Shown here piece by piece: positions 1 to 64,000 of a stretch of DNA of 64,000 nt. The stretch's first letter is position 1, and every line of letters starts with the position of its first letter. The notes under the pieces were generated by a model that saw only the letters and a list, made by a program, of their open reading frames with translations, ran no database searches and was not told where the DNA came from. This DNA is from Sphaerolaimus hirsutus (lineage: Eukaryota; Nematoda; Chromadorea; Monhysterida; Sphaerolaimidae). Location: the NCBI GenBank assembly GCA_964036195.1, contig OZ038453.1, positions 19,381,206 through 19,445,205 of the forward strand, in the 5' to 3' direction. The translations under genes were made by a program, and so were the position numbers.

Positions 1-51
1 CAGAAAAATAGCGCCAAGCGCCAAAGGCGCCATGGCGCTTTTCCATCACTA
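1..51. mobile_element. Right end of a GGCGCC-bodied hAT-like element, truncated by the window edge
   Basis: Starts inside GGCGCC/GGCGCTT iterations and ends with the same terminal sequence (CCATCACTA) that closes the complete copies elsewhere in this window. The left end and its target duplication lie outside the window, so the 8-bp test cannot be made here; the candidate right flank is TCCGGGAC. Confidence 0.7.
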
Positions 52-454
52 TCCGGGACTGCCACCAGTAAAACATCCATCATTTTCCACTCGAAAAATC
101 CCCCAATAAAATTATCCGATCCAAAAAACCCAGTGTCTTCATTATCAAACAAATACGGTACATGCATTATCCTTCATTCATACTATGCACATGCAATCGT
201 TCATTCACGGACGCATGCAACCGTTAATTTGTACATGCCTAGCTAGCGCCTACATAGCATTTTGTTTCACGTCTGATTGAATGATGGGCAGTGTGTCGGG
301 TGAGTGTAGGTGTGCAGTTTATAATATACACATATACATAAATATTGATCAGACCAGAGCGCTATATATTTTAGCGAAATTTACCGTATCTAAATGAATA
401 AGGTCACGTGATAAACTATCACTATGTTAGCCAATAGTGAGAGCGATGTAGTGT
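52..454. other. Non-coding, no feature seen
   Basis: Mixed AT-rich sequence without a supported coding exon or repeat end. Only short chance reading frames are present. Confidence 0.5.
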
Positions 455-1098
455 AGTGTGAAATCCTCGAAAAGTCCCCCCTCAAATAACTGTATTACCT
501 CGAATTACCCACCCTTGAATTAACCCCCCCCTCGAATTAAACCCCCCCCCCCCTCAAAATGCGCTGTCGAAATAATAACCCCCCCCCCTCGAAATACCCT
601 CCCCGCCGGAATGATGTACATCATGTATGCAATGTACATGATGTATTTATTACTGCTAATTTGAATTGCAGGCAGCTACACATACCGTATTACCTCGAAT
701 TATCCCTCCCCCTTGAATTAACCCCCCTCGAATTAAACCCCCCACCTCAAAATGGCCTGGAAAAATAATAACCCCCCTTCGAAATACCCCCCCTTCGGAA
801 TGGTGTACATCACGTACGTAATAAATACGTAATGTATGCAATGTACACGATGTATATCACTGCTAATTTGCATTGCAGCTACACATAGACTAGGTGTAGC
901 TATCTACGTTTTTATGTCCAAATTTATCCTGTTTATTATCTGTTTTGTGTATGCAAATGCCTACTATTTACTACGATCCTTACGAAAATTTCCGACGAAA
1001 TAATAACCCCCCCCTCGAATAACCCCCCTCGAATTAAACCCCCTCAAATTTTGCTGGCGAAATAATAAACCTCCATGGGGGTATTTCGAGGTAATACG
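455..1098. mobile_element. Cluster of CCTCGAAATACCCCC-motif element arms (CCGTATT family)
   Basis: Contains several C-runs in the form CCTCGAATTACCC / CTCGAAATACCCCC, an internal CCGTATTACCTCGAA end beginning at about 685 after TA, and a right end GAGGTAATACG at 1088-1098. The usual TA after the right end is replaced by AC. At least two partly overlapping copies seem to be collapsed or nested here, so outer boundaries are uncertain. Segments near 600-660 and 830-880 (ATGTACATCATG-type) recur inside other copies at 7.5-7.8 kb. Confidence 0.6.
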
Positions 1099-1577
1099 AC
1101 AACTTTATGTACTTTATACATTATCATCAAATAAAACTTTGACTAATGAGGTAGATTTTTCCCATTAACTTTCATTAACGACTTATGCATTCTTTGAGAT
1201 CATATTTATCGTGTGGGCGTATTAGAAAAAAACTGATTTGTTACAGCGACGTCACAAATGAGTCCGGATTTTTCAGTTTTTATGTCAACAACAAATAATA
1301 TTTAGCTTTATAAGGACTGAATTTTGTTCCTGCTTTTCTCTTTTCTAGATTATTTCCTTGTTGAAGCTTTATTTTAAAATATTCCTGTGTTTGTGTGTTT
1401 AACAATAGCAGAGCAACGCTAACACGCTAACATAGCAATGCTTTAAGTATCATTGGCACGTTTCCAACGTGAAACACAAAAAAACTGGCCGTGCAGAGTG
1501 TCATGTCATTGGCGTATATCCGTTTTCAAATGAGTGCGCAGCTATCGTTTAAATCATCGAAACTTCTCAGTATTGTG

Positions 1578-2482
1578 TAGTGATGGAATGGCGCCATGCC
1601 GCTGGCGCCATTTGAGGGCGCCAAAGGGCGCCGCGCCATGGCGCCATTGGCGCTTGGCGCCCTTTTTCTGTGGCGCCGTTGGCGCCTGGCGCCCACATTC
1701 TGAAAGGCGCCATGGCGCCCTTGGCGCTTGGCGCCCTTTTTCCGTGGCGCCATTGGCGCCTGGCGCCCTGCTTTAGATGGGCGCCAAAAAGGCGCCAGCA
1801 GGGTTTCACGGTGAGTGCTGTGTAAACGAAAAAAAAATGAAAAACGCATCCGTGGATGATCTAAATTCGCCAGAAAAATGGACGGAGTGGTGTGAGTGGG
1901 TGGGAATCTTTCGTCCAACGGTTCATCAGATCTGTCTGACGGATCAGAAGACAAGAATGATGGACCGTCTAACTTGCAAAATCATAAATAAACGATTTAA
2001 ATCGTTGCAATTAGGAAACATTGTTTGGAAAGGTCTATTTGTGATGAGTGGATTGTTGTCAAATGACAATTTCCATTGCGTTTGAATTCGTCATATGGAT
2101 TTTATTCAAAAAAATTTTGTTGCTAGCCTTGTTATTGTTCATTACATCCTGGAGAACGCGAATTAAGAAGTGAATGCACGTACAATGGTGCTGTAGAAAC
2201 ATTTTTAGCACACGCATGGTGTTGTATGCACTTTTTTATCCTGGCGCCCTTGGCGCCTGGCGCCCTATTTTCCAAATGGCGCCATGGCGCCCTTGGCGCT
2301 TGGCGCCCTCTTTCCGTGGCGCCCCTGGCGCCTGGCGCCCACTTTCTGTATGGCGCCATGGCGCCCTTGGCGCCTGGCGCCCTTTTTTTGTGGCGCCCTT
2401 GGCGCTTGGCGCCCACTTTCCGAATGGCGCCATGGCGCCCTTGGCGCCTGGCGCCATTTTTTCTGGCGCTTTTCCATCACTA
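1578..2482. mobile_element. Complete 905-bp hAT-like element with GGCGCC arrays; TSD GTATTGTG
   Basis: Begins TAGTGATGGAATGGCGCC and ends GGCGCTTTTCCATCACTA, a terminal inverted repeat. It is flanked by a perfect 8-bp direct repeat GTATTGTG (1570-1577 and 2483-2490). Both ends hold arrays of GGCGCC, GGCGCTT and GGCGCCC words. The middle (about 1810-2210) is non-repetitive and has no recognisable transposase, so it looks non-autonomous. An 8-bp duplication is typical of the hAT superfamily. Confidence 0.9.
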
Positions 2483-2561
2483 GTATTGTGTCATTTAAAA
2501 ATTCATCTATGTATTTAATAGGGGGTTTGAAATTCGAATCTTGCGATCTGTCTGGCGTGGC

Positions 2562-3429
2562 CAACGATGGGTAAGTTCTCCAAAAAAAAAACACTTTCTG
2601 TGTTTTGAGTTTTTCAAAAATGAATACCTGTGTTTTGAGTTTTTTTCTCGAAAAAAACTTGAGTAACTCTGTTTTTATTTCTGTGTTTTTTGTAAAAACT
2701 CTAGTTTTTTGAGTTTTTCCAAAAAAAATTTGATTTACGGCATTTCGATGTGGAAACAGTGGTTTTCTTATACTATATTGGTTTTGCACATGTTTTAGCC
2801 CCACATAACATCTGTGTATTCATCCAAGTGTCGTAAAAGTCTATGTACAAACAGGATATATTTGAAATAAACGTGTAGATAGCTGCACAATCTCGTGCAG
2901 TCTGTGTAGCTGCGATGCATATTAGCAGTAATAAATACACCATATACATTGGATAATACATGTACATCATCCCAGAGGGAGGTATTTGGAGGGGGGCTTA
3001 TTATTTTGCCATTCCATTTTGAGGGGGGTTAATTCGAGGTAAAATGGTATACTGAAACATGTTGAAACTTAAATTGTCAATTCCACCAGGATATGTGCAA
3101 TTGTGCATGCCATCTTTAATTTCTTCTTTGTTCCATAATAAAATATGAATACATTTACCTATGTACATATTATTTACAAATACTATACATGCATATCTTA
3201 TATTGTTGAATTAGTTTAGCTGAATTCATGTGAATTCAACCACTCCGCTGAAAAAACTCAAAAAACTTTTCTGTGTTTCCGTGTTTCTGTGTTTCTGTGT
3301 TCTCCAAAAAAAAACTCATTTGAGTTTTGAGTTTTTCAAAATTTGTGAGTTTCCGTGTTTCTGTGTAAAACAAAAACACAGAAACTCAATGAGTTTCTGT
3401 GTTCAATTTCTGTGTTCTTTCCATCGTTG
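2562..3429. mobile_element. 868-bp hAT-like element, CAACGATGG ends, CTGTGTTTT body; TSD GGCGTGGC
   Basis: Ends CAACGATGG...CCATCGTTG are inverted repeats flanked by a perfect 8-bp repeat GGCGTGGC (2554-2561 and 3430-3437). Subterminal zones are arrays of CTGTGTTTTGAGTTTTT words. The core (about 2760-3200) contains a fragment of the CCTCGAAATACC family (2975-3050). The core is closely similar to that of the element at 16161-17329, so these are two copies of one family. Confidence 0.9.
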
Positions 3430-3493
3430 GGCGTGGCGTGCGGAAATTTTATCACACGATATTTTATGACGCTAGCTAAAAATGGTGCGTGAC

Positions 3494-4036
3494 TAACGAT
3501 GGCAAACACAAATTCGAAAATTCGAAAACACTTTCCAATTTTTGATTCTCTTTCAGAGTTTCCAACTGTCATATCTCCCCAGAATAAAAAACACTCAAAA
3601 TCGATTTTTTCCCCTAAAAATTCGAAAATTTGAAAACGTTTTCGAATTTTCCATTTTTTCCCTATTTTTGGAAGAGTAACATAAAAATGCAGAAACTCAG
3701 TTCAAAACATCATTATTACATGAATTTATTTGTATTTAGCGACAGAACAAAATATTGCAGCCAGACCAGACATGTCTGCTTAACAGCTAAGAAGGCAATG
3801 AAACATGAAAATGTATTCAAAATTCACCAGAAAAGTTCGAAAATGCAGTAATTAAATGGAATTTTTTTCGAAAAGCCCTGAAAAAGATCAAAAAATTCGA
3901 AAAGTAGTCAAAAGGATCCGAAAATTCGAAAACTGAAATCGAAAATTCAAAATCTATTTTCGGAAAAATTTGAAAATTCGTTCATGGAAAACACTTAAAA
4001 ATGTAAATAATTTTTCCACAGGGTTTGCCATCGTTA
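3494..4036. mobile_element. 543-bp hAT-like element, TAACGATGGCAAA ends, TTCGAAAA body
   Basis: Begins TAACGATGGCAAA and ends TTTGCCATCGTTA. Flanks are TGCGTGAC and CGCGTGAC, a 7/8 match consistent with an aged target duplication. The interior is dominated by AAAATTCGAAAA iterations near both ends. No coding capacity. Confidence 0.8.
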
Positions 4037-4225
4037 CGCGTGACTAATCAGTGGATCAGATTGAATCTGTCCACTATTATGGTGCAGAGTGGATCAAAGT
4101 GAACTTTGATGGGGAGTTATTTTGCGCTCAATTCAGCTAGCAGGGGCAGTTATTCGAGGGGGACTAAATCCATGATATACGGTATGTTGCCCGATTTGAT
4201 CGATTAAAAAAAACTGTTCTACCTA

Positions 4226-4636
4226 CCGTATTTTTTCGAAATACCCCCCTCCGTGGTGTGATTGTTTCAGAGTGCACATTTTGAGGGGGGTTTAACGAGG
4301 GGGGGGGGTATTATTTCGCCAGAAATTTTTTGTACACCCAGTACTAATTTGTTGTTTGTAAAGTACGCAGATGTAGAAAAATGCAACAATAACTGCCATG
4401 TATAAGAGTCTGTAGAGTTATGTAAGTATGTAAATGGTAAGCCCTGTTCTAACACCACAGCCGTTGTGTTTAACGAATTTTCTGCATTGCCCGGATCACA
4501 AACCGCAGCTTTTGTGATTTACATTCTCTTTACACTCAATTTGGGGGAAAGGTCATTTCTAGGGGGGGGGGGGGGTTAAAAATTCAAAGTGGCTGTTTTG
4601 AGGGGTTGGGTACTTTAAGTATACGAGAAAATACGG
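4226..4636. mobile_element. CCGTATT-family inverted-repeat element
   Basis: Left end CCGTATTTTTTCGAAATACCCCCC after TA; right end GAGAAAATACGG followed by TA. The body has G-run or C-run copies of the terminal motif, and shares its middle (a TACATT...CACTCAATTT segment) with copies at 18.4, 40.8 and 58.6 kb. Confidence 0.7.
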
Positions 4637-4805
4637 TAAGTATTTTTGATAAGGCGATTTGGGCCATCGAAAAATAATCGTCGAAAATGTCCCGAAGCCC
4701 CCCGAAAATGTCTTTTACCATATCTTTCAGGCAGCCCCAGTTAATGTATTCATGTATCGGAAATCATACGCTACCAGATTCAGTATCGTATTTATAGTGA
4801 CAGGA

Positions 4806-4872
4806 TAGCACGATGGCGTTGGCGCCATTTTCTCTGGCGCATGCGCCATTTTTCGGCGCTTTCCCATCACCA
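4806..4872. mobile_element. Degraded short GGCGCC element
   Basis: A 67-bp stretch with GGCGCCATTTT and GGCGCATGCGCC words ending GGCGCTTTCCCATCACC. It resembles the ends of the TAGTGATG family, but the left terminus is poor (TAGCACGATGG) and no 8-bp duplication is seen. Confidence 0.5.
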
Positions 4873-5446
4873 GCGTGATTCCCAATCTGACTGGCGGCAC
4901 TTTCAAAGAACACCAAATTTCGGTCATTTTGCGTTTTTGCGCTAACTTAAATAGATCAACTGGTCTGACCGTCCGTTATGTCAGATGTGCCATTCTAGGA
5001 GTATGTAGAGAAACTTTTATTTTTGACATTTGGTTTGCGAAATTCCACACTGTGCAGCGAATACATTGGCGTCAATTTAATGTCAGCAAAATTTTTTCCA
5101 GTGGTCGTTTCTGGGCAGGATTGTATTTCAACTTGCAAATGCCAAAGCAAATAAAGCTTTTTCAATCACTGTCATACATACCAGTAGATGTTAGACAATG
5201 ATACACACTGCACTGTGATGATTTCTACATTGCACAATTATGTTCATATTCAGAAGAATTTTAATTCAAAATACCTATAAATAGCATAAATTCGAAAAAT
5301 ATCCGAATACTTTTTTTTTCATAAGTACCGACTACCAGCCAACTGTACATTTTTGGTTCTAATCAGTAAAAGTCATGCACTTTTTTCGTGCTCTTCTGGC
5401 ATATCTTTACTAAAATGTGAAGGCCCAAATACCCGATTCCAGGTAC

Positions 5447-5625
5447 TTTTCCCCCCGTGGACAACTTGCCCCCGGAGTGTGTTGTATTAGCGTTTTGTCC
5501 GTGTTGTATTAGCGTTTTGTCCGTGTTGCATTAGCGTTTTGTCGTGTTGCATTACCGTTATGTCGTGTTCCATTAGCGTTATGTCCGCACGGACCACGCG
5601 GGGAAGAAGTCCATGGGGGGAAACG
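5447..5625. repeat. Inverted-repeat element with about 22-bp tandem core
   Basis: Arms TTTTCCCCCCGTGGACAACT and, inverted, TTTCCCCCCATGGACTTCTT enclose about five tandem copies of a unit GTGTTGTATTAGCGTTTTGT (5478-5586). A larger relative with a similar end and a similar unit (GTGTTGCATTGATGTTTTGT) lies at 50.6-52.05 kb. Confidence 0.6.
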
Positions 5626-6777
5626 TGAAGTTAACGCAAATAGCCACCCCCAAACCCCCCCCCCAACATTGTGCATGTTTTTATTATATTTGTATGCTTC
5701 AAACTTTCTACTTCAATTTTCTCATAATCCATCTTTTGCAGAACAGTGTAATTATTTTAAAGATACACCCTCCAAAACTTCGTGAAAAAAGCAACGGAAA
5801 AACATGTATTGAATGAAGAAATACGTTTGGATCAAAATTTGCTATTTCCTAATTACAAAAAGTTGCTATAAATTTATTCAAGAATACTGTAAATTGAAAA
5901 AGTTCAAATGGTATTCATAATTAAAGAGCATGAAAATGTGCATGCTATTCTGCTTCATAAATATGCATACTGTATCCATTCATAAGTGTGTCGCTGTTGC
6001 ATATAACATAAAGCATGTGTGTAGTATCCATACGCATTGACGCATGTGAAAGGCTGGTTTTCTTTCATCAGAATTCAGTGCCGAACTTGTACAGGATACA
6101 CACTCTTCCACGTGCGGTGCCACCCACTGGATGTGCCAAAGTTTCTTCACAGGTGCATTTGTAATGGTTTTACCACATATCCTGGGCATAAAAGACCCAG
6201 GGGAGTTTTTTCATCACAGTTTTTGGGGGAGTTTTTCAAGGGGGAGTTATTTTTTCTCAGAATTACATTATGCATCTGTTGTCATGCCATAGGCTAATAT
6301 TCCTTTGTACTTCGATTTCGTACACTGCACTGCTTTCGCAGCCCAGGCATAGCGTTATTTGTTCTGTCTGACTTCGTTGATTGTTAGGTATTTTAAATTA
6401 ACCCAAAACTTTTTCCGCTTTTACAGAGGGAGAATTTTTTTCCTTACTCAGTCAACAGGGGGAGTTATTCACAGGAGGGAGTTACTCATGGGGGTCTTAT
6501 CGGAGTATATACGGTACTTTTGAAAGTGTGTGGAAACATGTTCAACTGCTTGCACACTCAATTTGGTGAATGTCATGTGATTTATACTGCCCCAGAGTCC
6601 CAGTTTCCACAGACCGCAGTGTGTCATAATCACGCGTATGTCAAAAGCACCCGCTAAGCTACACGTATGTACACTTATCGCCCTCACTGGTGTCACGTCT
6701 ATAGGTGCGTATCAATTCCCCCTGGTTGAAGCAAGCAGTGCCCGCAAACAACGCGCTACTTCTTGGGCGCCGCCGCA
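5626..6777. other. Non-coding with element fragments
   Basis: AT-rich to about 6180. From 6185 to 6516 are arms of a CCGTATT variant (GGGGGAGTTATTC words, ending GGAGTATATACGGTA). A GC-rich patch (6720-6777, including GGGCGCCGCCGCA) is single-copy sequence into which the next element inserted. No gene supported. Confidence 0.45.
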
Positions 6778-8138
6778 CAGTGTTGTTAAAAGTACTCTAC
6801 TTTTTTCGAAGTAAACGTAAATGTAAAGTGTTTTATTTTTACTCACCACTGCGCTGGGTACAGAAAACGTAAAGTCAATTTTTTTACTTTTACACTGCGA
6901 GTACATGGTGAGTACACGTAAATACCCGTATTTTTACTCATGGAAAACGTAAAAGCCAGTATTTTTTTGTGGTTTGTTCCCAGAAAAACATAAAAGTGTG
7001 TAAAAAGTAAAAGTGAGAGAACCGTATTTCCTCAAATACCCCCAGGGGGTTTATTTTTTCAGAGTGGAAATTTTGAGGGGGGTATTTCGAGGGGGGCCTA
7101 TTCGAGGGGGGGGGGGGTATTATTTCGTCAGAAAATTTCGTGCACTTCATAGTAAGGAACACGCTTTTTCATACCTAAAACCGGTTATCAACATGACAAA
7201 ATAGGATATATTGGACCTATAAACGTACATCGCTATACAAACTGTGTATATGTGGTGTATATATAGTGTATACCGTATTACCTCGAAATACCCCCATGGG
7301 GGTTTATTATTTCGCCAGCAAAATTTGAGGGGGGGTTTATTCGAGGGGGGGGTTTATTCGAGGGGGGGGTTTATTATTTCGTCAGAAATTTTCGTAAGGA
7401 TTGTAGTAAATGGTAGGCATTTGCGTACCCAAAATAGGTAATAAATGTGTCCAAACAGGATATATTTGAACATAAAAATGTAGATAGCTACACAAACTAC
7501 TCTTATGTGTAGCTGCAATGCAAATTAACAGTAATATACATCATGTACATTGCATACATGACGTATTTATTATGTACATGACGTACATCATTCCGAAGGG
7601 GGGGGGGGTATTTCGAGGGGGGGTTTATTATTTCCCCAGCCCATTTTGAGGGGGGGGTTAATTCGAGGGGGGGGTTTATTCAAGGGGGGGGATAATTCGA
7701 GGTAATACGGTATATGCAAACTAGCAGCAATAGCATCATGTACATTGTATGCATGATGTACATCATTCCAGATGGGGGGTATTTCGAGGGGTGGTTTATT
7801 TTTTCCCCAGCTCAAAAACACCTGGGGGTATTTCGAGGGTGGGGGGTTATTCAGGGGGGGTTAATTCAGGGGGGTATTTCTAGGAAATACTGTAGTTACT
7901 TTCACTACCCATCGCCACTTGAATCAATTTTGCTGCCATTTTCGCAAATTTGAGTCGTTTTTGCTTCTTATTCCACCAGTTTATTTAACGTTTTACGCTT
8001 TCTGTACTCGCGTAAAAAGTACACTTCAAGTTTATTTCAAGGTACAGGTATTTTTTTCGGACGAAACGTAAACATATTTACTCAGTACTCGAGTAAACGT
8101 ATTTTTCGAGAAAACGTAAATACGTTTTAACAACCATG
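6778..8138. mobile_element. GTTGTTAAAA-ended element with nested CCGTATT elements
   Basis: Begins CAGTGTTGTTAAAAGTAC and ends GTTTTAACAACCATG, the ends of the family seen intact at 39732-40221. Subterminal zones are made of ACTTTTAC, GTAAACGTA and AGTACTCGAGTA words. Flanks CCGCCGCA/CCGTCCAG match at only 5/8 positions, so the target duplication is not convincing. The centre is filled by CCGTATT-family copies (7022-7892, with 7273-7710 nested). Confidence 0.65.
7022..7892. mobile_element. CCGTATT element carrying a second copy (7273-7710) inside it
   Basis: Outer arms CCGTATTTCCTCAAATACCCCC (7022) and GGAAATACTG (ending 7892). The inner copy runs CCGTATTACCTCGAAATACCC to GGTAATACGG and is flanked by TA on both sides. 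Both bodies are long G-run iterations of GGGGGGTATTTCGAGG. Confidence 0.7.
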
Positions 8139-8830
8139 CCGTCCAGCCCTCTGGCAATCATCACGCGAGATGTGTCTCCGTCTCGCCGCCCGCAACATAA
8201 CAGCGGGGCTAGTAATAATGGCACTTTGTGTCGCCTGCGCGTGTCGCCGCATCGAAGCTTCGTGTTGAAGAGACTGCACGCGCGCGACTTTGTTGCGAGT
8301 GGGAGTCGACCCGAGTCGACCTGAGTCGAGTTTTTATTTGAGTCGATTTTTTGTTTCGGGTCGAAATCGCGCGATTAAGTGTTATGAATTTGAGTCCCGA
8401 TTTTGGAGCGTGTCCTTTTCATCATTTTGATCGTGTCTGATGAAATCAACCTGAACCATGACAACATGGCATTTTACATGACATGTAAATATTGTGTGAC
8501 ATTTTACATGACATTTTGCAGTGTGCGGAACTGGCCCCTGGCAGGCATCTCAACTATCATTTCACTTCCGCTTATCGCGATCCAACCCGAAGTTTGTCGA
8601 GACTTTTCCCATCACTATCGCGCCTAAAATTAGCAACTTTCGGCTGCGTGTGTTTTCGTACTTTCGCAGGACAGATTAGCATCGTGTGTTTTACCGCCCT
8701 CCGCAATATTTTTGTGAATGACGCAAATCTTGTGAATGACGCGCACACTCGTACCCCATTGAGACCGGTTCTCAGCGATCTAAATTTATATCTGCTTGTA
8801 AACATCGCACTAATCAGTTCTGTTTTTTGA
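8139..8830. promoter_or_regulatory. CpG-rich single-copy sequence upstream of the DGK gene (possible promoter or 5' exon)
   Basis: Two CpG-rich patches (8139-8380 and 8560-8830) stand out from AT-rich surroundings and lie 0.7-1.3 kb before the first recognised DGK exon. Between them, 8478-8548 is half of an inverted-repeat element ending TGCGGAACTGGCCCCTGG, the same end as the insertion in receptor gene B. A promoter or untranslated exon is only an inference; I see no definite TATA box or splice donor. Confidence 0.25.
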
Positions 8831-8864
8831 GTAAATGTTGAGATTCAGGTGATGTTTCTGTTAT

Positions 8865-9031
8865 TGGACAAGTGACAAGAAAAGTGTTAAGTTGTAAGAA
8901 AAAGTGTGGATGATAAGTTTTGTAACAAAACTTTTGAGACGATCCAATCCCTCATACTTGTCACTTTTCTCTCAAATAAAACTTATGATATGACATAACT
9001 TACCGCTTAGCACTTTTGTGTCACTTGTCCC
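8865..9031. mobile_element. Short inverted-repeat element (MITE)
   Basis: Left GGACAAGTGACAAGAAAAGT and right, inverted, GGGACAAGTGACACAAAAGT make roughly 25-bp terminal repeats around about 110 bp of AT-rich sequence. No coding capacity. Confidence 0.65.
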
Positions 9032-9505
9032 ATTTTGGAATTAGTCCGTGATGATGCTACGTGCTGCGCTTTTATTTACCTAGTGTTGTTGTTGTTTACG
9101 TTTACCTACCTGATTGGAACACTTGACAAAATGCATTGACAATTTTGCCATTTTGTAGGTAATTGAGATGGTTTTTGTCTATTTCATGTTTAAGTTTAAT
9201 AGTTATTGTGTCATTGTATTAAGCAACATCCTTGTTTCCGAAATTTCTACACTTTCTTCAACAAAAAAAAACAATTGAAAATTTAAACTATAATTTTTTT
9301 TCCTTGCACAGGTAAACACTAAGTGTTACTTAATCAATCAAAAATGCTTGGCTCCAAATAAGCTATTTACAGCAGTGAAAAAATCCAACTACAACTGAAT
9401 CAACCTATAAAAAAAATAAAAAAAATTAAAAACCCAATTTTAAGTTACCCGCCAGCAGAGTACACCAAAAAAACTGTCAAAAAGTGAGCAAAATCGTGAC
9501 ACAAA

Positions 9506-10253
9506 ATGACAGCAGAAGGTGAAAATGTGGACACTGTTCTGGCTGCTGATTGGCTGGGCAAAGATCATGGCCATTTTTTCTCAAAAAAGTCATTTGCAAA
9601 GCCCACAGTTTGTCATCATTGTGGTGAGAGGATTTGGGGCATTTTGTCAGATGGATATGTCTGTGATGGTTAGTTTGGTTGTGGTTGGGGGGGGGGGTTT
9701 CGGGGGTTTGTAGGTGTGTTTGTAGGTTTTCTATATGTAGTGAATTTATATTTAGAATGATGCACATACACTAGTTGCTCGAATAATTCCCCAGGAGAAA
9801 TATGTTTCATCCGACTTTTATGAAAATATTCCAGAGGGAGGATTATTCAAGGGAGGGATTATTATTTTGTCAAAATTTTCAAGCATCTATCTATCAACTC
9901 ATTTAATGAAACATGCTTTATTCACAACATAACATGCCATTTTTGTTAAAATTATACATAAATTTTTATCATAGGCCTAGATGCTAGAGTGGGTAATTAT
10001 TCGAGGCGGTAATAAATTTTCCTTGTCTGTCTAACAGAGGTAATTATTTAAGAGGGGGAATTATTCAAAAAATACGGTAATTAATCACATTTTCTTACTC
10101 ATTGACATTCGAACATTCTGTTCAAAGCAAGCTCTCTGGACAATAAACATGTGATTTTTTTTTCACTTTTCAGTTTGCAACTTCACCTGCCACGAGAAAT
10201 GTCTCAAAACCGTCGCGTCCTATTGTTCCGCCGTGGCCAGCCAACTCATCAAG
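9506..10253 (+). CDS. DGKQ: DGK exons 1-2: start and first C1 domain
   Basis: Exon 1 (9506-9668) opens [16 protein letters not shown] and carries the C1 core: a His at residue 23, then CHHC at 36-39 (H-x12-C spacing), WG and GYVCD. Exon 2 (10174-10253) supplies [18 protein letters not shown], completing the Cys/His zinc ligands. C1 domains bind diacylglycerol or membranes in this family. The GC content of exon 2 is clearly higher than that of the surrounding intron. Confidence 0.92.
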
Positions 10254-13200
10254 GTATAATATTTTTCAAAAATGTCCAAAATACATTTTTTCAAAAAAAT
10301 GTTTTTTTTTAATTTTCTGAAAAAAATTTACAGAACCCAGTCGCCCACAGTTGGGCGGAGCCGAGTCGCATTAAAGACAAAGTTTGCTGCGTGTGTCGCA
10401 AACGGACGGATGGCGCGAATCAATATTCTTTGGAATGTGAAGGTGAAGTTTTATGTCAATTTTTTAAGTTGACATTTGACAAACCCAAATTTGACAAGTT
10501 TTTTAAAACTTTACATTGCGTTTCCCCAGTTTGCGAATATTATGTGCATGTGGACTGCGCCGATTTGGCTGTGAGCGATTGCAAAGAGGCAGCTGCCTAT
10601 GGAACTAGCAGCGTGAGTGGGATTTTGAATTTCTATCAATTTGTGAAGTAATTTTATTTGCATAAATATGATATTATAATTTTTTGGTATTACCGTATAT
10701 TTGGACAGATTTCCCAGGAGCTATATTTTGTCATAATTCAGATTTTTTTTGTGTTTTTAGTTGACATTGACACGAATTTGCCACGTCAACTAGCGTGTAG
10801 GCCCGTTGTAGAGTAATCGCCAAAATCACGACCCCACACCTTTCCCGAGGCTAACGATGGCAAAGAAGAATCCAAAAAGTCAAAAATTAAGTTTAGAAAA
10901 AAATTGAATTTGAAAAATCATTAAAAACACTTGAATTTATCTTACCTTATCTAGAGGATTTGTCATCGTTAACCCAACAAAAACCATTCAGCGCATTGAC
11001 TTTCAACTATGCAAAAACAAAATAAAAAACCTAAATATTCCAAAAACCCAAACAAACCAATCGACCCCCCCCCCCCAGGACCACTACGGCATCAGCCACC
11101 AGTGGCGCGAGGGCAACCTACCCCCCAGTTCAAAGTGCGCCATATGCCGAAAATCGTGTTCCAGCAGCGAGTGCCTGGCGGGTTTAAGGTGCATGTGGTG
11201 CGGCACCACTGCGCATCCGCTGTGCTACAAGGAGTTGGATGGGAATTGCGCACTGGGGTTGTTGAGGTGAGGGGGGGGGGGGGGGGTAGGGCGCATAAGG
11301 CGCGCACCTAATGCGCCCTGCGTAAGTTAGTGCGTGTGCCGTATTTCTTTAATAGTAGGGCGCCCTTATATTTTTTACGTCGAGTTTTCTACCCGCCGTT
11401 ATATTTGAAGCTGCCCTTCTATTGGAAGAAGATTCCCTTCAAGAAGCCCTTCAATTTATTAGAAGAAATTTGGTTGTGTAGTTAGAACCTATATTTTTAG
11501 TTGACATTTTGAATTAGGATTTACCTAAAACGTAGATCCGAAAAATCCTAAAAAACAAAAACGTCGCTCGCAGGCCCATCATGTTGCCTCCGAACGCGCT
11601 ATCGATCCCGCGCACGGAATTGCCAATGGCGGAATTGCTGAACATTTCCCGCCCCATGCCCGACGAACCGTCCCCCGGGTTGGTCAAGTGATATTTGTCA
11701 GATTGGGAGTACGCCGCTGAAATTTGGGGAACTCGTAAATCTGTTTTGTACACATATGAGTTGACCACAATGAAGAGTCTGTCAACTACTGTTGACGGCG
11801 ATCAGAAAATATACATTGTGGTAAACTCAAATGTGCTCAAAGCAGATTTATGAGTTTCACAACTTTCTGTGGTGTACATAATATACTTGGCAGACACAAT
11901 ACTCTACAAACAGATAGGAGTTACGTACCTTTTTTTCAAAGTCAAATATCTGTGTCAAACTGAAAATTTTAAGGACCGATTTTTCACAACAGAATTAAGA
12001 AAATAATAGATTTGCCTGTATGCCGGCTAGCATTGAAAAAATATCTGGGAGATTTATATTTAAAAAATCTCAGAAAATCTCAGAAAATATAAGATTTTCT
12101 GAGATTTATATTTTTTCCATGATTTTCCGGAGAGATTTAATTATATTTTCTTTTGATTGGGAAAATCTCTCGGGAAAATCTCTCTATATTTACCCATTTT
12201 CACCTCAAATTCACTAGTTCATGTGCTTTTTGCCAATTTTCATCTATTTTTAACTACCATATTATTTCGAAATACCGCCATGGGGGTATATGATTTTGCC
12301 AGCAAAAGATTAGGGGGGTTAATTCGAGGGGTGGGGTTAATTCAAGGAGGGTGATAATTCAACATACTACGGTATATATTTTCTTATATACCCATTTTTG
12401 GCTATTTTCCCCCCTATTTGTAGTTTTTCCTCCCCTTTTTTCTGTTCTATGGCATGAAAGAGCCAATAAAAAAGTCTATCCGAAATACAATTTCTGTACT
12501 AAAGTACTTTCAAACAAAAGAAACATTAGAGTTAAAGTCCTTCAAACAAAAGACACAAACTATTATACACAAAAGAGAATACTGGTACTTTTTCAGAGGA
12601 AATTTAGATGTATTTACTTAGTAATCAAGTATATGTATTTTTGTGTAAATGTAAATATGTTTTAAACCCTCCTGAGCCATACTGAACCCCTGCAGTCCCA
12701 TGAAGACCCAGTACTCAAAAGTACAGGGGCTGTACCAGAGGTCTACATTGGCACTGGAGGTTGCTGTTTACTTGTGCACCGGGTAAATTTAACAACTAAA
12801 GAGTTGACAGCATGCTTTGGAAATATAGTTACCAAATTTTGGTGAAAAGGTTGTCTGATAAATTCTGTGGGGATCATCACACATGAAAGCAATGTAGTCT
12901 TCTACGAGGACAAATGTACCTAAATCATATTTTTGTTCATTATTCAGATACTACATGGTAGTACAGAGTGTGCTGTCAGTAGACAATATGCTGTTATCAT
13001 ATGTCATTGTGAATGAAAAGGTTTAACGACACATAATGTGCTTTATATCTACTCTCAATGGTTCAAACACCTTGAAATATCGATTAAATCATACTTTAAG
13101 TTGAGAGATTTTATGAGATTTTTTTGAACTGCAAGAGATTTTCTCAGAGATTTGATTATATTTTCAAAAATGACCCAAGAGATTTAATTATATTTTTTTC

Positions 13201-16200
13201 TTGAGAGATTTTCTGAGATAATATTTAATTATATTTTCTCAAAATCGGTCGTTTTTTTCAATGCTAATGCCGGCCAACCCTACTGTTTTCAAGTATAGTC
13301 GACAGACATATCATTCCACAGAATCGGTAAGTTATATTTACCGTATTACCTCGAAATACCCCCAGGGGGTTTATTTTTTCGCCAGCAAAATTTGAGGGGG
13401 TAATTTTTCAAGGGGGGGGGGGGTTTATTCGAGGGGGGGGGGTCTATTATTTCGCCAGAAAATTTCGGAAATTCCCCATACGCAGACGTAGAAAAATCGA
13501 ACAATTACATAGATGTATATGTGTTTATAGGCATATATAACTGTATATACACAAAAAACCTTCCCTAACGTCACTTAACCATCAGTTTTAACGTGTGTTC
13601 TGCATTGTACAGATCACAAACTGCGGTATTTGTCATGTACGTTCACGTTACACTCAATTTTAGGGGGGTATTTCGAGGGGGGGGGTTATTATTTCCTCAG
13701 CCGAAATTTAGGGGGGGGGGGTATTTCGAGGGGGGGTTAATTCAAGGGGGGGTGAATTCGAGGTAATACGGTACTTCTTGTACACAGCGAACGAGAAAGG
13801 AAAATCGTATAAAGAAAATAGAAAGATAGTAAGAAGGAAAATAAAAAAGGGCTGTTCTTTACGCACTCGTTAACTCCAATTTTTGTGCTGATTGGTGTTG
13901 CAATTTTTGATTATACATTTACCTATGTTCAATCTAATTCATGTTTTCGAAAGTTACATGCTATCGATTCATTTTGACGAGAATTTGTAAGGTTCTAAAT
14001 TTTGAATTCGGAAAACGTTCCCGCTTTGTATTTATTCAGATGCTGTCCATCCAGACGACGCTTGGATGGCATCATGCCAAAAAAAGTCAATTACGCTTGA
14101 CGGGGAGTTTGGATTGTGCGGGCACAATTGAATAGTTTCATTCCGTATATGCATAAGCACCAGTCACCAAAACAGAGTTCCACGGGTTGGATACAGCGTG
14201 CATGATATGACGTCATGCGACTGTTTGTAGAGCATAAAGTCCGCCGACTATACTAGTGTGTATGGTCGCATTCTGGTAAACCTAAATGTGTTCAAAATTA
14301 TGATTTTGTGAGATTTGTGAAATTATCAGATTTAGGAGTTTCCAAATTTCATGTGGTTTACAAGTACGCGTAGCACCATTGAGTATCGAGAATGATTCAC
14401 AGAATTGTCATGTTTCTGTAGAAAACAAAAACAGAATGACCTAAATAATTCCCACGGCCACCCTCAAACAACCCCCCTCCAAACCCCCTCGCAGACAATC
14501 GGCATCCACCAGTGCGAGCGGGGGCGCAGACAAGCCCGCTGGCTCGCAGCCAACTGACGTGCCCGCCGACCCGTCATCGGGCGCGTCGGGCACTCAAGTG
14601 GGCGGAGCTTTGGAACCTCCCCCCAGCGCTGGTTGGTTTACTGGTTTATTGGGTGGGGGCGATTCAGAATAGAAAACTGGCTGCTGCGATAGTTCGACGG
14701 TAGGTCGCAAAACAGACATTTCTACGAAATTTAGAAGAAAAATTCGAAAATGTAGCATTTGAGCTGAAAAAAATTAAAAAATTCGAACGTATTCAAAAAA
14801 GTAGACAAAAATCGGAAATTTAGTAAAATGCTTTCAGGGAAAATTTGAAGACATTTTAGAGAAAAAACACTTTTTCCGAGAGTGGTTGCCATCGTTAGCT
14901 TTGAGTGAAAACTGGACACTTACATATGTGTAAATATGTACACGGGACGCTTAAAGTATCACCTTCAATGTAAACTTGTCTGTCACTTAACAAAGTGCGG
15001 AACTTCAATCCATCTAATGCTGCGATTACAGCTCGGCGTAAAATTGACCTGGCATAAAATTGATTTTTGGGCATAAAATTAATTACAGGTAAATGGATAT
15101 GGTGTGGTAATTTCAGTCAAAGAAAGCGCACATGCAGCTGTTGCTTGTGTCCAAAGCTCATCAGTTTATCTTAATTGTACTTGGAGTTATGAATGTTGGC
15201 ACAAATTTTTTTTAATCTTATGCCCTAATTTTACGCAACTTACAGCGCATAATTGAAAAAATTGTGCTAAAATTCATACCGTATTACCTCTAATATAAGG
15301 TCTACCTTATATTTTTTTCGTCAGATTTTTCGAGCCAAAACTTATGCCTTATATTAGAGGGTACCTTCAATTATTTTCACCAGATTTTAAAGAAATTTTA
15401 AAGGCCAACAGTGAACAATGATACACTTCATTTTTTTCAAATTGGAATGTACAAAATAGGTGGTACAGTATAACTACAAAATGGCAGAAGTCAACGAAGA
15501 GTTATCGCAGTTCCCTTCGGCACCATTTTCATCATTTTCCGCCATGTTTGGAGACCGCGTTTATGATTTTGCGCGTTTTGGCACGCAGCCGGCTGTGCCT
15601 TATATTAGAGGTATGCCTTATATTAGAGGGTACCTTATATTTATTTCGTCGCGTTCAAAATTGCCAAAAGTTGTACCTTATATTAGAGGGTACCTTATAT
15701 TAGAGGGATGCCTTATATTAGAGGTATGCCTTATATTAGAGGGTACCTTATATTTATTTCGTCGCGTTCAAAATTGCCAAAAGTTATACCTTATATTAGA
15801 GGGTACCTTATATTAGAGGGTACCTTATATTAGAGGGGTGCCTTATATTGAAGGTAACTCCCAGTACGATTGAAATAAACTCATGAGCTTTGGACACAAG
15901 AAACGTCTGCATCTAAGCTTTCTTTGACTGAAATAACAATGTCATATCTTTATCCATTCATCTGTAATAAATTTTATGCCCAAAATCAATTTTACACCCA
16001 GTCAATTTTACGCCCGAGCTGTAATCACAGCATTAGTAGTGACTTAAAAACTAGCAAATCGAATACAGGTGGCGGTCGCAGCACCGATGATACGGATGAG
16101 CACAAAGAGAAAGATGAAAGTTTGTTTATTTGCATTTTTAAAGTTTATCATGATTATAACCAACAATGGGTAAGTTCTCCAAAAAAAAACACTTTCTGTG

Positions 16201-19200
16201 TTTTGAGTTTTTCAAAAATGAATACCTGTGTTTTGAGTTTTTTACTAAAAAAAACTTGAGTAACTCTGTTTTTATTTCTGTGTTTTTTTGTAAAAACTCG
16301 AGTTTTTTGAGTTTTTTTCTAAAAAACTTGAGTTTTTTTCCCAAAAAATTTGAGTTTTCCCCCAAAATTTCGATTTACAGCATTTCGATCTGGAAACAGT
16401 GGTTTTCTTATAAAAAATTGGTTTTACACATGTTTTAACCCCACATAACATTTGTGTATTCATTCAAGTGTCAAAAAAGTCCATAAAAATGTCCACAATG
16501 AGGACATCAACATCACAACACCAGCAACAAAATGCCCAGAAACAACAATTTACGCAGTACTCCAAAATTCTTCAAAGGATGTGCACTGTATGGAAGACTA
16601 CGGAATTGATTTGAACTACAACTACCATATTACCTCGAAATACCCCCATGGGGGTTCATTATTTTGTCAGAAAGTTTTGTAAGGATCATAGAAAATAGTA
16701 AGCATTTACCCCAAAACCAGCACCCCAAACAGGTTATAAATGCGTACAAACAGGATATATTTGAAATAAACATGTAGATAGCTACACAACCTAGTACAGT
16801 CTATGTGTAGCTGCGATGCAAATTAGCAGTAATAAATACACCATGTACATTGGATACATGATGTACATCATCCCGGAGGGGGGTATTTCGAGGGGGGTTT
16901 ATTATTTCACCAGTCCATTTTGAGGGGGGTTAATTCAAGGGGGTTAATTCGAGGTAATAAGGTATATTTAAATGTTAAAACTTAAATTGTCAAATCCACC
17001 ATGAGATGTGCATGCCATCTTTAATTTCTTTTTTGTACCATTATAAAATATGAGTAAATTATGTACATATTTACATACTATACATGCATATCTTATCTTG
17101 GCTAGTTGAACTGAATTAATGTGCATTCAACCGCTTCACTGATAAAAACACAAAAACTCAAAAAACTTTTCTGTGTTTCCGTGTTTCTGTGTTTCTGTCT
17201 CCTCCAAAAAAAAACTCATTTGAGCTTTGAGTTTTTCAAAATTGATGAGTTTCCGTGTTTCTGTGTAAAACAAAAACACAGAAACTCAATGAGTTTCTGT
17301 GTTCAATTTATGTGTTTTTTCCATCGTTGATTATAACATCAAAATATTCATTTTTTTAAGTTGAGAATCACTCTCGGGATCGAAAATTCTCGGGGGGGGG
17401 GGGGGGTATTTAAATCGAGCGTTAAGTTTTTTCTCCTCAGATCGCTCAGACATGAAAGTATTTATTTTGTGTTTCGAGGGTGGGGTATTTCGAGGGTGGG
17501 GTATTTCGAGGAAATCCACGAGGATTCGAGTAAAATTTTTCAGCGAACCAATGATGGTAAAACACACACAACATCATTTACGTAGATTCTGAGGTTTTCT
17601 TTTACACAGAAACATGGAAACTCAATTTTTTCGAAAAACTCAGAATTGTTTTCTAAAAAAACAACTTAATTTCAAGTGTTTACAAAACAACTTAACCACC
17701 AACGCAGTGGACACGGTGCGTGTATTCGATGGCGACCACGCACTGGAAACGAACCAATACAAATTGGTGCGTATAGCCAACACCGGTGTCACCGTCCAGC
17801 AAGTCAAGGTGTGTTTGACTGGTTTTACTAGGGTGGAATGGCGCTGTGGCGCCATGACTGTGGCGCTCGCGCCATGGATCATTGGCGCAGGTTTTTAGTG
17901 GGTTTTATTTTGCCGTTGATCTGTGCAATTAGCTGACAAAAAGCTTTCATACTTAGCGTGAACTTTACTTTACTTATCGTTGGCAGGCTTCCAACGTGGG
18001 ACATAAATAACTGCTCGTGCAGAATGTCGTGTCTAGTGATGTGAAAGCGCCATGGCGCTGGCGCCTGGCGCTAGCGCCAAAGCAAAAAGCGTCATGGCGC
18101 TTTTGGCGCTTGGCGCTACTTTCCAGTGGCGCCATTGGCGCTTGGCGCTACCATTTTTTAAAGCGCCAAAAAAGCGCCAGAGAATGATAATTGCGCCGCG
18201 GTGTTCATGTGCCTTATTGCCCATTTTCAGCAATTTTTGGCCATGTATGTAAGTATTTTACATAGATATTTTACTCAGATACTGTATTTCCTCGAAATCC
18301 CCCCCCCCCTCGAAATACCCCCACCCCCTCAAAATGGACACTATGAAATAATTACCTATCCCTTCGAAATACCCCCCCCCCCTCAAATTGAGTGTACAGA
18401 GAACATACATGACAGAACTTCAGTTTGTGATTCGGGCAATGCAAAACACACGTTTCAAACAATGAATTGTTACGTTAGAGCAGTGTTACACACTTAAATA
18501 AGTCGATAGACTCTTATATATAGCTGTTATTGTTGTATTTTTCAACGTCTGCGCACGAAAATTTAGTACTGGAATTTCTAAAAATTTCTGGCGAAATAAT
18601 TAGCCCCCCTCGAAATACCCCCCCCCCCTTGTTAAACCCCCCTCAAAATTCTCACTCTGAAACAATCACCCCCCGGGGGGGGGGGGGTATTTAGAGGAAA
18701 TACAGTATGTAATTTAGCTATTTTTACCCTGTTATCTCACAGTTTGCACTTTAAATCTTGAAATATCCAATAGATTGAAACGCTGCAATCCCCAACCCCC
18801 AGACAATCTTTCAGCTTCTACTACTTCAGAGAGGCAATTTGCTATCTATTTGAACCAGTCTTAGTGACACTTGTGTGTTGAGCAAGAAAACTTATTGATT
18901 TCCATTATTTGACCATTTTTGTCTTTTTGGAGGCAATACAAGTTATTGAAAGTGAAGAAAATAGTACTTTGTCTCACACTTTGTATCATTAAATATCATT
19001 TTGGCGCTGGCGCCATTGGCGCTTGGCGCCATGGCCCCCTGGCGCCTTTGGCGCTTGGCGCTAAGGTCCAGAAAAGCGCCATGGCGCTTTTGGCGCTTGG
19101 CGCCATTTTGCTGTGGCGCCATTGGCGCTTGGCGCTAGTTCCAGAAAAGCGCCATGGCGCTTTTGGCGCTTGGCGCCAAAAGTCTGGCGCTTTTTACATC

Positions 19201-22200
19201 ACTAGTCGTGTCACTGGAGTATAGTTAGCGCTGATTGGTAGTGCGAAATGTTTTCAGACCAGACAAATTTGTTAATTTTCAGGTAAGTAAGTAAGTAGGT
19301 AAAAATAAATAAAATAAAAAGATGTAAAAAAGATGTACGTGACATTTTGCCAGCCCTACAACCAGTCCCAGTAGAAACTCACACATTTCCAATACCCCCC
19401 CCCCACAGGAACTAGCCCTGCGGCAATTCCACATCGTCGACGACCCGTGCCGTTACTACCTCCACCTGCTGTCCGACTCGGGCACCGACGCCGGCTCCGG
19501 CACCGCCTCCAAGCTCAACGAGGCGCACTTGATCGCCACCGCCGTGCCTCGTCTGGAACGGTGCAAATTGTGCATTAGGAGTTATGATGCTGATGCGAGT
19601 GATATTTCGCTGAGGGTGTATATGAGCTGGTTGAAGGCTGGGTTAGTGGTGGGGTCGATTGTATTTACCGTATATCCGCGAATAAGACCCCAGGGGCCAG
19701 ATTTAAAAACATAATGCCCTACAAATATTCTTAAGTTATGCACTACACCCTACACGCGTCTCCCTACACGCCCGACAAAACCGTGTACAAAGCATTGTTA
19801 AGTTATGTGCGTAAGGCGCCCTATGAACCAATTTCCAATTCAATTCTCAGGTTTTGTCGGGCGCGTGGCCGACAAAATAAAAATAAAAATAAAAATCTGC
19901 CCTCCAGCAAAATGCTGTTGGGTGCGGTGAAAGTTAGGTCAAAATGACCGACGGAATAGGTAAACTCGGCAGACATGAAACGAGTCAGCTTTCTTTCTTT
20001 TATGTACGAGTAAGATTCGAAGTTGAATGGACGGATTCCGTTCGATTCACAGTTTTTTAAACCGATTGAACTTTCAAATGTGAAAAATAAATGGATAAAA
20101 CTAGGATATAAAAATACAGAGTTGGAAAGCTTGATTTTTCGCTCAAACAGTTCTAACGAATTCCTAAAAGGACAAATGTGATAGATATCCTGTATGTTAA
20201 CTTGGCACGCGTCAGGTTACGTATTTTACGAATGGGGTGAATGACGCAGAATTTACGTTTGCGTTACTCATTACGTCTGTGGAACACAATCAAGCAACTG
20301 GAAATGATCACAAATGTGTCAACTAGTGTACTTGTGATCATTTCTGGTCAATTTATAGCATTCCGCAGCGATAATCAGTGACGTGAACATGAAACCTGCA
20401 TTTTTTGCTCTCATTTGTCTGAAATGCAGAGCGACTTGGACGTGGGCCAAATTCACATGTGACCCTATCGTTGGTTTATACCGCACTCGTACAAAAATTC
20501 CTTAGACCATTGACTTCCATAATGTCCGCCGAGTTTACACACACTTCACAATGTATCCAGTGGATTTCAGGCCTCTTTCCTCAAATCTCAACACATTCTC
20601 TGCACACAGTGCTCCACCCTAAATACAGGTTGGCCCAAATGCAACGTTCTTTTGCTTGCATTGGCATTGTTTACACAATTTACACATTTTCTTTTTTTGT
20701 GAAACACTAAACAAAACAAATAAATATGCCCTACACCCGACACCTGTTTCCCGACACGCAATTGAATTGCGTTTTAAATCGAGAACTTAATTTTTTAAAT
20801 TAAACGAGAACGTTTTAAATTGACACATTACTCGAGAATTAAATCTGGCCCCAGGGGAGTTATTTTATCGTCAGAGTTTTTGAGGGGGGAGTTATTCGAG
20901 GGGGTGGTCTTATTTGAGTATATACGGTAGTTGGGTTTTGGTTAATTGTTTTTTTTTTTCTGGTGATTTTTCTGTACGTTTTGGATTTAATTGTAGATTT
21001 CAAGAATACTGTATTTACTCGAATATTTCCTCCGGGGGATGATTTTTTCCATCAGACTTTTTTGGAGGGGGCTCGGACTATCTGACGATGGAATTGTTCA
21101 AGGGTGAATTATTCGAGAAGGTGAATTATTCGAGAAGGTGAATTATTCGAGTAAATGTGGTATACGGTGTTTTTAAACAAGAAAATTCGAATCAAAATGA
21201 TCCGATCTCAAAATAGACAATAATCACAAAAATATGAAACACCTGAGGAAACGTTAAAATAAATCTACACAGTGTCAGTAAACTCGAAAATAAATGGCAT
21301 ATTCTGGAAGAAAACATTTTCTATCTTTTGTGTCTCACACAATGTGTTACAATTTATAAAAGTGCAAATAAAGTGCACAAAAATCAGACTATAGCTACCT
21401 AAAACATTCCAAATCCACATTGCAGCAACCCCACCTCTGCTCATTGTTCAATCACGGCCGGTTCAAATACAACTGTGAACAGTGCCATACAAATGGCATT
21501 AAAAGCTGTCGGTTTAAATGGAGACAAGTGGAACGATTATAATTTGGTTGAAGTTTCGCTGGATAGGGGAGGTTTGTTTTGGTGGTATTTTTTGTTTGTG
21601 ACACTTGTAACAGATGTCACAAAAAATGTCACACGTTCAGTAACAAATGCTGGGTACCCCTTCAACCCCCCAATTCACATAACCTCAAATATCACACAGT
21701 TGTAACTCGGGCTGCCCACAAAAGAAAACCCGATAAATCGGGCAAATAATCCTTCATCTCATCCCCGCAGTGGCCGAACGGTGCGTGTCACCCAACGAAA
21801 ATATAGTCACCCTGGCCCGAAATTTGCGCGCTCGCTCATTGCGTCATTGGCAACGAATTCGGTTCTATTTGCAAGAGAAAGAGGACCCTCACGGGGCCAA
21901 TGTGAACGTGTTTGTTGGCAACTTGCCAGTCAGCTTGATGCAAAGGCAGTATGAAAGAATATTGTTGAATCTGCTGGGAGCCTATGGTTGGTTTGTGGAG
22001 GTTTTTTCTTTGTGCAGACTGCAAGTTTTTTTAGAATGAGCTGTGAAAAGATGACAGATTTAAACATAGAATGTAACTTTGTTGAAATATTTGGTTTTCA
22101 GTTACATTTAACCCAGAAATGAAGAGATGATAAATCTCAAAGCACAGTAAGTAAATATCTATGTGCAATGCTGATGCAACATAAAATTGAAGTGAATGAA

Positions 22201-25200
22201 ATTTGCTGTGTGATAAAATATTTGTCCACTCTGATATTATATGGTAATACAATCATGTAAATAGCTACCTACCTACAAATAAACAGTAATAGATGACATG
22301 AATATGAACCTATTTTTACACCAGCTTGTTGCGCCAAATATTAAATTCAATGTCCCAAATTCCACAATCCACCATACCACAGAGCGTCCATTTGTCAAAA
22401 TCGGACCCATTTACTATGAATACGGTTCTCTGGTTGTCACATTTGACTCTGGGAAGGCGGCGTCTGCTGCCGTGCTCAGACTAAGAAACTGCACCCATGA
22501 TGAGAAAAAATTGCTAGTTATGTGTCTGCCTAATATACAGGTGATTTACTTGGATTTTTTACTAATTGTATTTATTCTTAGGTTAATGGATCACAACATG
22601 TTCTTGAATTAATATCCAATATCGAGTGAGTTCCCGGGATGCAGTCCCAAGCCCTGTGAACTGCAAAGAAAAGTGTTAAATGTCATGTACATGGTCGGGC
22701 TGAAAAGTCCCCGGGCAGTGCTCGCCATTCGCGCTAGGGGTGAGCTACGGTTATAAAATTTTAACACGTTAATATATCAGGTGTTTTGAGTTTTCACCCA
22801 AAATTTCACCCCTCTAGCTCCACCCACTGCGGAACTGTGGGGGTTACAATTTCTGTCATTTTGTACTGATGTACAAATGGTGCTCTAGCTCAACGCTGCT
22901 TTAAGTTGTGATCATGAAACTTTGGCTAGTGTGAGCCACCAGTGTTGGCAATGTGCTGATAATATTCAACACTTTCATCAACATCATTGCTATTAAGGTA
23001 AAATTAATATGCAGAGCAGGGTGATGTGCAAGAAACGTGGGAACTGTGGTGGATGTTTTTGGTCATCATCTGAGATCATGTTGTATTGCAGTGATTTTAA
23101 TGTTGTTTTGAAATGTGCAGTAAATTATTATGTCAATTAAATTTCATTTGTGTTTTATTACTAATCTGTAGTGGACACATTACCTGTGTTCAACAGCAGT
23201 GTGCATGAAAAACGTCTAGTGTATTAACCTGTATTGACCAATCGTAGAGGCAGAATGATGAATTTGGTAGTGAGAGTAGTGACAGTATTGACAATATGGA
23301 CTAGGCTTATGATATCATAGCTAATGTTGGTTAGTGCTGGCACATTGCCAACACTGGTGGCTTACACTAGCCAAAGTTTCATGATCACAACTTAAAGCAG
23401 CGTTGAGCTAGACCTAGAGCACCATTTGTACATCAGTACAAAATGACCGAAATTGTAACCCCCACAGTTCCGCAGTGGGTGGAGCTAGAGGGGTGAAGTT
23501 TTGGGTGAAAACTCAGAACACCTGATATATTAACGTGTTAAAATTTTATAACCGTAGCTTACCCCTAGCGCGAATGGCGAGCACTGCCCGGGGACTTTTC
23601 AGCCTGACCATGTAAAATGCCAATCAAAAGAAAAACAGAAAAGATTTCTTTATCAAACTTTGCATGGCAATTGACACTTTACTACATTTGTCATGGCAAT
23701 TGATACTTCACATGACATTTGAGATTTACTTTACACTTTACAATGCTTGGAACAGCCACCAGGTTCTGGGTCTGAGTCAACATAGTTCTTGAAAGTACCA
23801 AACTTATTTCAAAAGTTATGTTAATGCAGAGTATTTTAAATTACTTCATTTATGTGCACACAAATTATTCCTACAATCACAATTAAAAAACATCAAAAAA
23901 TTGATCATAAATCCCATTTGTGACCACCACTGTTGAAATCATCCACCATCTCTGCAGCCATCAGCCATTCCCCCTGGTGTGGAACCACTAATGGTTCTGG
24001 TCAATGTGAAATCTGGTGGATGTCAGGGTAGACAGTTGATCAGATCATTTAGAAAGTTGCTGAATCCATTTCAAGTGTTTGATGTGTTGAAGGGTGGACC
24101 ATTAGTTGGGTGAGTGTGGTTTTTTTCCCAATTGATAAAATGTTGCATTAGCACCCCTATATTTCACTGCAGGCTCTATGTTTTCCGCAATGTTCCCAAT
24201 TACAAAATTCTTGCATGTGGTGGGGATGGCACCATTGGATGGGCACTTAATTGTTTGGACATCACAAAACAGGTATGCCACATTTCAAATTTTTGGGATT
24301 GGGATTTTCGACAAAGCTTCAAAGCTGGTATTCAGGGTTTTTATTAAATTTTTCAACAAAAAGTTCAAAAACTCACATGGATGCCAGATAATTGGCATAA
24401 AATACATACTTGAGGTGTGGAGGTTCCCATTCAGATTACTTAGTGCCAAAAAAAACAAAGTGCAAAAAAGCAAATTTGGCAAAAAAATCCAAATCAGGAT
24501 TGGGAAAAGGAATGGGTTTTGAAAATCTTTGTGATCGGGATAGTGATTTGCATTTCAAATTTTCAGGATTGGGATCATGATTGGGGTTTTGGGATTGGGT
24601 TGGGAACACTGAATCCCAATAATTATTGTTTTTTTGGTATCAGAATTGGGATCCTTCTTTTTGAACCCTAATTTCATCCGACACAACAATTCCAGGATGC
24701 CGCTTGTTTTATGCCTCCATGTGGAATTATGCCACTTGGCACTGGCAATGATTTGGCCAGAGTTTTGCGTTGGGGTGGCGGATATTCCGGAGATGAGGAT
24801 GTGATGAAAATTCTGAAGGATGTTATTGAGGCAGAGCAGGTTGAATTTGCTGGATTTTAAATTGTCTATCCGGGATCTATACAGTATTGTTATTAAAGTA
24901 TCCATCCATAAACTCTAGTGATATACTAACCCATAGTGATCTAAAAATCTCAAACATCTCAAACAGGTGCAACTAGATAGATGGACAGTAGTATTGCACC
25001 AGGATGAGAGAAGACAGCAGCCTGGTGGTGAATCAGGCTCTGGCTATGACCATAATGACCCACATGGTATTGAGGATAATTCAAGTCTGATTACTATGAA
25101 CAATTATTTTGGCATCGGCATTGATGCTGATGTGTGCCTCGATTTTGGAAATAAGGTATGTGTTTTTGCGCACCATGAATAATAGTGGATTTTACTGGCA

Positions 25201-28200
25201 TCCCACCCTTTATCTAGCCTTTGTGTGTTGCCATTTAAAGGGTTTATTTTTTCATTTTATTTTTACCCTTCAACTGAACTGTTTTAAGTAATTTCTGATT
25301 GCTGCATAAATATTCCACATGCAAAAACTGTTTGAATGCAGAAACAAGCTTTCCAATGTACATACTGTGCACTTTTGAGCTGCGCTACATATTGAATCTG
25401 TTGAGTATTCTCATTACAGTTGCTGAGCTTCAGTGTAGCATTTCCTTTTGTTATTTATTCAATAGAACATTTACCAAATGCACTTTTAAGACTAAGAAGC
25501 AATCTTAAAAACAAATAAACACTTACATGATACAAAATAGTGTGACTAGAAGTATCTTGCAAAATAATAATGTAGAATCATCATGTTTCACACATTTCCT
25601 CACTTCTCATTTTTAAATAGAAAATCCACATTTGCAGCGTGATGCAGCTCCACACAAATTCACAAACAGAAATCTTAACAAACTGCACTACACTAGGATA
25701 GGTATGGAGAAATTATTCAGCAGCAGATGTAAAGATTTACATCGAAAGATAGAGCTTCAAGTTGATAACAAGAAAATTGAATTGCCTGAGTTGCAAGGGC
25801 TGATAATTTTGAATATTATGAGGTTGGCTTAAGAATTTTTTTATTGTAGAAATTGAGTTCAGCTTGTAAGGAAGAGTGTGCTTTTCTACGATTTCATGGA
25901 TGTAAACGTGTAACTTTAGTCTCTCAAGAGAAGTGGGATAATATCAACATTTAACATTTGTATTTATTATAAATTCCCATTCTAACCAGGGGCATGAATA
26001 GTCTTCCCTTGTTTATGATATTTATGGGTTGGTAAGCCAACCTTGTGAAAACCATTGATATCTGAAGACAGAAACTCCCACATTTCAGCTGGGCATCTGG
26101 TGCTAATCCATGGGGCACTCACAGGGATGCCTCAGGTAGTTCAGGTACAAGCGGTCAATTTGGGGAACAATCACAATCAGGGCAAAATATGTCCTCTGGT
26201 GGCTGGCTGAAGCCTTCATTCAATGACGGCAAATTAGAAGTTGTTGGTGTTAGCGGAATTACACATTTGGCTCAGATACAGACCAAGGCGGGGTTTACTG
26301 GCACTAGGATTGCACAAGGAGGATCAGTGTGTTTGGGTGGGGGTCTTGTATGATGTTATGAATTTATGAATATGAATAGTTGTGTAGAAGCAAGTTGTGA
26401 ATTGCAAGAGGGTATAATGTGCTATGTCATATAAATAGCTTGTGATGTGGATCTCAATGACCTTCCTTTCATTTTGAGTCTTCAGATTTAGTATGTGCAT
26501 CTATTCAACACATATTTTGAAATCTGTTCTCAACATACATTATACATATCTATTGACTACCCTTGTGTAGCTTTTCAATTTAGGATTTTAAAATCAAATA
26601 CATTCTCATACATAAACCTTCCCGCAATCACAATTTCCACCTTGCAGATAAGAATAATAACACATGAAGAGTTACCAGTACAAGTTGATGGCGAGCCATT
26701 GCTGCAGCCACCGGGAACAATCACGATACTGAAAAGTGCTCTTCAGGTGTGTTTTTACCTGGCTGCAGTTTCATTTGGGTTGTGTGGTAGTGTGCATGCT
26801 GCCCATGCATTTTTGCATAATAATTCTATAAAATAACAATATATACATGAATGTATTAAAAACTAGTATGCAGTTTTATTCTCATTGTATTTCTGTGTTT
26901 GTCAGAAGTAAAGAAATAGCTACTAAAAATTGTACACTGATATCAGTCATGGAAGTTGTGTATATTGAATCTTTCTCTGAATCTTACTGCAGCAGTGAAT
27001 TTTTTCTCAGTCTGAACTAGTGATGTAAAGGCACCGGGGCACCGGTGCCCCGGTGCTGGGCACCGAAGGGCACCAGCACCGGTGCTGGTGCGGTGCCATT
27101 GCAATCTTCAGGGGTGCCATGCCGGTGCCGGTGCCATTTTTTTCAGAATAGCACCGGTGCCGGTGCGGTGCGGTGCCATTTTTTAGCCGGTGCCAAAGGT
27201 GCTAGCACCAGGGCCAAAGTAAAAGGCACCGGGAAAGGCACCAGCCAAGGCTTCATGTACTGTGCAATTTTGTCCATAGTATGTGCTTATTCATATTTCA
27301 AAAAACAGCGATATATTTACCCAACCGTTTTTGCCTATTTTGTAAACCTCCCATCAAATAAATATACCTACTGTGAAATCCATTATACCCGATACGTGAT
27401 CTGATGAGCGAATCTAAAATTTTGTTGAATTTTGAATTATTTTTATATACCTATTATATTTATCTTACTTGTTTGTTCAAAATTTGTTGTCAGTTTACGA
27501 CAGTGATCGTTCCATTCTCTGTACAGCAACGACTCCGACCAGTAGACAAAAGTGGCAATGGACTAAATTAAATATTTATTATTTATATTGAATTAAATAT
27601 TTTATCTTTCATTTGTAATCATTGTAATTGCTTCATAAAAGTGATTGCCACATCATTCTGATCATTTTAAGTGCTCAACCATCAAAATCGGTTGAAAATT
27701 CATGGAAATATACACTTCCAAAGGTGAGACCACTGAGAAACTGCCCGATATTCACTTCAGAAATTCCAGCCCGGTGCGGTGCCTTTCGGTGCTAGCACCG
27801 GCAACCCGCTGGTGCCCTTCGGTGCCGGTGCCATTTTTTCCAAAAGGCACCGGTGCCGGTGCGGTGCGGTGCCATTTTGTGGCCGGTGCCCCAGGGTGCC
27901 AGGTGCCCTTTTCATGCGTTGGCAAAGGTGCCGGTGCGGTGCGGTGCCATTTTTCCCGGTGCCTTTAACATCACTAGTCTGAACATTGCATTAAGTTGTG
28001 ATTCCTTTTCGCTTATTGCTGGAACTGACACAGTAGCATACATTTTATGATGAGAAAATATCAGTAGATTCATACAAGATGAAAAATTGTTATTTTGAAA
28101 CTCACTGCTCAAAAGACTGATGGGGAAAAGTTTTTGATCTTTTGAGATTAAGGCAGATGAATATGAAATACTGTTTCTTCAACACAACATCCTGCACTGG

Positions 28201-31200
28201 TATCATTATGCTAGAAGGAAAATCAACATACTAAATACTCTTTTATCTTGGCACATCAGTCATGGCATTGAATCAAATATAGTGACGTTTGCCCACACAT
28301 GAAAAGCAGTTTTCCATTGCAATTTTACTGCAGATCTGTGTAAGTAAAATGAAGCAGCTCAGGCATGTACAGAAGTTCACTTTACCAGAAGCACATGGTA
28401 AATAAAAAAATTACCAAATTCATAAACTTGTTTGTCTTTCCTGAAACTGATTGCAGAATTTCAAAGATCATTTGAAGAGTACTATTGAAATTACATCACT
28501 TGCTAGAAATTAATGCTGAAAGTGTTACAAACTAATCAAGATGTTGTTGCATGCAGTTTTCCCCTAACAACTCTGTTATGTCTATATTAGCTGTATTCCA
28601 GAATATTGATGTTCTAGTCTACAGTATCTATTTATTCTCCTGCTCTATAACACAAATCTGGGTGTGAAAAATTCCATATAGTGCTTTTAAAATTTTGGCA
28701 TAGTGCAAAATAAACCTGGCATATAAATGTGAAATTTGAGCTATTTTTTACATTTCCTACACACAGGACAAAAACCAAAAAGAAACAACAATATCCCAAA
28801 TATTTGGGATGTATCAATTTGGCTTTGCATGGCATGCATGTCCCTCCCTTTCAATTTTTGCAGACATAATGGTTGTTGTATGAATATGCATAATCTCTTT
28901 TGTCTTTATAAAAAAAGTTTATTGAATTGTCACACACAACCTTTACTGTCTGCACTTTTAGTGTTGAATGAAATGTCTCAACTGCCTGCTTATTTTGGGT
29001 TTAACAACTAAACAAGAGTGCTTTCCATTGATGCTTCACACACTGGCAAGTTTGGCCCCACATTTGAAGGGTTGATGTATTTGGAATTACTTAAACTTGG
29101 CCTCTACAACAACTGATAACTCCAAAAATTTGATTTTAGTTGCATTTCCAATCCCCCACACTGATAAATTTTCCTTATGAGAAATTCATGGAATTGGACT
29201 TTGAAAATCATCCATTGAATAGTGTCCACCATCCATTATGTGAAAATCATCGGGTCTACATTTCAATTTTCGCAATGGACTAGAAAGTCAAAAAAATCTT
29301 AATTTTCAAGAATGCCCGTTCTATATTTGTGGAAGCAAAAACACTTGAATGCTGAATGCAAATTTCCAGTGTGTAAAGTGCCAATATCTGTCAATATCTG
29401 TCTGTCTAGTAGTTTTTTACAGCTATACATTTCATGCTATGTAGTTATTACTTTAATACTAAAAGGCACAACAGTTTATATGCCCATGACAGGTACTATT
29501 TAGGGTTGGCCGAAGTATGATTATAATTTATGAAGCATACAGTGGATGATCAAATCAAATCAAATAAAGTTTACTCGGCTCGGACCTCTAGAGTCTAATG
29601 CAAGTATGATGAGTAGGATGATGTTAACCTCTTGCGTGCAGCCTAATATTTATGTCCCATTTGAATTCACTGACTGCCATTTTGTCCCACTAAGAAGTAC
29701 AATATTATAGGGAGTTATAACTATCCACTACATAGATTTCATGCATGCCAGAAATTGTGAGATATTTACTTCAATAAACTTCAAGATACATCAAATCAAT
29801 GCAATTCTGCTTCCTATTACCAGAATGTACGGTTGGGAATTTCAAATTGTTTGGGTACAGGTATCAGGTATTGCTTCCAAAAATGTTCAGGGTCAGGTAT
29901 TGGGAATCTGTTCATAACATTTTGTGGGTATTGGGTTCATTATTGGGTATTGAGTTTGGGGATCAGGTTTTGTTTTCAAGTGAAATTGGTGGGTATTGGG
30001 TAATATAATTGTTGAGTATAGAATATAGAATTGTTGGGTATTGGGTAATAAAATCATCTGGTACTAGACAAAACAACAATACATTTTATTAGGAGGGGAA
30101 ATTACCATCCCTGCATGGTGCTTGACACACTCTGCATGTATGTAAGACAAGGTCCTGTTTTAACAATAGGTATTTTCAACAGGTAATTTTTGCAGGTATT
30201 TTCAGGTATTGAGTGCAAATACAGGTATTGGTATTTGGTATCAGGTTTCAGTATTGGGTTAAGTTCTGAAAAATGCATGGGTATCGGATTGGGTTTGAGT
30301 TGGCCAAGTCAGGTTCCCAACCCAACCCCCTAGTCAGGTATCCTACAAGGTATTCTGTATACACTTAAACTTAAGAGAGAAATATTCTTTTCAGGATTTC
30401 AGCAAAAAATATGCAAACAAAGAATTTAACTGATTTCTTTTTGTCACGGGGCTATTCCTGGGGCAAATTGGTTGAAAATAACTGATGTGAAAAATATATT
30501 GGTGCCATATGTGTATGTAGACATAGTTAAAATATGTGAGTGAATGACTGACTAAAGAGCAAGTGTGTCACATGTGTCACAGAAAATTAACTTTAAATTA
30601 ATTTTTTTATATACAGTGCATAATCTGAAGAGATTTTGCATTGTCAGATTTTGCACGGTCACTGTGAGATGCCTCTACATTGCAATTTTTATTCTGTTTT
30701 TGTCGTCTGACAGCTTAGCAGGCTAGCAGCTCTAATTGGAATAACATAAATAATGTTGTTGCAGTCTACTAATGCTCATATACTGCAATTAAAATTGCAT
30801 CAATACTGATCCCACTAGGAATAAAATCTACATTTGTTTATGAAGATGAAATCATTCTTAGCAATCAAAGGTGTAGAATGTGCTGGTTGTATTTAAAACT
30901 TTTTTTTTAAAAATGTTGTTCAAATATTTAGGGCAGAATATAGATTCCTAAATTTAGTTTTTGTTGTTTTCACTACTAATAACCTTTGTTGTTACCCTTT
31001 TGGAGCCTTCTGTTTTTGTTCATTTTTGTCGATGTTGACAGTGTATCTTTTGTTACATTGTTGTGTTGAAGTGCATTGGACTGAAAGTGCTACCCTTTGT
31101 TCTGCAAGAAGTTAGTTTGTGCCACTGCTGCAATTTTGGACTTTTTAAGGACTGTTATAAGTCCTGAGAAAATTGTTATTATTTACAATCTGCACCTGCT

Positions 31201-34200
31201 CATAGTATTTATGTGTAAAAAATCACAATATGGCAAACGTCATTATGTTGCTTACGGATTCATGGATTATTGTATATGTTATCTTTGCTCTAGTGATGGA
31301 ATCGACATTCAGAGAAATATTCAGAAAAGTATCTATGGAAAGTAAAATGGCAAAATTAGAAATGGCCATGGCATTTCTCTAAAAATAGTTTTTTGCCAGC
31401 CAGTACTTTTAATGGATCTCCATGGGCTCATCTGGTTATCACTGAATTGTACTGATCTTTATTATTTCTGTTATGACTCACAGCTATACTTTTCATAGAA
31501 TACAAAAAAATTCAGAGCTGGATATCTCAGTCATGTCCTCCAATTATCTCAACCATGTTACCGTATTACCTCGAAATACCCCCAGGGGGTTTATTATTTC
31601 GCCAGCAAAATTTGAGGGGGGATAATTCGAGGGGGGGGGGTTATTCGAGGGGGGGTCTATTATTTCGCCAGAAATTTTCAGAAATTCCGCATACTCAGAC
31701 ATAGAAAAATCAAGCGTTTACATAGACGTATATGTGTTTTTAGGCATATATAACTGTATATACACATAAACCCTTCCCTAACATCACTCAATCATCAGTC
31801 TTAACGTGTGTTCTGACTTGTACAGATCACAAACTGCGGTATTTGTCATGTATGTTCTCTTTACACTCAATTTTAGGAGGGGTATTTCGAGGGGGGGGGG
31901 GGTTAATTCAAGGGGGGGATAATTCGAGGTAATACGGTATTTACACTCCAGTGATATTTAACCTTGCACATGCAGTTCACGCTGGAAGCTTGCCAATGAT
32001 AAACTGACCCATGTGATTGCCATAAAATGATTGCTGTTGTATTGCTTTACATTAATGTAATCGCAGCAATATATTTTTTCATATTTTCACAATAATCACA
32101 AGCTGATGCTTGCTAATAATCATTATTGGCATGCTTCGAATGTGTGACATAAACAACTGGGTGTGTCCAGAGTGTTATGTCACTGGAGTAGACTATCATT
32201 CAAAAGAGCATAAAACATTATACACTTTCCATCATTATTGCAGCTCTAATGCTGTTTGTTTTGCCGATTTGCTCTGAGCCAAGAGCTTTACTGTACATTT
32301 TTCAAATAAAGATATTTCGATATTTAGGATTTAAGTATAAATATCAATTAGTAGGTGGACTTGGAGCCTGCCTAACATATGGTGGTGTGCCATTCAGATA
32401 TGATTGTCTACTTTGTAAGGCACATAACCATATGTTACAGGTTTCAAGTATTTATACAGTGGCATGGCCAGGCTATAATCACTTGTTTTTATTTCCATTT
32501 TTCAACATTGAGACAACACTACATGCTAGATACTAGTTTTCACCTGTGATAAAAATACATACACAAAAATCCTCATACAAAAGGCACAAATGCTGAAGAA
32601 AGTGAAGCGATCAAAAAGAAGTTCTGCAGCGCAACAAGGCAGTAGTGAGACTCCAGTGTCATCAATTCACAAGGCTCAAATGGGTGGTGGACATGGTGGC
32701 CAACAGGGCAGTGAGTTTGGCTTGGGATATATGTTTGTAATCTGTATCTGTCTGAGAGCACTGAGTGCTACTGAGTGTAAAGTGTGTGTAAATATTTTGG
32801 CCAATAAACAATGTCAAACATACCGTATTTGCTTGATTAATTCCCCCCCCCCCTCGAATAATTCCCCCCCTCAAATAATCTCCCCCTGTTAGACGCGTGA
32901 GGAAAAAATAATTCCCCCCCTTGAATAATCCCCCCCACGGATGAACTAAAAATACTGCTCATCTTAAAAAAGACAATCGATGACGCCAGACCAAGCAAAA
33001 AAAGACATGTCTGGTTTGATTCATTGAATGGAAATGCAGTACATCCGGTGTGCATCAATACAATGGAATGTGCAACATTGTACACAATTAATGTAAATAC
33101 TGACGCTGACCCTGACTAATTTTAGGCGTTTGATAAATTGAATTTCAATGAAGTGTGAAATTTGAACAAAAATGTAATATTACCTATCTTGGAAAAAAGC
33201 GTATTTTGCAAAATGAATTGATATAAACATGCTGGATAACTTTGACGAAATAATAATTCCCCCCCCTCGAATAATTCCCCCCCTTGAATAATCCCCCCCT
33301 GAAAAAAGTCTGACGAAATAATAATCCCCCAGGGGGATTATTCAAGCAAATACGGTAAGTAACAATTTACTCAAATCATTTCCCCCCTCTTGAATGATTT
33401 CTACTCAAATAATTCCCCCTTGAATAAGTCCATCCTGTTAGGCAAGTGAGGAAGAAATAATTCCTTCTTGAAAAAAATTCCCCGGGGGAATTATTCAAGT
33501 AATGGAGGTGAATGAGATAACTTTCAACAACTCTGTGAGCAACATTTTTGTATTGCAAACGTCATCATTCTACCCCCCTATCCAGTGTCATCATCCGTGC
33601 TGACAACAGTCTCCTACCAGCACCAGTCACCCGGCTCGGGAGCCTTGGGGGGTTTCACGTCAACCCCCCATAGAGCTTTGAGCACCACAGCTGCACCCAG
33701 TGTGCAGCAGCTGATGCAGCAGCCGAGTAACACCGGCAGCATTGAGGCTGTACACATGTTGCCTAGCCAAGAAATTATTGGTCAGGAAGATGATTTTGAT
33801 GATTCTGATGGTGAGACTAGACCTGGTGATGCTTTTTTGTGACAGGTGGATGTAATAGTTGGAAAGTAATGAAAATCCTTAATAGTGGTTGAGGCATTCA
33901 ATCCCTAATCAATTTAAAATCAAGTATTTTAGGAATTTTAATAGGAAGGCCCAGTCCATCAAGCATGCTGGGCAAATGTAGTGTGTCAAACTAAATTATT
34001 TCTATGATATTTTTGCGGATTTCAACCCATAAGATTGAAAATTCTAAAAGTTTATTTATGAAAATTTTGGTATCTTAGGTTTTGAACATTCAATATTGAT
34101 GCATCACCAGGTCTTTTTGCATTACTGCCTCTGTTAATGAAATATTTGTATGTATATTGGCTTACTCTATCCTGATGAAAAATAACCAAATAAATGGTTT

Positions 34201-37200
34201 AGGATAAGGCAACAAATGTGTGTGCTTTCATTGAATGACAACAATAATGCACTACACAATTAGTGGTCAATAACACCAATGAATAGATGTTTGTCATTAA
34301 ACCCTAAATTGCTCTTTTGATTATTTATTGTGATAGTTTAAGTTTTGTTACACAAAATAAGATTTTAACAAAAAACTTCTGTTTATTTACAGTTTATTTA
34401 CTTACATACTGAATTGCATCAGATTACATGACTTGAAAAACAACAAATTTTTTTTTAGCTGGGAAGCTCTTGTTGGATATGTGAGGTTCTGTTTAGATTT
34501 TTTAAGTGGTGCTTTATTGATATTTGGGAAAATGCTGCTGAGTTGTCCCATCAATATTCCATTATGTTTAATTCAATATTGTCTCATCTCTGCCAGCTTA
34601 TTCAATTGTTGTTTTGCATGCTTCAGTGTAGCAAGAAATGAGTATCATATAAGTGCATATAAATATTTCAATAACATTTTATTCAACTGATAGTGAATGA
34701 ATGGTTTCAAATACTAATCACAAATATTAGTGAGTATGTAATTTACCACAAGAACAAACTTTAGTGCACCTGGCAATAAAAGGAACTATGTTTTGGATCA
34801 CCAGATTTGTTGCTCTACTGCCAGATTACTTTGCATCCTTGCACAAAAAAAATTGGCACAGTTTTTGGGGTACATGCTGTTTTAATGACATTTTTGGAAT
34901 GTTTATGCACTGACATCAGTATCATTGTATTGATAATTGCCAATTACACCCTTTACTATGTTAAGTAGGTTTTTGTGCTTTGTAAACATAAATGTTTATT
35001 TCACTCCTGTGTCCAACTGTACTTACTATGTAAGCCTGGTTATCTGTCCTTAAAAACAGTTTTTGTTGTTTTCTCAGCTTGTTGTTGAAAGTTATATTAA
35101 ACCTGGAATGTTGGGGTGCAGGTCTATCTCATTAGACTTTAATTAATTTTTTTTTTGTTAGCAGCTTTTATTACAGAGGTTCCATTTGCTTTCTGATATT
35201 AGTGATGTTGTATTGATCATTATGGTTGTATTTTAATTAGATTAGATTTGAAATTGACATTCATATTACTATGATAATGGTTAGGGTATGTTTCAAAGGA
35301 TCAACATTATAAAAACACTAGACAAATAGTTTAATAAATTACATTGAGCATCAAAGCAAAAATGATGCCTTGTGTAGGCAGCACTATGCCTCAATATCAG
35401 ATTGTAACATTCATATTGACCAAAATTCGTGTTTGTGACACTTTTTCAAAATATATGCTTTGAGTACTAAAGGAATGGTACAATTTGTGCATGCCACATC
35501 ATAGTGATGTTTCTAGTTCTGCCTAACCTTTTGCATCCAGCTTGTAGCAGCAGAAGTATTTATAGCTCATGGCATGCTGAAATTTTGAGTTATCCTGAAC
35601 TTTTTTTAGTTTCTTGGATGTGGAACTGATATTTTTAAGAGATGTCATTTTTGGAAGGAAAACAGTCATCACAAAAAGTTAGAAGTAATTTCTAGTGCTT
35701 CTGAACAATTCTCATGTAGGCCTAACGGGTGTGTTAAACATGTTGCCATTCAATGAACATTTCTTTTTTTCACATTTGTGTGTGTGGGTGCAAAAGATCA
35801 AATTCCTGTGTGCCTATTTTCAATTTCAAACTACCTGGCTACAGAAAATGCAAAGCAGAGAATTTTTCCCAATTTTTCGAATGCAAAAGCAATTTCTTAG
35901 AGATTTGAAAAACAAATGTAATAGAATGTAAGACATGTAATGTGAGAAAATGTAAAATAAAATATTTTTGTACATGAAAAATGTAAAAATGTAAGATTTC
36001 TTATTAATGTAGAATAGAAAAATTTACTTTGCAATTAAATTAAAAATTAAATGTTCACATACACACTAATAAACCTGAAAAATTACATTTTGACACATTT
36101 CTTTCTAAAACACACACAATTCAACAATACAAAATATGTTTTCTGTACTTTCTAAGTACTTTTAATAAGTGCTACTGTGAAAAAATCATCACAAACAGCA
36201 CTGATGCAATAGCTCTGTGCCATAATTCAACATAGGTAAGCATAAATAATATTCTGATTATATCTGAGCTGACATTTTTGTTTAATTGGGTAAACATTGA
36301 AAATTCAACTGAATGTTATCCAAAGAGTGTTGGAGTCATCTGCTTTTTATATCAGGCATTTGACAAGTTTATGGCAGATTATTTTTAAATGGTTCAAATA
36401 TCTCTACCATTATCATACATGTGATGTATCAGTTTAGCCATCAAGATTTTTTTCAAATTTTTGTGTTTAAGTATGTTTGATAATTCTTGTACATTTCGAA
36501 TATTTTTATATTTCCTATAAGAAATATGGTTATGAATTACTCATTTTACCCATACATGAAGAGAGGAAGTGGTAATTGTGACTATAACTTATATTGTATC
36601 TGACATTCATATTTTCTTCTCTTGATTATTTCATAAATGCATTATTTGCTGCTCCACAGGTACTACAGTGAGTGTACTCTGTATTCCATGACTATTGTAT
36701 ATCAGCTTCTCTTGTAATGATCTCTTAAATTGTATATTTTTCTAATTGATTGCTGTAGCAGTTGGAAAAGTGCTAATAGTGTTGTGAAATTTTTGTTTGA
36801 CTATTCAAACAAATAGATTACAACAACACTTTTCCATCATTCTACATCTTATTTTAGTTAAGCAGGCATATAACTATAGGATAGTTAATTTTAAGAATTG
36901 CATCACTTTAACCCTGGTTGTTGAATATAAATATGTACTTGATTCTACAAATTTACTCTGTGAAAGTGTTAAAATGATTTCAAATATGGGCTAATTTTAT
37001 GTTGCTTTTTGTTGCTTTTTCTGAACATCAAGGTGTGAAAGCAAACTTAGAGTGTGATTACAAATATTGAGGTGGGTTCATGTTTGTTCAATACACTTAC
37101 ATTCTGTGACTACTTTAAGTAATTTTCATGGTTTAGAAGTATTGAAAGTTGGCTAAAAATTCTTCTCTTCAATTTTCTAAAAGTTAAAAGATTATATAAT

Positions 37201-39621
37201 ATTCATGAAATACATAAAAGTCCTCCCACCATGACTACATTCTGTTATTACAGGGGCAGAATTTTAGGGGGACCATAAAAAATCCCTGCTACATCCCTAC
37301 GGCCAACTTTAACTGTTGATGTTACTTATCCCTCTCCCCACTGGCGAGGTCCTTGGGCCCCCTGTACAAAATCACATGATATAATATTTCATTGTAATCA
37401 TCTAGACCACTGCCTTTCTACTGTTGTATTCATAATAAGTAAAATACCAATGCAAACAAAGTAAAGCTGAAATTACCCTTCTGAAAGCACCAGTGTAACT
37501 CCGCCATTCTTACAAAGACATCATGATAATAAATTGTGACATTTTTTTTATATGGATGAAACATGGCTTCAATGTTATTGATACAGGTTGACAAACAAAT
37601 ATTTTATATTAATGGAAGGTAATACCTACACTTCACTATAAAAAGTTATACACCAGTTGTTGAATATTCATCAATGCTGACATAGTTATTGTGAGAGGGA
37701 TAGTTAAACAATAAAAACTTAAGTAAAACTTGCATTTGAGGCTTGAAACAGACAGCCATAGTAAAAAAATGTGTGTGATGCATTGGGATATGGACTGGAT
37801 TGGAAGTTTAACAGTGCAATTCCACACACATGCTTCCACAAGCTTGATGAGATTTTCAGTGAAGTGTCTTCCACATGCTGCACCTAGCTTTCACATTTTT
37901 ATACATTTTTGCCATTACATGAAGGCATAAAGGGCATGAAGTATCTTCACATTTTTTGTGATGAATGTGCATAGTGTGCTTGGTGAAGCATTGGTATGTG
38001 TGAAGGCATTTCAAGGCACTTCACTGCACACCCTCACCCTTTTTTGTTGTTATTAGTTGGTCAGTCATTCACTAAAATGTCAACTGTAACTCAGCCATGT
38101 ACCAAACTAAAAAAAAACATAAATATATGTTAATGAAGATATTTATTTCATTTCTAGACAGAGCATCTTATTTACTACTTGCATCTGATCTACCCCCCTG
38201 ACCTTGTTTCATAAAACTGAAAGATTTGTGTAATTATGCAGGCAAAAATGATGAGAAAAGCATCCAAGAAGTTGCAAAAATCCAAAACTGTGCCTTCACC
38301 TGCCTCACCTGGTTGGTTTTGGGATTGAATAGTGATTCTTTTAATTACATTTTTCAAGCTGGAATAAGCAGCATTACTGTTCCCATTACACTGTTTCACT
38401 GATTGAAGGCATAAAAACATACAGTAAAATTAATAAAGCCCTTAAACAGAAATAATGCACCCTAATATTTAAAAAAAAATTATTCAATTCAATAATACAA
38501 ACATTCACAGAATTCACATCCACGCCCACTCATACAACATATGCTCGTCATTCCTCACGGCGTTCAAAACTGCGTCAATTGTTCAAACATCACCACAAAT
38601 TTGGTGCAGCAAAAAGTTTAACAAGATTGGAGACGATTGGCATTGAAACAACTGGTTCATGTAAAGGTGGAGGTAGCGCTGAAGGGGGCAAAACTAAAAG
38701 GGGGCAGAGTTTAGGAAAGGAAGGTAAGTGTATTTAAAGTACTTGAACATTCTGAGCAAGTGTTCAGGTACTTAAGAATGACAGGTAGAAATTTGCTGTT
38801 GTGTCTTGCAGCCAAAACTGTGTGGCTATGATGTCCACAGCCAAAATGTTGTGGCCAAAATGGTGTCAACCCCCTTTTACACCATATGCACCTTACAAAG
38901 CCAACCTTCACTCACTGTCATCTAACTGTCCCATTTTTTACAGACTTTGCAAGTCACCATGAGCAGTCAGTATCTGATGAGGACATTCTCACCCAGTCAT
39001 CAGCCTCAGTAGGTCATTTGGTGGCTGCTCCATTGGAGAGAAGCTATGCCTTCATGGATGAAAGTGATGATTTTTTGTTACAGGTTACCTAATGTGGAAA
39101 TACTTTTGAAATTAAATATTTTTTGAAACTCCACAACACAGATGGTTATTTTTCAAAAAGTCAGAACAATGTTGCTTAATTCAAGTAGTGAAGAAACCAA
39201 TGCTGGTTGAAAAATAGTACTGATATTAAATACATAAAATATTTTATTTAAATACATTTGTGTTATGTTTTTCCACCAATCAACACAAGGGGGGGGGGGG
39301 GTTCAAGGGGATAGTTATTTACCCGCACACAGCCAACAGGGGGAAGTTATTCAAGGGGGAGTACTTATTCAAGGATATACAGTATTTTCCAGTCATCCTT
39401 TGTTCTCGAATTGCCACCTACACAACCCATTAACTCCACAGGAGCCCCCATTGACCACCAGCGCCACTGCCTTGAATGTCATGGACAGCCATGGGCACAG
39501 TAGCCATTCAGTCCTTCATTCAATGCCCAACATCAGTCCCTTATCTGCTGGCAATTCGCCAACCCTTGGTGGCTGCAAGAATGACGGTGGTAAGAGTAAA
39601 GCGAGTGAAATTTTCTTGTGA
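9506..39621 (+). CDS. DGKQ: Diacylglycerol kinase, theta type (24 exons, about 1243 aa)
   Basis: Phosphorylates diacylglycerol to phosphatidic acid, ending DAG signalling at membranes; the C. elegans theta-type kinase DGK-1 damps Gq signalling. Exons: 9506-9668, 10174-10253, 10334-10442, 10530-10612, 11079-11266, 11574-11678, 14495-14652, 17708-17808, 19409-19641, 21426-21571, 21771-21986, 22383-22540, 23958-24109, 24173-24272, 24696-24839, 24967-25155, 25638-25822, 26089-26326, 26648-26746, 32584-32710, 33586-33810, 38511-38723, 38944-39083, 39442-39621. Every junction has GT/AG and matching phase, totalling 3732 nt. Domain order is three C1 (about 21-205), Ras-association region (about 297-455), catalytic (about 585-712), accessory (713-about 950), then a tail. 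Human theta is 942 aa, so the tail is an extension. The start is the first ATG before C1; an upstream exon is possible. The last exon has an in-frame GTAAGA at 39600 that could be a donor, so the stop at 39621 is tentative. Confidence 0.93.
9785..10078. mobile_element. CCGTATT-family variant in DGK intron 1
   Basis: Arms read GCTCGAATAATTCCCC and GGGAATTATTC...AATACGGTA, the variant motif of this family (CGAATAATTCCCC instead of CGAAATACCCCC). The left terminus is eroded. Confidence 0.5.
10334..10612 (+). CDS. DGKQ: DGK exons 3-4: second C1 domain
   Basis: Exon 3 (10334-10442) gives [17 protein letters not shown] and ends in phase 1. Exon 4 (10530-10612) gives [20 protein letters not shown]. 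Together they hold a CxxC pair, a second CxxC-like pair and HxxC, the pattern of the atypical second C1 of theta-type kinases. The intron between them is only 87 bp and ends TTTCCCCAG. Confidence 0.88.
10852..10971. mobile_element. 120-bp element with TAACGATGGCAAA ends
   Basis: Begins TAACGATGGCAAA and ends ATTTGTCATCGTTA, the terminal repeat of the elements at 3494 and 44500. Flanks CCCGAGGC and ACCCAACA do not match, so it is old or rearranged. Lies in DGK intron 4. Confidence 0.65.
11079..11678 (+). CDS. DGKQ: DGK exons 5-6: third C1 domain and linker
   Basis: Exon 5 (11079-11266) encodes [19 protein letters not shown] followed by [17 protein letters not shown] and CALGLLR, very close to the theta-specific third C1. 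Exon 6 (11574-11678) continues [18 protein letters not shown], a recognisable theta linker. Exon 6 ends at 11678 in phase 2, which fits exon 7. Confidence 0.92.
12019..13290. mobile_element. Inverted-repeat element with iterated AGATTTTATATTTTCTGAG motif
   Basis: Arms with GCCGGCTAGCATTGAAAA (12040) and, inverted, GGCCGGCATTAGCATTGAAA (about 13260-13285). Adjacent zones repeat CTCAGAAAATATAAGATTTT-type words on one side and GAGAGATTTTATGAGATTTT on the other. A CCGTATT element (12257-12372) and GTACTTTC/GTAAATG words (12470-12660) are nested within. No target duplication is clear. Lies in DGK intron 6. Confidence 0.55.
12257..12372. mobile_element. Short CCGTATT-family element, TA-flanked
   Basis: Left CCATATTATTTCGAAATACC after TA, right CATACTACGG before TA, with GGGGGGTTAATTCGAGGGG iterations. 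Nested inside the AGATTTTATATTTTCTG element. Confidence 0.6.
13341..13771. mobile_element. 431-bp CCGTATT-family element, TA-flanked
   Basis: CCGTATTACCTCGAAATACC to GGTAATACGG, flanked by TA. Each arm is an array of GGGGGGTATTTCGAGG words. The core (TACGCAGACGTAGAAAAATC...CACTCAATTTTAGG) is shared with copies at 31561, 40621, 58509 and 59695. Confidence 0.8.
14495..14652 (+). CDS. DGKQ: DGK exon 7: low-complexity linker
   Basis: Reads [17 protein letters not shown] and on to [13 protein letters not shown], a Ser/Ala/Gly/Pro-rich linker between the C1 and Ras-association regions. It has no domain, but its entry phase (2) and exit phase (1) match exons 6 and 8, and the acceptor GCAG is good. 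Less secure than the flanking exons because the sequence is not conserved. Confidence 0.7.
15015..16034. mobile_element. About 1-kb fold-back element with TAAAATTGA motif, enclosing a TATAAGG-type CCGTATT element
   Basis: Outer arms AATGCTGCGATTACAGCTCGG and its near-perfect inverse at 16014-16034, with repeated CATAAAATTGATTTT words just inside and a further inverted stretch (AAGAAAGC...GTGTCCAAAGCTCAT). Nested at 15279-15857 is an element starting CCGTATTACCTCTAATATAA, whose body repeats CCTTATATTAGAGGGTA. Lies in DGK intron 7. Confidence 0.65.
15279..15857. mobile_element. CCGTATT-ended element whose motif is CCTTATATTAGAGGGTA
   Basis: It has the same outer CCGTATTACCTC as the GGGGGTATTTCGAGG elements, but the iterated word is CCTTATATTAGAGGGTACC (eleven or more copies between 15597 and 15852). 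Shows that the terminus and the iterated motif vary independently. Confidence 0.65.
16161..17329. mobile_element. 1169-bp hAT-like element, CAACRATGG ends, CTGTGTTTT body; TSD ATTATAAC
   Basis: Begins CAACAATGGGTAAGTTCTCC and ends CCATCGTTG with perfect 8-bp flanks ATTATAAC (16153-16160 and 17330-17337). Arms are arrays of TTTCTGTGTTTTGAGTTTTT. The core is the same as in 2562-3429, and a TA-flanked CCGTATT copy (16625-16962) occupies a corresponding place. Confidence 0.9.
17385..17515. repeat. Fragment of CCTCGAAATACC family
   Basis: G-runs with TATTTAAATCGAG and three copies of GAGGGTGGGGTATTTCGAGG; no clean termini. Lies in DGK intron 7, just before exon 8. Confidence 0.45.
17708..19641 (+). 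CDS. DGKQ: DGK exons 8-9: Ras-association domain
   Basis: Exon 8 (17708-17808) encodes [18 protein letters not shown] and [14 protein letters not shown], the opening strands of the theta RA fold. Exon 9 (19409-19641) encodes [20 protein letters not shown], a Gly/Thr-rich loop, ERCKLCIRS and [11 protein letters not shown]. The intron between them contains a complete hAT-like element (18034-19204) and a degenerate GGCGCC stretch at 17835-17887. Confidence 0.88.
18034..19204. mobile_element. 1171-bp hAT-like element with GGCGCC/GGCGCTT arrays; TSD GTCGTGTC
   Basis: Begins TAGTGATGTGAAAGCGCC and ends GGCGCTTTTTACATCACTA, flanked by perfect 8-bp repeats GTCGTGTC (18026-18033 and 19205-19212). Contains a TA-flanked CCGTATT element (18292-18705). 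The remaining core (GCAATTTTTGGCCATG, then CTGTTATCTCACAGTTTGC) is shared, in inverse orientation, with the element at 49479-50189. Lies in DGK intron 8. Confidence 0.92.
18292..18705. mobile_element. CCGTATT-family element nested in a hAT-like element
   Basis: CTGTATTTCCTCGAAATCC to GAGGAAATACAG, with TA on both sides and C-run arms. The sister element at 49479-50189 lacks it and reads across the corresponding point, so the insertion is younger than the host family's split. Confidence 0.75.
19668..20927. mobile_element. 1260-bp CCGTATA-ended element in DGK intron 9
   Basis: Starts CCGTATATCCGCGAATAAGA after TA and ends GAGTATATACGG before TA. Arm motif is CGAATAAGACCCC / GTCTTATTTGAG, another variant. 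The interior has CCCTACACGCGTCTCCC and CCCTACACCCGACAC in both halves and a 43-bp near-palindrome at 20301-20343 (GAAATGATCACAAATG...). No transposase recognised. Confidence 0.65.
21009..21160. mobile_element. 152-bp CCGTATT variant (CGAATAATT motif)
   Basis: CTGTATTTACTCGAATATTTCC to GAGTAAATGTGG, TA on both sides. Motif GGTGAATTATTCGAGAA repeated three times. Confidence 0.6.
21426..22540 (+). CDS. DGKQ: DGK exons 10-12: linker into the kinase region
   Basis: Exon 10 (21426-21571) has [19 protein letters not shown] and [10 protein letters not shown], again RA-like. Exon 11 (21771-21986) has [20 protein letters not shown] and [11 protein letters not shown], closely matching theta kinases. 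Exon 12 starts at 22383, not at the earlier AG at 22324, because only 22383 fits the incoming phase and gives [20 protein letters not shown]. It ends [10 protein letters not shown]. Confidence 0.9.
22690..23612. mobile_element. 923-bp mariner-like fold-back MITE with about 270-bp inverted arms
   Basis: Starts CATGGTCGGGCTGAAAAGTC and ends with its inverse, flanked by TA (22688-22689 and 23613-23614). The arms are near-identical inverted copies of about 270 bp (22690-22960 against 23340-23612). TA target and the GGCTGAWAAGTCCCCGG end resemble the terminal repeats of Himar/irritans-type mariners (established knowledge). The loop (about 380 bp) has no transposase frame. Lies in DGK intron 12. 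Confidence 0.85.
23958..24839 (+). CDS. DGKQ: DGK exons 13-15: catalytic domain
   Basis: Exon 13 has [20 protein letters not shown] and [18 protein letters not shown]. Exon 14 (24173-24272) has [15 protein letters not shown] with the nucleotide-binding GGDGT. Exon 15 (24696-24839) has [20 protein letters not shown]. These are the diagnostic DGK catalytic motifs and all look intact, so an active kinase is expected. Intron 14 carries an array of GGGATTGGGAT words (about 24290-24680). Confidence 0.95.
24290..24680. repeat. GGGATTGGGAT-word array in DGK intron 14
   Basis: Repeats of GGGATTGGGATT, TTGGGATTGGGTTGGGAA and ATTGGGATCC, with candidate ends AGGGTTTTTATT and TTTTTGAACCCT. Similar in style to the GTATTGGGTA array at 29.8-30.3 kb. 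Boundaries uncertain. Confidence 0.45.
24967..26746 (+). CDS. DGKQ: DGK exons 16-19: accessory domain
   Basis: Exon 16: [16 protein letters not shown], then a Gly/Ser/Asp-rich insert and [17 protein letters not shown]. Exon 17: [20 protein letters not shown]. Exon 18 (26089-26326): [33 protein letters not shown]. Exon 19: [19 protein letters not shown]. The order and spacing match the DGK accessory domain. The exon 18 insert between NPWG and LKPSF is Ser/Gly/Gln-rich. Confidence 0.93.
27018..27976. mobile_element. 959-bp hAT-like element with GGTGCC/GGCACC arrays; TSD GTCTGAAC
   Basis: Begins TAGTGATGTAAAGGCACCG and ends CGGTGCCTTTAACATCACTA, flanked by perfect 8-bp repeats GTCTGAAC (27010-27017 and 27977-27984). 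The same terminal TAGTGATG as the GGCGCC elements, but the iterated word is GGTGCC/GCACCGG. Core 27240-27770 is non-repetitive and close to that of 57176-58050. Lies in DGK intron 19. Confidence 0.93.
27985..29820 (+). other. DGK intron 19, unremarkable part
   Basis: AT-rich intron sequence. I see no exon, tRNA or complete element; only a run of ATCAAATCAAATCAAATAAA at about 29550-29570. Confidence 0.5.
29832..30330. repeat. GTATTGGGTA-word array with GGTTGGGAA ends
   Basis: Starts GGTTGGGAATTTCAAATTG and ends AGGTTCCCAACC. Between them are many copies of GGGTATTGGGTA and TCAGGTATT. It has the same design as the other iterated-motif elements, but no target duplication is clear. Lies in DGK intron 19. 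Confidence 0.5.
31561..31937. mobile_element. 377-bp CCGTATT-family element, TA-flanked
   Basis: CCGTATTACCTCGAAATACC to GAGGTAATACGG, TA on both sides. G-run arms enclose the shared core with CATAGACGTATATGTGTTTT. Lies in DGK intron 19. Confidence 0.8.
32584..39621 (+). CDS. DGKQ: DGK exons 20-24: basic segment and long Ser/His-rich C-terminal tail
   Basis: Exon 20 (32584-32710) begins [14 protein letters not shown], the basic stretch that ends most theta kinases. Exons 21-24 add about 250 residues: [17 protein letters not shown] and [10 protein letters not shown] (21); [20 protein letters not shown] (22); [20 protein letters not shown] and [13 protein letters not shown] (23); [17 protein letters not shown], ending SEIFL at the stop (24). 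All phases fit. Alternative read-through ends exist: exon 21 can continue to a stop at 33842. Function unknown; the acidic/Ser clusters suggest phosphorylation sites (inference). Confidence 0.75.
32823..33356. mobile_element. 534-bp CCGTATT variant (CGAATAATTCCCC motif) right after exon 20
   Basis: CCGTATTTGCTTGATTAATTCC to CAAGCAAATACGG with TA on both sides; arms repeat CCCCTCGAATAATTCCCCC. Begins 112 bp after DGK exon 20. A second partial array of the same motif follows at 33366-33505. Confidence 0.7.
33811..38510 (+). other. DGK intron 21 (4.7 kb), nothing recognised
   Basis: Long AT-rich intron. Reading frames inside are short and without recognisable motifs. No complete transposon, tRNA or splice-competent coding exon was seen, unlike the repeat-laden 5' introns. 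Confidence 0.5.
39285..39381. repeat. Partial CCGTATT-variant array in DGK intron 23
   Basis: A run of G, GGGGATAGTTATT, GGGGGAAGTTATTC, and an end AAGGATATACAG before TA. Left end missing. Confidence 0.4.
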
Positions 39622-39731
39622 TTGAATATCTCAGCATGTTTTGACGATGTATTTATCTCAACACCTCACTCTTATACAACATACATGTACAAAGCAAAAA
39701 CAACAATGGTGACAGTAAGGGACCTATTTTC

Positions 39732-40221
39732 CAGAGTTGTTAAAAGTACTGAACTTTTTTCAAAGTATATGTAAATGTTAAGTATTTATTTTTTACTCAC
39801 TCCCTGTATACAGAAACCGTTAAGTAATTTTTTTTACTTTTACTCATGAGTAAACATGTTTAAGTATAAGTAAACATTCTTTTGAGTATTTTTGGAAAAT
39901 TTTGCCCCAATTTTCACTGAAAATCACTCATTTTCATACATTTTTGACCATTTTGACCTTCAAATTCACAAGTACATGTGTTTTATGTGCCTATTTTTAG
40001 CAATTTTTCCTTTTTTTCGCTTTATCTCCCCCCTTTTTTCCCATCTATGCCCTGAAAAAGCCTATAAAAATTTGAAATATGTATTCTGTACTCGAGTACT
40101 TTCAAAAAGTATACGTAAAAGAGAGTACCGCTACTTTTTTCAAAGTATACCTAAACGTATTTACTCAGTACTCGAGTATACGTACTTTTTGAGTAAACAT
40201 GAATACGTTTTAACAACTATG
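39732..40221. mobile_element. 490-bp hAT-like element, CAGAGTTGTTAAAA ends; TSD CTATTTTC
   Basis: Begins CAGAGTTGTTAAAAGTACTG and ends CGTTTTAACAACTATG, flanked by perfect 8-bp repeats CTATTTTC (39724-39731 and 40222-40229). Arms are arrays of AAAGTATA, GTAAACG, TACTCGAGTA. The best-preserved member of the family also seen at 6778-8138 and at the edges of 50353-56972. Confidence 0.9.
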
Positions 40222-40525
40222 CTATTTTCACTCAATATCTGTTGTTCTTCCTGTAATTTTGGGCAAGAGCTAGATTCATTTTCAAACATTTTTGTTTAAC
40301 ATAGCTAGGAAATATCAGTAAAACCTTGCCATATTTCTTCTAATATAAATACCAGCACCCCTATGAATTAGAAGGACACCTCCAATAGAATGGCAGGCTG
40401 TGGCACGTTTTTGTTCATTTGAAACTCTCCTACAGCATTGTGCTTTTGGCATTTTTTCCATCACTGATTTGAACCTTCTCAATATCCATTTGTTATATTT
40501 TTGTGTTTCAGTGTCTTCCAATCTA

Positions 40526-41174
40526 CCGTATTTCCTCGAAATACCCAAGGGGATTTTTTTTGCATAGTGCACTGTTCTGCATTACACAGATCACAAACCG
40601 CAGTTATGGGCAATTACTTACCGTATTACCTCGAATTATCCCCCCCCTTAAATTAACCCCCCCCACTCGAAATACCCCCCCCCCTAAATTTCAGCTGAGG
40701 AAATAATAAACCCCCCCTCGAAATACCCCCCCCCCCTAAAATTGAGTGTAACGTGAACGTACATGACAAATACCGCAGTTTTTGATCTGTAGTATGCAGA
40801 ACACACGTTAAAACTGAAGATTAAGTGACGTTAGGGAAGGGTTTTTGTGTATATACAGTAATATATGCCTATAAACACATAAATCTATGTGATTGTTCGA
40901 TTTTTCTACGTCTGCGTGTGGGGAATTTTCGAAAATTTCTGGCGAAATAATAGACCCCCCCCCTCGAATAAACCCCCCCTCGAATTATCCCCCCCTCAAA
41001 TTTTGCTGGCGAAATAATAAACCCCCTGGGGGTATTTCGAGGTAATACGGTATCTTTACACTCATTAGTGGTAATATTTCGAGGGGGGTTCCATAGTATT
41101 CTGCGGCTTTTGCGGGGGGGGGGGGTATTTTGATGGTGGGGCTGTTCGAGGGTGGGTTTTCCAAGGAAATACGG
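40526..41174. mobile_element. CCGTATT element interrupted by a complete second copy (40621-41050)
   Basis: Outer ends CCGTATTTCCTCGAAATACC and GGAAATACGG, inner ends CCGTATTACCTCGAATTATC and GGTAATACGG; both pairs are TA-flanked. Inner copy 430 bp with C-run arms and the shared core. A direct demonstration that the family inserts into itself. Just downstream (41170-41350) are CTATTGGAGGTGCC words ending GAAGAAATATGG, another motif variant, matching 40330-40400. Confidence 0.75.
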
Positions 41175-41812
41175 TAACTTAAAGCTGTCTTTTTATTGGA
41201 GACTGTCATTCAATTGCATGCAACCATTAGGTATGATGTTTTCATGAGTGCATAAACATACCAAAACTTGCCATTCTATTGGAGGTGCCTTTCTATTGGA
41301 GGTGCCCTTTTATTAGAGGTATGCCATTCCATTAGAAGAAATATGGTATCATGCTTTGGGGTATTACTACTTGTTCAGAAGCATACACGTCGTGTTTATA
41401 GTCCATTTTATTCCTCCAACTTTCTTAGTTGTAGTTTGTGGTTTGAGATTTTCTAATGGAACAAAGGGTATCCAGTTCTTGTGATTTCATTTGGTTTTCT
41501 GTCAAATATGGGTGACACAGAACAGATCTAAACAATTTTCGTGTGGAATGTTTGCGACTGTTATCACTATCATAAATCGTGCTGTATAGTTCATAATCAA
41601 ACATCATACTGTGATGTTCATGTTGATAAAACCTTCCCATGCAACTGCGTCATTTTCATCAAAAACTGAAAGCAGGTTGTCTGCAACATGCATGCTGTGC
41701 TCTGGCATTTGAAGTAACATTGTTAGGTACGTTACACTGGCAGATGTGATCTGAAAAATAGCTGCACATTATTGGCATTTTACACAACTTGAGGGCAGGT
41801 TATCTGACTGTC

Positions 41813-42351
41813 AAGCCGGAGTTACAGCTCAGCGTTGATTTGATGTAAAATGACGGTGTAAGATGACATCATATACACCTTCCCGGTCAAGTAAGCCACC
41901 CATTTTTTTATTTCACTTCGGAAGCTATATATCTGGCTATGGTGGGGTTATAGAGCTGAAACGTTGTGAAAATATACTTGTAACATCCTTCTACTCTGTA
42001 TCAGTGGGGGGAGGCATGGCGACTAACTACAGGGTGGGTCGCCCTATATGCAACAATTTTTTTGCCGGGTTTACAGTGTCCCAAACAAGTACACCACCCC
42101 CTTGATTAGCTACACTAAAGGGGCTGTATCTCCAGTTGCGGGGGTGGTAGAAAGCTAAAAATTTGGGGGTATCTTGGCAACACCCTACTATATGCCAGTG
42201 GGGCAGCTCCCGACGACTCACCACAGTTTGTGCCGCTGTGTATAAAGTTATTGTTTTTTAAGAAAACGACCCAAGTGTCCCAAGCAAGTTCACCACCTAC
42301 ACAAAGTTCACCAACATTTTTTGTTTCATGCGTGAGCTGTAATCGCGGCTT
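41813..42351. mobile_element. Inverted-repeat element in the last intron of receptor gene A
   Basis: Arms AAGCCGGAGTTACAGCTCAG and, inverted, AAAGCCGCGATTACAGCTCA, the same GATTACAGCTC end as the element at 15015-16034. Inside, CCAAACAAGTACACCACC and CCAAGCAAGTTCACCACC recur. No coding capacity. Confidence 0.6.
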
Positions 42352-42367
42352 TAACGCTGGCAGTGGC

Positions 42368-42509
42368 TAGGGTGTCAACAAATTCTGTTTTGCAGAGAAT
42401 GGAAACATAAACAGAAATTTTTTGCTCTTACCGGAAAATGGAAACAGAAATATTTGTGCCTGTAGAAAACGGAAATATATGGAAAACGGAAATATGACTG
42501 ACACCCCAA
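42368..42509. mobile_element. 142-bp TAGGGTGTCA element with GGAAA motif
   Basis: Begins TAGGGTGTCAACAAATTCTG and ends ATGACTGACACCCCAA; flanks GCAGTGGC/GCAGTGGA match 7/8. The body repeats ATGGAAACAGAAATTTTT. Smaller relative of 45120-45409. Confidence 0.75.
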
Positions 42510-45119
42510 GCAGTGGAAAGTGGCCAGTGGCAACTTCATCAATTTGAAATTGTGATGAGGATAATGTCACTTACTAACTGCGCTGAACTTACACTTAATA
42601 ACACTGATCTGTTTATTACTGCAATATGCCCAACTGTTAACATCATATGAGACTTTTCAAGCTTAGTAATCAAGCCATATAGTGCCATGTATTTCTGTAA
42701 AGTTTGCAAATTCTGCAATGCAGTACAAAATGCTGTCATACACTTCTTCAACTTTCACATCCTAAATTAATCTTATCAGTATATATTGAGTTCGTTGCAT
42801 TGATTGAATGATGAAAAAAATTCTGAAATAAATTTTTTATTGATGTAAAACACTGCCTGATATTCTCTTTTTTTAAATTCAAAACCAAATGCTTATTTGC
42901 AGACAAATTTGACAAACTTCCAATGAAAGCCCAATTGTAAATGTTTGAATGTCCTTTCAACTAAAGTTACATAGGCCCTATATCCATCTCAAAATATATT
43001 CAAAACCGTTGAAATTGAAAAGTAAAAACCTCCTTAGTGAATGGCTTCCAAATGTTCCCTTCTTCATACAATCTTTCCCCAACTTTCTGCAGCTGAAATG
43101 AAGTAAACAGTTTTTTTCAAATGTGTCTAAGAATGACCACAAACATGCAAGACAAAATCTAACCAGTTCATAGACATATGAAGTCAGCATTGTCATTACA
43201 AGTATGGATACCAAAGGGGCACAGTGACAAAAAATGTGAATAATGTCATTATTGTCAGTTGACCTCCTAACACCATTAAGGTAAAGCCATAGCCAATGAG
43301 AACAAGTGTTGAAATCACTGCCGCCATATTGACAAGCAAGTATTTGTTGAATATTGTGTTGAGATCCTGCAATGTAGGTACACCGTACACATGTACAGTT
43401 CAATGTCAACTCATACTGAACATTAAGAAATAAATTGTTTTTCACACTACTGTCTCATTTGAGAAATGAACACAATTCAGAATTGATTGTTATTGTAATT
43501 GTAACTATTATACAGACATAAAAATAACCACCGAGGTTTCTGGGACAATAAGAAAATATAGCCATTTTAAGCTGCCTATTCTCAATGTTATTTTTATGCA
43601 ACAAATGTTTGTGCATGCAGGTATTCTGATTTTGATGCTCTTTGTCAGGGTTGGCAAAATCTCAGAAGAAAATAAGATGAAAAATAAAATGAAAAATAAA
43701 AAATAAAATGAAAGATGAATAAAATTAAAAATAAAATACAATTTTCACAGAATTTTACTACAATTTTAGTAAACAAACATTTACTAAAACCAACCCTGCT
43801 CTTGGTTTTAGTAGTTATCATGTAATTTTCCCTCTATCTGAAGACCTACCTCTGTTAGTTTGTAGAAGACATCATGTGATTTCGCTATCTCAATTATGGA
43901 ATCATCATGGTTTGGGTTTGGTATTTGATTCAATTTAGCTCTGATGGTAACATTATTGAAATATTTCATTTCAAATATTGTTGCTAAACTGGTTAGAAAG
44001 TAGACATAAATTGCAATCAGCCAAGCACAATCACCCCATTTCAGCAAGATATTATCTAACACTGAGTTAACAGCTATTAAAGCAGCCACAATGTTGAAGG
44101 TGACAGAGTGTGCATAAATACTGACAAAAAAACTTGCAGCTGCTATCTGAAAACCAGCGGCCGCGATATTTCCTAGACAGAGTATTATGAGAAGCCATTT
44201 TGACCCAGTTTTCCATCGTACAAATGCCAGGTTGTGAGATATTTGAAAACTGTACATAGAAATATAACCTATTCTACTACATCACACAGAACACACATGA
44301 CCAGTATTTTAGCTGTTGTTGTGGTGTGTATAAAATGCTAGCAAAATTTCATTTTCAAGTTATTTCAATGTTCTTCTGTATTTTTCTGCCACTTCATCTA
44401 TGATCTTTAAATAAAACATGCCTGCTGTTTTTCCCTGGACATAATATTAACGGAAAATACAAAAAGCCCTTTTATTGTAGTATCAGAATGTGTGAACAAT
44501 AACGATGGCAAACCCTTCAGAAAAAAGCATTCAATTTTTTTTAAGTATTTTGTCTAAAATAACTTTTCAAATTTTCGAATTTTTCCCTGAAACAGTTTCA
44601 AATTTAGTTTTCAAATTTTAGAATATTCTATTTAGTTTTTGAATTTTTGAATTTTTGAATTTTTTGGTAGTTTTCAATTTTTTTAAAATAGTTTTCGAAT
44701 TAAAATTTTTTTTATTTAAAACTATAATTGCAGTATTTGGGTAGTCATCATGTTCATGTAACTTTTTAGGTATTATTTTGACAATTGTATAGCATTTACA
44801 GCAAACAAAGCTTTAAATACAGTGTTTGGGTAGTCATCATGTTCATCTAACTTTTTGAACCTTATTTTCACAGTTGTTTAACATTTACATCAATCAAAGC
44901 ACTTACGTTGACCAGTTTATGATATCTATGTTTCATTCAGTCATCGATACAAGAACAGGGAAAGGCAATGAAACAAAACATTTGAAAAATCAATGACAAT
45001 ACACACAACTCAGGTGTAGTGACTGCACACACTCTCTCTGGTTACAATTCACTCGAATCATAACCTCTTTTCTAGAGACTCGGAAGTCAACATTTTTACG
45101 TTTTGATTACAGCTCAGAC

Positions 45120-45409
45120 TAGGGTGTCAAACAAAAATTTTTGACGGAAAACGGAAATGGAAAATTTTTGCACTTGCCGGAAAACGGAACGGAAAATGGA
45201 AAAAAATTTGCCTGCGGAAAGTGGAAAACAGAAAACAGGAAGAATTTTGCCTGCAGAAAAGCGGAAACGGAAAAGTTTTGGCACTTGCCAGAAAACGGAA
45301 ACGGAAACGGAAATTTTTTTGCACTTGCCGGAAAACAGAATGGAAAACGGAAAAAAATTGCCTGCGGAAAGCGGAAACGGAAAACGGAAAACGGAAACTT
45401 GACACCCTA
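45120..45409. mobile_element. 290-bp hAT-like element made of GGAAAACGG words; TSD GCTCAGAC
   Basis: Begins TAGGGTGTCAAACAAA and ends AACTTGACACCCTA with perfect 8-bp flanks GCTCAGAC (45112-45119 and 45410-45417). Almost the whole interior is GGAAAACGGAAA alternating with TTTGCACTTGCC and TTGCCTGCGGAAA. It therefore has ends plus iterated motif and little else. Nested in 44500-46012. Confidence 0.92.
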
Positions 45410-45466
45410 GCTCAGACACACTGCAAGTCAATTGTCAATTGATTAAGAATGTTGAAATTAAGAATA

Positions 45467-45852
45467 CCGTATTTCTCCGTGTAAAGGACCCCCCGTGCAC
45501 AACACCCGGGGTGTTATACAGCTGCATAGCACCCCGGGTGCTATGCTAGGTTTCAAAAAATCACTGATTTGAATTGCTTAAATATCGCTTAAATGGCGCG
45601 CGACACTCATTGTAATTCCGCGGCGCGCATTTTTCGACTGGATTGCTGCACGCTGGGAACCGAAAAAGCCTAAATATGTTGTGACGTGTATCATAAATTT
45701 AAAACGAAAGCACACTTTTTAAGTTTAGTCCAGTTTCCATGTATAACACCCCCTGACCTAACACCCGGGTGTTATACAAGTTTTAAAAAAAGGTTGCTGG
45801 AAAGGGTCTCGATTTTGTATAGCACCCGGGTGCTTTACATGGAGAAATACGG
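45467..45852. mobile_element. CCGTATT-ended element with CACCCGGGTG motif
   Basis: CCGTATTTCTCCGTGTAAAG to GGAGAAATACGG, TA on both sides. The iterated word is TGTATAACACCCGGGTG / GTGTTATACA, different from the GGGGGTATTTCGAGG members. Nested in 44500-46012. Confidence 0.75.
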
Positions 45853-46181
45853 TACATATCAATGCCTTGAAGACCCTCAAAAATTTGAAAAGTTTTCGAA
45901 AATCGATTTTTATGTATTTTTTTCACCGAGTGCTCAAAAATTCGAAAAGTCCAAAAAATTCAAAACTTCAAAAACGTTTTCGAATTTTCGAATATATTTT
46001 TTGCCATCGTTAGTGAACAAATGAAGGCTTACATCAGACACATCTTTCCCAAGAGATCAAAACATTCAATGCACATAGGTAGTGATGGCTTTTTACATCA
46101 TTACTGATAATATTTAATATATTAACGATATCATATTTTATATTTATACATCATATAAAGAAAGAGTGCAAAATTGCACTT

Positions 46182-47471
46182 GCCTCAGGCGGGAATAGTG
46201 ATGGAAAAAGCGCCAGGCTTTTAGCGCCAAGCGCCAAAAGCGCCATGGCGCTTTTCCTACCCACAGCGCCAAGCGCCAATGGCGCCAGAGCAAAATAGCG
46301 CCAAGCGCCAAAAGCGCCATGGCGCTTTTCTGAACCTCAGCGCCAAGCGCCAATGGCGCCAGAGGGTAATGGCGCCAAGCGCCAATAGCGCCAGCGCCAA
46401 AAAGATTTTCTTGAATTTGTTTGTAGAATAATGAAGTCATAGCTGTGATGTACCGCTGATGTCCATGTAGTCAATTTAACTTTTGCCATAAAAGTTGAAT
46501 CAACCATGTTCAAACAGTCCAATGTTCCTCACACAGCTGATATTTAGGTGGACTTATTTAAGCGACGTTTATTTGTTCCTTATTTGGCTAACAGTTGGAG
46601 TGATTGTAGGGCTTATTCAAGAATTTATGGTATTTTTGTTGCTTTACAGAGCAATTTATTGTATTCATAGTAGTTAAAATGTATTTACATTTACTGGAAA
46701 AAAAATACAAATACTTGCACACAGAGTAAATACTGTATTTGCTCAAATAATTCCCCTGGTGAATTATTTTTTCATTTGACCATTGTGAAGGGGGGAACCA
46801 TTCAGGAAGGGAAAGTGTTTGAGGCGATTAGAAAACATAAAAATCCATTTCCTTGAAATCAACTCTTAGTTATCAATGTTTATCACTTGAGGCTTAAAAT
46901 GAAAAAAAGGTGGATGAATACAATACCAGTACATTTTTTGATCAAACAAAAGTATTTGCTCCACTTCCAAATATGAGGACCTTTTGAGTAAAAAGTAAAC
47001 ACATTTAAACACCTATGCTTGTGTACTTTGTATATAATAAAGTTGTCTCCTAATATTTATCAATGTTTAATAACTATTTATGTCCCATGACACACTTACA
47101 CAAATCAATATTTATTCAGTTGCTCTCAAAATTGAGCAACTGGAGTGTCGATTTCACAATATTATAGTAATTTTTATAATCATGGTTGGCGCTTTTTTGG
47201 CGCCATTCAAAATCCCAGCGCCGGGCGCCAATAGCGCCACCAGAAAATGGCGCCAAGCGCCAAAAGCGCCATGGCGCTTTCTCAGACCCTGGCGCCAAGC
47301 GCCAATGGCGCCAGAGCGTTTTAGCGCCAAGCGCCAAAAGCGCCATGGCGCTTTTTGCTTTGGCGCTAGCGCCAGGCGCCAGCGCCATGGCGCTTTTCCA
47401 TCACTAGGCGGGAATCGAACCTGCACCTCTCGTATAGAACACGCGTTTCCTAACCACTAGACTACAGAGGC
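46182..47471 (-). tRNA. tRNA-like gene (anticodon UCU, Arg) split by a hAT-like insertion
   Basis: On the minus strand 47471-47407 reads acceptor GCCTCTG, A-box TAGTCTAGTGG, anticodon loop GTTCTAT and B-box GGTTCGATTCC. The sequence resumes at 46187-46182, beyond the 1211-bp element, and supplies the missing acceptor strand, ending CTGAGGC. Joined, it gives a four-arm tRNA of normal length with one mismatch in each of three stems (acceptor T-T, anticodon G-A, T-arm A-C). A TTTT run follows in the 3' flank. The mismatches and the location inside a receptor exon suggest a tRNA pseudogene or tRNA-derived SINE head. Because of the insertion it cannot now give a mature tRNA. Confidence 0.8.
46196..47406. 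mobile_element. 1211-bp hAT-like element with GGCGCC arrays inside a tRNA; TSD GGCGGGAA
   Basis: Begins TAGTGATGGAAAAAGCGCC and ends GGCGCTTTTCCATCACTA. The 8-bp duplication GGCGGGAA (46188-46195 and 47407-47414) is part of the T-arm of the tRNA-like gene, so the empty site can be inferred exactly. Arms are GGCGCC/GGCGCTT arrays; the core (46415-47180) includes a half CCGTATT-variant arm at 46737-46810 and has no transposase. Confidence 0.95.
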
Positions 47472-48807
47472 GGCTGGGCTCTTCACTATTAGGGGCTGAC
47501 ATGCTGTGTCAGCAATGCCCTTAACAATAATATAAATATTTTTCACACCCCAATCCTCATACTAGAATGCAAAAGGAGGTATACACTGATATATTTAATT
47601 CAGGTGAAGCTTTGTATCTTGAGCACCATATTTTTATTTTAAAATTTTTGACAGGTGTCAATGTTCAAACTGATGAGTCATATATGTTTGTGGTAACCAT
47701 GGCCAGATTCTAAGGAATAATCAAAATGATGATTCTGTAGCAATTAACAGTCTATAACTGTAACAAACACTGGTTGTATTTTCTGACAGTGCAATTACAG
47801 TGCACAACACTTTTTAAAATAGGGCTTTTTTCATTGTATGATTTATTGCAATGAAGTGAGTTCTTTCTGACAATAGAACACAGTATCTTGTGGTCAAATT
47901 GGAGACTTGCCAATATGCCTGTGATTTTTGGTATATTGCAAAACAGATATGAACTGGGAAGAACCTGTAAATTATTGTTGAATCAAAAAACACTTACCAA
48001 AAATAATGCAGACCACAAGCCAGTCAGGTTTTTTACAAATGCCGCCATACTCCTCAAAACATCCGGCTCTCTTATACCCTTTGTAAAATCAATTTTCATT
48101 ACAAATACAATGACTGATGATGCTGATTTAAGGGTAAGCATAAAGAAGACAACATAGCGGAAATATTGAACAACTTTTTCCCACCCATTATTGAGTGACT
48201 TGTGTGGCTTGAAATATAGAAAACTGAGCTTCCTTATAAATGCTGGGCATTCTAACAATTGCAACATTTCATTTTGCTTTTTATTCTCATCATCCAGCTT
48301 TCCCAGTGAAAGTACAGTGGGGTTTTCGTGAATAACACATCCAGCCAGGTCATCTAGTTGGTGTGCTGATGTGTAGAATGGATAGGCCTTCTCTTTGAAG
48401 TTCGGCGGTGTACTCAAATCGCCTGTTCTCACTGAAGATGGGTTAGTGTGGAATTCAGCTTGTTTTGGCTTGCTGCTCATGCAGGCATTCATGTCAAATC
48501 TGGGCATTCTGTGTAAAATTATCTGCAAATGTTTTTTATTGTCAGGATTTATGATCATATAATAAAGAGCTGTACATGAAATGCTTACATTCTAAGTGAA
48601 CAACATTTTTACATTTTGGCAAACTATTCAATTTTACTTGGGTCAGTCATTTCTGTTGGTGACGCATCAAAGGTATGTTTTAAATAGGAGATTTAAGGTA
48701 TCTTTAACATAATCCAGTTTCCATAAAAGTTTACTTGCTACCGCACACCTAACCTTTTACACAATTTTTATTATTATTAATAACTGAAAATATACATATA
48801 ACAACAA

Positions 48808-49239
48808 CTAAAACATTTTCATGTGTGATTTGAAATCTGCTAATACACAAAGTCCATGTTTTGAGCTCTGTATGTACATAAAGTAAATATGTGTGGGACT
48901 AATAACATGCACACTTTTAGTGATGCAGAGTAAAATGATCTGGACAGTAACATACAGTCCCTGTTTTACTCCAATTTGGAATCCAATCCTTAACTGACAA
49001 ACATAAAATGCTTGATGCCTCTGGGCATGGTTCCCATAATCCCTGACACTCTCTTTAAAAACACTTGCATGAGCCATTGTTGATTTCAATATATTTTCAC
49101 AGATACCTAAGTAAAGATCATTGGTGTGAGTAGATCTTGTTTTCAGGTGTTGTATCATTTTTGTTGTGGCAATTTTGTGGCAACTGTGACTAGGTTGCAT
49201 TGAGAAGTATCTCCCCTGGTAACTTGATACTGTGCACAT
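48808..49239 (-). other. 143-codon open frame, unsupported
   Basis: The longest non-repeat frame in this stretch (MCTVSSYQGRYFSMQPSHSC...). No domain or similarity that I recognise, and no paralogue beside gene B. In AT-rich DNA with TGA/TAA-poor patches a frame this long can arise by chance. Recorded only so that the 48.6-49.4 kb gap is described. Confidence 0.15.
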
Positions 49240-49478
49240 ACAGTTTGATGCAAAATGATTGCAAAGTCACATGCATGTGAATGAAAAAAATACACAAATG
49301 CAAAAAAATGAATCAAAAGTTATTGCTGTGTCATTAAAAATGTGTTCCTGGACTTCATGTAATAATGGCACTATCATAGCAATAATGCTGCAAGAAATGC
49401 TTTCAGCATTTAGAAAGCTAATAAATTTGCATAAATTTGTTTGAATAAATCACTTATATGTAGTGTGTAATATCTGAC

Positions 49479-50189
49479 TAGTGATGTAAAAAGCGCCAGA
49501 CTTTTGGCGCCAAGCGCAAAAAGCGCCGCAGCAAAATGGCGCCAAGCGCCAAAAGCGCCATGGCGCGTTTCTGGACCTTAGCGCCAAGCGCCAAAGGCGC
49601 CAGGTGAACATGGCGCCAAGCGTCAATGGCGCCAGCGACAAAATGATATTGCCTTTAATGATGCAGGTGAGACAAAGTACTATTTTCTTCACTTTCAATA
49701 ACTTGTTTTGACTCCAAAAACACAAAAATGGTCAAATAATGGAAATCCATAAGTTTTCTTGCTCAACATTCAAGTGTAACTAAGACTGGTTCAAATAGAT
49801 AAATTAGCAAATTGCCTCTCTGAAGTGGTAGAAGCTGAAAGATTGTCTGGTGGTTGGTGGTTGCAGCGTGTCAATCTATTGGATATTTCAAGATTTAAAG
49901 TGCAAACTGTGAGATAACAGGGTAAAAATAGCTAAATTACATATCTGAGTAAAATACCTATGTAAAATAATTAAATACATGGCCAAAAATTGCTGAAAAT
50001 AGGCAATAAGGCACATGAACACCGCGGCGCAATGATCACTCTCTGGCGCTTTTTTGGCGCTTTAAAAAATGGTAGCGCCAAGCGCCAATGGCGCCACAGC
50101 ATTTTAGCGCCAAGCGCCAAAAGCGCCATGGCGCTTTTTGCTTTGGCGCTAGCGTCAGGCGCCAGCGCCATGGCGCTTTCACATCACTA
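49479..50189. mobile_element. 711-bp hAT-like element with GGCGCC arrays; TSD TATCTGAC
   Basis: Begins TAGTGATGTAAAAAGCGCC and ends GGCGCTTTCACATCACTA, flanked by perfect TATCTGAC (49471-49478 and 50190-50197). Its core is an inverse-oriented relative of 18034-19204 but lacks that copy's nested insertion. Confidence 0.93.
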
Positions 50190-50609
50190 TATCTGACTGA
50201 CTATTTACTAGCACTGACACCTTTGTGTGAAGTGCAAAAGCACCATGGCACTAAACACCAATAGTGCTATCATCCATTCTGCTTTGCTGTGATTGTCAGC
50301 TTAAGCCTATATGCCTGCTCTCTAAGCAGCAGCACCATCAGGCAGTACAAACCAGAGTTGTTAAAAGTACCAAACTTTTTCAAAGTATACATAAACATAA
50401 AGTATTTATTTTTTATTCATCCCCTGAGTACAGAAAACATTAAGTAAAAATATTTTACTTTTACTCGTGAGTAAAGATGAGTAAAAGACTTTTTTCCCAG
50501 AAAATATAAAAGTGAGTATTTTTTAGGAATTTTACCCATAAATTTTCAGTAAAAATCACCAATTTTCGTGCCTTTTCACCTTTTTAACCTTCAAATTCAC
50601 TATTTCATT

Positions 50610-52053
50610 CACTATTCCCCCCTGGGGTTGAAATAGTCCTCGAGGACTATTTCCCCTGGCAGGGTGAAATAGCCCACTGATAACGAGGACTATATCCCCA
50701 ATGTATAATATACAATGTAATACCTGTAATGTATAATATACAATGTAATGTATAATATACATGTAATGTAATGGAATACAATGTAATATTTGTGTTTACC
50801 ATTGACAGGGGCATCTGTTAGGCTGCATGGATTATTGATGGCTTTTTACATGCATAGCTCTATACACACAACAGAATTGCAACAATGCATTGCAGGGTGT
50901 TGCATTGATGCATGGCACAATTATGCACGCGTCTATTAGGCCACATCGATTATCGATTATGTGGGTGGATGAAGAAAAATGCATGCAACTTCAAAACTCT
51001 ATCATATCTCGGTCATTTCTCAGCCAATTTTCACCAGTGAACACTTAAAATGATCAGAATCACATAGAGATTACACATGGAGATAAATGTTCAGATTATA
51101 TTTTTAGATTTTAAGTCTTCATTGGTGAAATAGTAAAAATTATGCCAATCGGAAACATGAACCACACTGCAGATTTAGGCATTCTATTGTGAAACCTGGC
51201 ATAGTGAGGTTGATGTAATGTGACACCAGTGCAACAGAACAAAATACCAAAGCATTTTGTCTGTGATCCATTGGTGTTTTGTCCGTGTTGCATTTATGTT
51301 TTGTCTGTGTTGCATTGATGTTTTGTCTGTCATGATTACCATAATGTATAGTTAAACATATGAAAAACTGTATGATTTTTGGTTCAATATTCAGATGGGT
51401 TATGGTAATCATGACAGATACAACTCCAATGGACCACAGACAAAACATCAATGCAACAGAGACAAAACACCAATGCAACACGCCAAAGCATTTTGTCTGT
51501 GATCCATTGGTGTTTTGTTTGTGATCCATTGGTGTTTTGTCCGTGTTGCATTGATGTTTTGTCTGTGGTCCATTGGTGTCCAAAAACACCTGCATGCAAC
51601 ACCGTTCAAAATGAAATCTCCATGTGATTCTGATCATTTGAAGTGTTCAGTGGTGAAAATCAGCTGAGAAATAGAGTTTTGAAGTTGAATGCATTTTTCT
51701 TCATGCACCCACACAAACGATAATCGATACCAATGGGCCTAACAGACGTGTGCATAATTGTGGAGCGCCACGCGTCTATGAATAATTTTGAACTGATGCA
51801 AGTGTTCTTCTTGCATCACATTAGATAAAAGAAACAATCACATAGCACACATTCCCGTGGCCAAACAGATGCCCAAATAGAGTAATCAGAGTGGGTGGGG
51901 GAAGTAGTCCTACTCAATGTACTATTTAATACTATTTTGTATGGAGGACTACTTCCCCCCACGTTATAAAAGTCGGGGTGAAGTAGTTCTCGGGCGGAAG
52001 TAATCCTCGCGGACTATTTCCCTCTGTGGGCAAGATGTCCATGGGGGATATTC
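50610..52053. repeat. Large fold-back with GAAATAGTCCTCG arms and a tandem core
   Basis: Ends carry CCCCCCTGGGGTTGAAATAGTCCTCG (50615) and CGCGGACTATTTCCCTC...GATGTCCATGGGGG (52010-52045). Inside is a second inverted repeat (50920-51075 against 51607-51790: CATGCAACTTCAAAACTCTA and inverse) and a core of CATTGATGTTTTGTCTGTG units in both orientations (51260-51590). Relative of 5447-5625. Confidence 0.6.
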
Positions 52054-52851
52054 ACCTGTAATCCTATTTAATATGTTATTTGCCTATTTTCGGTCGTGTG
52101 GAGTTATGCTCCTATAGAATTGGGCTTCTGTTTCCGGGATGCGCGCCGCGGTCATCAGCCGCCGCGCGTTAAACGAAAATAACTCGGCCCCTGTATTGCG
52201 CGCGCAGCTCAATTGCAAATGCGTAATGGTATTTAGATACGCTCATTGTTTTCATATTGTGCGGTCATTGTGATGTAACTGCTGTGGGTGGGGGGAATTT
52301 AGATGGTGCTAATCCAGGGGATAATCAATAGATGCGTGAAATTGATTAAATATAAAACGAGCAATTAAGTGATTGAATTGCAAAAAAACAGATAGATGAC
52401 AATCTTAATGCCTGATAAAGAAGAAAATGCGGATATCGAATGCAAATGATTATCGAATGACTGCACATAAGTACTAATGACCCCCTATGTTTTGAGTAAG
52501 TCGCGAATTCAATCAGCTAATTAATTGAGTCAGGGAAATTGTGGACTGAGTCAACGACAGATTGAGTAACTGCGCGGGCAATTCAGTCAGCGCAGGTATG
52601 GATTGAGTAATCCGCGTATTGAGTTAAGGAGGTATTTAGTTTCAAGTGCCTAAATTGAGTAACAGAAGTGAAGATTCATCTAACACATATTTATGTCATT
52701 CCGCAGTTAATCCTCTCATGTATTAGAAAAAGGTGCATTCAAAAAATAAGTGCGTATAAGTGAATAAGTATATGTAAGTATTGCGTTAAGTGCATTACAC
52801 AAAAAATCAACAGCCAAATCTAATCCTGAATCTGATCCGAATCTTATTCTA

Positions 52852-53828
52852 AATGGAGCGACGCTGCCGCTGCGCGGGTTGCGGCGCGCTGGCGGTGCTG
52901 CTGCCAGCTAACTGCACCGGCTGCAGGGGCTGCACTGGTTGCGCGGGTTGCGCTGCACCAGCTGGCGGCTGCACGTTGCCCACCGCAAACTGCATTCCGT
53001 CGTTGGCGGTCTGCAAAAAAATATTAATAAATGTAAAAAAATATTTATGAAAAAATATTGAATAACCTTTAAAATTTATGAATTAATGCCAAGTTGTTTT
53101 GAATTTTCGCCAAAGCAAAAAATATCAATAATTGTAAAAAATATTGAAATTCCTTTAAAATTCATGAATAAATACCAACTTTTTTGAATTTTTGCCAAAG
53201 CCAAAAATATCAATAATTGTAAAAAATATTGAAATTCCTCTAAAATTCATCAATAAATACCAACTTTTTTGACTTTTTACCCAGACAATGGGCCACATGC
53301 AGCAAATAATCATCAATTCTCCCTGCATTCTCAATCATCAAATCATTCTTAATCCACTGAGCATCACGCGCTTTGGGTGGCCGTTTTTCAGCGGCCAAAT
53401 CCTCAATGCAGTCGCGAATCTGAACAAATTGCACAAATTTTTTGATATCGAATGGCAGAAACTTATGATAACTTAAGAGTGAAATAATATTTACTTACTT
53501 TTAGCGAAAAACTTTTTGAACTCAAATTTTTTCAAACTTCAGAAACACAATTCAAAACAACAATTTCACATGAATCTTCAAAAATTCGAAAAGTTGTTCA
53601 AGAAAAAAAACATAAATTTAAACACTTATTTACACATGAATATCATTACTTACAACTTGAAAGCGACCCCCCAAAACATACATTTGATGTCGCTGGGCCT
53701 CCATGGCTGCAGTAGTGAATGGTTTGGCATTTGAAAAATCGGTGCAGATATGCTGTGTGAGTGGCCGATCGGGGTCGGAAGTCACAGCTCCATTCCTGAA
53801 ACAAATGGCAATTTAATAAAGTGTGCAC
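52852..53828 (-). CDS. Unknown gene, 3' exons (carried by the 6.6-kb element)
   Basis: I do not recognise this product. Coding-like exons on the minus strand: about 53796-53655 (NGAVTSDPDRPLTQHICTD, FTTAAMEAQRHQMYVLGGRF), ending at donor GTAAGT; about 53420-53279 (IRDCIEDLAAEKRPPKARDA, QWIKNDLMIENAGRIDDYLL) after acceptor TTCAG; and 53011 to a stop at 52852, GC-rich, either VQPPAGAAQPAQPVQ... or another open frame, depending on the splice phase, which I could not fix. Introns are AT-rich and contain direct repeats (AAAAATATCAATAATTG). May be joined to the exon at 55206-55010. Confidence 0.45.
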
Positions 53829-54059
53829 TTGTAAATCAGAGTTGTTAAAAGGGGCAAATACCTATTTGTTAAAACGCACATTTGCTTTGCTAATTAATTT
53901 GTTAATTTGACGGCGCATTTGTCATACCAATTAATTTGCCAGCCAGGCGGAAGTTTCGTCATACACAACGGAATATTTGACATAAAGGGGGGTATATATT
54001 CGTCATAACGCAAAGTATAGCGCAGCTGTTTAGTTGGCTGTTTTAGTTTGTAGTGTAGT

Positions 54060-54306
54060 TTAGCACGTCGCGCCTGTGCAGTCAGCTGGCGCCGCGCAGC
54101 ACGTCGGCGGCGGCGCGCCTGTGCAGTCAGCTGGCGCCGCGGAGCACGTCGCGCCTGTGCAGTTGGCTGGCACCGCGCGACATTTTGGCGCTCCAGTGCA
54201 GTTGGCTGGCAGCAGCGCGCAGCACGTCAGTGGCGCACCTGTGGAGTTGGCTGGCGGCGCGCGGCACGTCGGTGCGCCTGTTGCGCGGCGGCGCACGTTG
54301 AGCTAG
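54060..54306 (+). repeat. GC-rich coding-like tandem repeat, about 36 bp
   Basis: Six or so units of the form GCGCCTGTGCAGTCAGCTGG. One plus-strand frame reads APVQSAGAAQHV, APVQLAGTARHF, APVQLAGSSAQHV and stops at 54304. The minus-strand exon at 53011-52852 contains the similar PVQLAGSSTAS. It may be a detached 3' exon of the same gene family in opposite orientation. Confidence 0.45.
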
Positions 54307-54747
54307 ACTGTTTAAAGTTGAATATCGCTTATGCTTTTTGTGCACTTGTTTCCCTGTTATGTGTATTTGTTTATATGTATATAATATGCACACATCAAAT
54401 GCTATGTTTTGCACTACTTACTATATAAATACCATGTCCGTATGCGCACAGTTCACACAGATTTCACACATATACTTCCTTTGAATTAACCACGGTATAC
54501 CTTCCATTATGAAAAATAGTTACATTGTCACAAATTTCCCTTTGATGAAAGCGCCATACCTTCTGTTATGATAAATATTCTTTCTGTATGACGAATTGCC
54601 CGCACTTGAAAATTAATCCTATGATAAACTGCCCTCACCAACTGGCAAATTGCCCGCGTGTATGACGAATATTCGGTTTGACAAATAGGCAAAAAAAAAT
54701 GCAAAACTTATTCCTATGACAAAAATGCGTTTTGATAGAAACATAGG

Positions 54748-55012
54748 GAGTCGTTAAAAGTACTGCAATGAAGTCAATGCATACGTAAAAGTATTCATTT
54801 ATTTACTCACCCCCAGAGTGCAGAAAACCATGCTTGAATATCGATAATGCAAAAAGGTCAATTATTCAACTAATCAGAGTTGTTAAAAGTACTGAACTTT
54901 TTTCAAAGTATACATAAACGTAAAGTATTTATTTATTTAGTCACCCCCAGAGTACAGAAAACCAAATGCTTGAATATCGACAACGAAAAACATCAATTAT
55001 CCAACTAACGCG
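54748..55012. repeat. Tandem duplication of a GTTGTTAAAA element end (about 130 bp x2)
   Basis: Two successive copies start GTCGTTAAAAGTACTG (54750) and GTTGTTAAAAGTACTG (54882), and both run through CACCCCCAGAGT, CTTGAATATCGA and CAATTAT-CAACTAA. The second copy overlaps the 3' edge of the minus-strand exon at 55206-55010. Confidence 0.6.
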
Positions 55013-55206
55013 TCAACTTTTACAGATGGCCGGACTTTGCGCTTGTTGCAGTGAGTGCAGCGCAGCGACCCGGTGCCGTTTTTATGCTTGCTTAAGGTGA
55101 ACCGGAACCAGTGGTCGGGATGCAGACGACTTTTGTAGTAATAACAAGTGGCACTTCTTTCTGTGAAGCCACTTTTCCAATCTTCAAGCCGCCCAAAATT
55201 TGCCAT
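55010..55206 (-). CDS. First exon of an unknown Cys/His-containing protein
   Basis: Reads MANFGRLEDWKSGFTERSAT then YYYKSRLHPDHWFRFTLS and LRCTHCNKRKVRPS. The HW...RCTHC arrangement suggests a small zinc-binding module, perhaps like those in transposon proteins (FLYWCH-like), but I cannot assign it. A TATA-like GCATATAAATAAG lies about 50 bp upstream on the minus strand. Likely 3' donor GTAAAAG near 55022. Divergent from the plus-strand gene at 55708, about 500 bp away. Confidence 0.45.
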
Positions 55207-55680
55207 ACCAACAACAATATGCACATATTTTGCATCGTGAAATTCTTCTTATTTATATGCATGGTTGCCGGTAGTTGGTAATTAAGTATTCACTAATCTA
55301 GGTGTCGGCAACAAACCATTTTATTTTACAGATTAATGTCGTTATTTTCCAAGATTATCCTATGCATGTCGCTTTCTATTTGAAGTTCTTAAGTGCACGC
55401 GACCACACTGTATCCGGTTTGTGGGTTTATGCATACTTGGCATGACGCAGTGTTGTGACTCAATCTATACCTGCAATTGAGTCAGAGCACCTGGCCTATA
55501 CTTTACGTTGGGACAAATTTATACCCTACTTCCAGACGAATCTTCCGCTGCCTGATTCAATCTTCCGCTTTTCTGCGGAATTTATTAGCTGATTGAATCC
55601 ACAACCAAAGTTGCGGAGTTATTTACGTGATTAAATGCACCACATTGCGGAGTCCGTATTTGCCCGTACTAATGGCATGC

Positions 55681-55688
55681 ATATAAAA
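55681..55688 (+). promoter_or_regulatory. TATA box of the plus-strand gene at 55708
   Basis: CATATAAAAG, about 25 bp before the first ATG at 55708 and about 60 bp before the second in-frame ATG at 55741. The divergent minus-strand gene has the parallel GCATATAAATAAG. Confidence 0.5.
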
Positions 55689-55707
55689 GACAGACGGTTG
55701 CCACTTA

Positions 55708-56480
55708 ATGACAAAATATGTACTAAACTCAACTCAAAAAATGGCTGCGCAGCCATGTTGCACACATAACGGCGACCCCCTAATTGCTATTATTCACCCC
55801 TCTAAATATCATGGTGACATTACCAACCAGCTGGCTGGTGCTGTCGGACAGGTGTCAATCCCAGATCCTGCAAAATGCCCTGTACAATGACAAATGTCAT
55901 GTAAAGTGTTAAAAGTCATTTAACACTCTACATGACATTTGTCATTTTACAGGGCATTTTGCAGTGTCTGGGAGTGCCCCCAGGCCGGATTTGTTGCACT
56001 CGTTGGCACGCTAGACAAGCAGCACGTTCGGCATTTCGAGCGGAAAGGGGGTACAACATGCGGCCCAGTTAACATGCCGCGCCATGTCTACCACTGCACC
56101 GGCTGCCGGACCGCAAAAAATGGTGCGCGGGGTCTTTATTTTTTGCCTTCTGTTTGTTAATTGGGCTTCTGTTATTTGATTTATGTATTATTTCTCCAGC
56201 GTCTCTGCACAATCAATTATTGCCTACACGACAACTACACGGACGCGCAGAAGGGCACTTTGTTGACCTATTTGCGCCATGTCGCTTTTTTAACAGGGGA
56301 CGTACAACAGCTGGCCTAGGATGGGTGTCTGTTCCGCACATGATTATTTATGTTGACGTGATCATGCACATTTTTTACCAATCGTTTTTGTACACTACGC
56401 TATTCGCTGCTAAATTATTTCGGTCATTTGATAGAGTGGATGAAATAAAATTTACGCTATTTGCTACCTATGCATTGTGA
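55708..56480 (+). CDS. Unknown small-intron gene with a Cys-pair motif
   Basis: Exon 1 (55708, or 55741 for MAAQPCCTHNGDPLIA, to 55851) ends GDITNQLAGAVGQ. It joins in phase 0 to exon 2 (55984-56122): AGFVALVGTLDKQHVRHFER, GPVNMPRHVYHCTGCRTAKN. Exon 3 begins at 56200 after CTCCAG; the in-phase reading is ASLHNQLLPTRQLHG..., with a stop at 56480, but another frame (RLCTINYCLHDNYTDAQK, TYLRHVAFLTG) looks more protein-like, so the splice choice is open. The intron 55852-55983 is an inverted-repeat element from end to end. YHCTGC recalls RCTHC in the divergent gene. Function unknown. Confidence 0.45.
55852..55983. mobile_element. 132-bp fold-back element acting as an intron
   Basis: Starts GTGTCAATCCCAGATCCTGC and ends with the inverse-type CAGTGTCTGGGAGTGCCCCCAG; the arms continue as TGCAAAATGCCCTGTA...ATGACAAATGTCATG, so nearly the whole 132 bp pairs with itself. 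Its first bases are GT and its last AG, both flanked by CAG. Removing it joins two open frames in phase 0. See the finding on intron-like elements. Confidence 0.7.
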
Positions 56481-57175
56481 GCAAAACAAGGGAGAATGAG
56501 ATAAAAACTATAAAACACACAATCGATACGCATGTACCTACATATATTTTATGTGCAAAAATGACAGAACAGCTGAGCAAACAAAACAAAAAAAAATTTG
56601 CCCCTTTGATGCCGTCCGCCTCGACCCCTAAGATGCGCAAACGTAAATGACGCATCGGGTTATCGACTAATTGCGAAAAAATGCGAAAAAAGCCAAGCCG
56701 ACATAGGAGCATAACTCCACAACGCCCTATTTTCAGCTATTTTTTGCAATGTTTTTCCTATTTTTCACTTTTGGTCTCAAATTTTTACAATCTATCCCTT
56801 GAAAAAGCCTGTAAACATGCTATCTGAAATACGTTTTCTGTACTTGAGTACTTTCAAAAAGTATATGTAAAAGCGAGTACAGCTACTTTTTCATTGTATA
56901 CGTTAACGTATTTACTCCGTACTCAAGTACACATACTTTTTGAGTAAATGTAAATACGTTTTAACAACTATGGTAAATACAAACCAGTGCATCACTACAC
57001 CTGACTTTATACTGTACCATTTTAACTATGGCATTTATTCAGGTGTTTTTATAGTCGAGAAATTATTGTGATTATGATTTATTTTTGCCAATCACTTCAT
57101 TTTTTGACCCTACATGATGACTCAATTTGTCAATGATGTCAACAGCAATATTGATGATTTTATTCAAGTTGTTAT

Positions 57176-58050
57176 TAGTGATGTAAAGGCACCGGGGCAC
57201 CGGTGCCCCGGTGCTGGGCACCGAAGGGCACCAGCACCGGTGCTGGTGCGGTGCCATTGCAATCTTCAGGGGTGCCATGCCGGTGCCATTTTTTTCAGAA
57301 TAGCACCGGTGCCGGTGCGGTGCGGTGCCATTTTTTTGCCGGTGCCAAAGGTGCTAGCACCAGGGCCAAAGTAAAAGGCACCGGGAAAGGCACCGGCCAA
57401 GGCTTCATGTGCTGTGCAATTTTGTCCATAGTATGTATGTGCTTATTCATATTTCAAGAAACAGCGATATATTTACCCAACCGTTTTTGCCTATTTTGTA
57501 AACCTCCCATCAAATAAATATACCTACTGTGAAATCCATTATACCCGATATGTGATCTGATGAGCAAATCTAAAATTTTGTTGAATTTTAAATCATTTTT
57601 ATATTTTATTTTTATCTTACTTGTTTGTTCAAAATTTGTTGTCAGTTTATGACAGAGATAGTTCCATTCTCTGTACAGCAACAACTCCAATCAGTAGACA
57701 ATAAATATTTTATCTTTCATTTATAATCATTGTAATTGCTTCATAAAAGTGATTGCCACATCATTCTGATCGTTTTAAGTGCTCAACCATCAAAATCGGT
57801 TGAAAATTCATGGAAATAAGCACTTCCAAAGGTGAGACCACAGCCCGGTGCGGTGCCTTTCGGTGCTAGCACCGGCAACCCGCCGGTGCCCTTCGCTGCC
57901 GGTGCCATTTTTTTCAAAAGGCACCGGTGCCGGTGCGGTGCGGTGCCATTTTCTGGCCGGTGCCCCAGGGTGCCAGGTGCCCTTTTCATGCGTTGGCAAA
58001 GGTGCCGGTGCGGTGCGGTGCCATTTTTCCCGGTGCCTTTAACATCACTA
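57176..58050. mobile_element. 875-bp hAT-like element with GGTGCC arrays; TSD GTTGTTAT
   Basis: Begins TAGTGATGTAAAGGCACCG and ends CGGTGCCTTTAACATCACTA, flanked by perfect GTTGTTAT (57168-57175 and 58051-58058). Closely similar to 27018-27976 through both arrays and the core (GGCTTCATGTGCTGTGCAAT...), with small deletions. The two copies must be recent relatives. Confidence 0.95.
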
Positions 58051-58138
58051 GTTGTTATTGCGCTAGACAAAAAGTTTCACATTAACATTGTAATCCAATC
58101 ATACTGAATCATGATTATCATAAATAACTGGTAGATAT

Positions 58139-61100
58139 CTATGTTGTACCTGTATCATTCAACAGGTTGAAATCTTTCAAAAGTGTTTCCGTATCATACA
58201 TAAACATTGTGAATGGGTCACTAACAGCCTTTTTTTGCTCTGGCATTTGAAGTAACATTGTCAGGTAAGTTACTGCTAATGATACAATCTGAAAAATATA
58301 CATGTGTAAGGAAAGTAATATTTTCAGTGTTTCAATCATTCAAGCTCTGCTGCAATCTGTTGTGGTACGTTGTTATTGAGTTCTAAGATAGTGTTCCAGA
58401 TAATGGGTGTTTTTCAGACATAAATTTAAAAATAGCTTATATTTATCAGAAAATCTCTAAAAAATAAAATTAAATCTCTCTGAAAAAACCACACAGAAAA
58501 TATGAATACCGTATTTCCTCGAAATACCCCCCCCCTTGTTTGACCCCCCCCCCCCCCCTCTCGAGACCACTATGAGACAATCACCCCCCCCCCCCTCGAA
58601 ATACCCCCCAAATTGAGTGTAAAGAGAACGTACATGACAAATACTGCAGTTTGTGTTCTGCGTAGTGCAGAACACACGTTAAAACAATGTTGGAATCACG
58701 TTAGAACAGTGTTTATACCATCTACGTACTAATATTAGTATACAGGAATTGATACATGACAGTTATTGATGCATTTTTCTACCCCAGCGCACATCACAAA
58801 CAACGATTTTGTACTAGGATTTCAAAAAAGGTCTTGTGAAATAACCCCCCCCCCCCCTCGATTAACCCCCCCCCCTCTCGGGAGCACTATGAAACAATCA
58901 CCCCCCGGGGGGTATTTCGAGGAAATACAGTAAATATGAAAAATATGAAGAGTGTTGTCTTTTAATATTATTGTCATAAAATAAGTATACCTTATTAAAT
59001 CTCCCAGGAAAAACCCAGAGAAAATATAAATAAATATAAGATTATTTAATATTTTCTTATTAAAAAATATAAATCTCCCGTGACTTCTGGAACACTAATA
59101 TCATATACTGTGAACAGTGGGCACAGTCCACATTCAGAGGAGGCATTAGCTTTCATCATTCACTTACGCTCAGCATGGCTGGCCTATTGATGTAACCAAT
59201 GTGGCCAACTGCCAGAGCCAAAGTTGGTTTTTCAACTCTACACATCTGGGGGCAGTCCCAGAACCAGTAAAAGACCATGCAAAATGTCATGTGTCATCTG
59301 AAAGACCAAGTAAAGTGGCAGGTGTCATGTAAAATACTCTGTATAGTGTATAGTGTCATGTAAAAGACTGTGAAAAATTCCATGTGTACCCAAATCTTAT
59401 TTTATTGTAGCCAATCTGATGTTTTTACATCCAGATCTTACCTGTATGTAGACATAAAAGATTTGGATATAAAAAGTCTTCACAGAGTCTTTTACAGGGT
59501 CTGGGACTGGCACCAGGCTGTATAGTGCCATATACTTCTGTAATGTATAGGAATTTATTTTTACAACTCAGTAAAACTTGTGAATGTAATTTTGTGAATG
59601 TACCCGTGGGGTGACTGGTATCCAGTTGTTTTTTTCTTGGTAAATTATTTCCCCAGCCTTTTGTAACTGAAATGAAGGCAAGAAAAATGTTATACCGTAT
59701 TTCCTCGAAATACCCCCCGGGGGGTGATTGTTTCATAGTGGTCCCGAGAGGGGGGGGGGGGGGGTTAAACGAGGGAGGGGGTATTTCGAGGGGGGGGGGG
59801 TTATTATTTCACAAGAAAATTTTTGAAAACCAAGTACGAAATTGTCGTCTGAAACGTACGCAGACGTCGAAAAATGCAACAAAAACCGCCATTTATAAGG
59901 TTCTGTAGACTAATATTAGTATGTAGATGGTGTGTACACTGTTCTAACGTGACACCGACATTGTTTTAACGTGTGTTCTGCAGTACACTGAACACAAACT
60001 ACAGTTATTGTCATGTACGTTCCCTTTACACTCAATTTGGGGGGGGGGGTGATTGTTTCATAGTGGTCTCGAGAGGGGGGGGTCAAACGAGGGGGGGGGT
60101 ATTTCAAGGGGGGGGGGGTATTTCGAGGAAATACGGTAAATGTATACAGAGGAAAGTGAGCGAACTGCATGCTTTTCACAATATTTTTTATGTCAGCCTA
60201 TAATTTTGGCTCCTTTACTCAAGTATAAATAAATGTAAGTATTTAATGCATAAGGGGACTGTGATAAAAATTTCTGGTTAAAGTTTCTACATATTCAATA
60301 TGTAGTTTTTCCAGTAGAAACATTAGCTAGAAAAGGAGAAGCTGGCAGTGTTAGAGGTGGCTGACATCGTTTTAATTCCATATTTGGTCGAATAAATCCA
60401 CCTTGAATAATTCACCTCAGACGAGTGAGAAAAAAATAATTCCCCCGTATGGTTTTGTGTCCAATTTGAACAAAGATGGTTTATTTCTGTGTTAATAAAG
60501 CACATTTCGTGGTACAGGTTGATAGAAACATGTTTGAACATTTTGACTAATTATTAATTCCTCCCACTGAATAATTCCCCCTCAAATTATTAGGGCAAAT
60601 ATGGTATCAAGGACAAATTGTATTTTACCTTATCATAGACATATGAAGTATGCACTGTCATCACAATGATAGATACCATAGGTGTCAGTGCAGTGCAGAA
60701 TATTTGTAAAAACGCATATAGGATATGAGTGAGGTCTGCACTAGCCACTATCATGACAAATGCGTAAACCATAAGAACGAGTGTACCGATTACTGCAGCC
60801 ATATTGATCAATAAATACATGTTGAATATAGCATTGAGATCCTGGGCATTAGATATTGAATAATTTGATGTATGTATAACATATTGAGGCTTCTCATGAC
60901 AGACTTACTTGTGTTGCCTTGTAGAATTTGTCATGTGTGTTCACCATATCATAGGTATCCATAATTGGATCAATATAATTGCCTGACTGCTTCAGGTAAT
61001 TTCTCAAAGTTACATTAAAGTGTTTTATTTCAAGAACTGTGGCTAAACTGGCCAGAAAATAGATATGCAACGCTATAAGCCAGGCACATTCACCCCACAG

Positions 61101-62372
61101 CAGTGTCAAGATGTCAAACAACTTATCAGTGATCTCTAAAACAGTCTCACCACTTACAGATTGGAAAGCAAAATAAATCGAAAAATCTATGATTAGCTGA
61201 ACTTGACTTCGCATTATTGTAAGACAGCAAAAAGTTAAAAACCACTTTGATGCTTTCTCCCATTTCACAAAGGTTTTTTTCATTGTATCACCTATTGCTA
61301 TAAATTGAGTTCTTACTGATAACATCACACAATATTCACCAGCAATGTTGGCAACTTGCCAGTATGCCTGTGATTTATGATGTCATATTTACAAAAATGC
61401 ATAAGTGAATGAACACTACAATAATAAAAATATGAGAACCTACCAAAAACAATGCAGAGGACAGGCCAGTTAAATTTTTTATGAATTTAGCCATCGCTTT
61501 CAACACCAATGGATCCCTTACTCCTTTTGTAGTATCTGGTGCCAGTTCCGCAAATTGAGAAGTGAGAAGTAAAATGGCAAATGCAAAGTGAATTGAGAAG
61601 TGAGAAGTGAATTGAGAAGAAAATTGGCAAAAGTGAAGTGAAATGGCGAGTAAATTGGCAAAAGCGAAGTAGAAAAAATATAAATAAAAAGTAATTTCCC
61701 TTCGCTTTTACCAATTTCCTTCTCAATTCATATCTCACTTCTCATTTCATATCGCATTTGCCATTTTACTTCTCACTTCTCATTTTATATCGCATTTGCC
61801 ATTTTACTTCTCACTTCTCATTTCATATCGCATTTGCCATTTTACTTCTCACTTCTCATTTCATATCGCATTTGCCATTTTACTTCTCACTTCTCATTTC
61901 ATATCGCATTTGCCATTTTACTTCTCACTTCTCAATTTGCGGAACTGGCCCCTGTTGTTGAAATAGAAAAACACATTGTGGTTGCCAATTTGGAGATGAG
62001 CAAAATGAAAAACACATAACGAAAGTATTGGACCAGTCTTTCACACCAATTTTTCAGTGACTTGTGGGGCTTGAAATATAAAAATGTTATTTTTCTAATA
62101 AACTTTGGCCCTTCTAAGATTTTTAGCAGTTTTTCAGTTTTAGTTTTGTCTGCATCCACATTCCCAGTTGAGGCTTCAGTGGTGTTTCCATGATTTTGAT
62201 GAATTTCACATCCATACAATTCATCCAGTTGATGTGCTGATGTGTAGAATGGAAATGCTCTTTCCTTGACATTTTGGCTGACATCCAAATCTTCTGCTCT
62301 CACAGAAAGTGGGTTACTGTGCATTTCAGTTTTTGTCAGATTGCATTTTATGCATTCAATCGTATTGAACAT
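58139..62372 (-). CDS. Gustatory-receptor-like gene B
   Basis: Paralogue of gene A: a seven-transmembrane chemoreceptor-like membrane protein of the 7tm_7/gustatory class, about 499 aa. Exons: 1a 62372-61952, 1b 61535-61444 (interrupted by a 416-bp element), 2 61367-60909, 3 60841-60629, 4 59666-59604, 5 59537-59514 plus 59246-59168 (interrupted by an element), 6 58288-58139. Landmarks: PFYTSAHQLDELYGCEIH, FIRKITFLYFKPHKSL, AYWQVANIAGEYCVMLS, WGECAWLIALHIYFLASLAT, YLLINMAAVIGTLVLM, KYMALYSL, and the family signature AVTYLTMLLQMPE at the end. All other exons are phase 0 and GT-AG. The start was chosen at MFNTIECIKC by alignment with MPRFDMNACM of gene A. Function depends on whether the two insertions are spliced out. 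Ligand unknown. Confidence 0.82.
58509..58930. mobile_element. 422-bp CCGTATT-family element in receptor gene B, last intron
   Basis: CCGTATTTCCTCGAAATACC to GAGGAAATACAG, TA on both sides, C-run arms. Surrounded (58391-59095) by an AGAAAATATAAAT/AAATCTCTC motif array with TAGTGTTCCAGA ends, the same motif as at 12.0-13.3 kb, so one element is nested in another. Confidence 0.75.
59247..59513. mobile_element. 267-bp inverted-repeat element inside exon 5 of receptor gene B
   Basis: On the minus strand it starts GTGCCAGTCCCAGACCCTGT and ends GGTTCTGGGACTGCCCCCAG. Inside are AAAAGACT/TGTCATGTAAAATAC words. The ends match the family of the fold-back intron at 55852 (GTGTCAATCCC/GTGCCAGTCCC). Excising a segment displaced by one base (GG...AG) gives exactly the length and frame of gene A's exon 5; splicing at GT...AG is one base out. 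Confidence 0.75.
59695..60136. mobile_element. 442-bp CCGTATT-family element in receptor gene B intron 3
   Basis: CCGTATTTCCTCGAAATACC to GAGGAAATACGG, TA on both sides; G-run arms and the shared core (ACGCAGACGTCGAAAAATGC). Confidence 0.8.
61536..61951. mobile_element. 416-bp inverted-repeat element inside exon 1 of receptor gene B
   Basis: On the minus strand it is preceded by CAG and ends CAG. Its ends are GGGCCAGTTCCGCAAATTG and, inverted, GTGCCAGTTCCGCAAATTG. The core (61738-61930) is five tandem copies of about 36 bp (ATTTCATATCGCATTTGCC). Removal with one CAG gives a frame and segment length identical to gene A (...TTDTTKGVRDP against ...KIDFTKGIREP). The half-element at 8478-8548 has the same end. 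Confidence 0.8.
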
Positions 62373-62492
62373 AAATTTTAGAAATTTCAAATATGTCACC
62401 AAATGGCCTGTGATTGTTATGTCAACAAGGAAAAAATACACATAAATAAATATGAATAAAAGATGCATAAATGTATTCAATGATAAAAACAT

Positions 62493-64000
62493 GAAGTTAT
62501 GTTCTTAGAGCGAACCAAAGTAAAATACTGGATTTTATGGGCACGGGGCTGACTTTAATAGTGTTGGAAAAAGCAGAGGGGTCAGTTTCAATCTTCACTT
62601 TTTTACATAAATCATTTTTCAGATAACAAAGCATTTTTGCCAAACATACAAAATGTACACTTCACTCAATATGACAATGCGTTAGCTGAAATCTCCGCTT
62701 AAATCCTTGATGAATGATGGTATCAAGCTATCAACACATTTCAACATGCACTAAATTTGTCACTAAATAGTACATGCATACATATCTACCTAAGTATGCG
62801 GTGGATATATTGAGCAGTTGGGTATAACTATCAAGCATGCATTAATTAGATCTTTTCCAAACCACAATAATTCACAGAAGCATGCTTTCAACGGAGCACT
62901 TTAAAACACAATGAACATAATTCCAAAATGACAGAAATATTGTGTAGTCCTTGGTAAGGTAAGGTTAACATGTACAGAAAATAAATATTGTGGTTTTTCA
63001 GCATACAAAGTAACATGATCTCAGCAACCATTTTTACTTCCATTAAACAAATTGAGTAACATCAAATTGAATACAGGAATTACATTTGAAAAAAGCTTGC
63101 CTTACCACTATTATTTCACATCAAGTTTTTATATTGTTTGTCATGCTTTCATCAAAATGAAGCAGTGAAGGAATGAAGCATACCAAAATAAATACACATA
63201 CGCACAGTACTTAATTGCACTGATTAATTCAATTTTCATTGTGAATGATATGTGGATCTCAGCATGGCTAGGAAGACTAAACATTGGCAGAGAAAACAAA
63301 TACTTCCACAGCACTGTTTAAGTAAATCATAGTTATGTGCAGCATGCAGAAATTCTATGATAAAATATACATAATTTTTAACTTTGATAAAACATAGTGA
63401 ACCTGTGAATGTACTCAACATTATGCACAAAAAATACACAAAAAAATATCAATGGCAACAAACAAAGCATGTCAACAAAAAAACTAAACTTCCCCACCCA
63501 ACTAATATTCCAAATCCAGTAACCCACTGTTATGCAATTGACCATGACCCATCCAATGAAATGAAACCAGTGCACAAAGAAAACATTCATTTTGCACAAC
63601 ATTTACTATATGTAGGTTTTTGCCATGTGCCAAGGCAAATGTAACCATCTAGAAACGCAGCCCATCTTTCATCAGTTGATCAGTTGTTTATTAATTTTGC
63701 CCCAGAGGAATGAGCGCAAATGAGATTGTCTACGCCATTTTGCAAAGTGAATGGTACGCTTGTAACTGTATAGTGGATGTGCATTCTGCACTGAACTGAA
63801 GCTAAGTTTTGCAATTTGCATCAAGTTGGTTCTGTGAGTTTATTTTTTCTGTTTTTATAGCTTTTTTTGGGATACTGTTCTATGTGTTTATTTGTGGGAA
63901 TACACTGCAAAAAAGCATCACAGTTTTATCCCATGCCATGACAATTTAGCAGAAATTCAAATTAAATAGTTAGCTGCATCATATGGGTAGCATGTCAATT
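62493..64000. other. No gene supported
   Basis: AT-rich sequence upstream of receptor gene B. A 74-codon minus-strand frame at 63602-63378 is hydrophobic, but it has no receptor motif and no splice context that I can defend. No repeat family from the rest of the window ends here. Confidence 0.4.

Follow-up and report, generated by a model that had tools for sequence, protein, structure and literature searches.

The 64-kb stretch of DNA analysed here (the window) carries four two-ended elements, E1–E4, that appear to form a small transposon family with related ends, a grouping that is well supported within this window. Two of them, E2 and E3, both seem to have been inserted into previously uninterrupted exons of one gene (gene B), which is also well supported, and a third, E1, lies in a putative gene (gene C). 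The inverted-repeat ends and CWG flanks of the elements point to MITEs, and E1, E2, and E3 are probably introner-like members of that class. E1 and E3 are bounded by GT and AG, and, judging from the sequence, there is about an even chance that both are spliced at these edges. The positions of the elements and the genes around them are listed in Table 1.

Table 1. Elements, element ends, and gene features discussed in the text (window coordinates)
Feature	Position	Strand	Description	Basis
Lone end-like motif	55..68	-	At window edge	Pattern; weak in profile search (E 0.35)
Lone family end	8493..8537	-	Opposite end not found	Ends list, profile search
E4	22638..23759	-	Larger copy, 1122 nt, related ends	Profile search; exon edges by eye
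Gene A exon homologous to E3 site	42593..42694	-	Uninterrupted, 102 nt	
Gene A exon homologous to E2 site	47998..48591	-	Uninterrupted	
Gene C candidate exon 1	55741..55851	+	MAAQPCCTHNGD...QLAGAVGQ; putative gene	Fused translation
Left CAG of E1	55849..55851	+	Target-site copy; also final 3 exon bases of the CAG/GT donor	
E1	55852..55983	+	Fold-back plus right CAG; candidate 132-nt GT-AG intron	Sequence, fold, edge comparison
Right CAG of E1	55981..55983	+	Target-site copy; candidate acceptor	
Gene C downstream open frame	55984..56160	+	AGFVALVGTL..., ends at stop	Fused translation
Gene B	58139..62504	-	Six exons, five GT-AG introns; E2 and E3 split two exons, giving eight pieces	
E3	59246..59513	-	In gene B coding exon, GT...AG edges, 268 nt, phase 0	
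E2	61536..61951	-	In gene B coding exon, 416 nt, GG at donor edge, phase 1	

The fold-back element E1 and its putative host gene

A preliminary description of this locus reported a near-perfect 132-nt fold-back that starts with GT, ends with AG, and has CAG on both sides, and each of these points was borne out. E1 opens with GTGTCAATCCC and closes with GCCCCCAG, as read in the sequence. Folded as DNA, it reached -54.5 kcal/mol, whereas shuffled versions averaged -12.2 (z -15.7) and none of the 200 did as well; its RNA fold, with the flanks included, gave a z of -12.9. If CAG represents a 3-bp target duplication, E1 proper comprises 129 nt (55852-55980), with the termini GTGTCAATCCCAGA and, reverse-complemented, GGGGCACTCCCAGA. 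The earlier assignment to a transposon-type element agrees with the presence of inverted-repeat ends between CWG flanks.

As had also been described, the removal of E1 fuses the adjoining frames in phase 0; the product has 95 open codons followed by a stop, and the unspliced reading frame into E1 meets a stop at codon 13 of the element. The joined frame is only suggestive as evidence of coding, because 320 of 20,000 trials with shuffled flanks were likewise stop-free in a fixed frame over 96 codons. The GC content beside E1 was 0.51 (exon 1) and 0.60 (55984-56131), as opposed to 0.42 and 0.38 in the flanks, and a TATAAAA motif lies approximately 60 nt 5' of candidate exon 1. The predicted protein had no Pfam match above the cut-off and no PDB match. 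A pattern search of viral contigs with this protein returned three matching stretches, none of them related, and no in-frame join to a next candidate exon was found by eye. The status of the E1 host as a genuine gene is less certain. A short Cys-containing frame, translated by hand and without a Pfam match, lies divergent from gene C (55000-55210, minus strand).

A family of elements with related ends

The preliminary description proposed a search for the ends of the element; carried out over the window, this search gave no enrichment with the short end and recovered family members with a longer one. With up to two mismatches allowed, the short end GTGTCAATCCC occurred 16 times in the window, about as often as expected by chance (14.6), and the majority of the 37 sites in the ends list at up to two mismatches were unrelated. 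The longer degenerate end CWGGKGNCANTYCC was found eight times in 64 kb, compared with 0.04 expected in shuffles, a count that is partly circular because the pattern was drawn from the same copies. A profile built from eight ends recovered a ninth that was absent from the profile, at 22641-22681 (nhmmer E 3.6e-5), and this end pairs with another at 23759 to define E4.

The right arm of E1 was 77% identical to that of E3 over 52 nt and 80% identical to the lone end at 8493-8537 over 49 nt. Likeness between copies was strong only across the outer tens of bases, and the interiors were mostly dissimilar; in the profile search, E2 had mainly its outermost bases in common with the family, its interior being its own. 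E1, E2, and E3 each have one GTG and one GGG terminus, and E4 has GTG and GAT. In gene sense, the flanks are CAG and CAG for both E1 and E2 and CTG and CAG for E3; those of E4 are CTG and CCG. Matching CWG pairs were thus present in two of the four copies (E1 and E2), and the pairs of E3 and E4 were mismatched. Related ends reach the candidate intron edges in E1 and E3, and the donor edge of E2 is GG. As RNA, E2 and E3 folded better than their shuffles (z -16.8 and -5.5, respectively). The arms of E3 were identical at 29 of 60 positions without gaps, so that E3 looks old, unless it was asymmetric from the start. Within E2 (61552-61952), tandem units of approximately 38 bp have apparently expanded inside the element.

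Five copies were counted, the motif at 55-68 being excluded, and three of them occupy coding or putatively coding exons, with a rough P of 0.002 to 0.027 that assumes coding fractions of 6 to 15%; the coding length was measured for gene A (1538 nt) and gene B (1611 nt, with its last exon shortened) only. Pattern scans of viral and prokaryotic contig collections yielded no matches, which is of little information for an animal family.

E4 reads as lying in an older intron, the host gene being diacylglycerol kinase theta-like and the exon edges having been placed by eye. Fragments of this gene at 21899-25146 (plus strand) correspond to RBD_DGKtheta, DAGK_cat in three pieces, and DAGK_acc, the last below the cut-off, and a C1 domain is located at approximately 11097 among the diacylglycerol kinase theta-like fragments. 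Of the six fragments scanned, four reached the Pfam cut-off and two fell below it, with E4 situated between two fragments. That E4 made its own intron is unsupported; it lies 12 nt after a donor-like GTGAGT. A 204-nt inverted repeat (22688-22891 and 23411-23614, 97% complementary) is contained within E4.

Insertion into two exons of gene B

When E2 and E3 are removed, gene B contains 543 open codons, with its stop at approximately 58139-58141 as computed from the exon lengths. The protein has about seven hydrophobic segments by hydropathy, and from its motifs we take it to be gustatory-receptor-like. It had no Pfam match above the cut-off (Deltameth_res matched weakly, below it) and no match in PDB.

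The preliminary description pointed to orthologues lacking the intron as a check; with a paralogue, gene A (approximately 41.6-48.6 kb), standing in for orthologues, uninterrupted counterparts were found at both the E2 and E3 sites. Gene A carries neither insertion, and A and B were identical at 245 of 465 aligned residues. Cutting E3 out at its GT and AG edges leaves a gene B exon of 102 nt, the same length as the corresponding A exon. Among 60 equal-length options scored for this junction, three tied for best at 61 of 102 identical positions (others, 60); only the one at the element edge is GT-AG among these three, and identity alone leaves the junction unfixed. At the E2 site, exact removal produced a gapless junction with a score of 453, compared with 436 for the single alternative scored, which has two extra residues. 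It is because both A exons are uninterrupted and exact removal restores B that E2 and E3 appear to have entered uninterrupted exons.

The A/B dN/dS was 0.28 over 465 codons (dS 1.3, near saturation), a comparison that omits the unaligned ends and the portion of A exon 4 with the shifted frame; this ratio shows past constraint only. In gene A (41647-48591, minus strand), exon 4 is 203 nt long, 10 nt shorter than the 213 nt in B, and loses the frame, and exon 3 breaks off after MKK, its homology resuming approximately 3.6 kb away, where an unusual intron is possible. Overall, gene A looks damaged, and gene B could therefore be heading the same way. A fragment of gene A gave only a weak Pfam match, to AsnC_trans_reg2, below the cut-off. 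At 47410-47423 (minus strand), beside GCGCC-rich repeats, lies GGTTCGATTCCC, which we take to resemble the B box of a tRNA-derived SINE.

Candidate splice sites

All splice scores were obtained with an approximate splice matrix. On this scale, the five host introns of gene B have donors of 3.7 to 9.5 and acceptors of 1.4 to 11.9. The donor (CAG/GTGTCA, 4.0) and acceptor (2.8) at the edges of E1 fall inside the host range, at its low end. Two internal acceptors of E1 score higher than that edge (8.6 and 4.5); their use would shift the frame, and both form base pairs within the stem predicted for the RNA. The edge donor of E3 (1.8) is under all five host donors, and an internal donor 72 nt inside the element (CAG/GTAAGA) scores 11.1, in frame and with 24 codons open (59405-59445, minus strand). 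In E2, the nearest in-frame GT to the GG donor edge scores -4.9, and better donors just within the element come after an in-frame TGA, so that splicing at the edges is no fair reading of E2. Not all copies are intron-like, because the donor edge of E2 lacks GT and E4 is apparently inside a pre-existing intron.

Proposed mechanism and alternative explanations

We infer that a MITE of the NuwaI/PHIS type may have inserted at CWG, that E1 and E3 may be spliced at their edges, and that the hairpin may aid this, a combination that we regard as evenly poised between right and wrong. E1 would be one copy of a cut-and-paste DNA transposon, non-autonomous and targeting CWG. If such a copy entered a coding exon at CAG with GTG as its upstream end, the result would be ...CAG/GTG......CCCC/CAG/..., in which the donor would be supplied by the transposon end and the acceptor by the duplicated target; splicing would then restore the message to its uninterrupted form. 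Pairing in the hairpin would draw both edges together and hide the internal AGs. E1 fits this scheme exactly. E3 would fit if its target was CTG (gene A has TTG) and the right copy subsequently changed from T to A to give CAG; this change after insertion would be needed for its acceptor AG because its CTG and CAG flanks are mismatched. The preliminary description had set out the same logic, a CAG duplication with one splice site from the element and one from the target, and had noted two further insertions with the same type of ends in exons of gene B. Both insertions are real, but only E1 and E3 have GT...AG edges in gene sense; E2 reads GG...AG.

The GT-AG appearance by itself is weak evidence, because GT-AG edges would, by our estimate, arise in about one-quarter of random insertions of an element with a GTG end into a CAG target. 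The same estimate speaks for ordinary gene-breaking MITEs, in which case E2 (and perhaps E3) made gene B a pseudogene, E1 sits in a chance or decayed frame, the GT-AG appearance is a by-product of the family's ends and CWG target, and none of them is spliced. The GG donor edge and in-frame stop of E2 agree with such an account, as do the apparent damage to the sister gene A and the lack of relatives of the E1 host in Pfam, PDB, and the viral contigs. We nevertheless consider it rather unlikely: the pieces of gene B outside E2 and E3 are open over all 543 codons and joined by GT-AG introns, and if E3 is as old as it looks, decay would be expected in a dead gene, unless the arms of E3 differed from the beginning. 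The A/B dN/dS adds little here, as it speaks for past constraint only. It would be a good deal less probable still that the elements are spliced at internal sites, each adding codons, with 24 residues gained through E3 and other internal sites used in E1 or E2. The strong, in-frame internal donor of E3 and its open codons favour this account, and introners are described as being able to add codons, those of Aureococcus contributing 12 bp (PMC9860276); against it, the stronger E1 acceptors shift the frame and fall in the predicted stem, and the good internal donors of E2 stand behind a stop.

Insertion into pre-existing introns apparently did occur in the case of E4 in the kinase gene. As a general account of the elements, we hold it to be highly improbable: gene A is intronless at the E2 and E3 sites, which disfavours it for these two, and the element ends match the exon edges to the base; intron loss from A would be possible and is unneeded. 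The faintest prospect is a chance palindrome with a chance GT and AG, with which the unremarkable frequency of the short end would agree. For the fold-back itself, chance is refuted by the fold z of -15.7, though the GT and AG could be chance, and the existence of four copies with both ends, alike in their longer end sequence, also counts against it.

Relation to known elements and implications

The NuwaI group of PHIS is described from 16 animal genomes as having a 5'-CWG-3' TSD and TIRs that usually start with GGG, with lengths of 12-61 bp (PMC4482050); the TIR length is not directly comparable with that of our elements, because the arms of E1 span nearly the whole element. Judged from the ends and flanks alone, the family resembles NuwaI/PHIS (PIF/Harbinger-like), and the likeness is good but incomplete. 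Partly shared are the CWG flanks, which form matching pairs in E1 and E2, and the GGG terminus, present at one end of E1, E2, and E3; the inverted-repeat ends and the animal host also agree, whereas the second end is GTG here and the flank pairs of E3 and E4 are mismatched.

The logic of a donor in the element and an acceptor from the target is already described for introners, with Chrysochromulina as an example of the class that takes its acceptor from the target copy (PMC9860276). As in that class, transposon ends coincide with the candidate splice edges (E1 and E3), the acceptor would come from the target copy, the insertion appears to be into an exon (E2 and E3), and the message length would be kept if E1 and E3 are spliced. 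Unlike that class as presented in the survey, the family here has a 3-bp CWG target rather than 4 bp, TIRs, and few copies, and its splicing is putative. Introner elements of Amoebophrya (PMC7789003) are also presented as having hairpin inverted repeats and direct repeats of 3-5 nt at exon edges, but as forming mainly non-canonical introns, with repeats of 8-20 nt, whereas E1 and E3 would be GT-AG. The introner survey reports introners in two animal groups only (PMC9860276). Our literature search, with most subscription papers outside its scope, found no paper joining introners with NuwaI or PHIS.

Maize Ds is a DNA transposon that, when inserted in an exon, can be removed from the transcript by splicing near its ends, as E1 and E3 would be; it differs from the present family in superfamily and target length.

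The origin of new introns in animals is poorly known. We tentatively suggest that a NuwaI-type family may act as a source of ready-made introns in an animal, and that gene B may have gained at least one intron in this way. On this same reading, which we regard as possible but short of probable, insertions at CAG whose GTG end faces upstream would be born as introns and leave the message unchanged, and those at CTG would need one base change, as E3 appears to have undergone. If this is true, the target preference of a transposon would be tied directly to the splice consensus CAG/GT...CAG/, and intron birth would be testable for each copy, as the orientation of the GTG end and the target base (A or T) would predict which insertions are spliceable. 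If the elements are spliced in RNA, they would represent an introner family of the NuwaI type in an animal.
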